Positions 1 through 64,000 of a stretch of 64,000 bases of DNA are shown here, one piece after another; within the stretch, counting starts at the first letter, position 1, and the number at the start of each line of letters is the position of its first letter. Below the pieces are notes generated by a model. The model was not told where the DNA came from, did not search any database, and saw only the letters and a list, made by a program, of their open reading frames with translations. The stretch covers positions 56,192 to 120,191 of the forward strand of contig QNGE01001218.1 in NCBI GenBank assembly GCA_008508345.1, given 5' to 3'. Position numbers and translations under genes: made by a program. Origin of the DNA: Paragonimus westermani. Taxonomy: Eukaryota; Platyhelminthes; Trematoda; Plagiorchiida; Troglotrematidae.

Positions 1-1138
1 GTAGATGGCTTATTTTTTTCTTGCTTTTCCTTTCTGGTAAGTTGAGCTAATAAATTCGAGGTCTGGGAACCCGAGCGTTTCGGACAAAGCGAATATTATT
101 GTGCACGGTTAGTTTACATTTACGATTCTACTGATGTAACAGTCGTAAAAGAAACATCATGACGAAAAAAAAATCGCGATTGCTCAGTGAGTGTTATGAA
201 GGATGTTTTTGCCTACGAGATCTCTCTGTGCTAGGGTTGCTCTCAGGAGTACACATCCCATAGCTGTTTTTATGATACTCAGTCCACTCAACTCTCGGTG
301 ATGTACTACCATCTTCAGACCGCAAGTGTGACGGCTCTAATCCTTCTACACCGACTCGACGATTCATTCAGGAGAATGGTACATCAGCGGTACATGTTAT
401 CTTAGTTTATGGATAACCAGATTCCGTAAGGGAATATCAAGGAGTGTTCTAACGGCAGGTATGCTCGCCTGATCCTACTGCATATATATATATATAATGT
501 TACCGCTAGATCGGAAAGCATATGAATACTAAAGTTCCGATTCCAATAGTGGCTTTCCTTATTACGTCATTTCACGCATGGATACTCACGCATTAATGTT
601 CAGTGTTGATGGGGAATCATGTTCTGTATACACTGTATATAACTGGATGTGCATGCTGTGAGGGAAATTCTTCCGTGTCGAACTTCCGTTTTTCCACAGC
701 CGCTTTACAACAAAGACCCTTTCTACAAGTCACCGATGAACCACAGTGCGACGCGATTTTCATAATTGGAAATGAAAAAAATGTTCACAGAAGTATTCTT
801 GAAAATCAACGTTACTATAGAAAAGTCAACGAAGGTAGTACGTCACTGAAATCGTTGCGCCATCCGGTGTACATACACGAGAAACATGTATCGAATCTGC
901 CACTATATACAACTCCACACTCACCACAAATATTGTTAAGACGGAGTTTAAAGGGAGATGTAAGATCTATGAGGTCACCGTCAAAGTGGAACACAAGAAC
1001 AGCAATTATGAAGTGGTAAGGGGTTTTGGATGACCAGATATGGACAGTTCCCACCCCGTAGTAGTCTCTGGGTGTGATATGCCCCTGCACAAGGGTGTAT
1101 TGGCGACAATTCCAGTAATCATTGGTTGATTCAAATGG
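1..1138. other. unassigned flank
   Basis: I see no gene that can be supported here. A short alternating AT run lies at about 482-496. A 138-codon open frame at 603-1019 (+) overlaps an equally open frame on the other strand and has no recognisable motif or convincing splice signal, so it is not called. Confidence 0.5.
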
Positions 1139-1213
1139 CTGCACCTTAGCATTCAGAAACTTTTGCGGTAGTTTGATGAATTTTTCTGGACTTCCAAATT
1201 TACCAAGAACCAT
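1139..1213 (-). pseudogene. RTE-type LINE reverse transcriptase scrap
   Basis: Read on the minus strand from 1213, this stretch gives LGKFGSPEKFIKL followed by about ten more residues. It resembles the block with the pattern L-x-K-F-G-x-P-x-K-F that lies N-terminal to the catalytic core in RTE-like non-LTR retrotransposon RTs. The frame stays open to 815 but similarity stops after about 25 residues, and no catalytic motif (GxPQG or YxDD) is near. It is best read as a tiny relic of a LINE insertion. The match is short, so chance similarity is possible. Confidence 0.4.
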
Positions 1214-2965
1214 CCATAGTCATTTAAGGCTCACAGACTCAGACCCAGAATGAAGATGTGCAGAGACCGGCTGTGTTTGCAACATATTCTCTGGAGTTGG
1301 CGAGTGGTGAACACCGTGGCAGTGTAACTACTTGTCGGCAATTTATAATGTTCGTAAAGACCCTTTGTACGTATGACTTAGACACTGTGGGTTAAGTAAG
1401 GTTCATGCTGAAACCTTTTCGGCACAAATTATTGCTTGCCTAAAACAAAGTTGATTACATTCTTATGCAAAGTAACAGTAGATTTTCAAAATTAGGATGA
1501 CCTTGTTCAAACTAGAATACCGCACATATAGTCTGCTGCTGAATAATGGATATTTTGGTCCACTGAACTCGTTGAAACCATTCGGCTTATGCATCCATAC
1601 ACAACAACCTACGAGCAGACGCAGTCAGAGCCAGAGTCACTTTCCAGCTAACTTGAAGATTTTCTACTGCGTGATACAATTGTCCAAGCCGTTACACAAA
1701 AGTAGGGGTTGAACATCTTACCAATGGGGTCTGCGGCATCTGTGCAGTTCCTACACACTGTATCTAATAGTATCTCGCATATATAGCAACTGTATATGAC
1801 TTCAGATAGTATATTTTGTTAAATTAGTCCGCTCTTCAAATGAGGGCCGAAGGAACAACAAGGTAGCTGTTTTACAGCCACCTGAAAACAGGCGGACGAA
1901 ATTTATGTGACGAGAAGCTGCAATACCAAGATATTATCTAAGGAAGTCCATAACGTCGTAGCATTTACCAGATTTGAACTGAATCGCCCGGAATGGACGT
2001 GGGGAACAACAGTTGCACTCAGTCCACACTGGAGTTATAGGCGTTATAGGTCTGGTTGAAGTAACTACATGACCTTGTGATGAATGCGCTAGCAGATAAT
2101 AGGGGTAGGTCAAACCGCAAGTTGCGCAGCGCAAGCCACTGTACACAAGTTTCTCGACTCCAGAAACTGTTACGGGCTGAACCAAAAACAGATTCTGCCA
2201 ACCGTACTTACCTATGTCTAAAAACCACTTTCTATACTGAAGTAAGGATGGAATTATTCTTCACCTGACGTTGTTTTGAAAAGAATCCACGCAACATACC
2301 GTGAAACATATCATATTGACGATGTGCCAATCATAATAATTGAATGAGGCATCAACATTCGGCTAATCTCCTGAGTGCCGCGAAATGATCACCTACGTAT
2401 AACATTAATCTGGTGAGCAGGGAACGGTCGTCATCAATCCCACCATAAAAAACTACACCAGTGGTTCTCACTGATACCTAACTGCCATAGAACCATTAAG
2501 AAAAAACCCAACCTTGCTGAGGTGGAGAGAAACAGAAGGAAAGTTGAAGAGAACTAACTATTAAGAATACCTACGTTTATATTCATGCATCCAGCATCAC
2601 GATGTCTACACTTTTCAGCCGTAATTAACTGGACTATAGGTGGAAGTAAGGGATCAACGGCGAAACAAATTTCTTAAGACTTTCACTTCCTCGCGTCATT
2701 AAATGCACATTCTTAAGAGAAGATTCGGCTAAACCGCGAAAACATTCACGCCACCGAGCTCGAATAACTAACAACCCACTTAACGTTTCGAGTTACCGAT
2801 TCCTTGAGTCACGAGGGCCTCAGGCGAAATGAGCCCGATCTATAGTGGCCAAAACCTTCGTGAATGACTTAATTTCTCTATAACAGGTCATCACCTGTCC
2901 ACCTCTATCTTTATGCCGGCTGGCTGCAGCATTAGCAAAGATTGCTTGGTGTGGCAGAGGACTAG
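1214..2965. other. unassigned
   Basis: Nothing recognisable. Open frames at 1497-1712 (+) and 1934-2201 (-) are short, lack motifs and overlap other frames. A weak acceptor at about 2618 (+) is followed by a frame that closes after about 18 codons. Confidence 0.45.
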
Positions 2966-3295
2966 CTGGAATCCTTAGCACATGGCCCCAACACTTACAA
3001 TGCTGTTTGTTCCCGCTATGAGGTGCACAAGGTTACTCCTAAGCTGGAGCACATACAGTGGGATTTTAAGCGTTCCTTTGCTCAGCAAGTTATTGAGGAT
3101 ATGATGAGTGAAAATAACAGCCTTCCTATCACACATGTTTATCATCATATTTCGTACAACATCTGGCAATGCCCACGTGGATTGAACGTAAAGTTCAATA
3201 CTCTGGATTTCTGTGAATCCAAGTCCCATCAAGACTTTAACATTTCTTTCATTCTCGTTGGTGACATGCTTAAAAACATTTATCACATGCAATAA
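2966..3295 (+). CDS. unidentified 109-residue open frame
   Basis: Open from just after a TAG at 2963-2965 to TAA at 3293-3295. The frame contains NTYNAVCSRYEVHKV near its start and DFKRSFAQQVIEDMMSEN in its middle, and is mixed in composition with no low-complexity run. There is no ATG near the beginning, so it would have to be an internal or terminal exon, or the remains of a transposon frame. I do not recognise the product. The opposite strand is also open over the same stretch (2975-3301), which weakens the case. Confidence 0.25.
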   Translation: MESLAHGPNTYNAVCSRYEVHKVTPKLEHIQWDFKRSFAQQVIEDMMSENNSLPITHVYHHISYNIWQCPRGLNVKFNTLDFCESKSHQDFNISFILVGDMLKNIYHMQ

Positions 3296-4387
3296 GCACA
3301 CTCCGCGGTAAGAACAGAAATCAAACGGTATTCAAACATACTGTATACCACTGAAATCAGCGTCAACTGCATGGCGATTATAAAGATTACGACAGAAACA
3401 ATCTTATGCACAGACCAGTGGGTGATACTGGTTGATCAGTTAAACTCACAAGATTATCGAATGCTTTGGATTATGTTTACGTGAAAACAGTGTGAAACGT
3501 TAATGTAGAAATTAAGTGGAGGTGGTTAGCAACCGAAGAAGCCCGGATCTGGGTTATCCGCCGAGTTGCTAGTGCAGGTTACGTCAGCGTGTCTGGTTAT
3601 CATTTAGACATGTGAGACCACCCGGTTAGCTACAACGTCATTAATCCCATGACCGAGTGATCAGATCCAAATGGTTGGCCACAACTTTGGATGAATGGTA
3701 TCCAGCTCACCCAATCATTTCGAAAGGCAACTGAACAGAATCGTCTTGTCCTATCCAATCAATAGACTCATGGTCGGGACTTCTCAATTACGTTTAAGTC
3801 ACTGTCTGTGTTGAACCGGCTGAGCATGCTTTAAATATCCACTAGAAGTTTGGGGAGCTAGAGTGACTCAACTCAAATCATCCATACTTGATCATAGCCA
3901 TCACATTCAGATAAACCTTCCGGTTAACCCACTTTGAAAGGAGGCACTAGACACGCGTTTCGCTCTTGTTAGAGCTCGTCAGCCGTGCATATCCCCGACC
4001 GGACCGGAATTCGCTGCTTAAAGCAATCCGATTCCTTGAACTTCCATTAGAAATTCAAAGCGCGCTCAGTTGGATCAATGTAGACGGTAATTTCGACCCA
4101 ACTGTGGAGTCCTGAGCACGAGGTTATCGAACTGACTTAAAAGAGTGAATCCGTTTTATCTTTTTTTCAAAGTGACAAGGCATGCTGAACATACTTCACG
4201 TGAAATTGTGACAGAATTTTTTGATATGATCATTTGGTCATGCTTTTTTGCGGTTGTTTAGAGGTTAGTCCTGCTATTCGTCGTCGCATATTCTGTTCTA
4301 TCAATACACTTCTCACAGCAACTGTAGGCGAACTGGTACATTTAGTAAGAGGCTGGATGACCCGTTAAAATACGATCGGAGAGTTAA
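3296..4387. other. unassigned, holds repeat R1 copy A
   Basis: Apart from the R1 repeat copy, I see no gene, RNA or regulatory element. Confidence 0.45.
3902..3990 (+). repeat. dispersed repeat family R1, copy A
   Basis: One of four diverged copies of the same non-coding sequence in the window (others near 5590, 7158 and, inverted, 24573). Shared landmarks in order are CATTCAGATA, a CCTTCCGG/CTGTCCAG-like block, a TTTGAAAGG/TTCGAAAAG block, then GCTCTTGTTAGAGCTC and a GTGCATATC end. No coding capacity is visible. It is probably part of a longer interspersed element such as a non-autonomous retroposon. Confidence 0.55.
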
Positions 4388-4630
4388 ATGGCAGTATTGT
4401 GGGTGAAGAACGACGGTTTTAACCCAACACTTGGTTGGGAAGGATTAGAGATCTGCCAAAATTTTGCCTGTATCACTCGCGGTGTGAAGGTGAGATCCGG
4501 TCAAATTTTATTTCGGGAGGCAATATCAGGTGTCCGATATAAATGGACAGAACAACAGTGGTTTCCCGGCCAGAGAATATTCGGCCAAACAGAGCGCACT
4601 TACAGGCCGCTGCTGACAGAACTGTGGTCG
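4388..4630 (+). CDS. possible first exon, unknown product
   Basis: An ATG at 4388 follows an in-frame stop. It opens a frame of 81 codons that meets a consensus-like donor (GTCG|GTAAGC) in phase 0 at 4630/4631; unspliced, the frame would run to 4825. Composition is ordinary for coding sequence (several W, Y and G) but no domain is recognised. No partner exon was found. It could be a chance frame. Confidence 0.2.
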
Positions 4631-4825
4631 GTAAGCATCAGACAGCCAAAAGCGACGGTTAGCCGCTTCATCGAAATTATTTATGAGATAGTGACTACAA
4701 TTTGCTTGAACTCGCTCTTAACCGAAACAGCGGAATTGCTCAAGTCAGTGAAATGGAATGTACTCGGGAACAGACCAGACAAAACACTATACGCTCGTTG
4801 TCCAATAATAGTCCCGTCAGTATAG

Positions 4826-6645
4826 TCAAAAACTACTGTTTGTATTTAAAGGAAGGATCGTTTTTCCAATAGCATAAATTTGTCCATTTCCCACCCCCAC
4901 CCCTCTTACCGTTCTTGTTTTCATTGTTGTTGACATAGTATTCAAGATCACTTAGTAGTTTAATTCATTACAAACAAAACTAAATATCAAATTTTTAGCA
5001 CAGTGTTTACGATTCATGCTCTGCAATTCACCACATAACATGCTATCCAAAAAATTTGTGCGCCGAATCAAACGGAGTCAAAATTAGTGTTTGAGTCTAC
5101 CTTCAGTCAATGATGTCGTGTAAAATGAGATGTAGGAGCGTTGTTGATTTTGATTAATTCTAACGAATATATGTTCCTTACTAAATTGAAAATAATCACA
5201 GGTGCTGTAGGATCCGTGCATTGACCAGTCACTTTCAACGTTTCAAATTTAATAACTTACTTATGGCCTACTCGATGCACATATATGGAAGAGAAAGGTT
5301 TAACTACGCATACATTTACGTCAGGTGATGGTCCGGCTATTCAGCAACCCGTCACTGAGCAAGATTTTTCTATGGCATCGGCATTGCATTTGGCATTCAG
5401 CATTCACAATACACGACAAGGGACGTTGTGTTAATAATATGCGAGGAAGTGAACGTACACGGCATTCAATTTTTCGCTGCCACACCATAAAGAGGCAAAC
5501 TAATGAGGAAACACAACAGAAGAGGGCTTTGGCGAACAGCAATTCGATTACATGAAATTCTCACTATGTGATGGGGTATATTTTCAGGTTGACCATCACT
5601 CACATTTGGTCGTAGCCTCCGCATTCAGATAGACTGTCCAGCCAGCCTCTTTCGAAAAGAAAGATTGGGTATAGTCTTAAAATGGTCACGTTGGTTAAAT
5701 TATCTGCTCAAACTGGTTATTACTTTTCCCGGCTGACGATATCAGGCAAGTTATGCAGTTATTTTACAGAGGAAGTGAAGAAACGTTCATTTAACCTGAA
5801 AGACCAAAAATGTATGGGGAAGTCTAGATAAATTATACACATATGACAGACGGTTCAGCCTCAACTTTAGCCACTATTAATTTTGAATGCCAGATAAACA
5901 GGTTACCATGTGTACAGACGTTTCTCAGATGGATTCTGCCTACTCTGGAACAAGTCACCTACATTTTCAGTCACGTTTTTCTTGCTTCAGATGCACAAAA
6001 CTCTACTGACACATATGTGCCAAAAGAAGTTTCACCATGCTCTGCTGTGTCCTAAGACGCTGTCGTCTGTCAACATACATACGCCTGTTTCAGTGTGTTC
6101 TTTCTTGATCACTCTGTTTGCAGGTGTGTCGGCTGTATGAATATATTGACTCAGTGTGTTTAATAGTTCGGTGTTTGTAGATGTCTTACGTTCAAGAACT
6201 GTCGTAGATTTAGTTTCCTTTCCACAAATGCTGCTGTATCCCTGGTACTTTCTTGTCACACTACACACTTCACTAACCAAAACGCGCAACGATAAACACT
6301 GGAAAAACTGGAAATTTCTGTCTTCTTTACAAACATAGTAACGCATAAGCGGCTTAAGCTCAAAAAATCATATCCCGTCATCTTCAAACAACGATCCTCC
6401 TGTCTCAATAAAAATTTATGAACTCTTCAAAGAAGTTGATAATAAAGTTATCATCAGTCAATCGTGTGATGAGGTGATATCATATATTTGTTTATTAATA
6501 AGCTGATTCTCTTCTGTCAACGACGAAAACAGCTCAGTACTTCAGCTATTCAGAGGCCAATAAAGAAGTATACTGCAATTTGACTATTAGTGTCAGAGCT
6601 GGTATGTCGTAAAACCTCACGCATATTTTAACTAATTCATTGCAG
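4826..6645. other. unassigned, holds repeat R1 copy B
   Basis: Several short overlapping frames on both strands (5321-5555, 5843-6346) show no motif and mirror one another. Only the R1 repeat copy at 5590-5670 is supported. Confidence 0.45.
5590..5670 (+). repeat. dispersed repeat family R1, copy B
   Basis: Contains the clearest form of the core: GCATTCAGATAGACTGTCC followed by AGCCAGCCTCTTTCGAAAAG. It aligns with copy A and, on the reverse strand, with copy D, including the same CAGCCTCTTTCGAAAA block. The right end fades earlier than in copies A and C. Confidence 0.6.
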
Positions 6646-6700
6646 CAAACACCACGGGATTCAAAGTTGGCTTCAAATATTGTGCATGCTACTGCGAAAG
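6646..6700 (+). CDS. candidate internal exon, unknown product
   Basis: A textbook acceptor (pyrimidine-rich tract with CTAAT branch-like sequence, then TTGCAG) is followed by 55 bases ending at AAAG|GTAAGC. One frame reads QTPRDSKLASNIVHATAK with no stop. The quality of both splice sites around such a short open stretch is the main evidence. The product is not recognised and no neighbouring exon could be attached. Confidence 0.33.
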
Positions 6701-9024
6701 GTAAGCGATTTGTCAATCGTTGAACTTGTAAAGTATTGGAAGTCAGAAGAAAAGTTGAACTTCTTGAATAATTTACTGTTAATGGCTGCCTGTGGTTTTG
6801 CTAAATCGAGTTCATCAAATATTGTCATTTCCAAAAACTAAGCACAGCTCGCCTACTAGATATGCTTAATAATACCCTTTATAGGTTTCAATGATTTTGG
6901 TGAGTGTCTCTGTAACACTGTTGCTTGGAATACACTCTGGAGATGAAAGTGTAGATTCTACTGACTAAAGTGGCTTTCATGTTACTGAATAGTTTCCTTG
7001 AGCATACAAGCCCAGAACGGACAACTGACGTTCACATCTGTCTGCAAAAATACGTCGACCACAAAAAGTGACTGAACGATATATTATTAAAATTACTGCT
7101 GGTAAACTGCAAAATCTTCTCAAGCTGAGCATCACTCTTACTTGAACGTTACTGTTACATTCAGGTATAACTGTCAGACAGCCTCATTGAAAAAGAACCT
7201 CGAGTTTTGTTCTTGTTAAAGCTCATCATTAGTACATATTGATGTCAGGACTGCGAGCTGAAGTCTGATCATAATTGTAAGAGACTTCAATTTGGTTACG
7301 ATCAACTTCTCATGTTTGAACGTTCAGCCACTCACGCTTATTAGTACTGATCCATCTGCTCTGTCGCCCACAGAGAAGGTCCCATAACTATTTTTTTTCT
7401 CCCCAGTCGAAGACTTTTTAACTAGGACTTCCCTTTGGGTTCAAATCACAAAAGTCAATAAACACATTCGTATTATTGATGAACCCAAATTTATATCGGT
7501 GAATTTCTATGATACCACTTTATTCTGTTGCATATACCGAAGCCTAATAGAACGCTCTTTCCCCCACCCCGCTGTTCAACTTCACTGCCCACTCTCGGCA
7601 TGTTCCTTACAACAAACAAAGGTGAGTTACACTCACTAATCAATCCGCTTCCTGATGCATTTTACATCTTTATTTTGGAACCGTGGACAACAGCACTCTT
7701 GTCTACATGTTTAGACGGTGTCCCGGGAGTACTCAACAGTTTTTGGAACGGGACTACAAGGCCAGATAGTCTAACAGGTATTTGGTAGAATAAGGGCCAC
7801 ATTCGTGTCACTTATGTACTTGAATAAGCCATTCATATGATGTGAGGTGGTGAGGTGCTGTCCCTAAATGAGCTTGAATGACACTAAAACGCCTGTGTGA
7901 AATGTTCGCGTCAAACAATTTTGTTTGTTGGATCCAGACAAACAACCCAATCGATTACCGGAAATGGATAGATGACAGAATGAGCATGATCGATATATCA
8001 GTAGGCTTCACTTGGTTTCATGGGGCGTATGTGACAGGATTTCAATTCCTGAAGAAACGTGACAGTTATTCAAACAGGTCGGATTGTCTGTAGACCGACT
8101 GACAGATAACCTAACATACACATGTACAGTAAACAGCCAACAAGCGAAGTGAACAGAATAAAGTCAAACAATGCATGTTAAGCTCATGTTGACAAACTCC
8201 AAACAAAACGTACATTAACACAATGGGAAACTGGAGGAATATAATTCAAAGTGGACACTGATGAAACGAAGAAGAAAGTAATGAAATTACTAACCCATCC
8301 TTATTTGATGAGTTGGAGTTTCGCCTATTTGGTTGCCTTCGTCTTTCAGAAACACTGTACTTTTGTGTGACTAACACCTTCCGGAAATAGATGAGGTGTA
8401 TTTGTTTACTTTCTGAAAAATAACGCAAAATACCTGTGTAGTATGTACTGCAGGATCGGATCTTAATATGTGTTCACTCATGTTATATTTGTTGCAGTTC
8501 CGGCATACATGAGATATTGCCGCGTGTGGATTGAGGTTTAAGTTCGTAGTGTCCGCATTAGCAGCTTGTTGAAATAGTTGTTGAACTAGTCAGTTCATCA
8601 ACCCGTTCTTCCAACAAGAATTGATCTCTGGTTCTTTTCTACGTAACAAACGTGAAAAGTTTCATCCAGTACAATTTGAAGTCGGTAAATCGTTATTTGG
8701 TGAATAACTGATTCCGTTGGCCCTTGTGCTCTGTTGCTGAGATTGCATTCCACTGCATCGCACACACATTTTCCAATTTCATTTTGACCCACAAAGAAAT
8801 GATCAACTTGACTGGGTTTCTGAAACCAACAGATTTACTTACTTGATTGTGGGCAGAAAAACTCGTCGGATTGAAGACGGTAAAGTCGAGGAATACAAGG
8901 TAGTTATTGCACATCTACTGATAGACATGTCACAGGTCACATGCACTGTCATATTCTATCTTGAAAAAGTAAGGCAATGTAGTATACCACACTGTTGACT
9001 AATATGTGTGGTTGTAAGAGACGG
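6701..9024. other. unassigned, holds repeat R1 copy C
   Basis: No supported gene. The frame at 7528-7788 starts in a pyrimidine-rich run and has no motif. Other short frames overlap one another. The only feature is the R1 repeat copy at 7158-7240. Confidence 0.45.
7158..7240 (+). repeat. dispersed repeat family R1, copy C
   Basis: Shares CATTCAG-TATAACTGTC, CAGCCTC, a GAAAAAG block, and the right-hand TTGTTCTTGTTAAAGCTCATC block with copy A. It is more diverged than copy B but collinear with the family. Confidence 0.5.
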
Positions 9025-9070
9025 TTGATACATGCCGAGTCAGCATTTCGTACGGACTCATCAATACCAA
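9025..9070 (-). ncRNA. decayed hammerhead ribozyme of a PLE
   Basis: Read on the minus strand: stem I strand TTGGTA, core TTGATGA, stem II GT-CCGT-AC, GAA, stem III ATGC/GCAT with a 7-nt loop, then G, then TATCAA, which re-pairs with the first strand (six pairs, one G-U). This is the full hammerhead layout. Two positions are wrong: the core cytosine C3 is U, and the cleavage-site base H17 is G, which is not cleavable. It lies 77 bases after the stop of the adjacent PLE endonuclease, almost the same place as the intact ribozyme near 61.05 kb. It should be inactive. Confidence 0.7.
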
Positions 9071-9147
9071 GTACACATTAATATAAAACGGTGTTTTATC
9101 TCAATTTGGAGGCGGTGGATAATCGGTCGGAGAAGTAGGAAAGGTTC

Positions 9148-9399
9148 TTACATGAAAGGTAGAATGAAGTACACTAACAACTGTTCCCGAACGCACAAAG
9201 TCGAGCAGAGTAGAGTGAATGAGATCGCTTTAGCAAGCCACAAGAACATGAGATTGGAATGAACTAATAAGATTTTGGATCTCCAAGTTGAGTGGTTATC
9301 GTGACCAGTGGTCAGAACGTGGCGTACGACTGCGGACACTGGTCGTCTGCTTGTATCACTGGCATGCAGTAATACGAACTGCTGCATCCACCTGAGCAA
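9148..9399 (-). pseudogene. Penelope-like element, C-terminal endonuclease relic
   Basis: The minus-strand frame ends in RRPVSAVVRHVLTTGH, then KILLVHSN and CVREQLLVYFILPFM. This matches in order the end of the PLE at 60.7-60.98 kb (PVSSVARHVQTTGH, KILLRHSN, CVQKQVFVNLTLPW), the region after the GIY-YIG core. The 3-prime tail is also shared: GATTATCCACC occurs after both stops (9114-9124 complement, and 60984-60994). The YIG-R core itself is not readable upstream, where a stop lies. This is a truncated, inverted copy of the same or a sister element. Confidence 0.78.
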
Positions 9400-9997
9400 A
9401 TGTCACCTTCTGGTGCTTGTTCTCAAACCACATTGTGAGTCACGGAGAGTCAGAAGCATTCATTGTTTACCATCATTGTTCAGCTGAGATCTAGAACCTA
9501 AGTTGTGTTAGATGAGTGCACGCTGGTGAACAGTGTGCATACCATACAACATAAAATGTAACTGAGTGACATGTGTGCTAAATTTTCTACGTTGCAAGTT
9601 TTATCTGTCTGTCAATAATTCTTATTCTATAAGTAAGTATACGGACTGTACCAGCTCTCAGTTCTCTGAATTCTTCATTCAAAATGGTGTGACATGGAAC
9701 AAAGCGGATAACAGAAACCGATCCATAAATAAAGGAAAATGCTTCCTCATACACAAATTATAAATGACCGAACTTGTTGTGATAACCACGTAGTTTGCAC
9801 AGAAAAGCGAGCTTAGTGACTGTCCAGAGTTGTCTCATCAAATTATTTGTGCGGTTAGTTTTACAAATCGAAACAAGATTCAACCAAGTGTGGCAAGTAC
9901 AACGTTTTTATTTCCTCTGTGTGTGGGTTGATAATTCAGAAGTCCAAATATGCCACCAATATTTGTTGCTACTTGTCACTACACTAAACACCCTTAA

Positions 9998-10399
9998 ATG
10001 TCTGTTTCGATTTTGGACACAAGATTTTCCATTACGTACTACAGAAAACCACTTTGGTGCACCAGAATTTCCATGTCAAAGTCTTGGGCGTGACGGCAAG
10101 AACGTGATCGGCTCGACCAATCGGGAGGGACAACCAAACTTAATTAGATCACTTCGCATTGGCTACTTTAACAGAGGAAGTGGTACGGGTTAATTGAGGG
10201 GTGTGAACGGCTTTGCATACGGTGAATCGGGCTAGCGGTCAAATTGGAGTTATATAATGAAGGACAACAGTTACGATTGGCACCATATTCACTAACGTTG
10301 AATCCAACTGAGAATGTCTGGAGCATCGTGAAGACAAGAGTTAAAAGGCAACTGCAGATGCAACACGAGAAAATATTGAACGGTGATCCTCAGGGTGTG
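9998..10399 (+). repeat. left arm of a 402 bp near-perfect inverted repeat
   Basis: Every base of 9998-10399 pairs with the complement of 12148-11747 in register (position sum always 22146). I found one substitution (CTTTGCATA here versus CTTTACATA in the other arm) and no indel. Similarity stops abruptly at both ends. The arm carries the end of a transposase-like frame. Such identity contrasts with the decay of every other repeat here, so the duplication is recent, maintained by conversion, or an assembly artefact. Confidence 0.95.
10244..10399 (+). pseudogene. DDE transposase C-terminal fragment, left copy
   Basis: The frame gives LRLAPYSLTLNPTENVWSIVK then basic KRQLQMQ. The block PYS-x-x-LNP-x-E-x-VW is the signature around the third catalytic acid of Tc1/mariner- and IS630-related DDE transposases, and the Glu is present. 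The similarity ends exactly where the inverted arm ends (10399), after which the frame is unrelated and stops at 10426. Upstream in frame there is a nearby stop, so no intact enzyme exists. Confidence 0.6.
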
Positions 10400-11563
10400 C
10401 AAAGTCAACAGGAGCGAAGAATATGAGCCCAACTCCAAGTGAGGTTAACCGCACATCAGACTGAGTTGCCAGGGCATCATTTAATGAGTTTTACTAAGTG
10501 ATAACATAGACATCATTCTCGGTCTAGCCTGGCGACCACGTTGCTAGTTCGTAACGGTAGGAAAACCAAAACATCCGTGATCACCATGGCCGAGGTCAAT
10601 GGAACTACACTAGTTGCGTTATTGTGTCATTCACAATTCAGTGTTGGACTGGGAATCGTTTGGAAACAACGAATAGAGAAGATGCACTACACGACTTTTA
10701 TTACACTAAAATATTCGTGTTTTTCTACCGTTGCGAGATAGCAAAGTAATGGGGAATTCGCTCAGTGAGACCTTGACCCCGTGGTCATCAGGTTAGGTTG
10801 GGGAATAAGCCTGTATCGTCACCCAGTATCACTCAATAAATGATGCCCTGAAAACCTGTTCTAATGTTCGGTCAACTTCACTTGGACTTGGCATCTGAAC
10901 TCAACAATAGTCAATCAACCAGACCCAAATATCAGTCAGAACAGTGCTAGGCTGGCTGTTGTACGCCAAAAAAATACAACTTTGAAAAGATTGTCAAGCC
11001 AATCCACTCTATATTTCGTTGTACCTTCTTAATGAAACACAACCAGAATCAGAAGTCCTCGAGTCAACTCCAAAAGCTGCTTTAAGAACCTTGGAAGGTA
11101 AATAGTCAGCATATAAACAACACCGGGCATATTCCGTACACTCTTTGACAGAATGATGGAAAGGGTGATATCCAGCATTCAGGTAGCGTAGAACATACGC
11201 TGAATTGCGTACCACGGTGATTCAAACAGCTAGTCAGGGCTAGTTTGCATCGACTAACCAGCTCAGATCCGATAATAAAAGGGGAATGTATTTGACAATC
11301 GATCAACCGCACCTTTATGTATATGCACACGGTTCTGGGCGTCGACTGGGTAGTAGTGTCATTGAAGGAGTAGTCAACTACTGAAGAAAGTGGACATATC
11401 GCGAGATGCTAACAGTTCACCCACTATTTTCAGTCACGAACATAAAACATTCGTTTATCTAAAGTGTGTGTGTAGCTCGGTTGTTCTTAGCCGTCCAGAC
11501 AAAAAGTGGAACACATTACGGTATCTAGGCACATTCATATGCCAAGAATTAATTTAATCAAGA
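10400..11563. other. unique spacer between the inverted arms
   Basis: This is most of the 1347 bp between the arms. No transposase-like or repeat signal is seen, and open frames at 10541-10741 (+) and 11009-11330 (-) lack motifs. The right arm's transposase frame extends into the last part (to 11564), which marks the right arm as the parent copy. Confidence 0.5.
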
Positions 11564-11902
11564 CTAACTTCCAGAAAAGAGGAAGCACAAAACCAAGTTG
11601 TGGTTGCTCCGAATACAACATTGTTCGTCCACTGAGAAGACGTGGGTTAACGATTGTGACTTCATCTTTTCACGGTTCATTGCCTGCACACAGTACCATT
11701 CGGGATAATCAACAAAGTTAGCGCAGTGGTCACCTGTGACGTCGTACACACCCTGAGGATCACCGTTCAATATTTTCTCGTGTTGCATCTGCAGTTGCCT
11801 TTTAACTCTTGTCTTCACGATGCTCCAGACATTCTCAGTTGGATTCAACGTTAGTGAATATGGTGCCAATCGTAACTGTTGTCCTTCATTATATAACTCC
11901 AA
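11564..11902 (-). pseudogene. DDE transposase C-terminus, right copy
   Basis: It carries the same LNPTENVWS block as the left copy. Here the frame continues past the arm boundary for about 60 more codons (YDVTGDHCANFVDYPEWYC and on) to a stop at 11564. The continuation resembles the short helical tail that follows the catalytic Glu in such transposases. No ATG begins the frame (it opens on TTG) and a stop lies just upstream, so the N-terminal two thirds with the first two Asp are missing or shifted. Confidence 0.55.
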
Positions 11903-12148
11903 TTTGACCGCTAGCCCGATTCACCGTATGTAAAGCCGTTCACACCCCTCAATTAACCCGTACCACTTCCTCTGTTAAAGTAGCCAATGCGAAGTGATCT
12001 AATTAAGTTTGGTTGTCCCTCCCGATTGGTCGAGCCGATCACGTTCTTGCCGTCACGCCCAAGACTTTGACATGGAAATTCTGGTGCACCAAAGTGGTTT
12101 TCTGTAGTACGTAATGGAAAATCTTGTGTCCAAAATCGAAACAGACAT
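11747..12148 (-). repeat. right arm of the 402 bp inverted repeat
   Basis: Reverse complement of 9998-10399 with one substitution. The right arm is probably the source: its transposase frame runs on into native sequence on the spacer side, whereas the left arm is cut off inside that frame. No target-site duplication is obvious at the outer ends. Confidence 0.95.
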
Positions 12149-13723
12149 GTGGAAAATTATAGACCACCGGTTGGTTTCTGATTTCATTAAGTCGGGTTTT
12201 GGGTTGGATATGATCAGTGAGGTGTGAATCATGCTTAAGAATTCACCCTTTGTCGTAATGGCCCGTTTTGCATTTCAGGTGATGTTAATCTGTCAAAGGA
12301 GGCCAGTGAATCCATCAGCTCGATACTTAAAGAACATGAGCAGTAAATGTTTTTTTTTCCCTGGAAATATCTGTAGATCTGAAATATAGCTCCGGACTTC
12401 CAGCATTCCACAATCAAGTTAAACCTGTCGGCCTATTATTCAATTTGTAATGGGCACGTTGGAGTGCACTAGAAAGCTTCTAGTTCATAGGGAACCTCTT
12501 ATTGTCAATAGAATTATGTAGGCTGTTTCTTGAAAGGTGTATAATCCTATCGGAATTGACTCTATCGGCAAAGGTTGCCTGAAAAGCTGGGCACTGATTT
12601 ACTCCGGTCATACGTTGCAACTCAATCAAGGAAAGGCGGTTTCAAATTCCAGTAAGCTTATCAGTTCAGTTCCTCCGAGGAATAGTTTCGTTCAATGTCC
12701 GTAGACCGTTCGTAATGATATAAATGGAGCATATGGCACCCAGTGGGTAAGTTATATTGCTAAATATTTGACATAACTGCTGTATGAATTGTGATAGGAG
12801 GATTGCATCAACACAATGTAAAATTACAGCTAGAAGGCAGAGGAATAATCGGGTGATTTTAAAACGGCTAGTTGAAATGGAATTCCACAGTCCATCTAAA
12901 CATTAATTATTGTGTAGCTGCCCCCAATGTGGGTAAGAGTGTTTTCGTTGTTCTCTCATCTCCGGTGTGTCACCTGAGTTTGGGTCACTAGATTTACCCA
13001 GAAAGGAGCGGTCAGTTTGTGTCCTCTTTAGGTCCACAGCCAGCAAGTGTTTGCAATTCCCAATTAAATGACTACAATGTTTTTTACTGAAACAATATTC
13101 ATCGATCACGTTTGGACAATAACAAAGCGGGTCTTCGACTGTCTGCTAGGACTAGACATTCACTAACCTACCTATTCCAGAAACTTCGTGTTGCAATAAG
13201 GAACAGATAGTTTCTGTAGCGAAAACCAGGAAAGGATTTTAGCAAACCTTTCGGGGTTAAGTACGAAGGAGTCTACAGAGAACCATTGTCCGAAAGCTGA
13301 CTACTGAGAAGACAACACATTGTACACAGTGGAATTTATTATACTCTGCATGTGGGCCTTCAAGGGTCAGGAAACAGCATGCACTTTCACAAAAGTCAGT
13401 GATCTCTTTATAAGAGAGAAGACGTACCACACTGAATTTGTCAAAAAGACGGAAAAATTCCTAGTACTTCAACGGTTCCGAACATCCGATGGAGAGCAAT
13501 CAGTGATCGGCCATCAACATAGATTCAGGATAAAATTCCCCACACTCAGTTTGTCCGAAGAATCAGCGCTGAGACCGAACAGATCGTTAACCAGTAGGAG
13601 GTGCTGCCATGTGAGGCAGTACAACCCACGAATCACAGGACTATAAAGAAGACACCATTTACAGTTTCTGAAAATCATAACAATGTGTTTACAAGTCAGC
13701 CTTCCCCTTAAAAATTCTACGAT
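12149..13723. other. unassigned
   Basis: No supported gene. The frames at 12903-13109 (-) and 13320-13646 (+) have no motif and no good splice frame. Confidence 0.45.
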
Positions 13724-14287
13724 TCACACTGTATCTGTACATCGTTTCTCACAGGTTGTTTCCACTGGTGACGATGCTAAATACATGTGATACCCTTCCC
13801 GCATTACACAGCCTTCAGTATGGTAATAGTCTGTTTCGCACATAATCCTGGTTCGGATTAAACTGATAATTCCACAGAAAGAAACAATGGGTCGTACTGT
13901 GCGAATACAATGAGCCAGAGCAACGTTTGTGTTCACATGGAAATGAACAGATGCTGTTTGCAAACCACCGTTGATCTGTGCAACTAAATCGAATGGTAAG
14001 ACAGAGTTGATATCTGCACTTGTAAGACCTGAAAAACCGTTATTCGAGAGGCCTAAGACAGCCGAGGCGACAGCAGAATAAGCGGATCGGTTGTTTCTGG
14101 TGCAGTCAGCAACGCGCTTCCGTACGTAAGACAATGGTAACAACCATCCTGATCCATTTTTGGGGGTAAAACAAACCGATGATGACCCGAAACCATAAGG
14201 TATCTGCAATGTTGGTCTCTCCGCAATAATACTTATTATATAAGGGTTTTCATTAGCAACTAAGCATACCAAAAAAAATCTAATCAA
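13724..14287 (-). CDS. 187-codon unidentified open frame
   Basis: Longest open frame in the window. Composition is balanced (many S, V, A, several C) with no repeat or low complexity. A possible acceptor lies near its 5-prime end on the minus strand (T-rich tract then TATGCTTAG at about 14260), so it may be a large terminal exon ending in TGA at 13724. I recognise no domain. The Met at 14287 has poor support as a start. It could be a chance frame or part of an old element. Confidence 0.33.
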   Translation of the reverse strand: MIRFFLVCLVANENPYIISIIAERPTLQIPYGFGSSSVCFTPKNGSGWLLPLSYVRKRVADCTRNNRSAYSAVASAVLGLSNNGFSGLTSADINSVLPFDLVAQINGGLQTASVHFHVNTNVALAHCIRTVRPIVSFCGIISLIRTRIMCETDYYHTEGCVMREGYHMYLASSPVETTCEKRCTDTV

Positions 14288-15951
14288 ATGGAGAGTGAAA
14301 GAAGTAAGACGGAGGTAAACTAGACAAAAAATTATAAATGTTTCAACGGAAAACCGAAGGAGGTTTCAAATGAAAATAGCGTGGGTTTTGTGACACATCT
14401 ACCGTCCTGGTGTACTGAATGTCTGTTTTCTTTCTGCACAAAAATCAACCAAGCATATACAACATTTGCAATCGAATGACTCCGAATACTCAATGTTTTC
14501 TGTCAATGCTCTAAGTGGAGACCAGGCATGTCACCAGTTTCCCATCTCGCGAGCGACAGATATCGTCCACACACCCTAGCTTTCCGATGATCACCTACGC
14601 CCTTATTGACTAAGCCATCGACTGATCACTTCGTATCGTTCGCCAATAAGACGTACATACCACAGACGGGAAACGACTTGGCTGTTCAGCCTTTTTACGA
14701 CACAACAATACATATATCCTTATTTCCATAGAATAATGCTTGATGATTTGTGGGTAAATCGCCATTCTTGGACTCGTCTTTGGTTATCTTCTGATGCCAC
14801 TGGGCAGAAGTAACAGCTCAGTTTCAGTCATTGAAGTTGAGTCCCGCATCCGTAGAACAGAGCTGCACAAATTTTAAGAGATGAGTTTAAGTGAGATACA
14901 ATGCCGCCGGTTAATCGTTTCGGTCACATAATCGTGCGATGTTGGTTGGAACAATTTTTCATTTTTCACCCATGTGATCACAAAAATTTGCCTAGTTGTG
15001 TTAGCGTTCGTCGTAGGTTATTGGTAATCTGTACACATGGCATTACGATGTGGTTCATTATCATTCTTGTTCATGTGGCCATTATGTTGTAGTGTCTAGC
15101 TGAGAGAAGTAGATAGAAATGTGTAGAATGTACAGGTTGATCTGATTCTGAGTGGCATAAAATTTCCCAAATACAGTTGGGATTATGGGTTCACAGAGAT
15201 TACCTACATCATTTAAGAACTACCCCCATGTAGCAAGCTGGAAATGTAACTGATCATTGCAATGTATCAAGACAATCGGAAACTAGACACATTGGATGGT
15301 ATAGTGCTACGATTAACGTTGCCCACAGCAAGCTTGATACACAGGTGACAACATTCTTTGACATCGTCAAACCCCGTCATCAATACCTCGGTTGTCTGCA
15401 TGTGTATCACTTTCTTTCATCGACTGCGCACAAAAATGTTCACAGTTTAAGCGCGCAAGTTTGACAACCAGAACAAAACATTGTTCCAAGTCGACAGGGA
15501 TTTGAGAATCGACCGCACTGATATGAGACTACTTTCTCGTATATTCACTGCTGTGCAATATTCCTAAACAACACCAAATCCGGTTATGTCCAATTTCACA
15601 GGTGATACTGATATTGCATATAAGCAAGCAAAAAGGTCCGGTAGAACTGAGAACAGAAGTTCAACTGGCTTCATGGGATCCAATCAAAATGTAAATCGCT
15701 ACCCTAAAAGTTTATCCGGATGCAAAAGTTACAGTCAAATGTGAGTGTTGCTCAACTCACATCAGCCAAAATCTCCTATCACATATCAGTAATCAGAATG
15801 TATCAACTGTTAGCTCCTCAGTATTCATTAGGTATTCCCGTCGAAGACTTGTGCAAAAACCGTACATACTTACTACGTGTTTTGACACACACGTGTGTCT
15901 GTTCGTCATATGTGATGTATTCGAACATACTGACGTATCCAGTTATAATTA
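14288..15951. other. unassigned, upstream of the TAL gene
   Basis: No supported gene or repeat. The frames at 14901-15092 and 15720-15956 (+) are short and without motifs. Confidence 0.45.
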
Positions 15952-15957
15952 TATAAA
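15952..15957 (+). promoter_or_regulatory. possible TATA box of the TAL gene
   Basis: TATAAA inside an AT-rich stretch, 47 bases before the TAL start codon. This spacing would put a transcription start about 25 bases before the ATG. An AG at 15988-15989 (GCGACAG) could alternatively be a trans-splicing acceptor. Position is the only evidence. Confidence 0.3.
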
Positions 15958-16003
15958 ATTTGTTGGAATGAACCCTGGTTTGCGACAGGTGCGATTGTGA
16001 AAC

Positions 16004-16120
16004 ATGGATCCGTTTTTTAATGCTTTTTTCCAAATTGACAGTGATGGTGATGAGAGGATCACACTAAACGATTTGGAGAAATACGCAAGAAGAAGCGGGT
16101 TGAATCAGAGCACTGTAAAC
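16004..16120 (+). CDS. TAL: TAL exon 1, EF-hand 1
   Basis: It starts MDPFFNAFFQI, an amphipathic E-helix, then the loop DSDGDERITLND with oxygen ligands at positions 1, 3, 5, 9 and 12, followed by the F-helix. Position 12 is Asp rather than the usual Glu, which tends to weaken or shift metal preference. The exon ends at AAC|GTAAGT in phase 0, a strong donor. The upstream frame and ATG context support this start. Confidence 0.85.
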
Positions 16121-19100
16121 GTAAGTTGAAACTAAAAGTGATATTACATTTTACACTTCTCGTTTACTCTAATCGTAATTAAACAGGCAATAAAAATCGC
16201 AGAGTGGTTGGTGGAAGAAAAGTTAGGTTTTATGGACACACTCAAATGGCCATTTTGTTTGGGCATAAACACTTTGTTTGCGTAATACTTTCCTTACCAT
16301 TGCGATTAATATTTACCGGAGTGAAAATCGATTAAAAGTTCTTACAATGATCAGTTCGGAAAAACCGTCGATATTGAAGCCAACAATGATATAAGAGTAC
16401 AATCTTTACTACCTGTTTTGATGGCTAGGCCTGGCCCGTTCTTCTTACGTTGAGGGAGCAACGAAACACCAGTTTCCTGGCCCGTTTGTTGACACTTGTC
16501 TACAAGAAGCAGACGCACGAAAGATTGCCTGATCGAACACCTGACTGTCAGCTGAGCTTCATGTACAGGAAGACAGTCGCATAATAACCGAACAACTTAA
16601 AGTTTGTTATACTGAATCAGCCAAACTGAACTGTGTATATCTACCAAGCATCCACCTACTGATAAATATGATATAGTTGCAAAGTTTCCTGAGCTGTTAC
16701 TTGGGCTAGTTTGAATGACTTAGGCTGTGACAGAGATGCAGTGTTCCCTCCGAGACTATGCAGTGTAAATGTTGGAAGCATATCGTAATCATTATATCAG
16801 TTTAATGAACACAAGTGGGTCTGAACTAGTATTTTGCAGACTGCATCATGCCGAGAAATTTGGTCAACTGAATAGGTTTTTGAATAACAAATTTCACATG
16901 ACAGACGATACAAAAACTTCCTCACTGAAGTTAGCACTTTGTAAGTTGGCGTACTTTGTTCGACAAGAACAACCCAGGGACAGTCACTTTGAATGAATTT
17001 TGTGAAACTCTTGGTTTGCAGCCTTCAGAACTGTGAGTCCAATATCCGTAATATTGCTCCTCATGAGCAGCTGGATTCAGCTCCAAACGAATTCTTTACG
17101 GTAAACGTTTATTCCCTTAATGCATCATAACTCAATCATTTCTCAGTTATCCTTATGGGGAAACGTGTCATCTGGCTTGCACGAATTCCAGACTGTTGTA
17201 CTTTCGTCTAGGTACTTCATTTCAGTCTATTCTAAGAAGCTTTCTCTGTTATTGTTCTGGTTTGTCAAAATGACTTCGTTACCTTGTGTTCTTTTAAAGC
17301 ACATTTTAGGTAATCATGATATGAATACAATCACCACCTGCGACACTTCAAAGATATACTGGTATCGGTTACCGCAGAGAAAATTATCACTGATGGATAA
17401 TCTTATTCTCTAGCAAAGTGCGAGTTGCTTATTTTCCGTTGGTTGTAACACAACTCTGAGTTGATACAATGCACCATTTACACTGATTGAAGTTTGTGAG
17501 AACGCCGTCTTTAACAATTACCATGTCGTTCTACTCTGTCAGCTTCAGACGGAATGAAGGCACCACAAAATACATGGGAGACTAACGACGAAACGTTGTC
17601 AAAGGATTTATTTTCTACAGGACATTGAGGAGAGTTCTCGATAAGTAGTCTGACGCGTGTCACCGTTAAGCAATGACCACGTGACAAAATAAATCTCAAA
17701 GCTATGGCGTTTCTGCTCATAAAACGCAAGAACATGATTCCATGCACATATCCTCATCGATCTGGAGAACGATGTTCAGTTTTTAACAGAACAGAAATTA
17801 CACACACGTTGCTCTACGTTAACACTTTGTTTGATGTCATAAGTCGCGAATGTAAAACACGCAGATTGTACAGATCAGTCAAACGGAGAATACTCGGGAA
17901 TGGACAAATACACAATCTCACTGTGTAATCACTAGTTGGGCAAATCGGCACTTGTCTCCAACGGTTAAGGGCCATTAACATCAAACTCTGATAGCGTGAA
18001 CATATTTTGAATGAGCTAAACGGGGTCGATTTGGTGCATTGTTATCATGAGGAACCTAGTAATGGATTATATACAATTTCCAGTAGCTGGATTACCGTTT
18101 CGTCTTATCGTTTATATCAACCCTCCCCCCGGAGAAATGTTTGATAGCCGCCCTGTTCTGCTAACGCAAACATCATTGCAACCGCAGGGGAACCGAACCG
18201 AACTGCGTTCGCAATTACATAGAATTAGCTTTTTCGTGGCTCGCACCGAGCGCGTTGAGCATTCGTATATTTAAGAAACATGACAGACTCTAAATTGTAC
18301 CTGAAAGCATTCGCTAGTTGATCCATCTCAACTTTCAAAATTAGAACTATGCCTTTTTGAGTCATGTAAATCCGCTCAACCTGTTATGAGATTCATATAA
18401 GTCCTTCAGACTAACTGCTAGCTAGTAACGCCTGTAATGTCTATTGTTCAGTCCACAGCTTTTCGGAAGTGCAAATATACGTGGAACCTATAAAGAGATT
18501 TTTGATCGAAGCGTTAAAAACTGGCTTGTTTTCTACATGGTGATTCCCATGACAACTCTGACGATTTTCACGTTTAAACTGTTTTTGTGTAACCGATGTG
18601 AAGAGGAGGAAGAGAAACCAAAGACAATATAGGCGCCGTAATGAGTACATTTCAGAACGCTCAACTACCCTTGAATTTATTCTTATGAGCAAAAGCTGAC
18701 CCAGATGAATAATGCAACTAGGGTTTAAAAAAATCAACATGGTCAGTGTTAGCATAAGTCGGATTACCGTCAACATACCACCTACACAATAGTATTCGGG
18801 ACGTAACTTTCAACCAGTTCTTAAAAACGGACATCAACTGAGGAGCTCAACAGATTGCATACAGCCACGCCGTTTATCCGCCTACAAATGAATCCTTCCA
18901 AAATTAGATCTGGGGTTTTATGTGAGTAATAAAATAGGCTGAATGGCATAATTCCGGCTAAAAATAAAATTACATAGATAATTCAGCTGTTTGTCTAACA
19001 AGGCAGTTTGTAAAAGGGAGCTTAACGTCACTCAAATGCGTGACTTGTGGCTCAACTGTAACGCATTCAAGTTTTTTGCTGATTCAAATGAACACTTCAG

Positions 19101-22100
19101 CAGGGGCGGGAATAAATTTTACCGGAGGCTGTCCACAATCTGTACTAGTCAATAAGCAACTCTATGATAAGTTAGCGACGTACGAAAAACTGGTCTCAGA
19201 GGTACTTCTTTTGTGTAGGTTTCCTGCATAGCTCTCATTTACAATGATATCATGCCGACTAGCTTCATGTGTCCTTATTCTGTTCTAGACATACGACAGC
19301 AGGGTAACGGTACTTGCGATCTTTCTTTTATCCAGGTGTTTGCTCACTTCACTAGTTTCCCAAAATGGTGCCCATTCTCCTTACACATTTCTGCTCGTTT
19401 GTCTTAATAACATCACAGTCTTTATATGGCCTGAGGAATGCCAGGTGCTGCATTACCGTCAGTTATCTCACCGTGAGATAAGGTTGCTGTCTTACAGCAC
19501 AATGGTGTTGGTGAAAATTGGACGCATACTTAGCGTTCAGCCAGCCTGTTACTCTAGCGGATCTGATCCGTTCTCAGAGTTAACTTGTATATACACTTCA
19601 TTAAATTCCTTGAACAGGATTTTGATGTTAAAGCTAAACAGGAAGACATACAGCTTTTTCTGCGTGAACGGAGCAGGCGAAAAACTGTGCATATAACTGA
19701 AACCCTCACTAGATCACATACTCTTACCAGCTGATTGTGAAGGGGACTTACTTAAAGAACAGAGATGCATGACTTTAGTGTTAAGAAGGTCTTTCCTTCA
19801 TATAACACACAGATGATAAGTTGCTAATGACTTCAACAAAATGAAGCAGGGTTCCTACAACACTGCTTATTACTTCACTGGTAGTGTCAGTAAGCATTCA
19901 CAGTGGATTCACAAAGTCGACGTTATTCCTCGAACACTTGCTGAATATGCCCCGTGGGGAATAGACACGTCAGTTCCATCACTGTCTGACTCAACAACGG
20001 CAGTAAGTAATTCGTTGATCACAAGACCAACCTGTATGGAACATTCGGTTCTTTTGCAGAAACTCATCAGCAGAGAGACAGAAAATGCCGAGAAACATTT
20101 ACATTTCCTTTACTCTCGTCAGCTACAGAAATGAAGCTCACATATTACATATAAGTCAAATAGCACAGGACAGTAAACAGACATCTATTATGTATCTGGA
20201 AGTTTAGTTCGTTGAATGGGGGTCTATATGCATTTTTTAAAAGCAATACTACCTACCAAAGCATCCAACCCTAATCTTATTCTTCCGGGAGCGCTAGAAC
20301 TCAACAGAAGATCAAAACAAAAATATGTGCTGGTCCCGATAGCCTGCGTAATAATTTCTGTATGCATTGTGAGCGTTCAATTGCTCGCTGGATGAAACAC
20401 ATTTGCTTTTAAGAAAAGCGCATAGTAAAGGAAGACCGAAGTTCACACACCGGCGAAGGAGTGCAAAAAGTAGTATATTCTGCAGCGTCTCATAGCAAAA
20501 CCTAATCAACCTCTGCACTTGCATTAGAAGAGCGTTCGAAGTAGACCAAATTCAGCAGTTCAGGTAATCAGTATACCCTTGAAGTGTTTCGTGATGACCA
20601 TACTCATGAAAAGGTGAAAAATTCAACAGTATCTGGTTCATGTTGTACACGTAACCTGGTCCATACTTGATTGAACGCTAACTTAACATCATATCACATG
20701 TTCAGGTTAGAATGCGTACGTACGCGACCATTGCTGTTCAAGTATTAAATAATTTTTCACGAAATACTGGTCACGATAATTTCAATTGTTGTCCAATTGC
20801 GCCTGTGTTCTATCTCAGGTCGATTGATGGAAAATCTGTATGAGCCTCAAAACTCTTGGAGTTGGCGAGGTGTGCAATGATGATATCCGTGATGGGTTCT
20901 CAAAAACGGTTGCAGTTTAAGTGAAATGATGTACCGTGGCACTTGGGACGATCATCTAAACACACAGTCAGTATATCCTTCCATACAACAGCAGCATGTA
21001 AAAAGGTATCCGAGCACTGGTTTATCCTGGGCCAGTAGATTATCATTCGGGTCTATCTTCAAAATGACGTTGGACTAAATTTGCTGCTGATTCGGGGTGT
21101 CTAAGTGGCTAGTGGGTATGACAGTTAAAGTATTTCGCTGTAATGTCATGCTTAAAAGGGAACTGTACAAATACCGGTTGCGTTGCAAATTCGGACAAAG
21201 AACTTGTACGGATTTTGGCAACCACAGTGGAAGCTATGAATTGATTCTGATATCCACGATACTGATACAATGGACTGAGAGCAGTTTAACGGATTGCCAG
21301 TGTGACAGTTGGGTGTTGGTGGATCCGCACAAATGCAGCACATACAAAGGGTACTCTGAAGAGAATTCGGATATCGTTTGTTTTTAGTACACTCTCATGA
21401 GTTCAGTCGGAACGCTGGCATCGGCTAGTCTAGAGCAGAATCGAATAAATCCATTGTGCGCCCTGATTACCTGTGTTTCAATGCAAACACAAAGTTCGAC
21501 TAGTCCTTCTGAAAACAGACCTTTGTTACCGGCCCTACTTCTCCAAGGGTTTTACTGAAACTTGGAAAGAATACGGATTGGCGCGCATTTTGACATGCCA
21601 TGAATTAGTTAGCACTGTCTGGAGGTGAATGCTTTGCTGATGCGGTCTTCTGCTAGAGAAAAAAAGAGTAGACTAGTTGTTGTCCGTGAGGATTGCGTCA
21701 ATTCCTGAATACGTAGTTGTCATTATCTGACTGTGATTACCTGGTTTATTCCCTCTCTTTGTATTGTTGACCACTCCTTCGATCACGACTTGTAGTGCCC
21801 ATCTTTGTTACTGTCTCCACTTTCCCATAATTATTCGAAATGCCCTATCACTTATTATACTGACGTTCACAGACTTGATACCTTTTCAAGAGCAGAGTCC
21901 GCCGGTTCTGTTGAATTTAAGCGAGCCCGCCAAAAGCCGTGCTCTTGGAGATCCGGTTATTTCCCATTTGAATCGCAAAACCCACACGCAGAGAATACCC
22001 CGGACGAGCAGAATAGCCAGAGGAAGCATATCAGGACTTTGCACTACGTCAGTATTAAAATATGTGTCTCGTCAGATGAAACAACGAACAATTCAATGTT

Positions 22101-25100
22101 GATCGAAATCGCTGGGATGTGTCTGTAACACATACACTGCCGAAACGATAGTTCTATTTGGCCGTTGCCTGACTGAACGTGACCCTCATTGACAATCTAC
22201 ACACCTTGAATTTTATTGTCTACAATTCCCTACCGCTTTGGCTCTCAGTGCATGTCATAAAACCAATAGGAACACGAAGTGTAGTGAGTATATATTTTCG
22301 ATAAAATCTAATCAATGTTACAATTATGGAACAAAATAAAATTAACAACGGTCACATACAATGCTTGGTATTGGTCATAATTCACACTGTCTCACTTTTG
22401 TGTTTGTGAACGCCAATTAGGCGTCATCTGCATACGAATCGATCAGGTGAGTCATCTAAGAACCATGAGAGTTGGGGCAATTGAACGAAGTTTTCTACCC
22501 ACTCAAGGTTAAGTTACGTAATCGAATAACAATGGCCGCGGCGGGACCAACATCCGCTGGCGAACGAGTTTTGACGGATTCGGTGAAGCCGTGTAGACAA
22601 CTGCAAACGATCGATCTATGTTGACCTGATGATTACTGTCAACCTGGTGGCCTACAGTGGCATTCGTGATTGGTTTTCTCTCACCTGTCCCGATCCACGC
22701 TGAATAGCATGATCTGATTCCTCTGAAAAGTCACGCCTGCAGCCAGATAGATACAATGAACTCGAAGACAACGCAGCTAGAGAAGAGTATTTCCCAACGA
22801 AGAGCATTTGTTATTTATAAACAGATTGGGAATAACACAACGTTACGAGCAAGTTGTAATACTCTACGTTTCAACAACCTATGCTGGCTTTCCTCAGGAG
22901 TGTTGTTGTTGGTGCGGATATCTCACAAGAGCATTTGTTGTTTGATAATTTTGTGGATTCATCCGCGGATAAACGGACAGAGGTGAGACGATCGAAACTT
23001 ATCTGCACACCGGAAAACAAGAAACTGCTCGGAAATATGGAGGCAGAGCTCCGACCAAAATGGAACCATCAAACTCTTTCGTGACCTTGACATATCACAA
23101 CCACCAACTGGAAATAACCAACGTCATCGATTGCGATACATCACCTAATGACTCAACACGGGAGAAAAAGCTGATATGGTACAAAGTGACTACTGTAATC
23201 CGACAACAGCACATGGTTTTGTGTGTATAAAAATGCCGTTTTTCAATTTGATGATGTCTTGGTGGTCAATGAACTACTACTTGCAATGTTGCCTACTTAG
23301 CATTCTGGTCAGCTTGAAGTAAATTGAAAAACAGGCCAACTGTTCCAAGCTAATAAAAACTGTTCAAATTTCCGGTCAGCCAAGTTCCCTTCGTAGTCAT
23401 GAGCGTCTTCTTTCAGCTCTCTATGAGACATTTTTCATTTAACAAAATACTTTCCTATCCTAAATGAACTCTGGATCAGAGTTCATCTAGATTTTAGTAA
23501 TACCTCATTTACTTCTTTTCGGAACTCTACCAAATTCACTGTGATAATGCGCACCCAAACTTCTGAAACTAACTCAACCATCCTTACAGTTTTATTTATT
23601 GAGAGGTAGTTTCACAAGCTTTTCGTCCCAAGTTGGGTTAACCGTATTTAGCTCATGGCTTCAGTAGTAAGCGGAGTTTCTCTCCTCTTCTGCAATACTG
23701 GCCATCACATAAACTCAGGTGCAACGAATCTCCCAATAAACATGGCGTTCACCTTGCATAGCAAGCTGACTGACTGGAGCGTGTGCTCTGTGCATAACGC
23801 TCTAGTATCTGATAGGGAATTTTGTCAAATGCAGGAAGGATTGTACACTTTTACACTCAACGTGCCTGTGTAGGCTTGAGTAGTGCTAACAGCATTTGAC
23901 TGGGAGCTGCAGCGGACAAAACGTCCACAATATGCGTGCTAAGATAAAGGTTAGTGGTGAATTCTTCTCCTACCAAACAGCTACCAGGTAAGGATTATGA
24001 GTCTGAACTAAAAGTGTTCGCTACAATTTACAACCGGTGATAAATGGCTGAAAATGTTCACGTCCGTTCGACCAGGAAATGGAAAACATTGATATAAAAA
24101 ATAAGGGAGCTCTGTTTTGTTTCAAGTTCCAGAGTATCTGACCATTTATAGCTAACGCCTATTCTCATTTGAGATATTTGCAACTAATCCGCTAGTCAGA
24201 TACTGTTCCTCGTTATTAATCGACCTTTCTTCTCATTAACCAATACTGAATGCAGGCGATTTATCTTGTACAATCATAGATCAAATCAACAGACTACAGT
24301 CACAAAAGGCGTGGAGTGTCCTATTTAATAAAAGATCCTCACTTTAAACAACGCATTCAGTTCACCCATTCATTCCTGATGCATATGAGTATGACGAAGA
24401 AATGTCTTATCCCCATGGAATGACGGTATATCTCACGTTAAAAACGTTCTGTGAAATGAAAACAGCTTGTCACAGAGGCAATTACTAGAGAGATGAAAAA
24501 GTCTGTTGCATGCTCCGTTGACCTCTGAGGTGTGTCCACTCAAATGCAGACCTCTGTCAACAAAAACGGTTTTTTCGAAAGAGGCTGGCTGGCTGGTCCA
24601 TCCGAATGCAATAGCTATGAGTAAACGTGAATAATGTTTCACTTAGAATCGCCACCAAAAAATATAACTGCTGATTTTACACATACTGTTCGGGAGTGGG
24701 ATTCACGGAGCATATAATCGCGATGTACGTTGTGAGTGCTCCCATGGATATCGTGGTAAAACACCATATTCACCCACAGTAACGGGCACAATGAGAAGAT
24801 TGTCAACTACCTTCTCAAGAAATTACAAACCGACGATTTGTATACCGGGTTTACTAAGGGAATTCGAAGCAATCTTCTCCCTGTACGAGTCTGTGAAGTG
24901 CTGTGAGTTACCTGCCCCAGAAACACTTTGTTCGCGCCCGTCGGTTACATACACGAAATGATAACCGAATATATAAAGGAACAGAGGCTTACAGGGAAGT
25001 AAGAAATCTCACTAGCCCGAAAACACGTCCGCCCTAAGGGTGTGGTTAATGTCCATGGATATTTTGAACATTTTGTTTCAAATTGGAACAAGATATGAGA

Positions 25101-28100
25101 TAGGCAAAGAAATATGATGGACGGGGTTGGGCGTAGAACCGGCGAATGATGGATAATTATCTCAGGTATCGTGTGTAAGGTGAAGGATCAGCAACTAAAG
25201 TGAGAAGAATGCATTCAGTCAATTCATGCAGGTTTCATAACAGCTCACGGAAATAAAACAGGCAGTCCGAACCTACTTGCATCCTGACAGTTTGCTCCCT
25301 AAAAGAACGGTTACCGAAGAAATCGGCGAGGACAAATAATTGTCATCTTCGGGAATCCGGCTTATTAGGTATGAACTCAGTTCTCTTCGCGGAGGTATTC
25401 ATCAAGAAGACGTGAAATTACTAGCTACTTTACTTTAATATCTTTGCAGTGATTACACACAAACGTGGATTCAGACCACGGAGCTCGCTAGGCCTGTTCG
25501 AAGGACATTACATTCAAAGAACACCTCATCAGGAAGAATCACATTTGGAATAGTTATTCCATACTGTTGGTTGAAAAACACTTGAAACCAGTCGCTTCTG
25601 GAACAGCCATCACAAAAGAACTCGGTGGGTCGGTGTAGATGTAGTTGTATATTAAGGGCGATGATGTGATACTCTTGATAGCAACAAGGATGATGTTAGC
25701 ATTGAACACCCACATAGGTCAGCTAAGTTCATTATGCTGCCTTCAACAGGGTGCGCCCCTTCAAATCCAAGAAAGGGTATCGTGCCAGTATCTTCTAAAA
25801 GAAACTTTATCTGTGAATTTACCTACACATGCGGACTGCGTTAATTGAGCAGTACAGTGAAGGCACCACACACTCAAATCTTGATTCACATCTCGAAGTG
25901 GTTTCTCAGTATCAATATTGGAACAGCTCAGTCGCTCAGCAAACCATTTGCTCGAACACAGCCATAGAGCAAATCCCTCGAAGGCTTTCTGTGTTGTGTC
26001 AGCATGTAAAAAACGCACTTTTCCCTTTTTCTAAGGCTCTAGCTAAACACCTTAAGAGACCACCTTTATGTGTCCAGAAGTGGATGGTGATGAATTTATC
26101 ATTATTTTGGTAACACACTGCACAAAGCCGATCACCAATTATGTTTTAATTTCTAATGCTTCGTTTCTTCAATTTTGAATTTCTGTTGTTCCACAAACTT
26201 TCCTAATGCGCTCTTGTCATCCCTGTCTTCAGTTTACTCGTGTGAATCCAATACGAACTGACTCCTTATATTCTGCTCTCTTCACTTGTTAATCGTTTAG
26301 TGCACGCATGACATCTGACGAGAACGAAAGAAATTTTGTTCGATCTTACGAGTTGTGTAACTATTTGGGTCTTAATAGAGGTGAGCAGGACGCGTTCCTA
26401 CAACGTGTATTCTCATATCACCCTCTGTTTATCTCAGAAACATCTGCCAAATTTTCGAGCGTCGTATTGACTCACGTCACAAAAGTGATATTTCAAGCCG
26501 TTTAATAGACCTCTGTCGAAGGGGGTAACGGGATAAGTTTGATGGGCATGTTCCCTTATATGTCACCAGATTCTCTCCAGGAATGAAATTAGCAGGAGCG
26601 TTGACTACGGAAGCACGTGGATTCTGTTTTCCTATAATCCATTTGACAATTTGCCTACGATGAGACTTGATGCTATCAGCAGTGGTTCCTCGTGCGATTC
26701 CAAGCGATTGCAGTGTCGTTTGACAGCATCTCTGTTCAAGACTGCCGGCCTAGTCGGGTCGTTCATCACACACCTTTAGACCAGTCGCTGTACTGAACAA
26801 GATAAAGAAATCCCGACAAACGACCGATTCCTTGATTTGCGAACTCCCTGCACACCATCACAATGCTACAAGGAAAACCTAGGCTCGTAGTTTTAAACAA
26901 CTTGACTGCATGCACTTAAAACACATACAGCCCATCAAGTCCCAGTGTAGTGAGGATAAACGGTCGCACCATACTACTCACACCACTATTCAGTAGCCAC
27001 ATGGATCGAAATGATCGCGGGATAAATACGGGAGACATATGGGAAGGATCGTTGGAAGGCAGAATGACTTTCGCCACACGACGGAACTGAGACATGGTGT
27101 CCAAAGCGACTGGAGCATCCTCAGAAGAGTGCGGTGTGCAACTGAGTGTTTTTGTTCTTAGTCCCGTTGAGAGGCTTAAGTAGTGTACTGGTTTCTCCAA
27201 TAAAACAACCTTTGTTTCGTCCGCCTTCTGGATTCACAACACCAGTTCAGTCTTATCTTCTGATAAATTTCAGTTTAAAGTAAGTTTCATATGGCCTTGC
27301 GTCTTATATCCATGCTTTTCTGACGTTGTCGTAGGATACGCAAGGGAGCTCACATGTGTAGCCTCGGTCCGGGAGTAAATTTATTTGCAATCACAGTCAA
27401 AAGAAGTAAGTAGTCATATCCAGTCGCTTTTATATTTGGGCAACCAACCCAAGAGATTTTATACTGCCATCATACTTTTCAAACGATCTGCTTCACGTTT
27501 GAACATTTTCTTTCCTTTTCAAAGCTTCCAAACTTACCACCTGGATAGTTCCGTTCATCCTGCTCTAACTTGTCAGGAGTTACTTAGCTTAGTAGAGGTC
27601 AGTGGTTAATACCCCATAGAAATTACCACCTTGGTTGTTATTCAGTCTTAGGACCTACCTTCAGTTAGCTTAGCGGTGTTAAAGACGGCAACGGTCTCAG
27701 CTAAACAGAATGGATTTGGGAAGGTGATCACTGAACCCCATGATCTTTGCGTATTGGACCTGTCCAGACAACTGGGCATAGCAATAGTTCTAACCATCCT
27801 ACTTTGATTACACACGTCGCACACTTTTATTCTGGGTTATCATACTTTTAATTTACGAGGAGTGTTTGTAGTCTTTTGTGAACTTTCTGATGTCCTGACT
27901 AGACTATTTATGATTCACATGGGTATACACATAACCATAACATCTGCCATGTTTCCTAATTTTCAGCCGCATGCAACCTACCACAGCACAACTTATCAGC
28001 CAGCGAGGTGTACGCAAAGAAATTCACGTTATCATGGCAACTATGCCTTTAAATATGCAGACTGACATCGGGAATGCTATTTTTGGCTTAGTTACTGAAC

Positions 28101-28285
28101 ACGGAAAGAACAAGGAGCAATTAACTGACCGGATCAAGAGATATCTCGACCGAATATATGGTAGAGCATGGCAAGTCGTCTTGGGCGATGGCTCAAATTG
28201 GGTGGGGTTCACACATATACCAGAGACTGCGTTCTTTTTTCAGTTGGACAGCTACGTTTACTTGATCTGGAAAACACGAGAATAA
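16004..28285 (+). CDS. TAL: TAL-family EF-hand / dynein-light-chain protein (3 exons)
   Basis: Gene model: exon 1 16004-16120, exon 2 16935-17032, exon 3 27967-28285, 177 residues. Junctions are phase 0 (N39/H40) and phase 2 (CT|C completes Leu72). EF-hand 1 loop is residues 12-23 and EF-hand 2 loop 49-60. A linker (about 73-98) leads to a dynein-light-chain-like domain (about 99-177) with YGRAWQVVLGDGSNW and YVYLIWKT. Domain order and length match the tegumental-allergen-like calcium-binding proteins of flukes, many of which are tegument proteins and IgE antigens; that role is family knowledge, not seen here. Intron 1 is 814 bp and intron 2 10.9 kb. The weak point is the long intron 2, which holds other exon-like blocks, so exons 1-2 and 3 could belong to neighbouring paralogues. 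Confidence 0.75.
16121..16934 (+). other. TAL intron 1
   Basis: An 814 bp intron from GTAAGT to TTAG. No gene or repeat is recognised inside it; the frame at 16769-16996 includes the exon 2 region out of frame and is not a separate gene. Confidence 0.6.
16935..17032 (+). CDS. TAL: TAL exon 2, EF-hand 2
   Basis: The acceptor TTAG at 16931-16934 is preceded in frame by a stop that overlaps it, which fixes the exon start. The frame reads HFVSWRTLFD then loop DKNNPGTVTLNE, then FCETLGLQPSE. The Trp five residues before the loop and the FC-x-x-x-GL tail are typical of the second EF-hand in the family. Loop position 5 is Pro, which cannot donate a side-chain oxygen, so binding is likely weakened. 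The donor CT|GTGAGT leaves two bases. Confidence 0.82.
17033..18451. other. TAL intron 2, first part
   Basis: No element recognised. The frames at 17120-17413, 17704-17928 and 18047-18274 (+) have no motif or convincing splice boundaries. Confidence 0.45.
18452..18632 (+). CDS. candidate terminal exon, single-pass membrane tail
   Basis: Acceptor ATTGTTCAG at 18443-18451, then a frame of 60 codons to TAG. It contains a charged stretch (GTYKEIFDRSVK), a hydrophobic segment of about 22 residues (NWLVFYMVIPMTTL and on to FLC) and a short acidic/basic tail with five Glu before KPKTI. A topology of cytosolic tail after one membrane helix is plausible. The product is not recognised. The exon needs two bases from a preceding exon, the phase that TAL exon 2 leaves. 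Confidence 0.4.
19088..19201 (+). CDS. candidate exon, unknown product
   Basis: Frame MNTSAGAGINFTGGCPQ then a helical, charged stretch VNKQLYDKLATYEKLVSE, ending GAG|GTACTT in phase 0. Either ATG 19088 begins it or an acceptor CTTCAG at about 19101 does, which would trim the first residues. It is coding-like in composition and not recognised. It lies inside TAL intron 2 on the same strand. Confidence 0.33.
19463..19481. repeat. 19 bp perfect palindrome
   Basis: TTATCTCAC - C - GTGAGATAA: nine paired bases around one central base. No transcript context is evident. Confidence 0.6.
19841..20134 (+). CDS. candidate two-exon 3-prime gene end, unknown product
   Basis: Exon 19841-20002 (54 codons, with SKHSQWIHKVDVIPRTLAEY) ends GCA|GTAAGT. 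Exon 20060-20134 begins after CTTTTGCAG and reads KLISRETENAEKHLHFLYSR to TGA. The intron would be 57 bp, of the very short class known in flukes, and is a multiple of three without a stop, so retaining it would only insert 19 residues. Both junctions are phase 0. The Met at 19841 may be internal. I do not recognise the protein. Confidence 0.42.
   Translation: MKQGSYNTAYYFTGSVSKHSQWIHKVDVIPRTLAEYAPWGIDTSVPSLSDSTTAVSNSLITRPTCMEHSVLLQKLISRETENAEKHLHFLYSRQLQK
20135..21872. other. TAL intron 2, unassigned part
   Basis: No recognisable element. The open frames at 20312-20524 (-) and 21097-21387 (+) have no motif, and the latter is mirrored by an open minus frame. Confidence 0.45.
21873..22102 (+). 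CDS. candidate terminal exon, unknown basic product
   Basis: Acceptor GACGTTCACAG at 21862-21872, then 75 open codons to TGA at 22100-22102. The frame begins LIPFQEQSPPVLLNLSEP and continues into a basic, Ser/Arg/Thr-rich stretch with RKTHTQRIPRTSRIARGS. GC is higher than in the flanks. A second frame is also open here (21805-22128), so strand and frame are uncertain. Confidence 0.33.
22103..22897. other. TAL intron 2, unassigned part
   Basis: Nothing recognised beyond a donor-like CAG|GTGAGT at about 22446 without a convincing exon before it. Confidence 0.4.
22898..22982 (+). CDS. candidate internal exon, unknown product
   Basis: TTTCCTCAG acceptor, then one base plus 28 codons reading SVVVGADISQEHLLFDNF followed by VDSSADKRTE, ending GAG|GTGAGA. 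Both splice sites are good. Acidic and coding-like; no family recognised. Confidence 0.38.
22983..23912. other. TAL intron 2, unassigned part
   Basis: No gene supported; the frame at 23655-23873 (+) lacks motifs and splice signals. Confidence 0.4.
23913..23987 (+). CDS. candidate internal exon, unknown product
   Basis: Acceptor GAGCTGCAG, then one base plus GQNVHNMRAKIKVSGEFF and SYQTAT, ending CCAG|GTAAGG with two bases left over. The phase is symmetrical (enters and leaves in phase 2), so the exon could be skipped without a frameshift. No family recognised. Confidence 0.36.
23988..25828. other. TAL intron 2, unassigned apart from repeat R1 copy D
   Basis: No gene seen. The inverted R1 copy at 24573-24625 overlaps a 69-codon minus frame (24433-24642) that is explained by the repeat and not called. 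Confidence 0.45.
24573..24625 (-). repeat. dispersed repeat family R1, copy D (inverted)
   Basis: The minus strand reads GCATTCGGATGGACCAGCC then CAGCCTCTTTCGAAAAAA, closest to copy B. A four-base GGCT duplication is present. Confidence 0.55.
25829..26113 (+). pseudogene. PLE endonuclease relic, diverged lineage
   Basis: The frame contains EGTTHSNLDSHLEV, which looks like a mutated GRT-x-R-NLDSRL-x-E block following the YIG motif. Then come WNSSVAQQ and, about 50 residues on, PPLCVQKWMVMNLSLFW before the stop. Order and spacing match the PLE at 60.7-60.98 kb (SSVAR, then about 50 residues, then PALCVQKQVFVNLTLPW). Overall similarity is low, so this is an older copy or a different PLE family. 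No hammerhead is visible in the 150 bases after the stop. It sits inside TAL intron 2. Confidence 0.65.
26301..26380 (+). CDS. possible second, degenerate EF-hand exon
   Basis: After an acceptor-like TCGTTTAG, the frame reads ARMTS then a 12-residue loop DENERNFVRSYE, then LCNYLGLNR, ending AGAG|GTGAGC. The tail E-L-C-x-x-LGL parallels E-F-C-x-x-LGL in TAL exon 2 at the same offset from the loop. Loop positions 1, 3, 8 and 12 are acceptable (D, N, V, E) but position 5 is Arg. The exon phases differ from TAL exon 2 and an in-frame stop sits where that exon would begin. It may be a dead duplicate or chance. Confidence 0.33.
26381..27966. other. TAL intron 2, last part
   Basis: A minus-strand frame of 94 codons (26916-27200), ending LTTLGLDGLYVF, is coding-like in composition but has no known domain or clear splice sites and is left uncalled. 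The intron ends with a CTAAT branch-like sequence and TTTTCAG. Confidence 0.45.
27967..28285 (+). CDS. TAL: TAL exon 3, dynein-light-chain domain
   Basis: A strong acceptor (TTTCCTAATTTTCAG) is followed by one base that completes the codon left by exon 2, then 105 codons to TAA. The C-terminal part TDRIKRYLDRIYGRAWQVVL, GDGSNWVGF and YVYLIWKT is the dynein-light-chain (LC8-like) fold as found at the end of TAL proteins. The linker before it aligns in length with family members. This is the most diagnostic single exon in the window. Confidence 0.88.
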
Positions 28286-28286
28286 A
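28281..28286 (+). terminator. poly(A) signal overlapping the TAL stop
   Basis: AATAAA overlaps the TAA stop codon (28283-28285). If used, the 3-prime UTR would be only some 10-30 bases. Confidence 0.4.
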
Positions 28287-30303
28287 TGTAATACTACATC
28301 CAAATAACCAGGACGTACACATGGTTTTCAAACTTTGCTGTCTGTTGATTCCCCATTCAAGGCACCGTGAAGAAGGATTACTCGTCAACCTTTACGTAAA
28401 GCGCCGTCATACTAAATAGGACTTACTTTGACTGCTAGCAAATCGTGGTAGTCTTCCTGAACAGTTTAACGAAAGCAGCAAGGCAAATCGGATGTTGAAG
28501 TTCGAACTTCCTACACTAAACCTTATGTTACCCCGTGTACAGCGAAATAAAGTGTATTCGACTGAACCATGTTCGAGAGACTTTTCAGCAATAATGAAAT
28601 TTCTTCCCACAGTGAAGTTTCCGGAACAATGTATAAGCCAAAGATTTGTCGGCCTGAAAGTATATCAGTATCCTTCTGTGCACAAACCGACAGTCAAAAC
28701 TTCATGACTGACTTTGTTCCGGTTTACACTCGTACGCTATGCAGAAGAATTCGAATCTCGGCAATGTATTCGTGCAGACCGATTCTAATTTCCTTCAAGT
28801 TTTTGTACCTCGCAATTTTTCAAATGTGGCATAAGTGGATAAACGTAGAGTTTGTTTGATGATAAACAATACAAAACTTTACAGTTACTGAGTAAGTCAT
28901 TCGATCTGTCATCCTTCTTATTGCCATTCATGCATTTAAACGATAGATCGTACTCTTATGAATTGTGTTAGTCATGAAATGGCCCTGTCACTAGTACAAC
29001 CTACACACACATCTTATCAAGTGGAGTCGTGCACTAGTTGTCAGTCTATCTTCACTTGAAAATGGACTACTTTCATCCAATCGCTGAAGCACTTTGCAAA
29101 TAATTTTTACAGTTGATCTGATCTTGATGTGACAACGTAGCGAGTGTTAGATTACTGAATAGTCTTTATCAATGCTCAGTCGACTCATGTTAAACCGAAT
29201 ACCAAGCATATTTGGTTTATCGAGAAAATCATGAGGAACTGCTTCGTGAGATTAATGTAGACAGATGATCGCATATGAAAACATTACATTTTGTGACCAA
29301 ACAAGACTGCGCGATGTTTACAAAGGATTATATCCTCCATACGGTCTACGACTAAATGCTTAACATAGTTACCTCACAAGAAGGTTGACCAAAATTTAAG
29401 TCCACCAGGGACACGGATACGTACAGCAGCTGATCCCTAAGAGGAAAGAAACTGGAGTCTGGATTAGCTAGTCATTCTAAACATGAAGCTAAAACAAAAT
29501 GTAAATAATTTTCCGTTCAGATCAGCTAACCTCATGACTGCTGATCAGTACTAATTTGACTTAGTTTCCAAGCTACTTGTCCTTTACGTCATCACCATCC
29601 ACGCATCCTGCACACTAGGCTTCAATGCATGTGTAGCGCTCCATATGAAGTCGAACAGAATGAGTAAACAATACGTTGGGTCGTCTGTGCATTGTAATCC
29701 TGCATGTCAGATGATCAAACCATTCTGTCTGCCTCGCGCCAGGTTAGTTCCCATGGTTTAGTACACACTGTAGTGCAGGTGGCACACTATCATTAGACTA
29801 CACACCTTCTGCCTAGAGAGGCTTAGAGGTGAACTGAAGATAGCCAAGTATAGTCAGGGCTAAGACTTGTATGGAGCTAGGACAAATACGATTTGCCTGT
29901 CGCCAGAATATTCGACAAGAATACACTGAGAACATCTAGGGAGGGGTATAATTTGACAGCACCATCATATTGTGACTGAGCTAACGGTTACCGAAGTACC
30001 CCAACCTAAATTAAGATAAACGGTAAAATTCCAGATAGTTTGGAAAGGTTTGGTGGACTCAGCTCGAAGTGTGCCATCGGCAAAACATACCACACCACTA
30101 GTCTTTAATGATTGTCGACAACCCATTTCAAATCACTTTGGCTTGTGTACTTTGATGTTCTCTTATAAGCGTCTAGGCACACGATCGATACATTTGCCAT
30201 GTAAACTCTGCACCTCCAATGTCGACATGAAAGCAAACCAACAGTACAGGGATGCAAATTAACTTCAGCGAGTAAATCCAATTGTTGTGCTGTCTACTTT
30301 CAG
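28287..30303. other. unassigned downstream of TAL
   Basis: No supported element. Frames at 28407-28859 overlap on both strands and have no motif. Confidence 0.45.
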
Positions 30304-30467
30304 CGGAAGAGGAGGATATACTCTGTCGCAAATTACTGTGGTCCCGGGTCCAGTCTATTTTCACGGATATTAGGTCCTCACCTTGTGCCTTAATCTTTAC
30401 CCAGTACAATAGAATATTGAGGGTAGCTCAAAATTTTCGAGGCATTCATTGTGTCGTGTTCCTGTAA
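30304..30467 (+). CDS. candidate terminal exon with poly(A) signal
   Basis: Acceptor GTCTACTTTCAG at 30292-30303, then EEEDILCRKLLWSRVQSIF and on for 53 residues to TAA. AATAAA follows 12 bases after the stop (30479-30484). Acceptor, open frame, stop and signal in sequence make a real 3-prime exon plausible. The frame is acidic at first, then basic and hydrophobic. Not recognised. The minus strand is also open here. Confidence 0.4.
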
Positions 30468-30484
30468 CAATTCTGATTAATAAA

Positions 30485-33400
30485 GCGGAATAATGAGGGC
30501 TGTGGAAAAGCTGCCTCACGGATGTTACTTTGGGCTCACTTGCAACTCGGCTGCTTTTCCACACTGCGTAGGCTGCGCGAAGTGGAATTTTGTAGCGTAG
30601 ACAGAGTTTTGTAGGCTAAGTTCAACTTCTTCCCATCCCTTAGACGATGAGCTGAGGTTCATGCTTGTACTAAAGACAGTTATCAGGGTTACGCGTTGCT
30701 CTACGGACGTCGGTAAATTTGAGCTAGCTTTTGCGAAAATTTGTAGTGAAAAGCTGTTCGTGTCAAGGTCAGCTGTTCGTCGCGCCCTTGCGTACTGAGA
30801 GGAAGGTCTCCAACTATTAAGTGCCCGACGTTTAATTGTAGTAATATATCCTAGGTGATACATTTACAACAAAGGTTATCGAAACAGGTGAGATGCTCTC
30901 CTATTGGGCGAGGTCAGGTACACAATAGCTGGAAATCGAAAAGAAAAAAGCTACAATGTGGGAATGGAGACTAGTTATAAATGACTTCAAATGAGCTTTT
31001 TTCCCTTGTAGGATGCTGATCCGATGTGCTGAGTTTCCTACGAATTTTTAACGTCAAATCATGTTGAGTTTTAACACTCTGATTATGGTGCTTCCTTAAT
31101 ATATGGTGAACGGGAGGGAGGATGATGTCGAGTGTAGGAAGCAAAGCAGACACTGACGTTATACTCAAAAAGAGAATTAGGCAAAAGGCTTAAAATCTGC
31201 TGCTTTATGCGAGGTGTACTTTGGGAAAAGTTAGAAAACCTCCCTGCAACCAACCAGGCTTGGATAATGTCAAAGAAAATACAATAACGACTTACACTTC
31301 CATGGCAACCACATCACCCTCTAACAGATCATTGTTGCACAAATCGTCATCTGGTTACTTTCATTGGTCCATACCATTACCCATAAAGTTCGTATTGCCA
31401 GCCGAACATGGAAAATATGTGCCAATGATAATAATGTGTCTCTGCGATTAGAGTTCACTGAAGTTTTGCCACTGTCCTCGTTGTTGTCCACGGGAAAATT
31501 CTGGTAGGGCAGATCTGTTTGAACAAAATTGTATATGGTTCATAGGTGCTGTTCAGCAGTGTAGACATATGTATCATTCTAATTTGATTGTATCTTCACT
31601 TAAGCCAGTCATCTCGCTTGCAAACCGTGTAGACACGGAACAATATTTGAGAAATTTTATCCCGTAAAACTAATTAATGGATTGGTTAGTCATGGCTAGC
31701 TCAAGTCTTGTGAGTAAAATTGACATTATTTGCTATATGTGCCGTTGTTTTGACCTTCATGCACCCAGGAAACAAAACTATCATTATGATTATTACTGTC
31801 ACGTGACTGGCTTCATCGCTTTATGGGCCAGAACAGTAGACCACCATTGCATTACTTCCGGTGGGCCACTCCAATGAAATCAAAATGTGACCTTGTCTGC
31901 AAATCGAACACTGCCAAATTCCGACAGTAGAAATTAACGAAATTTAAGGTACTAACGAGCATGTTGCAACTCAAATCATATCGATATGTTTTAAGTCGTC
32001 ACTTTGAGCAGTTTACTTACAGATTTTGGTACCATTTATTTGATAACCACAACTCCGAAAATTTCATGCATGCAGAAAACTAGTCATGGAGTTGTACTGG
32101 AATTTCCAGACCGCAATATTTCAAATAAAGGACATTGCTTCAAATTCATATTCTTATAGACAAATTCATCATCTCACCACGGTGTTGTGGAAAGGGTCTA
32201 ATTGATCTGTGTTACCATAGCGAGTTCAGTCAACAGAACTGGTTCTTTGTGTTGGTGCAGAGTCGGAAGCACTGCAGATAGCTGGCAGAACATGTGCTGA
32301 AGCCCCAGTTTCCAGTTTATTAAGCTGCAGACGACGTTCTTCAGTTCGGAAAGTGTTGTCAATCCGAAAAGTATGGAACAGTCAATGTGCACACAACTTG
32401 TCGTTCCTAAAAATGAAACACAGTTTTCACGGTCAAAAAGATCATCTTATCTCTTATCAGCTTTCTTAATTGTGATATGCTGTATAGTTGTACCTAACTT
32501 GTCTGAGGTTGATGTTTGATACTTTGAGAGATGTGAAAATTCCAAATTGCTGAATTGGTTTCGTGAATGGAAACTTGTGAAAAAATTAAGGGAAGTGCGA
32601 TAGCGATAACTATATCTGGATTAATATCTGACAGGTATCAGAATAACTACACCAAGCAGGTTATACATTTGCACGCTAGGTATAGACCGAACATCATCCG
32701 AACTTCATTGCAGAATGCCCCTCAGTATTGGACTTTTCAGTCGGTCATTCCAAAAACATGTGTATGTACAATTTATCACTTTGATAATACAAGTTTTGCA
32801 TTAATAAACTGCTCAGTGGCATATACAGATGTATGTACATTATGTGCGTACATTTTGTATGTATATTATGTATGTACATTACTGGTTACTGTCTATCCTA
32901 TTCGACAGACAGTTTAAGTAGACCTGAACGAAACGTAATCTCTCAAAATCTGCATTCTTAAGTTTGTGATTGTATGTTCTTCAAGTTGCTTATTTAACCA
33001 TTTGATTAAGAATCTGTTTAAATGAACCGAAAACATTCTTATATCAATGCATACATTTTTTCATTCATGATGTCCATCTGCCCACATCTTAACCCTAAAA
33101 AAACCCACGGCTGTTAGTGGACTTTCAAGATATAAGGCTGTTTAAAATGGTTAACCGGTGCAGTCACAGCATAAAAGAAAATCCACCTGAACTAACAACG
33201 GCTGACCGCCCTGTATCAAATTTTTAGGTGGGAGACTCGTTATATACCCAGTAATGCAAGAACCTTTTCAAGTTAACGTAATATAGCAGGTGCCGAGTAT
33301 ATAAGTTAACATGTGTTTACATACACACATACATACATACCCACTTTACATGTTAGCATAATGTACCAGGTGCCAAGTATAGTGAATTTTACCTGCTCAA

Positions 33401-34636
33401 AATTTCCAACTTCGGTCAATAGCGATCCAACATTAATTGAAAGCATGTAAGCTGTGTACATAAATAGTTAACCAATTACGTAAGAAATTGTAGGTCATTT
33501 ACTGTGCAAAAGAAATTGTGCATCACGAACACTTTTTGGTTTTTGCGCATTTATTTATTCTTTTGCGTTATTTGTGAATATACAACAACAATAGCTGTAC
33601 AGTAAGGCATACCTACTACAACGGTATGGAAGTTTTCAACCATATAATAGGAACGAAGGATGATCCGACAAGAATAGAAAAAAGATATCAAAGCGGTATA
33701 TACAAAGGTCCGTGAAATCAGTGTCACCGAATTTTATTCTTCAACATACTAAACATCGTATATAACCAGAATTACATTAAATGCAATATGATCTCAAGCC
33801 TGAAGACATGAAACACAATACTGACGCAGGCCTTAATTTCAGAGCCTCTGTGCTCAAAACCCATGTGATAGGCTGACGCCCAGACTGAAGCTTGCTGCTT
33901 AAACCAACGCTGGTAAATAAGACACGGTGTGGCAATCGGTGAGTCTGTGTTCACGCAGTGTGCCCAAACCAACGAAGTCATAAAGAGACGAGATCACTTC
34001 GTCGAACGCCCAAAACAGTCTTCCCTTCTGAAAGCATGCCAGTGGTCCTAGCCATTGCTGACGTAGTGTTCCAACTGTAGAGCTCTTCAGTAGTCAGGAG
34101 AGAGAACGGTTGTAAGTAACTTGTAGTGAAAATTATCAGATTTTTTGATCGTAAACTATTCTTTATAAGGTTATATTGTTCAGTAGATAGTTCGCAATAT
34201 AATGAATTTGTAAGCGATCGTAAGTTAACAAATATTATCCCAGCCTTAGCAACGTGGTTTGTGATGACTTCGAAAAACCAGTCAGAATTTTTCCAACTTC
34301 TGTGGTATAAAAAGTGACCGACTACATCCAAAGACTCATCAAGTATATTGGGGGCAGCCACATAGTCCTCCCAGACTCACCCAAAAAATTTACATGTACA
34401 AGTTGCAAAGATGACACACATATGGTGTGGTTGAATTTCTGATAGGTCTCTGACTTTTCAGACGCCTTGCAAACAACCATGGATTAGAATGACGAAGTCC
34501 ACGATCTCAAATTCCGGTATCTGAAAGCATTTCTAATCTTAGTATTCTTCGAGGTGCACACTAAGATTTCGATTTTGAAAATATGAAATTTAAAATTTTA
34601 TGTGCATGCATATGTATATGAAAGAAAAAGTAAGAA
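30485..34636. other. unassigned, AT-rich repeats
   Basis: No gene supported. 32.8-33.4 kb is rich in TATGTA/CATA-type simple repeats. The minus frame at 30525-30863 (112 codons) and the plus frame at 32567-32917, which runs through the repeats, have no motif. Confidence 0.45.
33272..33381 (+). repeat. 80 bp-spaced imperfect direct repeat with (CATA)n
   Basis: 33272-33301 and 33352-33381 match at 25 of 30 positions, sharing the core CAGGTGCC and AGTATA. Between them lies a short CATA run at about 33323-33340. Confidence 0.6.
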
Positions 34637-34720
34637 ATGGGGGGTGTTGTAAACCCTCGAAATGATACTCTGGACAGTCTACGGTATAGTAGTGCGGTTG
34701 ATAGAAATCGTATTCTCCAG
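34637..34720 (+). CDS. candidate first coding exon, unknown product
   Basis: ATG in a purine-rich context (AAGAAATGG), 28 codons MGGVVNPRNDTLDSLRYSS then AVDRNRILQ, ending CCAG|GTAATA in phase 0. Coding-like, with no partner exon found. Confidence 0.28.
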
Positions 34721-34929
34721 GTAATAATTAACATGCAAAACGTTAGTCCCGGAAATAAAGCGACCGCCCCGGTTAACTGCTTTCAAGAAAAGCCAAAAGA
34801 TTGGTTCAAAAACAACCCCGTTCCGCTTCAACAACGTATGTGACGAGGAAACTGCAATGTATTTATATGGTATCTAACGACCTACATATATTCTAGAATC
34901 AGAAACTCGGAAGACAGTTATCAAAAATA

Positions 34930-35125
34930 GTAGTTAAGATCTCTTAGCCACCAGTGAACACAGCGGAATGGAGGCCGAAAAGACAAAATTATAGCGAAGA
35001 CTACCCCTCGACTGTCCACGCCCTTCCCGTTCATTCTGATTGGGACAAAATCGATTTCCCGAGGAAATGAGGCGATTATGAACGGAAAAAGTAGATTCCC
35101 TTTTAAGGGCTGGACACTATTACCA
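34930..35125 (+). repeat. possible LTR-like repeat, copy 1
   Basis: Collinear with 38365-38545. Shared landmarks are GTTAA..TC.CT.AGCCACCA, a TGGAAT-type block, TCCGTTCA/CACTCTGAT, ATCG..T.TCGA.GAAA and GGATTTCC/AGATTCCC. The two copies face the same way 3.4 kb apart. They are too diverged for a young element. Confidence 0.45.
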
Positions 35126-38041
35126 CACGAATCCAGAGGTACTGACGGCTGATAACGAAGTGATATAGGCTCTCCTACGACTGGCTCTCTGTTGTTAAGT
35201 TGTCTTCAAGATGTTGATCCACTTTTCGCACACCACCTTCTTTGACTAACAGTACCACGGTGCTACTACGCTTCAAGAACTCCCTTTTCACCTAAGCGTA
35301 CAACGTCCTTCAACCTGCCAAACGATTGTCAAATTTCAGGTAACTGGCGAAATTCAGAATTGTGGTGACTCGGTCACGGCCAGAATGCAACCCTGGATGT
35401 GCCGCTCACGCGTTACGCTTAGACTACGAACACAAATGGTCAAAAGGCCTTCCACACAACAGATATCTGGGTGAACCATCGATAGTCTTTACACGAACTG
35501 TGTGAGACCTTTGTGAAAGTGTATTGGTGTTGGACAGGCTCAACCATTCAAGGCGACTTTGCTAACCCACAGTTTTCGTAGCAGATGAGACACCTCCTTG
35601 AAGTCACATGTAAAATCATCAGGAATGAGTTCATCTGAGTTAAATGTCTTGTGATTTTTTAAGTTTCCCACCGTTTTGCTAGGTGGTCCTCGTAGTTATC
35701 CATTCATATTCAACAGACCCAAATCTTATCTGTCAGCTTGGATGCAGCCTTCGTTTCGCAACATGATATCCTAGTCACTCTGCCTGACCTGATGTCACTA
35801 AATGTTTCTAACACAGAACGTGGCCGGACAGGTTTGGCGATTTCAAACTGACATTAGGACGTGTGCATTCACATAGTGTACGGATGCACCAATACGTTGT
35901 GCCTCTAGTCTGTGTTCCGATGAGCCAGTCCATGATGTAAAGCGAATGACACAGTGAAGATGAGCGACCACATTATGCTACTGATTAGTAGTCAGGAGGA
36001 TGCACTTGTTTATTTGCCGAGGTAACTCGGGGAAAGTACAAGAAGAGGCACTTAAGTGTAATAAATAGTGTTTTCCATATATGCATTTGTACTTGTTGAC
36101 TATGACTTTCCTGGATTACTGTCCTATGTAAATCAGGGTTTGTGTTTGTGGTCGTTTTGGAACCCAGGTCGTCGGTGCTGACTTTCTGAATAAACAATCC
36201 CTTTTCCATCTGCGTTCTCTGCCCAAAGCATTGCTACTGAGGTAACTGGTGCTGCCTAAAGATGGCGAGAGCTAGCTGAAATCTATGGTCGGAGGTTAAA
36301 ACTAGAAGATCCTTTAATCAAAATAACCAAAGAGGCTAAATACTTATGGAAAAGCTCTAGTTTACACACCTGTTAATAGTTTTTGAAAAAGTGCCAAGTG
36401 ATGGAACATCACCACCACCTACGCAGCACTGAAGTTTTGTCATCTGGCGCATAGTGCACGTTTTACTTGCAAACTATCATAATGGGGGAAGTTGAATAAT
36501 CGATCTACTTTTCATTGTTAGCACATTCTCTTCGATTCTACCTTTGCACATAAAAATGACCAAGTATAATCCCAGATTTCAGTAAATATACGACCGTAGG
36601 ATCGCCTATGTGCAACCGTCAGCTATTTGGTGAGCGGCACAAATTTGCGAACAACCAATGTAGTCCGACTTCCACTGCACTATAGAAAAAACCTGTTGTG
36701 CTTCTCAGAATCGAAGTAGTTACATCTCACTGCAAAGGTATCGATTATTGTTGATGGACATCAAAGTGCTCAGACCAGATAAAAACATGTTTTTCTGACG
36801 GTGAGCTGCACTATGGACGGATTAGTTCTACGTAAAGCGTGTTACGAATACAAGCTGTACTAGAATATACTTGTGAGAACCGATAGGATTTTTAGTTGGG
36901 CAGTCATGTTAAGTCTGAATCATCTTCCCAACATTCACAATCTTTATGTATGGGACATCAGATCGATAGGCAAGAGTTGGTGAGACGATGACTACACATG
37001 CCCTTAGGCTGCTTTCACATTTATTTCCAGTGTGGAAAGCAGAAGATTATTTATCCGTTTCGTAATAAATTTAGAGAGTGGATTCAAAGGCAATAATCGA
37101 TAGAGGTTCAAAAAGCGGGTCTGCAGTCAAAGGGCTGTTAACCTTCAACTGCTTAACGTACACATAGTGATGCTAGTAAGTGTTCAGTTCCGTTTGTCAA
37201 TTTGTTCAAAATTGGTCTGGAAACATTCTACAGAGCGAACGTCCACAAGGTTAGCAACATACACAGTTGGCATCTATTCCTCCATTCAAGTAATTTTCAA
37301 CCGGATCGCATTGGAAGGACGCACTAGACTCAGTTTTTACAGTCGCCGATAACTTCAGGTATCTTAGACATAGGGTTCAGCTTTCAGTCTAATGTCATCA
37401 TATTGTTAGCTGTTTCAACAGTTTGACCTCAGCTGAGGCTGTACTGTCAAAGCCAGCCAAATATAAAGATATTGTCTTGAAATTCAGGTATCCATCTGGA
37501 CATACTATCGTTAATGAAAACCATCGTATTAGTGATTCCCACTCCCTGAGATCACACGTGTTTGACCTCGATTAACTTAACGCGACCGAACAGCCATATA
37601 TAAATCCACCAAGGTGAGCTTTTTATGAAGGCGATCCAGTAAATAAAAGGAAAAATTTCAGTTGACATGAAGAGGAGTTGCATTCAGTCACTATCTCAGT
37701 GAGTACCCCCCCCCATTCCAATCGTTTATGACCTTTCAAAAACACATGGTCAATGGAACACAGCTCGATGAGTTACGCTATACCCAATCAACTTCTGACG
37801 TCGTGACAATGAGCACGTCAAGGAAAGGAAAGATTTGTTGTCACTATTTTGGGGTAACTAGGAGGTTACATCACCCATTACCTTGAATAAACGCCAGCAA
37901 AAGCCTGTTAACTGTCACATATGCTTACCCAATGGAGATCCCTACGCTTATATGCAAGTGTATCAGCGACAGTCGACTGCAAAGTGAATTCGAAGGAAAG
38001 TCTGAGTGCACATTGCTGGAAAAGTGGCTATAACAAGGTAG
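35126..38041. other. interior between the two LTR-like repeats
   Basis: No RT, protease or gag-like frame is readable. A nine-base C run occurs at 37706-37714. If the flanking copies are LTRs, the interior is almost completely decayed. Confidence 0.4.
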
Positions 38042-38113
38042 TCAGCATGTGTTAGATGTTACTGGCCCGACATGCAAAGGATGCGGCTCCGTTGTAAACT
38101 CCCGAAAAGATAA
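38042..38113 (+). pseudogene. possible LTR-retrotransposon integrase zinc-domain scrap
   Basis: The frame reads RCYWPDMQRMRLRC and stops after PKR. R-x-YWP-x-M is the well-known block in the HHCC domain of Gypsy-type integrases, and HIAGK just upstream in the same frame could be the worn His-x-GK part, separated by a stop. The following Cys pair is lost. It lies 250 bp before the second LTR-like repeat, where an integrase would be expected. Confidence 0.33.
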
Positions 38114-38364
38114 GCTGGATTGACAGCAGAATAGTGGTGCACTTGACAGAACTCGAATTTTTCATCTTTTCATAGAGAAAAAGGCAAGCCCAGTCATGAG
38201 AATAACGCTACTGTCCCAACTATTTGCATCCAGGTCAAATGGAAATACGGTTGCAAAAAAGTCAGATTGTTCCGCTCAAAAAACGTGTGAGAAGGAGAAC
38301 AGTACAAGGTGTCCTATAAAGCTAGATTACCAACAAACAATCTGGCATTGGAAGATTGAGCAAT

Positions 38365-38545
38365 AGTGACGAAAATTGGTGGTTAAAGTCACTAAGCCAC
38401 CAAAGAGTATGGTGGAATAAAGATCGTGAACGTTACATCTGGGCTGTTCTGGGAATTTCCGTCCACTCTGATATAGCAAGATCGTAGTATCGAAGAAAGA
38501 GTCCGTTTAGGCGAAAAAACAGGATTTCCTAGCGGGCTCTCACAA
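38365..38545 (+). repeat. possible LTR-like repeat, copy 2
   Basis: Second copy of the 34930-35125 repeat, same orientation. Ends are not defined; no TG...CA termini or target duplication were identified. Confidence 0.45.
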
Positions 38546-39510
38546 GTCGCTGTAGTTTTATATGTGTATTATCAGAAATCTACCCAATTGGAATGAGTGG
38601 GACGGTTTGTCATTTACAGGTGAGTTTACACTTTGGCGCCGACCGATTATGTGACCTCTGTTGAACACCAGCTTTCTTCCAGTGAACGGTTTACGCGAAT
38701 TAACCCAAGTCTCTCAGGTGTGGCAAGCTGAATGATGGGCATGTGGAAGGCAGCCTGGTGAAGCATAGGAAATTACACGGAATAGTATGCGCAGAATGTC
38801 GATTGCAGACGGTTCGAAGCTCGCACAAACATCCTCAGATGGAAGATTGATGACGCTTCAACCAGTACATGGATTGCTACCAGTTCAACTTGGATGAGCG
38901 AAGTTAGCTCTTCGGATTACATTGCCAATGGCCTTGTTTACGTAATCCTCAGCAACCATAATCACTTGAAAAGTTGTCCATTCACTGTGGTCGGATATTT
39001 CGAGTTAATGTAGCTTGGAACGGCTGATAAAACTCTGTACATTTGTGCAAGCCATCTCATACCAAAACACTCTTCCTGAAGACAAATCCATTCTGAATGT
39101 GCTGCCCAATCTTGTCTAACATTGTAGAACAATGGGAATAGGACGTTTAGTCTGGTTCATCGATGACAGAAACGACTGGTTTTTAAACAGAAATGCCGAA
39201 GAATACGTGTAACCACCAAAGATTTTATCTAATCGATCAAGAGAACGGAACGTCAGTAAATAAAAGTATACAACTAGACCAGAGCAAGAACCGTAACCCA
39301 TTTCACGTGAGGTCAGGAGTAGCTGTCAGAGGCCGACAAACTGTGCCAATTTGTAACTTCCATGTGTGCGCGATATGCATGTCCAACCGGTGCGGATGGG
39401 GAACCGAAAACTAATCTGCCGGTTCTCGTTAAAAACTGTGTGCGAACAAATCTTGAACGTCAAAAGAGGACCAAAATGCTCCAATCTTTACGGTAATATG
39501 CCCTACATTC
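38546..39510. other. unassigned
   Basis: No supported gene; the frames at 39116-39301 (-) and 39193-39414 (+) mirror each other. Confidence 0.4.
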
Positions 39511-39708
39511 ATGTCGGGACCTTCTTCCGGAAATAGTGGTGCCCAAGAGGAAATTCATGAATTCAGAGTTAGAAGAAAAAAGAATCAACGGAAAACATTG
39601 AGTGCGTTTTTGGGACCTGATAAAATACTAGGTTCATTCAAACAAAGCCCCAATTTTGCCCTTTCCAGAGTGAACTCTCTAAAGATGATGAGTCAATTAG
39701 CAAAATGA
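39511..39708 (+). CDS. candidate first exon or small basic protein
   Basis: ATG 39511 opens 65 codons: MSGPSSGNSGAQEEIHEF then a basic stretch RVRRKKNQRK, ending in TGA. It may be a complete small frame, or a first exon leaving through a weak donor within it (for example TTGA|GTGCGT at about 39601, which fits the phase of the next exon candidate). Ser/Gly-rich and then basic N-termini occur in many regulatory proteins. Not recognised. Confidence 0.33.
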   Translation: MSGPSSGNSGAQEEIHEFRVRRKKNQRKTLSAFLGPDKILGSFKQSPNFALSRVNSLKMMSQLAK

Positions 39709-39758
39709 TCATTAATCTAAAAATGACTGTGTTATGCTCAGTCGTCTTTTAACTTCAG

Positions 39759-39841
39759 GTTTTCAATTTTATCCTACTGGTCGATTAAAGAAGGCACAGA
39801 TTTTCAAGGATCAGTCAATTCTGGAAACAAACCACTGGAAT
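39759..39841 (+). CDS. candidate internal exon, unknown product
   Basis: Acceptor CTTTTAACTTCAG, then two bases and 27 codons FQFYPTGRLKKAQIFKDQ and SILETNHWN, ending AAT|GTATGT. Aromatic- and Lys-rich, clearly coding-like. It lies 51 bases after the stop of the preceding small frame and probably belongs to the same gene. Confidence 0.38.
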
Positions 39842-42800
39842 GTATGTTTGCGTTCACCAGGTTGAGTGGATTGCACGCACACATGTGCTTAAGGATTGCA
39901 AACTAGTTGATTTTCACAATGCAGTCGATATTTGGTTTTATGTATTTTTTAGTGTTCTATGAATCGCCATTGCCTTACACGCTTTAACTGTCGATCATCT
40001 ACCTTCACAACAAACAACTTCATAACTTAGCAATCAATCCACACTCATGATCTGCTGCACACAGCAGATACATTTGTAGCCAGACAGACAGACCATGTCG
40101 GTTTTGACGTCATAGGAAATCAGTCGTGATCAAATTGCCTCTTCTGGGTGATGTTGCTGGATGTTATTTATCTCGCTTTACTTCCTACACTTGAATAAGG
40201 AAAGGATGCTTTTCATCTATTTAGATCCGTTAAATTAGTGGACTAGCTACTTGTTCCTCAAATATTTATGCATTTGGACCACCATTGCAAACGCATAAAA
40301 TATGCGGGAATCCTTCATAACCACAAGTTAAACATCCACCTACTTTTATTGATTTTCTGATTACTTGACAATCCTGAAATCGGTTTATTTGTCATTCAAA
40401 AACTCGTCACATATTGAAAACTTCATTCGATTCAGGGTTTCGGTCTACTTTCTAACTCTAACCTTGGAAAGGTCACAGTAACGAGGAAAACTTATCCAGA
40501 AACAGTGCCTAAAACAGACGGATTATTTCTATCTAGTAAGGTGTAATCCTAGAAGCAACAAATCCCCCTTGCTAAATAAATCAACATTAGGTTTGTTAAT
40601 AAATAAAGATTTCGGCTATGAAAGCCACGAAATGTTCATAGTAGTGTATTTGTCTTGTACTGATAATTATGAATTCGTAAGAATGTGAGGCTCATTCTGG
40701 TTTTTCAGGTCAGAAAGGTAACGCAAGGTGGTACACCTTCTCAGTTCAGATGAAGAAGTTCGCTGTTGCAATTTGGTCGCTAACAATTGTGCAAACAATG
40801 GTTCAAAATTTTGTTGCTCTCATTAAGATTGTAGATTTCCTAGACTTTTGGCTATAAGTGAATAGGCATACGAAAATCTTTCATCAGATGTCACAAACAG
40901 GTTGATTCATGCTCTCACAACTGCCCTGTGCGTAAACACTTTAACTGTATCACGTTCTAGGTTTAGAAATTCACAACTGTGGCAAAGAGATCAAGGATGG
41001 TTATCAATCTTTTCACCTGATGAAAACGAGATCACCTAAATGTGGTTGGCTCTATAGCGTTTCAAAAGGATCTGACTTACTTTGAAAAAAATCCCATCTT
41101 CGCTCAGCCTATTCTATAACCAGCAGTTTTCTTACGTTTTCCGAAAGACACTGCGAACACAAAATGAAGCAACATCAGATGATTCCAATGAAACTTAGTT
41201 GGATCACCAGCGTCCGCTGGTTGAGCAGTGGTCAGTGCAAACGGGTATAAGCAGACCATCCTAGTTAACTGAATAATGTCGTCCCCTGAAAAAGGTGAGT
41301 AATTGTCCATCTTCAAGGGGGTTTGTGTTTCTGGGCTGGCATAACCGTGCTTTGTGGATGATGGCGCGATTCGGACTACCTAATGCATGTCTAATCAGTG
41401 GGAACCAACACAGTTACTTGAGCTTCTCAATATCCTAACTTTGCTCGAGATAAACGTGTTAACACCCGGCAATTGGCCAGAGAGAAGAGTCATTTCACAA
41501 TCAGTGAACTAACATCGGTAGTGAATGCGTGTTCTGACGAGTATAAGAAGTGGCGCTTGGGAAGTTTACTTCATATTCGAGCAAGTGGTTGCATATAACC
41601 AACTTTGTCGGTCGACGCGTTTATTGTGAGGCGAAAAGCCCTGTTGTTTTTTGGCATTAATGTAAACATCAATGTCGGCTTCGCAAATAGTTGTCTTCAG
41701 GTATGTTTCGATGGTATCTGATGTTTGGTGAGTGTCACTCACTAGTTGATATGCTAAAACAACTTCCAGTTGTTTTGGTATGCGTTCTTTCCGTTCTACA
41801 AAGATAAACGTTTTCTCACCTGAAGAGAAGTTGACGGGGAAAGAACTTGTAAAAAGTTCCAAGTTCAATGTTTGATCGAAGTTAGAAACAGTCCATTAGT
41901 TTTTTGAGTGTAAGCTAGGTTCACCGCGTAACAAACGTCTTGCGTTTAAAGCACAGATCATCTCCTAAAGAACGTTTGCGAGAACGTTTGCAATAAGTAT
42001 CTCTGTGGTATATCAGCACAATTGGTAGTCTCGTGAGCAATAGCCTGTTCGATCTTCTGACGAAATACTACAGAAATACCATCACAACACACTTTGTATC
42101 TTGTCACAGCTACATTCAAACAGGTCATATTATAAGAAACCAAATATGCCTCTGAAGAGCTCAGAATCCAAATCCCTATAATACACAGCGCATTCCGTAA
42201 CCTTGAGCCTAAGTCGCTCTATGCCATTTATGTTTTACTAAAATTTATTTCTTGTGTTTTTATAGAAAAGTAAATAAAACTATTGTAGTTCTTTGGAGTT
42301 CGTTAGGACTACCTAGAGGCATCAAGCCACTATCTGACCAACGAATGATGATTTTTGACCATCTTTTATTGCATGCTGATGTAAGTGGGATGTTCCACAA
42401 GTGAAAACATAAGTGCGGCTAACTTTAGCTTCCTGAAAAGTTATCTCGGCTAGTATACCACCGAATGTGATTATGTGAACCGAAACTACCGTGCGCTCAA
42501 CAACGCAGTTCAAAAGTCGTACGAATTATTCGCAAACTGTGCACTTCCTCCTCTCACTTACCTTCTTCAAGTAGTTTACCTCGTGATCCTTGATGATAAA
42601 GGGGTGACGGAACTAAAAGTGTCTTATTGAAATACGTGCACCGATTGGGGTAAACCAGAACTCACCTCTGTCACTACAGAAGATGAGATTTCTTGTAGCA
42701 CTTCAACGGTTGTGTAGTTATTGAAGGATCCTCATTCGGCGGTTTACAAGATGACACCGCTGAGTTGACAGTGCTCTCTACCTCTGTGAAACAACCCGAA

Positions 42801-44316
42801 AACACTCATTACTGCAGACTTCTCTCTATTAGACGTCCATTACCACTTATCGGACATTCACTCACATGGCCAATTGTTTCTTCTTCTACTCAATTTGGCC
42901 TCTTTTCCAGTCGGACAAGCATAACTAACAAAATTTTATTTACGAGTATGCATGCGCACGTTATTCAGTTGATATGACAGATGAATTCAAAGGGCTGCGA
43001 CATTTAACACCTGCGCTGAATCGAACCAAAAGTGATGGCAAAAACTGGTAATTATGTAAAACGACGACAGAAGCTAATTCGCTGCACATTCGCTTTGACT
43101 GTCAGACCCATTAGATAGTGAGTGGTCATTTTTAGGAAAGGCATTCATCGGGGATTATCATTACTGGACTGATCTGAGGAAATACTTTCAGTTATCTGGC
43201 AGACAAAAACGTTCTCAGTGATGCATGTAACACAAGCAGGGTGTAGTTGAACTGCCGAACTGTATACACAAACTGAATTGGCAACTCAACGCAATCAGTA
43301 GAACCGTCAGGAATTCAGTTCAAAGTTTTACGAACTAGTTGATTCGTGGTTTCTAATAAACAGGAGACCATGTCGAATACTTATACGTTACAAAAATATG
43401 CACGACACGTGTAACTCCATTGACAACTTAGTATGGCTCACTTCTTGAGCTGAAACCAATCGAACTCTAGCGCTTAGAGCACAAACAATTTGTTGTTATC
43501 TGTCTACTGACAATCCAACAAATAAGCTAGTAGTTATTTATTCTTATTTGCCATGTGTAACGGACCCTCTAGTCTGACACATACTTGGATGCACAGTTGC
43601 TGATCCCCGATAGGATAAGCAATGTGACACAGTTCATCTGTGACTTGGTATTAATCACACACGTCCTTATTACAGTACTCACTTCGTCCGCGTTTGTTTG
43701 TTTGTCTGTCTTGTTGATCGTATGTTTTTTCATCCTAATCAACTCATCTGGATTGAGTTGTTCAGTCTCACAAATTCTACTTATCTTTAGAGATGTTGCT
43801 GTTATTTTAGCAAACTTTTGTTTGCGGGCTTCCAAGATTAAGTTGAAGTTTGTTGTGCATATCTTCTGGCACACTGTTAAGTTATTTGGCCATATGATTG
43901 TTTTAGCTCAATTAATAGTCTGTATCCTATTCTATTTAACAGTTTACACGTAAATCAAACCTCAGTTTTCGATGTGTTGCATCCTAACCCGTTACTCACA
44001 ATCCCCAATTTCGTCTGATTGAGACGGCCACCCTTTACTGACAAACAAAAATAGTTGTGATATACAACTGACGTCAAGTATTGTGAGTACTAATTACATC
44101 CAACGTCTACACCGGTTCCCCATGAATTGCGGCCTTATTTGGATTATTTTTTCAACATGTTAGTGCCCTTTTCCTGTTGGCTATAAGAAGGTATCATTTT
44201 GGACAGCCCAGCGGTAGTCATACCAACCCGTAATTACAAACCTCGCTTCCCACTGATCCACCAAATGGGTAGCTCATTCCTTGTTAATCTGCTACTTCGT
44301 TTCTTGTTGGCCTGAT

Positions 44317-44318
<2 letters not shown>
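39842..44318. other. unassigned, some minus-strand coding-like frames
   Basis: Minus-strand frames at 41566-41868 (100 codons, containing IPKQLEVVLAYQLVSD) and 42322-42513 are coding-like but no exon boundaries could be fixed. A hydrophobic plus frame at 43585-43953 is T-rich and mirrored by an open minus frame, so it is not called. Confidence 0.4.

Positions 44319-44354
<36 letters not shown>
44319..44354. repeat. (TA)18 microsatellite
   Basis: 36 bases of uninterrupted TA. Confidence 0.97.
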
Positions 44355-44355
<1 letters not shown>

Positions 44356-45367
44356 GCCAGAACGTTGGTCAGATTCTCGTATTATCTTTCAGTAAGTTAG
44401 TTTCAAATTCTGAAGTTTTGTTACGGTACGCATTGTTCACCTAATCAAATTGTGAGGCGATGTTTCCACAAGGAATCACAACTGAGATCTTTCACATATA
44501 TTTCGTTTTTCACTACACTGCATGAAAATCACCATCTTTACTGCTGTCTCTAATAGTTCGTCTCTGAAGAGGTTGATTTACTAACGTCAGTTGAACCAAT
44601 TTCGTTGATTATTTCTCCCACGAACATTGAATAGTTGACTTCATTCCATAATGCTAAGTGTGCTATCCTCACGATATTACAAAAATCCAGCAGTAATTGA
44701 AAGACAGCTATCAGATGAGTCGTGTGTAAATAGGTTGGGAGTAAGCGAAACGTGGAAAGCGGTCTTGTGTACTGATCCGAATTGAAGTATGAAACGTCTT
44801 TACAGATAATTTCAGACCGTTTGGTCTTGCATGCTCACTTCTACACTACTATTCACAGTATTTGTTTTGGTACATGAATATTATTATCGTCCACGACAAC
44901 AGTGTACCGTCACTGAGGCTGTGCCAGTGAATAGACTTAGATAAAAGCAGCTGCGTTGGATCGGACGATTTATTGACTTAGTGAACAATTGATGTGCAGC
45001 AAGTGTTATGCAATCGATCGGCACTGTGGGATAAACAACGAAACCGAATTTGTTCACTAAACCTTGGTACAGTATGCAACTGGTAACAAGTAAGTCTTCC
45101 GCACTTTGTCCCGTCAGTACTAGATTTGCTTTGTCCACACGAGAACAATGTGCTAGTTTCATGTGTGCGGACTGATTGCTTGAAATCACCCCGACCAATT
45201 TTTTCTTCGAAAACGTACAGTGCAATTACAACTGTGATTTTGCAGATACAGTCTTTTCTCGGGATTGGGTTCAGCTAAAGCAGACTTTTTGTAATATACA
45301 TGAGCCGCTTGGTGTTTGGTTAACGAATGCAAGTTTGGCGTTGAACCTGAAATTCACTTTTTTTCAG
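44355..45367. other. unassigned
   Basis: The minus frame at 44884-45225 (113 codons) has no motif. Nothing else is supported. Confidence 0.4.
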
Positions 45368-45452
45368 AAACGATAAGTGCACGCAGGTGCAGCCTGACTA
45401 CAATAGTCGAGCAAGTCATATTTCACAAATGGTCACTGGAATCAGTCCAAAG
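45368..45452 (+). CDS. candidate internal exon, unknown product
   Basis: A strong acceptor (CACTTTTTTTCAG) is followed by one base and 28 codons NDKCTQVQPDYNSRASHIS then QMVTGISPK, ending AAAG|GTACTG in phase 0. The long T tract before AG and the open hydrophilic frame are the evidence. Not recognised. Confidence 0.36.
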
Positions 45453-47774
45453 GTACTGTGTTGTTACTGACCGAATTCTCATCACATATTCCCATGACTA
45501 ACTACAGAATACATACCACTGGGGTAATATGTTGCGGCTGCAACTGTCTCTTGAGACCGTGTGTAACCCATCACATAACGTTAGTGTGTTATTTAGCTAT
45601 GAAATGTGATTACATCATACCCGTTGAACCAGATTGCATAGCTGAGGGCAGTATACCCTAAGTCCGCTTAATCTATAACACTTCATTACTAGCAAGCATT
45701 CATCTAATAGACTGTACTGTCGATGAGGCCGTCCAACATCAAGGATACAACCGGTAACTTTGTCAGCAACACAGTACGTATGTAACCAGTATGGCAACTT
45801 TATTAGATCAGATTGGTATCAACTTAGGATACGTTGATAATGAAAGTCTGGCCTTCACTGATATGCTGTTTGCCCACCCTTGATAACAATAACCGCCGGA
45901 CTGCTGGTAACTGCAGCGTTACTCCTGTTACTGGACTTGCGGAAAATTTCTAGATAACAACTTTGTTACAGTCAGTGAGATTGGCTTTAAGACGAACACT
46001 GTTCCAGTCCACTTTTGTTATCCAGACTTGTTTTAGGAGTTCTTACCTTCGTCAACTACCTACCTGGGATTAGGTTAATGAACGTTCGCGCTTTTCGGGA
46101 TCATCCTGATTCAGAGCGCATTGAAACGCAATTAATCTTTCCGTAATTCCTTCTGGGTATTCAATCCCTTACTATCTGTAAGATCACTCTGGTGGCACCC
46201 AGTCTGCTAGATAATTCATATCCGTTTAAAGAAAACAGACAGTTCACTCGGATTAATCTTTCTCTTGCCTCTGAAATCGTTCATCGTTGAGAATTCCTTG
46301 ATCATAAACTGTTGTTTTCAACATCATATAACAAGTGAGTATCCCGTTTTGATTTTCTTCTGCCATACTGCTGAGATCAATTTGTTGACTTTCTAAGCAG
46401 TATATAAATAAACCGTAATGCAGATCTGGAACAAAAACTGACTACACTGAAACAATGCTTCAACAATATGAACATGAGGAGATGTCAACAGGAGAATGTT
46501 CCGGTGCCCTCCATACGTGCAATTTTATTCGCCCAGCCATTGATGACTAGGCTATTTCTGTAACGCAGACAACACCGGCCATTATCTATACCAATAGTAA
46601 CGTGGCATGTGTGCCAGATACAGAGCGCAGACGTGTTTTTAACATCTGTCGTCAAAACTGGCTACTATGTTCTACACAGTAACTACAAATAACAACTATA
46701 TTTCGGAAATTTGTCTATCATTAAAACGCCGATTGCGTTCACACCTAGCGTCAATCTAGTGCTCAAGTTTATATTCACGCTGTTGAGGACATCTGCAAAT
46801 GAGCCATCCATGCGTCCTAAAGTGCGTCAATATTTAAGATTTCAGTTATTCAAAGCTGTTCTGAGTCAAACGATTTACAATAGGTATTGCCAACTTTCGT
46901 TCATGCAACATGTCTGAAGTTGAATTAAACGTAATTTCTAATGAGGTTCAGCATCAACACAATTGCTATGCCCAATTTTTGGATCTAGTGTCAAATTCGC
47001 GAAATCACTACAGAATCATTGCTCTGATTTGTGGGTTAGATGGACTGAGGGCGAGGGAAGATTAACTGCCAGCACAAAGGTATTGTGAGTGCACGGGTTA
47101 GGGTTACGACATTGGATACCGGTGCCATCGACAACCGTGAAACTCCGGGATTTCATTACTTTCAGTCGATTTCTTGGTAGCGGGTAGACAATCTGGTAAG
47201 CATCTATGTTATCGATAGAATGATGAGATGAGGCCAAATGAGCAGAAATGGCATGCCAAATGGTTTCGATCAGATCACTGTTCAATCACACATCATGATG
47301 CTCACGTTTTCTATCAGACAATCTTCTCATCGTACGATCACTTTATGTTCGCAGAAGATGGTTGTAAAACGTGGCTTGCCGATTTGCCTCAACCTATCAG
47401 GCTGAAACTAGCGAAGTATAGAGTCCGGAACAAACGGTATAGGGCTTGCCTCTGATTCGCCTTTTAGCTGACATTTTAGGTGAATCTGGAAACTAATCAT
47501 CTGAGTGCAGTCATTGGAAAAGTTGCATTTTACTGAAGCTTAGAGGATATTTTCTGCATCAGGGAGAACTGCAAAGCGACCAGCATTGTATCCGTTTTTA
47601 ACTCTTGATTAGGAATGGATTCAAAACGCCAAAGACATGTGACTTACAATAAGCGGAACAAAAACCTTGTTTATCCAAGTACCACTTAAAAGTAAGATCC
47701 TAACACAGTGGTCAACTAACGCACGACCTAGACCACCACTACCTCTGTTTTCCGGTCCTGTAATAGAAGCGGAC
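45453..47774. other. unassigned
   Basis: Short frames only. 47228-47455 (+) ends in a basic, coding-like tail (LPQPIRLKLAKYRVR) but no splice frame or domain could be fixed. Confidence 0.4.
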
Positions 47775-48068
47775 TGTCTTTTCAGACATTAATCTTGCAA
47801 GGAAGATTATATCGGTCAACGCGCACGTCAGCTGTCACACCATGTTGGAATATACACAGTCAACAACGCCAGTCTCGCTCCTCTAATTGAAAATGAGCAT
47901 CAAGTGAATGTGGATAAAGTTTTCCGAGTGGTTTGCCTCTCGCGGATAGACCATCTGAAGAAGTCCATTTGAGAACACCGTAAAATACCGAAACTATTAA
48001 AATCGTGCTAACTGATTCGAGTTCTGTGTAATCAAAAATGGTTAGTCTCAGCGTTACGCCTACTCAGA
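47775..48068 (+). pseudogene. PLE endonuclease relic with YIG motif kept
   Basis: The frame reads SCKEDYIGQRARQLSHHV, then SLAPLIENEHQVNVDKVFRVV, and after two stops VLCNQKWLVSALRLLR. This is the PLE C-terminal GIY-YIG order: Cys-x-x-x-DYIG, Arg-rich helix, the H-x-V-x-VD-x-x-FRVV block, then the LC-x-QK end. It is a different lineage from the 60 kb copy: the middle block is the FRVV type rather than FKILLRHSN. Stops at about 47973 and 48003 make it inactive. No RT portion was found upstream. Confidence 0.65.
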
Positions 48069-49255
48069 CTTCAATTCGACCAGATCGGTGAAAAACTTGC
48101 ACGAATCTTCCAACGATCGAGCACAACCCGTAATGGATCAGTTAAACTGTCAGCAAGAAGCTGAATATTCTCAAATCATGGACATGAATTGCACTAACGC
48201 AAATGTTTCACGATGACCATCCTGAATCCCGAGCCTCAACCGTAAACGGCTTCATCAGGCAGATAAGCCAAGTTCGAAGCGACATCCTCTTGGATAAAAG
48301 CAGAAGTCTTCAGTAAATGTCAGCACCGGTTGTCCTGATTTCCTCGCAAGGCTGCTTCGATCACATAGACGGTCAAGTCCCTGAAACATTTGGTGGATTC
48401 CACACCACACAGTGTTAACAACTAAGGTCAAATGCGAAATTCCTGACCTCGTGGTGTCGCATTGTAGAAGAGCTGACAGTACGTGCCGCATTTTTGAGAA
48501 TTTCGCTTCGGTCGTTGGTTAGCACACAGCCAATAATCAATTTGTTCTCAATTAAGACAATTCCGAGCTTTCATTCTAGTTGCAAACATTCGGTGAATAA
48601 AAGCTGAAAAAAATTGACGATTTCACGAGAGCATAAATCACGAAATGTTCGTTTTAACATTAACATCGAAAGATAATACTACCAAGCTGATTGACAAATC
48701 GAAGACAAAAAGCAGAGTGCGAGTGCGTGCCGCGTTGTGGGACTCTTCAGAACTCAAAAATAAGCCCTCGAAATCACCTGACTCTTGCATTAGCCACAAG
48801 TGAACTCAGAATATTCATACACTGTGTAACCGTATGTCAAACCTGATGGCTCAACCGTAATCATTCTTTCGTCCCACATTCGGTCAGCAGATCGTGCGCT
48901 TTGCCCCACCCACATATTGTNTCGCCCGTTGGTCCGATCCAGTCGAGCGATGACTCATCCGGCCGCGCACGTTGTTCTTGATCCGATCGCGGTAGGCTTT
49001 TGAACGTACCTCCCCCGCGTTAAGGTATTAGGCCGAGCGTTCGAAAACTCGCAACTCCGACCTGACAATCCACCACAATATGAATGTATCCTGTTTCCAA
49101 CGTTCAAGGTCATGTAGATCGATAGCTACGAACATCACGACAATCTCGGGCCAGGCCACATACAAACTTCATCGGGCAATCTTCACTTTTCTTCAGTCGG
49201 CTGACCGTGAGCACTTTTCCGTCAACATTGCGACTATCAATATCATATACTGGAC
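48069..49255. other. unassigned, becoming GC-rich, one ambiguous base
   Basis: No gene seen. From about 48.85 kb the sequence becomes GC- and CpG-richer. A single N occurs at 48921. The minus frame at 48255-48491 is unrecognised. Confidence 0.45.
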
Positions 49256-50413
49256 TGGCGGCATCCGAATCGGATTAGCCTATCATGGTGACCAAAGCCA
49301 AAGAATGCTTGTGCATAATACACCACAAACGGCTTGCGCTACACCACTATCTGTACTACTCGTATACCACATACCTGATTTACATCCGAACAACGGAGAC
49401 CAGATGTGTGAGTGCAGCAATGTGCGTTAGTCAGATGGTGAGTTGGTATGAAAATGGAACCGTTATTTTAAAAAACGAAAGACAGACTTTAATGGTGACA
49501 TCTAAGCTGAGAAGAAAGACATTGAATACAAAACGCAAGAAGCAGTTCAATACATAGGTACACATTGCCCACTTTAATTAGTAGGAAAAACAAAAACAGA
49601 AATTTGAAGTTAAGCGGGAAAAAAACAAGACGTTCAGCAAGAGTTGCACCAACAAGGCTTACGGAAAGGTAGAAGACACCCAGGTATCTGATAAGGACAG
49701 CTGGTAATGTAACAAACGACAATGGTCGTTGATTCATACGAACGACAGAATAATCATAATTTGTGTAACTTACTTGCACTTAATGTACTCGTAGCCTCTT
49801 CGCCGATGGTGTGTTATGACCTAACAGCCAGAAGAAGCCCGTGAATTCGCAGCCGCAGTCATCGCAACGCCATACAGCCATGCCACCACCACTTATGGTA
49901 CCCACAGTTCCTTCTGCATGCCGATGCTTGTGTTGACGGCCACACAACTGTTGTCCATTGTACCTTCAGACGCCCGTCCGAAGTGTATTCCTCTAGAACG
50001 TCCGGTTCAAGGCTAAGTCTTCCCAAGATCTAACACCGATATCACAAAGCAAAAGGCCTACTTAGATAACATCCTCATCACCAGGACTTCCCTGGCTAAC
50101 TTTCAGCTAGCTGTACAGCTGCTGTTTCGGAATCTGTTCGTTCCCCATCCAAAGGACGTGTCCTAGCTATCGGAGCTGACTGAAGATGAGCGTGAATCTA
50201 ATGCCATACGTGTCCGCTTGACGACGTATCTCAAACTTTGGTAAAATGCTTGATCACCGAATATCCATGATGCATGTTAGACGTAGGAGAAGGAAGGATC
50301 TCGGGCACTACACATTCCGTTGATACAGTGTTCAATTTTTACTGTTGTGCGACAGCGTGAACAGCACCACTGAGCTGTAGGCAGGTAGATTGGTTTTCAC
50401 ACACACACACACG
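49256..50413 (-). repeat. RTE-like tandem duplication, unit 1
   Basis: It begins TGGCGGCATCCGAATCGGAT and matches the next unit in order: a GGAT-TAGC block, an A-rich stretch, CTTCGCCG, CATCGCAACGCCATA and CGTATTCCT...CGTCCGGTTCAA. Spacing to unit 2 grows from about 1160 to 1200 bp along the unit through indels. On the minus strand the part near 49.95-50.1 kb corresponds to the RTE C-terminal frame of unit 2 but is broken by stops. It ends in a short (CA)n run at 50398-50412. Confidence 0.75.
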
Positions 50414-51600
50414 GTTGGCGGCATCCGATTCGGATTAGCTTGTCACAGTGACCGAAGCCAAAGGACGCATGTGCTTAACCATCACCGCAATTGGCATGCG
50501 CTGAGCCATCTGCTGTTCCAAGCACACACCACATATCCAGTGATGTGCCAGTGGGGCCTTTGTGTCTAGCCGGCCAATGCTGGTTATCCAGTTGACTAGC
50601 TAATAAGGAAAGGAAACTCTTATCTCTCGGAAACTAAACAGAGAGAGGCTGCAATGACGAGATCTAAACTAAGAAGAAAGATTTGTGAAGTGTAATGCAA
50701 GATGCATTGCAGTATAGGAGTGCAGGTTAGTGCATCCCACAAAATATGAGGATGAAAAAACGAAATTCTCATTAAACTACGAGAAACCAGACAAACCATT
50801 CATCATACAGTACATCAACAAAGCTGAAGAAAAGAATGGGTAGGAGATTACAGAAACACAGGTTTCTGAAAAGAGGAGCGGATTAATTGTCAACGACCAG
50901 GCTGTTGGTCGATTCAGTCGTTAACAGGAGTGGGATGGATATGCTCATATGACCTACCTGAACCTAACGTACTCATCTTCTCTTCGCCGGCCGTATACTA
51001 TGAGTAGGTTGTTGACCTAGCAATCCCAATCGGCCAGCGTATTCGCGGCCGTACACATCGCAACGCCATATAGTCACGTCATCGCGACCTATGAAACCGA
51101 TGGTTCCTTTGCGTACTGCACACTTCCGCTTGCAGCCGCGCAAATAACTGCTCACTGAATTTTCGGACGCCCGCCCGAACCGTATTCCTCCAGGCCGTCC
51201 GGTTCAACGCCAAATCTTCCCAGCATTTAAAATCAATGTTACAACGTGAAAGACTTACCTGCACAACATCCTGGTATCTTCGCTTCTGACCACCGGGATT
51301 TCGCCCACCTGCTTTTGGTTGTCCGCACAATAGCTGCTTCGGGATACGGTCACCGCCCATCCGACGGCACATACACACACGCAAACGGAAGAACACTGAC
51401 CACCAACAGCAATCAAATTGCAATAGCTATGAACACGCTCGACAACTACACACATACACACTTGTTGAGTGATCCTCATGCGAGTATGTGGTGTCTACGC
51501 ACGTGAGTGACCAAACCCCCAGATGCGTGATACAGCTCCCACTGGAGCACCTCGGTAGATGAAGGCTACAACTAGCCAAGACAAAGGAATGGGAGGATGT
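50414..51600 (-). repeat. RTE-like tandem duplication, unit 2
   Basis: Direct copy of unit 1 at moderate divergence (starts TGGCGGCATCCGATTCGGAT). It retains the readable end of an RTE-type frame. The two units lie head to tail, which suggests unequal exchange or serial insertion rather than two independent random insertions. Confidence 0.75.
51079..51423 (-). pseudogene. C-terminus of an RTE-type LINE polyprotein
   Basis: The minus-strand frame contains RRMGGDRIPKQLLCGQ, GGQKRRYQDVVQVSLSRCNI, WEDLALNRTAWRNTVRAG. The order (R-x-P-K-x-L-x-GQ, GGQ-x-x-RY-x-D-x-x-x-x-SL-x-x-x-NID, W-E-x-LA-x-x-R-x-x-WR) is the conserved tail after the RT domain in RTE-like non-LTR retrotransposons. It is 5-prime truncated as LINE copies usually are, and the frame before it becomes repetitive. 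Readable for about 90 residues without a stop, so not very old. Confidence 0.72.
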
Positions 51601-53497
51601 GAACTACACTGCAGCCCCACAGCTCCTCACTCTGTCAACCAGATCCTATTCCTTTAGCATTCCGGCAATCTCATCCGTCTACATCTGATTATTGTCAACG
51701 ATACGTTTACCAACCCGGATATAATTCCACGTCGTACCGGAGTCCCTTCTGAATATTCTTTTTTTTTAAAATTGTTTCTTCTATTATGCCAAGTCCAATT
51801 GATTGCATCAAACTTCAGCTGTGTACCTTTCTTTTGCAATAAGTAACAATTGTTATACAGTAGTTATTTATACATAGCTTCACTAAACAGTGGAAAGGAG
51901 AAACAATGCGATTGTGAATCTTCAGGATTTCTGGGAAGAGAGCCACGATGCGTAGTCAAAGTCAACAGATAAACGATGCATGGTGTGAGCGAAATAGGAT
52001 GGCAAGCTCGGACAGCTGCAAGTTAACACCAAACAATCTGACGATTCCGCATCACCCGACTTGCTCAGTTTTGTCCATGAAAGGTTGGAATAATCAAAGT
52101 TATTCGACGGCGATCGGTTCATTTTTTTAAAGTCTATGGGAGACTGTACAGTTGAACGGTGACGCCCGCAATCTGTGGAGCGTGGTCTTATGCGAACGGG
52201 AGTGGGGAGGAAAATGCTGGTCCTGTGCAAATGAATGGGAACAAAGCGATTGTCCAAGATACCCAGGCGGCGACGAACTCGCAAAGAATTTGAACGGTCA
52301 AATTGTGCTTTCGAAGGGGGTAGAACAACCGGACTCAAACCAGTGTCCACTAGGCGTGAGGACTAGGAAGTAATAGCAACGAGTAAGCTCACATGATTCG
52401 ATAGATAACGTCTGACGATTACCAAAAGGCGTAATTAACTGAGAACAAGACATTGAAAAAGTATTTCAAAGAAAATGGAGTGAGAATGAGCACATTCTTA
52501 TGTCAAAGGTGCCGCAGAACATGCCTCTAGACGTTGGGCGGGTTTTACTATTCGGCTAGAATTTTTCGAGCAAATCAAAGCAAAACACGCATAAAGCGCT
52601 ATGGGAGAAACACAACGGCAACCTGAAAGATGGTAACACAAAATTTCAATCATGAAGCAATAGTTTCCTAGCCAACAAAAAGTTTGAGCACGTGACCCTC
52701 TATTTGAGAGAAAAACAGAACCGTTAAAGCATTCGAAATACAGCGCACTGCAATAATTAATAAGACTTCTGAAAGCATTAGCAGAAATAACAAAAAACCT
52801 ATCCGAATGGCATATTGTCAAAAATCACACTAACAATCCCGTTAGACTCGTCGACGTTCAATCGAGGCTACGATCATTACCACAGTCGACTATCGATGAG
52901 TATTACGATGCATGAGTCAGAAAAAGCTGGTTTACAAGAACTTTGTATTACTTACGCAAAGCTGAGGATTTGAACTGGTACAAACTGAATGTCAGACACC
53001 TGTTTGATCGAATTTTTGAATTCACATGCTTTTTCCGCACAAACGCAATGCAGTCGATTTTCACTGAGTGCGAAGGTTACCATCAAATGTGAGCCGCGAT
53101 AAGCATGCAGGAGTACAAATGTTCGAAGTACCAATCAACAGTCCAAAGTGACCAACAGTTCCGATGAGAACCGTAACCATGACCAGAGTGGGGGGTTCTA
53201 ATCAAGGGACTGTTGGTTGCACTTCACAGAATAGACGCTGCACTTCGTCTGAAGGGGATCGGGAGAAACAGAGTACTACACACAACCGGTTGTAAATGCG
53301 TGTTGCCCTCCGATATTTCAGTCATGTTTATCAGGAGGTTAATGGAATAACATTCAGTAAGCTCGCATTACGATGAAGAAGGTCAGGATTCAAATCCCAG
53401 TTACTGGTACACTGCTGCATTAAGAGCAGAAATTTCGGGTAAATGCATTGGTTCAGAATCGACTAACCAAACTGATAACTTTAAATTCCAGTTGCAG
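51601..53497. other. unassigned, one tRNA-like T-arm
   Basis: A 142-codon minus frame (51922-52350), Ser/Pro/Arg-rich, overlaps two open plus frames and looks like repeat-derived GC-rich sequence. Nothing else is recognised. Confidence 0.4.
52328..52344 (-). ncRNA. tRNA-like T-arm (possible SINE box B)
   Basis: The minus strand folds as ACTGG-TTTGAGT-CCGGT: five pairs with one G-U and a 7-nt loop close to TTCRANY. Just upstream on the minus strand a CTAG...CTAG stem sits where an anticodon arm would be. No convincing D-arm or box A follows. It may be the worn head of a tRNA-derived SINE. Confidence 0.25.
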
Positions 53498-53607
53498 TGT
53501 GCTGTGTCCTACTGCGCATCAAGCCCACATGCATCAATCAAAAAAATATCAAGAAATTGACGTACTTGGAAAAGTTCACCCACAATAGCGCAGCCTTCAT
53601 GAAGAAG
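53498..53607 (+). CDS. candidate internal exon, unknown product
   Basis: Acceptor TTCCAGTTGCAG, two bases, then 36 codons CCVLLRIKPTCINQKNIKK and LTYLEKFTHNSAAFMKK, ending AAG|GTAAAC in phase 0. Lys-rich and helical after the first third, strongly coding-like. Not recognised. Confidence 0.38.
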
Positions 53608-55007
53608 GTAAACTTCCGGCAGTCCACGATAAGTGCTGTTCAACCGAAGCTCTATTATACTGGCATCGCCAGCAGTTGGTGTAAGGGAACGATGTGAGAT
53701 ATATTTGTGCAATACGCTTCCAAAACGTTCCGATTTTCGTGTTATTTCACCCGGGGGAGGTCTATGGAAGGAAAACGCATAAGAACAGATGAGCTACACA
53801 CATACATAAACTTCCAGCCTGCAGCTGAGACAGTGTGTAATATGGCCCAGAGTGCCGTCGATTGACTGCAGCATATACAATCACGAGTCGATAAACGGAC
53901 GTAATTTTGGAAAACCAACCCACAAATAAACAAAAAAGTAAACGACAGATATTCGTAATGCGTCAACAGCTTCACAATATACGCTTGTTAACAAGTGCAC
54001 AAAAACGTTACCAGCCAGCACTGTAGCCCATCGCTAACTCCTCAACATGGCAGGTGGCATATTTTAACCCACTCAGTGAAGTAGCCAAAATCCCCAATAC
54101 CCGTGGCCACGTGAACACTTGGTTACCAGTAGGATGTCTTCCTTGCAAGTTTCACTGACCCGCATTGATAATTGCACTTACTTTATGGTAAACCTGATCA
54201 CATGACAACAGCGTTCACACTACCGAATCGGACAATCGTTACTTATCCTAATTTCTCCGGCCACCAAGGCCTCTAGCTCGGGAGACAAGTCCGACCTACC
54301 GCAATTGATTTATCGATAGCTCTCTTCATTCCACTATATTGAGTCAGCAGTCGATCACTTTATACCTCAGATCAATCGACCACAGCATCAGTAGATGAAG
54401 ATATGGCAAACAAAATTCCTTGCGGTCTATGTCAGCAGAGTTTAAGGGAAGTAATAACTTTGAGGGCCCATAACCGACCAGTTGAGCAAGCTTTGCTTTA
54501 TCTTACAGCTCAGGGCGGCACCTTCATTCGCCCCCTGCAAGACTCGACTTCTTTATCACTTTAGCTCTTGAGAAAGAACCGCTGATAGATAGCATTACTC
54601 AAGCGAATACAAGTGAATGGCAGAACTGGGATTGTAAATGCACGTTTGGGAGGAACAACACACACACACAAAGTGTTTGTCACAGCAGGCTGCTGGTTTA
54701 ACCGGTGTAGCATATGTGCACTAAGGGAGCACGCAGTTAGTAGTTGTCTTGACAAGGAGAAAGGAACATTGAGGTCAAGAGAGAACAAAAGTAAAAGCTA
54801 ACTGACTGATTCGTCAGAACGACAACAGTAATACTAATTTAGATACCTTCCACTATTTGACGTTGTGGCAGGAGTTGACATTAAGGGATTTCCCGCAACC
54901 TCTGACCTGTAAATCAACGGGATAGAGTTCTTGGAGGTCTACTGGAAATCAGCAACTGAACAGCCTCGTTGATTTCGTACAGAAAGATAAGGCATTGCCA
55001 TCCTAAC
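53608..55007. other. unassigned
   Basis: A short (CA)n run lies at 54656-54670. No gene supported. Confidence 0.4.
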
Positions 55008-55143
55008 CTGAAGAGAAGACAAAACAGTCTTCCAAGAAGTAATGAGAGTCTTCCACTTGTGCGGGGTAATGTGCTGGGGGTCATGAACAAAAGTTGGATA
55101 GTCAAGATGGTCCTTGTTTGACCATATAGTTTCCACCTTTCTT
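55008..55143 (-). CDS. candidate internal exon, unknown product
   Basis: Minus strand: acceptor TTCTCTGAAAG, one base, then 45 codons RKVETIWSNKDHLDYPTF and HDPQHITPHKWKTLITSW onward to SLQ, ending CTTCAG|GTTAGG in phase 0. Trp- and His-rich, coding-like, no stop. Not recognised. Confidence 0.35.
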
Positions 55144-56853
55144 CTTTCAGAGAACAGAACCACCATATTTTTTCCAAAAAAAATAACTCTCTTGTATATT
55201 CACATATGAACTGAACGATTAGAAACGATGCACAGTAGTTCAATATCAAACAAAAACGTAAAATGATGGAAGTTCCTTGAGTCGACCGTTAACAGACATT
55301 CACTCGAGAAGGCTGCATAATTAACAACAAAAAACTTGCAACGACATTCTATCACAAAGAAACTGAAGCTGAGAGTCCAGCATAAGCAGCCAGCTGATTC
55401 GAAGGATAGTTAGAGTTTAGCACACCAAACACTGCGGCTCTGCTACAGCTAGTAGGTGGTTTCCGCATCGCGGACGTACATTGTACAATATAGTTTGCGA
55501 TGAAGTAGAACTAGGGTATAAGAAACTGTGTTCACATTTTGACCCACCGCTGAGCAAACAGTACTTACAAGAGTGGTTGTTTCTACTCCTCATCGTGCCA
55601 GATGAGCACAACGACAGATTCAGATGATCGCAAATAGTCCTGTCTAACTCTGAGAAGCATGACATTCTTTAACCAACGGGCTACATGGTATATCTTTTCA
55701 CAGTGGGTTTCATTGTAACGTGAGTTGAAGAACAAAAGCTCACACAACACACAATACCACCAGCAGAAACATCCGTGTGCAATAAACCTGTGCGTGAAGT
55801 ACCCTCGTGCTAATAACTGACACTGCATTGAAGTTAAGTAGTGATCAATGAAAAGACTGTTAAACTAAGAGAACGGAGCAGAAAATCTACAACTCTACAG
55901 TTACTAGATGCTATTAATCACATACGGCGGGAACCAATAAGAATGGGCACTATGTATTACGTCCGAAAAGTGTGGTGCGGGGTGAAATGGGCATAGCTTT
56001 CGCTAAATTAGCACTTCGTTTTGGGTACGCTAATCAAATACGGGACCTTAATTGTGGTAAACAGAAAAACCGTCCACAAACCCGTCAAAACCGAACACTG
56101 AACTGTTCACACTCCCTCGAAACAGATGTAAACATCTCGACCGATTGACAGTGCTAGGAAGGCAAATTTGTGCCGTTACTTAACAGAAAGCTCTGAGACT
56201 GAAACCTTATGATACGTAATTCAAAGTTGCTAGTTCTATAATCGATTAAAACAACACTAATCTGTCTGTTAACTAACAGAATCAAGCTAGACATCCAGCA
56301 AGCTGAGCACATGATGTCTAATTTCCGACAGGTGTGTAGCAGTCAGGACCTTACACAAAATCATGAGAGAGTGTCGTGAAATAGACCTATGACAGCATGT
56401 GAATTAAGCATAGAGTTAACTGTTTCTTCTGAATATATGGTAAAGATTTCTTAACGCGGACCGGAACAATTCTGGCCACAATAACCGTATTGTAATATCA
56501 ACATGGGTAACTTGACCCTCGTGTTAATACTCCTCTGTTACTACAACCAATCCATCATCATTCTGTATGACCCCAAGAGCAAACAGCCAATCGAAAACAA
56601 TAAGTTTCCTGAGGAAAAACAAGGTTATAACGTCTAACCAAATAGTCTACTGAAAATAAACACGAACACCTTTCTGAGGTATGTTTTGTTTTCCAATGTA
56701 TCCCACTGTGTTCAACTGGACGCAAATAGTCAAAAAATGGAATAACAAAGGCGTTATAAGTTCCTCTTCTGAAAAACGAGATCCATCGATAAAACTAAGC
56801 CGAGGTTACTTGTTCTATACAGCGCTTATGATATGTGAATTGTCACTCTGTAG
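55144..56853. other. unassigned
   Basis: The minus frames at 55417-55828 are short and unrecognised. No repeats were identified. Confidence 0.4.
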
Positions 56854-56916
56854 GTCAGGGTCATCTCCCGGGTTGGGGTCCTTGCGACTCACAAAGTCGG
56901 TGGATGGGGACTTTAG
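56854..56916 (+). CDS. candidate 63 bp internal exon
   Basis: Acceptor GTCACTCTGTAG, one base, then SGSSPGLGSLRLTKSVDGDF plus two bases before AG|GTGAGA. Length and phase are symmetrical, so skipping would keep frame. Locally GC-rich. Unknown product. Confidence 0.33.
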   Translation, partial: VRVISRVGVLATHKVGGWGL

Positions 56917-59589
56917 GTGAGATGACAGCTAATCCGGTTCAGTGGCGTGAATGTTGTCGTTGTTCGGCCGAGTTGTCTGTGAAGTGAGTGCACCAAATGG
57001 CGCCGGACAATGAAGGCCGTAAGGAAGCTGTATTGATGATGACGCCTTACTTTCAGTTAAAGCTCGGTTGTTTGTTTACAAGGTGTCGACACTTTGATGT
57101 CGAGCGTTTGAATACAGACATACCTAGTTCTAGTAGCTAGGTCTCTTCCCTCCCCTTCTGTCTGCCTTCTCTTCTTATAGAGGCTTTACATTTCTTCATG
57201 GTTGTGTGGCATCTAAGGATCAGTGAGAGCCACTGATTTATCGCTGTTTATGATAATATTGTGGTAAATCATGACCCTTGTCTGATTCACGGCACCACAG
57301 GTCGATATACATAACAATCACAGTGGTAGACTTTCACGAGCACAGTCACCAGTTAATTCAGAGTTAAACCAATAAGTATTTAAATAAGCCCGATTCCTTC
57401 AGGCGTTCACATCTACACGCAGTGTCAACCGTCCAAATTCAATGAAATACAAGCGTAGTTGTCACTTTGAGACTCTCCAAGAGCACTATTATGGACGATC
57501 ATGATGGGTTTTTCCATCGACTGGAACAGCCTTCGGTAAGCGTGAAATCCGTCTCTCCAAATTCAACAACGAAAAGAGCTGTTTTTCTTTCATAATGGAG
57601 CCACTCAAAAGTAACATTCGCTCTGCATTGTGGAACACGTCCTAAGCGCTACTCGAACTCTGTAATTACATCTCTAGTGAATTCCTGTGTTTATTGAATT
57701 TTGAGTCATCTGCACTCCTACCATCGGTCCGTTCCATTTGTACACTCCTTTGAAGTAATCGGTTTCTGAAGAGTTTCCCCTGGAATATCTAGGTGCTGTG
57801 CTTTAGATCATTAAATCGTTTCAAAAGGAAGTTTGTTCATTTGATCCAGCAGACCAATTTTACTCAGCACTTTCACGGATAGTTGTTCAGAGATTATCAG
57901 GAGTGAATGACCAGCGGTATCAACAAAATAACGTTATGGCTCAAAAGATCGATGGTCATTTAGTCACGTTTGTTTAATTTTGAAAACGCTTGTTGGCGTT
58001 TAGTTACGTACATCGCCACTTGCTTGGAAAGGACAAGACCTGTTGAATCGATTGAACCGGGGTTTCACAACGTAAGGAAACCACATTAGGGTGGAGATTG
58101 CCTGAGCCGAGTTTCACCATAAACTAGTAGTACCCTAATGATGTTCGCAGCACACAGCGATTTCAACCTTACCGATGCAGTGAAGAGGACGATAGGTCCC
58201 CGTAACGCAAACAGCCATGTACAGCTGCCAGATAATCGCCCTCGAAGGAGCGGGGTAAAATCGCAACGACCCAGAAACACAGCCATGATGCACTAATGTG
58301 CACGCATGCGAGGGAAAGCATGGGAAAATAGGCCGGCAACAATCACAGGCTGGCTCAACAACTCAACACGTGCTGTGGGCGCTTCATTGTCCGGAATCCA
58401 GATGTCGAAGTGGTAAAAGGAACAATGGGCACAAACACAAACACGCACACGCGCCTGATGGATTTTAGGTAAGTGTATCAAACCCGGGCTCAGAAAGCGG
58501 CTGACCTAAATAGGGGACATGCATGCACATGTGTTCCAGAAAGCAAGCCAGCCAGACTGCTAGCGGATATCAGATGTTGCGGCCCACGCAAACACAGAAA
58601 AAGTGGAGCTTCGATCAGATCGATTTCCAGTTCTGGTCGAAACGTAGGGGCGATAGCACCAGCGTTAGCACAACCGAAAGCGCAAAAACCGGGAAGATGA
58701 AACGAGAGGAACATGAGAATTTCGTATTGGGGAATTTTGGACACTACCGTTAACGAAATGTTATATCCTACACTAGTCCGTTATTCTTGAGCGTCCAAGA
58801 GGCAAATTTAAAAATGATTCGGTGTTACACTGGCAACAATCAACACGTGTTCAGACACACCCCATACAGGACAGACGGATATTGATTGGTTGATCGCGGC
58901 TTATATATCGATCAGTGTAATACAGCCTCGTTATCAAACCTAGTCCTGAGAGTACAGTGGGTCTTGCGATGGATTATTCTATGTCGTCTAATCCACCTAG
59001 GCCACTCACTGAGAAGCCTCAATATGATATGGGAAATCACATAAAGCTTGCTCATTCCAGGAAGGACAAACGCTAGCAACCTTACTGTGTAAACATAACG
59101 TTTTTGTTCCTCGCTGGCAAAACAGTTTTTGTTGCTCATAAACGGACTCGGCCTTCCCAGACGGTTTGGTAAAAAGCCTTGGGTAACGCGAAGGTAAGAT
59201 GTGGTAAACACCAAACTAACAGACCACAAATAAGCAAACTCAGTAAGTAGGGTGCAGACGACCAAACTAGTACAAGCCAGCTCGATTTGTCACGTGATGT
59301 GCAACAGTTTACGCGCGGCTGCAAACTGCTTGTGGGATACAGCCGCCTTGAAGTCAACACAGACTGCTGTAAGAGACCTTGTATAAAGTCTCTTTCTCTG
59401 CCTTTCGCGTAGTAACCGAAAATGCTCATGCACCAAAACGGTGCATGACTGTATAAAAGTACAGTAGAAGAATCTACGGTTAATGTAATGCAGTCGAAGT
59501 TGCCCAAAATATGACGGCGTATGTAAACGGGTTATTTCGTGAAATCACCATGCTCATTTTAATGGTCAGAAAACCATCCCGAAACGTCT
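56917..59589. other. unassigned, partly GC-rich
   Basis: 58.1-58.75 kb is GC-richer with open frames on both strands but no motif. Sequence just before the PLE RT (59.1-59.6 kb) may be its decayed N-terminal part; I could not align it. Confidence 0.4.
59426..59448. repeat. 23 bp perfect hairpin
   Basis: TCATGCACC - AAAAC - GGTGCATGA: nine pairs and a five-base loop, 140 bases before the readable PLE sequence. Confidence 0.65.
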
Positions 59590-60975
59590 CGTCAATCCAC
59601 TTGTCGCTGTATAGAACGGGATCGGGCAATAATGGTCAGCAATGTGTCCACATAGAAAGGCTGAGTCACATTCGCATCTAAAGCTGTGTGGGAAAATGAA
59701 ACAATGGTACAAAACGACCCGTAATTGCCTAGTTAGACCCTTAGATGTTAAGTCACTTTCCACATATATCCCGCCGTATGAAACGATTGACTACATTTGC
59801 GGGCTCGTTGAAATGAGTCACACTTCGTTGCCACTTCCCACCGACATATTGAAGGAAACTTTGCTGTTCTGTATTGAGAATGTCAGTTTTCGTTTCCTTG
59901 AACAGTCCTACCGTCGAATAGACGGAATAGCCATGGGAAGTCCACTAGGTCCCATCATAGCAGACTTTTTCATGCTAAAAATTGAGCAACAGCTAGCTAC
60001 GGAGATAGAAAACTTGTCATATTACAAGCGTTACGTAGATGACATTAATTTTCAGTCGATCTAAACAGATGATAGACAATCTGGTGCAACGTCTAAAGAA
60101 TTGTCATCCTAATCCAAAGGTCATTTCTGAATTTGAGGTCGGCAACTGCCTGCCATTTCTAGATATCCTAATAAGTCCTTGAGGAGATGGCTCGGTTAGA
60201 AGAGCCGTTTATAGGAAACCCACATGGTCAGGTCAATACCTAAACTTGAGCGGCTTCACACCGATCCAACACAAACGAGCACTAGTAAATACTCTCTTCA
60301 CACGAGCAACGCGAATCTGTACGCCCGACAGCCTCGCGGAGAAACCAGATGTGATTATGTCTGTTCTACAGTCAAATGGTTACCTCAGAAGTTTCATAGA
60401 TAGGCACAGTAGATAAAAATTACCACCCGAAAAGGTGGTCATTGTAGAGAAAACGAAAGTCTACAGAGAGCTACCTTTTAGGGGTGATTATGTCATGTAG
60501 CAAACAGCACAGCGATTAAGAAATTCAATTAAACTAACGTTTAATGCAGCTGAACTCCGTGTAATCGCTCGGACTCAGAAGCTACCAGTGTCTTCAGTCA
60601 AAGGAGATCAGCCTATCGGCGCCATTTCACATTTTGTTTACCAATTTGTATAACTGTGGATAAAGTTAAATAAGCAGAACAGAGAGATGCTTGAGCTCCA
60701 GAATGAAGGAACATTTACCTAAATGGGTACAAAAGTCCGTGTTATCGGAGAATGGTAATGTTGCTGAAACGCGTAAACAGCCAGTTTCCTCAGTCGCTAG
60801 ACACGTCCAGACCACCGGTCACGCTATCGATCCATCTTGTACATTCAAAATCTTGTTGCGTCATTCTAACCCGAGATTCTTACGGTTTGCTGAAGTAGGT
60901 GCAATTAATCGGCTCAAACCAGCTCTCTGTGTTCAGAAACAAGTGTTCGTGAACTTGACCCTTCCCTGGACTTAA
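59590..60975 (+). pseudogene. Penelope-like retroelement: RT core and GIY-YIG endonuclease
   Basis: RT: LDVKSLSTYIP holds the first catalytic Asp (codon at 59744, motif A), DGIAMGSPLGPIIADFFM is motif B, and YYKRYVDDI is motif C with YVDD at 60032-60043. A frameshift follows at once. The next frame continues with PFLDILISP, YRKPTWSGQYLNL and a C-terminal half with several stops. The endonuclease opening reads NCG-stop-S-stop-ISRTERCLSSRMKEHLP, so the YIG tyrosine is a stop and its Gly is Ser. The end PALCVQKQVFVNLTLPW is intact. PLEs reverse-transcribe onto exposed ends using this RT and nick with the GIY-YIG domain; this copy can do neither. Sequence before 59.59 kb is too worn to assign. 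Confidence 0.85.
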
Positions 60976-61031
60976 TGTCTGTTGATTATCCACCCTTCAA
61001 ATCGATTGTATTAAAAAAACCCACCAATGTT

Positions 61032-61070
61032 TGGTACTGATGAGTCAATACGAAATGCTTCCATCTACCA
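61032..61070 (+). ncRNA. minimal hammerhead ribozyme of the PLE
   Basis: Stem I TGGTA (61032-61036) pairs fully with TACCA (61066-61070). Core CTGATGA 61037-61043; stem II GT/AC with loop CAAT; GAA 61052-61054; stem III ATG/CAT with loop CTTC; cleavage base C at 61065. All conserved core positions are met, including the A15.1-U16.1 pair. It starts 57 bases after the endonuclease stop. PLEs of many animals are known to carry such small hammerheads in their terminal repeats, where they are thought to process transcripts, often as dimers because stem III is short. The sequence predicts activity; the two-pair stem II may make the monomer weak. Confidence 0.9.
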
Positions 61071-62952
61071 GTTTTCACGTTTTATCTGCTTTGTTCAAAA
61101 TCAGTTTCATAACCGCGGCAGTCCTATTGTGGATATCGCCGGTAGCCATGGGCAAGAGCTATAGAAAACGGTTTATGTTCAATGGATCTGTTAGATGCAT
61201 GAAACCATCGGGCTGTCCTTTGGCTGTGCTACGAAAAACGGTTTGTGTTGAAGTTGTCATTCGTTCGGACATATCCCCCGTCGCCAACCGTTTGAGTGCC
61301 TCATTCCCGTGAGCGTTTAGGAGATTATGACGAGAACCAGAGAGCAGCAAAACAGTTGACCACGTAGGGCTCCTGGAAGAATTTTGGTAGGGACTACTTT
61401 AGAGAAGGGCAAAATTTCCCCTAGTTTGTTCGTAATCTCGTTAACCGCCTACCTACCACTCTCCATCTCGCTAGTCGTCTACATCCATTTATCCTCTGCT
61501 TTATTCATGACGCATCCATGCAAATCACGTCTACTGGATATCAACATTGCACAATTTCAATTGGTTCCATCACTCATGTTTGAGGTTGAAGCACTGCTGC
61601 CTCGTTCGCTTCCATTCTCTCTGCTTGACGGTTGTACTTGCTTGTCCTTTCTGTTCGTGACTCCTCGTCAAGTTTTGCTGTACTTTCGAAACTTACTCAG
61701 GACTCGAAACGAATTGGGGTTTGGACTTGATTTATACCGCGGCTGCTGTAGCAATAATACCACTGCTCCTAAAACCGAAATTTTGTGATCGTGAAAATCG
61801 AACGCGCTACTCCATGTTCATCCGGTGAACGTTACAGTCGTCTTCTAAGTGGGGAGGTATGCGGCAAGAAAATATGCCCTTGAACGAAAAATAACTCCGA
61901 TCGCTCAGCAGTTGACAGTGATCATCGGCGTATTATCCGATACAGCCCAAACAATTCCGATATGATTCGAAAGTTTAGTGTAGGTTAGAATACATAAAAT
62001 ATGCAAGGCAAGAGCGAAGTAAGGTACACGTATCTTGTAAGCTGCTTTTTCTAGCTAGCCAAACTTCTCACTACCGAGTGAATCAGACTCCTGAATCATT
62101 GGCGCCGGGTGATGTCAGATTAGTAAATCAAGGACTATGGGTAAAGTCTCCTAAGACAACACATTTCCGCAGTATAAACGACCGGGAAGTATCAGGAGTT
62201 ATCGTCTTCCCTGCAGTGAGGCTATTCATTTAGTACCACTTTTTTGTTCTATCGTAACTCCCCATTTTCCTGCCCTTTATGCACCTTCGGGTGATGACTG
62301 TTGTCTGAAGCCAAGACAACTAGAAACATTGGCATTTCCAAGATCGGCACTCCCGGATAAGTTGATCAGCATGCAGTTTTGACAATTACTCGCTCAAATC
62401 TGAAGATCGATGTACGCTGTCTCGCAAACGTGGATCTACCATCCCATCACCGCTGTTCACTTGAATTCACCCTTGGACAATGTCACGGATCAGCAGTTCT
62501 TTCTCAGGGCCTTTAGTGGCACCAAAGTTGAATCTCGTAGTCGAAATGGAGTGGGAATCGTACTCGGTTCAAACAGAAAGTAAATTTGTTTTGGCTGGAT
62601 CTCAGTGAACAGTCGCTTGTGCGCTATCAGATACAACATAGTTTGTATGCCAACGTGAATCAAAATTTTTTTTATTTATTCATTATACTTCCGTAAGCCC
62701 CAACCGACAGCAATTCAGATGCTACCAAAAATGCATTCTATGACGCCCCCGGTGTTCTGAAGCAAACTAAACATTCTGACATCATCATCACAGTAGCGAA
62801 CCATCTGAATGTACAAATTGGTCGTGTTTCACCAAATGGTAAAGCTGTTATGTGGTACGTCTGATGTCCGGGTGTAACGCATATGCGGTAGTGAAAGGTT
62901 GCACCAACTGTCCGCATTTCAGTGTCTATAAACCTCAAGTGTCATATTTCAG
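61071..62952. other. PLE downstream flank, then unassigned
   Basis: The first part could be PLE terminal-repeat sequence, but it does not match the flank of the 9 kb copy. Open frames at 61031-61312 and 61384-61788 (+) are hydrophobic and without motifs; the first begins inside the ribozyme. Confidence 0.4.
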
Positions 62953-63029
62953 AACAGAAGGGAGCATTACCACATGGCGACTGTTCCGTACAACAAAGCG
63001 ATGGACGCAAAACGATTATTTAGAAGTCG
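62953..63029 (+). CDS. candidate internal exon, unknown product
   Basis: Acceptor GTCATATTTCAG, then NRREHYHMATVPYNKAMD and AKRLFRS plus two bases, ending TCG|GTAACA. Basic and coding-like. A second frame is also open across it, so the frame choice is uncertain. Confidence 0.27.
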
Positions 63030-64000
63030 GTAACAGTTGGTGATCCTCTGTCAATGACTGTCGTGTATTTTGAAGCAACCACTTGAACTCATGTTCTCTC
63101 AGCTGTCCACGAGTAATACACCCTAAAACGTACGGTGGTTTACAGACACTCGAGCAAATAGAAGGTGAAGATCGCTCAATATGAAACGCTAGTAGATAAA
63201 TTGCCAAGTTTGAGTATTAAAAAAGATCTAAGAAAAACTGCGAACAAATTACAGCAACTACGATAAGATAGACTTCGAAGGAAGTGTGAAGTTCCGCATC
63301 GCTAAGCATTCAGAATAACCGTCGTTCGATTCCGTTAGGCTCTGGACATGATAAAAACCGCAGAAAACCTAAATGTTAGATTATTAAAAGACTATGCACA
63401 GTGTGAGCACCTTTTGGACAGGTAGTCGAAAAAGATGCAGTACGGGTTTTATCCGAGAATAAAAAAATACAATCTTTCCTGGATAATGATTGCTCCCGTA
63501 ATCTAGTCGTTGAAGGCAGGACGCTATTCGAAAAGATGATCAAAATATAGCTATCCAACCGCATGGAAGTGATAGGTGTCCTGAACAGTCCATGCAGCCT
63601 CGAATGAGGATAACAGAAGATTGAACCCGAATCGTCAGTTATACAATTCCAGACGGACCGCAATCGAGAGCAGAAATGCTTCTCAACCTTGAGTTATCGA
63701 GATCGTCACGGTGAGACTGAAAGACGGAAAATGGCTGGCATCTCTTCCCGAAAAACGTAACATTTCCGGTACAACGCCACCCACCCGCTGCCTTGCCATA
63801 CACGCTTTTCAGCCAAAGCCTTTGATTGAGAACCCTAATCGTTCTCCGCTCTAAGTCTGGGCGTCCTGACAGTATCTCAGACCACAAACAACCATGAATC
63901 CTCACAACACGAACAATTCCATACTGAATCGGCCGTCTCGCAGTATAAACCGGGTCGCCCTATCTGCTCCATACAGCAGGCTGGATAGGCAAAAACATGC
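63030..64000. other. unassigned
   Basis: Minus frames at 63376-63663 and 63639-63905 are open. The second (RVLNQRLWLKSV) faintly recalls the post-RT part of RTE elements, but not enough to call. Confidence 0.35.

Follow-up and report, generated by a model that had tools for sequence, protein, structure and literature searches.

The 64,000-nt window analysed here, a single stretch of Paragonimus westermani DNA, contains a minimal type I hammerhead ribozyme at 61030–61071. This motif is very probably a standard hammerhead of a Penelope-like element (PLE), located at the 3′ edge of a dead, 5′-truncated Paragonimus PLE insertion, in keeping with a picture in which reverse transcription starts internally. 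The presence of hammerheads in PLEs is already known, and the fluke family is a further case. Hammerheads of PLEs were reportedly described by Cervera and De la Pena in 2014 and by Lunse, Weinberg and Breaker in 2017, and relatives of the fluke family may already be among those sequences. The features on which the following analyses draw are listed here, with the evidence for each in parentheses.

59723–60975, + strand: 5′-truncated, dead PLE reading frame, reverse transcriptase (RT) then endonuclease part (tblastn)
60976–61029, + strand: spacer from the endonuclease stop to the ribozyme (7/54 mismatches and 26 gap columns against the family)
61030–61071, + strand: minimal type I hammerhead ribozyme (core reading, descriptor, RAGATH-1 alignment, family model)
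61040–61099, + strand: first 20 codons of the next PLE ORF copy, with its AUG in CUGAUGA (tblastn)
61061, + strand: difference from the family in stem III (alignment to family copies)
61099, + strand: 3′ end of the insertion, at the first of two family sites, after TTTGTTCAAA (family boundary sequences)
9157–9402, − strand: second, more diverged PLE copy (copy B), C-terminal part of the endonuclease (blastn, tblastn)
9025–9071, − strand: hammerhead of copy B in a like arrangement (family model, 31.4 bits, E = 1.3e-5)

The window copy and its hammerhead

The dead PLE frame starts near residue 412 of the 829-aa family protein. Searching with the intact family ORF (tblastn) recovered it as three segments with 79–85% identity, at 59723–60043 in frame 2, 60042–60650 in frame 3 and 60613–60972 in frame 1. 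These include two frame changes and zero, three and two in-frame stops, five in total, so the protein part is indeed dead, as the earlier note had stated. At the nucleotide level, the window copy matches a young family copy at 90.8% over 59742–61099. The endonuclease stop is at 60973–60975, 57 bases before 61032, at the spacing first reported.

The ribozyme had been described as following the PLE, and it is attached to the dead element; however, it is not a separate unit, as it overlaps the first 60 nt of the next ORF (tblastn of family ORF residues 1–21 at 61040–61102, E = 5.2e-6). Because the window copy continues through the ribozyme and 20 codons of the following ORF before stopping at 61099, the ribozyme belongs to the beginning of a next unit that is missing here and is not an appendage of the element in front of it. 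The flanks share no word longer than 4 nt within 40 nt on each side that could represent a target-site duplication. Just past the insertion end there is a 25-nt direct repeat (80%; 61158–61182 and 61228–61252, 70 bases apart). A Pfam "Tom5" match on the frame at 61040–61309 was set aside (E = 0.026, under the cut-off).

Read from the sequence, stem I is formed by 61031–61036 with 61066–61071 (five Watson-Crick pairs plus an outer U-G), and the conserved CUGAUGA and GAA of the core are at 61037–61043 and 61052–61054. Stem II has two pairs, G61044–C61051 and U61045–A61050, closed by the loop CAAU; stem III has three, 61055–61057 with 61062–61064, closed by CUUC. The A15.1–U16.1 pair is present, and position 17, which must not be G, is C (61065), with the predicted cut directly 3′ of it. 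Thus, the complete core, the three stems, the permitted cleavage base and the two-pair stem II described earlier are all found, and the three helices with stem I open give the type I arrangement.

Predicted folding was less favourable. The minimum free energy (MFE) fold of the ribozyme region differs from the hammerhead fold (MFE −7.0, z = −1.13), with the hammerhead about 7 kcal/mol higher in energy. A hammerhead fold other than the MFE is common for small hammerheads; in these predictions, it speaks against strong monomer activity. The ribozyme had also been said to have no visible defect, but alignment to family copies revealed one: the change at 61061 turns the 4-bp palindromic stem III of the family (AUGC-UU-GCAU) into a 3-bp stem, with loss of one pair and of the palindrome. 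For the ten-base stem III arm, the predicted self-duplex weakens from −8.5 kcal/mol in the family to −1.7 in the window copy, which is relevant if PLE ribozymes work as dimers, as proposed in a passage of PMC7761336. The window copy has one ribozyme and no tandem partner. With stem III damaged as well, the window-copy ribozyme is probably inactive or very weak.

The PLE family and the ends of its insertions

We searched for family copies in the 823-Mb assembly that contains the window. A query of 60670–61150 gave 3275 first-look candidates; among the best 40, which were scored, most of those besides the window itself are 87–88% identical and end at query 429–433 (about 61099). With an internal RT query taken from a young copy, we obtained 785 candidates; the best 40 scored at 98–100% identity. 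Judging by these matches, the family is abundant, with young copies. At the protein level, the window endonuclease piece has two P. westermani protein matches, one of 74% over 93% of its length and one of 92% over 60%, and residues 560–829 of the intact family ORF match a P. westermani protein at 100%.

The organization of a whole unit is seen on contig C354, which has two head-to-tail units with a period of 2580 bp, one ribozyme at their junction and another at the 3′ end. In the downstream unit, the ORF is open for 829 codons from an AUG within the catalytic core (A6-U7-G8 of CUGAUGA), and a second in-frame AUG lies within stem III. The motif therefore has the position and context of a PLE-encoded hammerhead, in a pseudo-LTR (pLTR) adjoining an RT and endonuclease ORF, with tandem units in the family. 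It is not a retrozyme, that is, a small non-coding unit of a few hundred bases, since the unit has 2580 bp and codes for 829 aa.

The domain content was assessed with Pfam. RVT_1 matches the intact 829-aa ORF above the cut-off (4.2e-14), and the window piece gives 24 bits (E = 3.6e-5), short of the cut-off of 29.6. Among 22 relatives of the family ORF (E ≤ 0.001), RVT_1 is present in 20, PF26215 in 21, PF28514 in 15 and GIY-YIG (PF01541) in one. Direct Pfam search of the endonuclease part, in both the window piece and the intact ORF, gave no GIY-YIG match. A VYQF..SYIGRTER stretch, read by eye, is what we take to be the GIY-YIG motif, and the putative endonuclease assignment rests on this motif and on the domains of relatives.

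The N-termini of five relatives were aligned with the family protein; Met occupies the second-AUG position in four, simply as the opening residue of the predicted protein in three of these. The Dicrocoelium PLE protein is identical at 9/11 of the ribozyme-coded residues 1–11, at 12/17 of the residues just after the ribozyme (11, 8, 11 and 7 of 17 in four other proteins) and at 38/72 of residues 29–100. From this comparison, made on the protein, the frame probably extends into the ribozyme in Dicrocoelium too, and the raised identity over the ribozyme residues could stem from the RNA, not the peptide. Beyond residue 100, variants shared among family copies favour the third codon position (6/5/15 and 22/15/30 across the three positions), a bias absent from singletons; with just 5 shared variants, codons 1–100 offer too small a number to judge coding. 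Viral contigs had no match to the exact ribozyme pattern and no relative of the P0017 query. Open-licence Paragonimus literature on Penelope or hammerheads, searched by title, included nothing about this ribozyme. Elsewhere in the window, 18963–19232 (− strand) is a possible third PLE-like RT fragment (25% identity to family ORF residues 350–440, E = 1.6e-4).

We then compared insertion ends with the predicted cut, using 30 loci fetched by the internal RT query, of which 26 extend to the ribozyme and four stop before it. None of these 26 has its 3′ end at the predicted cut. Instead, 11 end 34–39 nt past it at site 1 (after TTTGTTCAAA) and 13 end 56–73 nt past it at site 2 (around the end of AATTGTTTCA); one ends 21 nt past the cut, and one continues into the next unit. 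While the list of boundary sequences was limited to alignments passing the cut, the 3′-end counts come from separate sets, and an alignment list without that filter likewise has no short end at the cut. At the 5′ side, an upstream unit adjoins the copy at six of the 30 loci, and three begin inside the ribozyme core (unit bases 91, 92 and 97). None begins at the first base after the cut (unit base 120), the nearest being 97 and 149. In a separate search, the best 40 of 2024 candidates show no 5′ boundary at query bases 48–68, where a cut product would begin at 57; this search ranks longer matches higher, and we claim no clustering from it. Altogether, neither the 5′ nor the 3′ ends of the sampled insertions are set by the predicted cut site.

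Several loci (L043, L045, L046, L057 and L059, and C4630, C4505 and C3969 of G000) have short inverted, ribozyme-containing pieces beside PLE copies. These pieces stop at or near the two 3′-end sites, as if both DNA strands had been extended.

Since the 3′ ends lie past the cut, the template would not be a linear RNA cut at its 3′ ribozyme; an uncut or re-sealed RNA could fit. Given the ribozyme at the unit junction and these 3′ ends, a single insertion carries the ORF tail, the spacer and the ribozyme, along with the opening codons of the following ORF. By analogy with a PLE of Anolis, reverse transcription may start inside the 5′ part of the ORF, on RNA that has passed the ribozyme uncut or re-sealed. 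In the portion of PMC11167929 that describes this element (Anolis carolinensis Poseidon PAc), the hammerhead is at the pLTR-ORF junction with its cut placed 26 bp past the start codon, internal RT begins at two neighbouring sites that correspond to the genomic tails, and both strands are extended. The fluke family is alike in that C17, counted from the A of the AUG, is base 26, and in its tandem copies and two 3′-end sites. It differs in where these sites lie relative to the A of the first AUG (60 and about 85 bases away) and in the placement of the start codon: as given in the same portion of PMC11167929, the PAc ORF starts at stem II, with C3 and G8 preceding the start codon, whereas the first AUG of the fluke family is A6-U7-G8 of the catalytic core and the second in-frame AUG is in stem III.

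Another possibility is that, in live copies, the hammerhead produces unit-length RNA circles by cutting followed by sealing, and that insertions and tandem arrays are copied from these circles, a model put forward for retrozymes. A sealed circle would restore the ORF start and both 3′-end sites, a 3′ end past the cut fits a circle, and arrays are not rare, as the six joined loci among 30 indicate. All six head-to-tail arrays together agree at 154/173 informative sites (random pairs, 0.787), a sum from which two inverted pairs (12/16 and 11/12 agreement) were excluded. However, in two of the six, the neighbours agree at 32/39 and 34/40 informative sites; they differ at several shared variants, so those two arrays are probably not from one circle. 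In vitro work on the Anolis element also counts against circles, with unprocessed RNA being the dominant substrate in the experiments covered by that portion of PMC11167929. Insertion in vitro without need of cutting, likewise reported there, is in line with internal initiation. We consider the circle reading quite unlikely and favour internal initiation on RNA that passes the ribozyme. As a separate observation, one copy (L038, 97.3% identity) is joined to an upstream partial unit that aligned at 84.2% to the same reference; the two agree at 251/256 compared sites, and the low 84.2% may reflect an alignment gap.

Conservation of the ribozyme and recognition of the motif

The earlier note had proposed that the RNA may outlive the enzyme, for instance by processing read-through transcripts. 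In its strong form, this would mean that the host kept or co-opted the ribozyme at this locus after the enzyme died. It draws on a core that is complete although the protein is dead, and on a single change in the 42-nt ribozyme of the window copy vs. 22 in 305 nt of endonuclease. However, the conservation excess is not significant: given the endonuclease divergence of the window copy, 42 nt would carry one change or none with a probability of 0.18. In addition, 41 of 44 distinct copies, mostly young and in part fetched with a ribozyme-containing query, retain an intact core, so its presence calls for no special explanation.

Private mutations argue in the same direction. Over the 44 copies, singletons per aligned cell are about equal in the ribozyme (0.0081), endonuclease (0.0071) and spacer (0.0082) and therefore not rarer in the ribozyme; the values are 0.0158 for the 44 sites behind the ribozyme and 0.0057 for the 12 core sites (3 events). 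Variants common to at least two copies were found at 1/42 ribozyme sites, 23/286 endonuclease sites, 16/81 spacer sites and 1/44 tail sites. This depletion in the ribozyme is not significant (1/42 vs. 39/367 for endonuclease plus spacer, p = 0.10). These patterns are a hint, not proof, of constraint on the ribozyme in the active lineage, and they give no clear sign of ribozyme protection in dead copies. The window copy itself has damaged stem III pairing and has lost the dimer palindrome, and, since its closest full-length genome matches (best 40 of 3275) are 87–88% identical, nothing shows that it was kept in particular. We therefore reject host co-option of the window copy, for which there is no protection signal, and regard it as very improbable.

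Recognition of the motif does not depend on the window copy. A type I descriptor (stem I ≥5, stem II ≥2 and stem III ≥3 pairs) matched one site in the 64 kb, the motif at 61030–61071. Among 150 dinucleotide shuffles, one matched this descriptor and four matched with stem I ≥4; none matched once the stem II and III regions were restricted to short lengths. The Rfam scan of the window gave no match at the gathering level. With lax limits on 60500–61600, RAGATH-1-hammerhead was the sole ribozyme family listed; it aligned the core as expected, with 18.8 bits (E = 3 over 4227 families), far below its gathering score of 56.3. Rfam models presumably expect parts that minimal PLE hammerheads lack.

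We therefore compared the window with a family covariance model, built from 16 other genomic copies and zero window sequences, for which the E-values of the tool are rough. On the whole window, it gave 70.2 bits at the finding (E = 1.7e-15) and 31.4 bits at copy B (E = 1.3e-5), with nothing else below E = 1. Within the family, no pair has changed on both sides in the 16 sequences, and paired cells make up 95.8%, vs. 95.9% in column shuffles and 18–49% for slid structures.

Copy B extends the comparison to a diverged element. It gave 72% over 115 nt in blastn and, with the intact family ORF as query, 45.9% over 85 aa in tblastn, and its next best genome match is 71% (best 40 of 723). Its hammerhead retains stems I–III despite another stem III sequence and length (up to six pairs), although the core is broken, with U at C3 and G at H17. 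RAGATH-1 (RF03152) is the top Rfam ribozyme match for both window PLE ribozymes (18.8 and 19.0 bits).

There is practically no chance that the hammerhead is a random match to a short core motif: stem II has only two pairs, the Rfam score is far under gathering and the loose core pattern is expected about once per window (4 seen vs. a mean of 1.10), but the compact full descriptor occurs in 0/150 shuffles, an equivalent motif sits at the equivalent place in family copies genome-wide and in copy B, and the family-only model gives 70.2 bits, so this reading is rejected.

The window has a third hammerhead at 3944–3988 (− strand), which matches Rfam Hammerhead_1 (type I) at 29.8 bits (gathering 34; E = 2.5e-5 in a 601-nt scan). 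The surrounding sequence is a dispersed repeat, with the best 40 of 1614 candidates, self excluded, mostly 76–83% identical over about query 107–246, and it looks like a Sm-alpha/retrozyme-type repeat unrelated to the PLE. Other repeats in the window include a 402-bp inverted repeat (9998–10399 and 11747–12148, 99.75% identical) around about 1.35 kb. A frame at 11564–11920 (− strand), which begins within an arm of this repeat, presumably resembles a transposase end (LNPTENVW motif). There are also two diverged blocks, repeated in order about 1.2 kb apart (49256–50075 and 50416–51272; 79% over 87 nt and 70% over 241 nt).

Relation to known hammerheads and possible roles

Type I hammerheads occur in mobile repeats of animals, flukes included, according to sections of PMC6155905 and PMC7229834. 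Metazoan retrozymes and Sm-alpha of S. mansoni are small non-coding repeats with canonical stems, from which the PLE finding differs. The closer comparison is with PLE hammerheads, which sections of PMC7761336 describe as minimal type I ribozymes in the pseudo-LTR, in tandem and with possible dimer action; the minimal form likewise appears in a section of PMC6155905. The fluke family is alike in the minimal type I form, pseudo-LTR place and tandem units, and differs in its own host and sequence, the two-pair stem II and the palindromic ten-base stem III arm. In its core alignment, it also resembles the RAGATH-1 hammerhead. A passage of the review PMC7761336 calls the role of the PLE hammerhead unknown.

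Where a live transcript spans several units, adjacent ribozymes may associate via the palindromic stem III and act as a cleaving dimer. Alternatively, cutting in live copies may be helped by the PLE protein: for the Anolis element, the part of PMC11167929 on cleavage describes protein-assisted cutting and none without protein, and no RNA-seq reads starting or stopping at the cut site. To the extent covered by that part, these two Anolis results weigh against routine cutting in the animal. In either case, cutting would take both AUGs off the ORF.

Both candidate AUGs are upstream of the cut and no sampled insertion starts or ends at the cut, which suggests one further role. The ribozyme may be a start-codon switch, not an end-maker, with protein-aided cutting that would shut off the element's own translation and split mRNA from template RNA. 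We offer this tentatively and with low confidence; if true, the PLE protein would stop its translation by helping its own RNA cut itself.

The single window copy itself is of little weight, and it is the family-level ends that matter. Because the family is abundant, with young copies and at least one intact ORF, its genomic insertion ends can be read. As the cut defines neither sampled end and the ribozyme overlaps the ORF start, the options for the role of the ribozyme in this fluke family are narrower.
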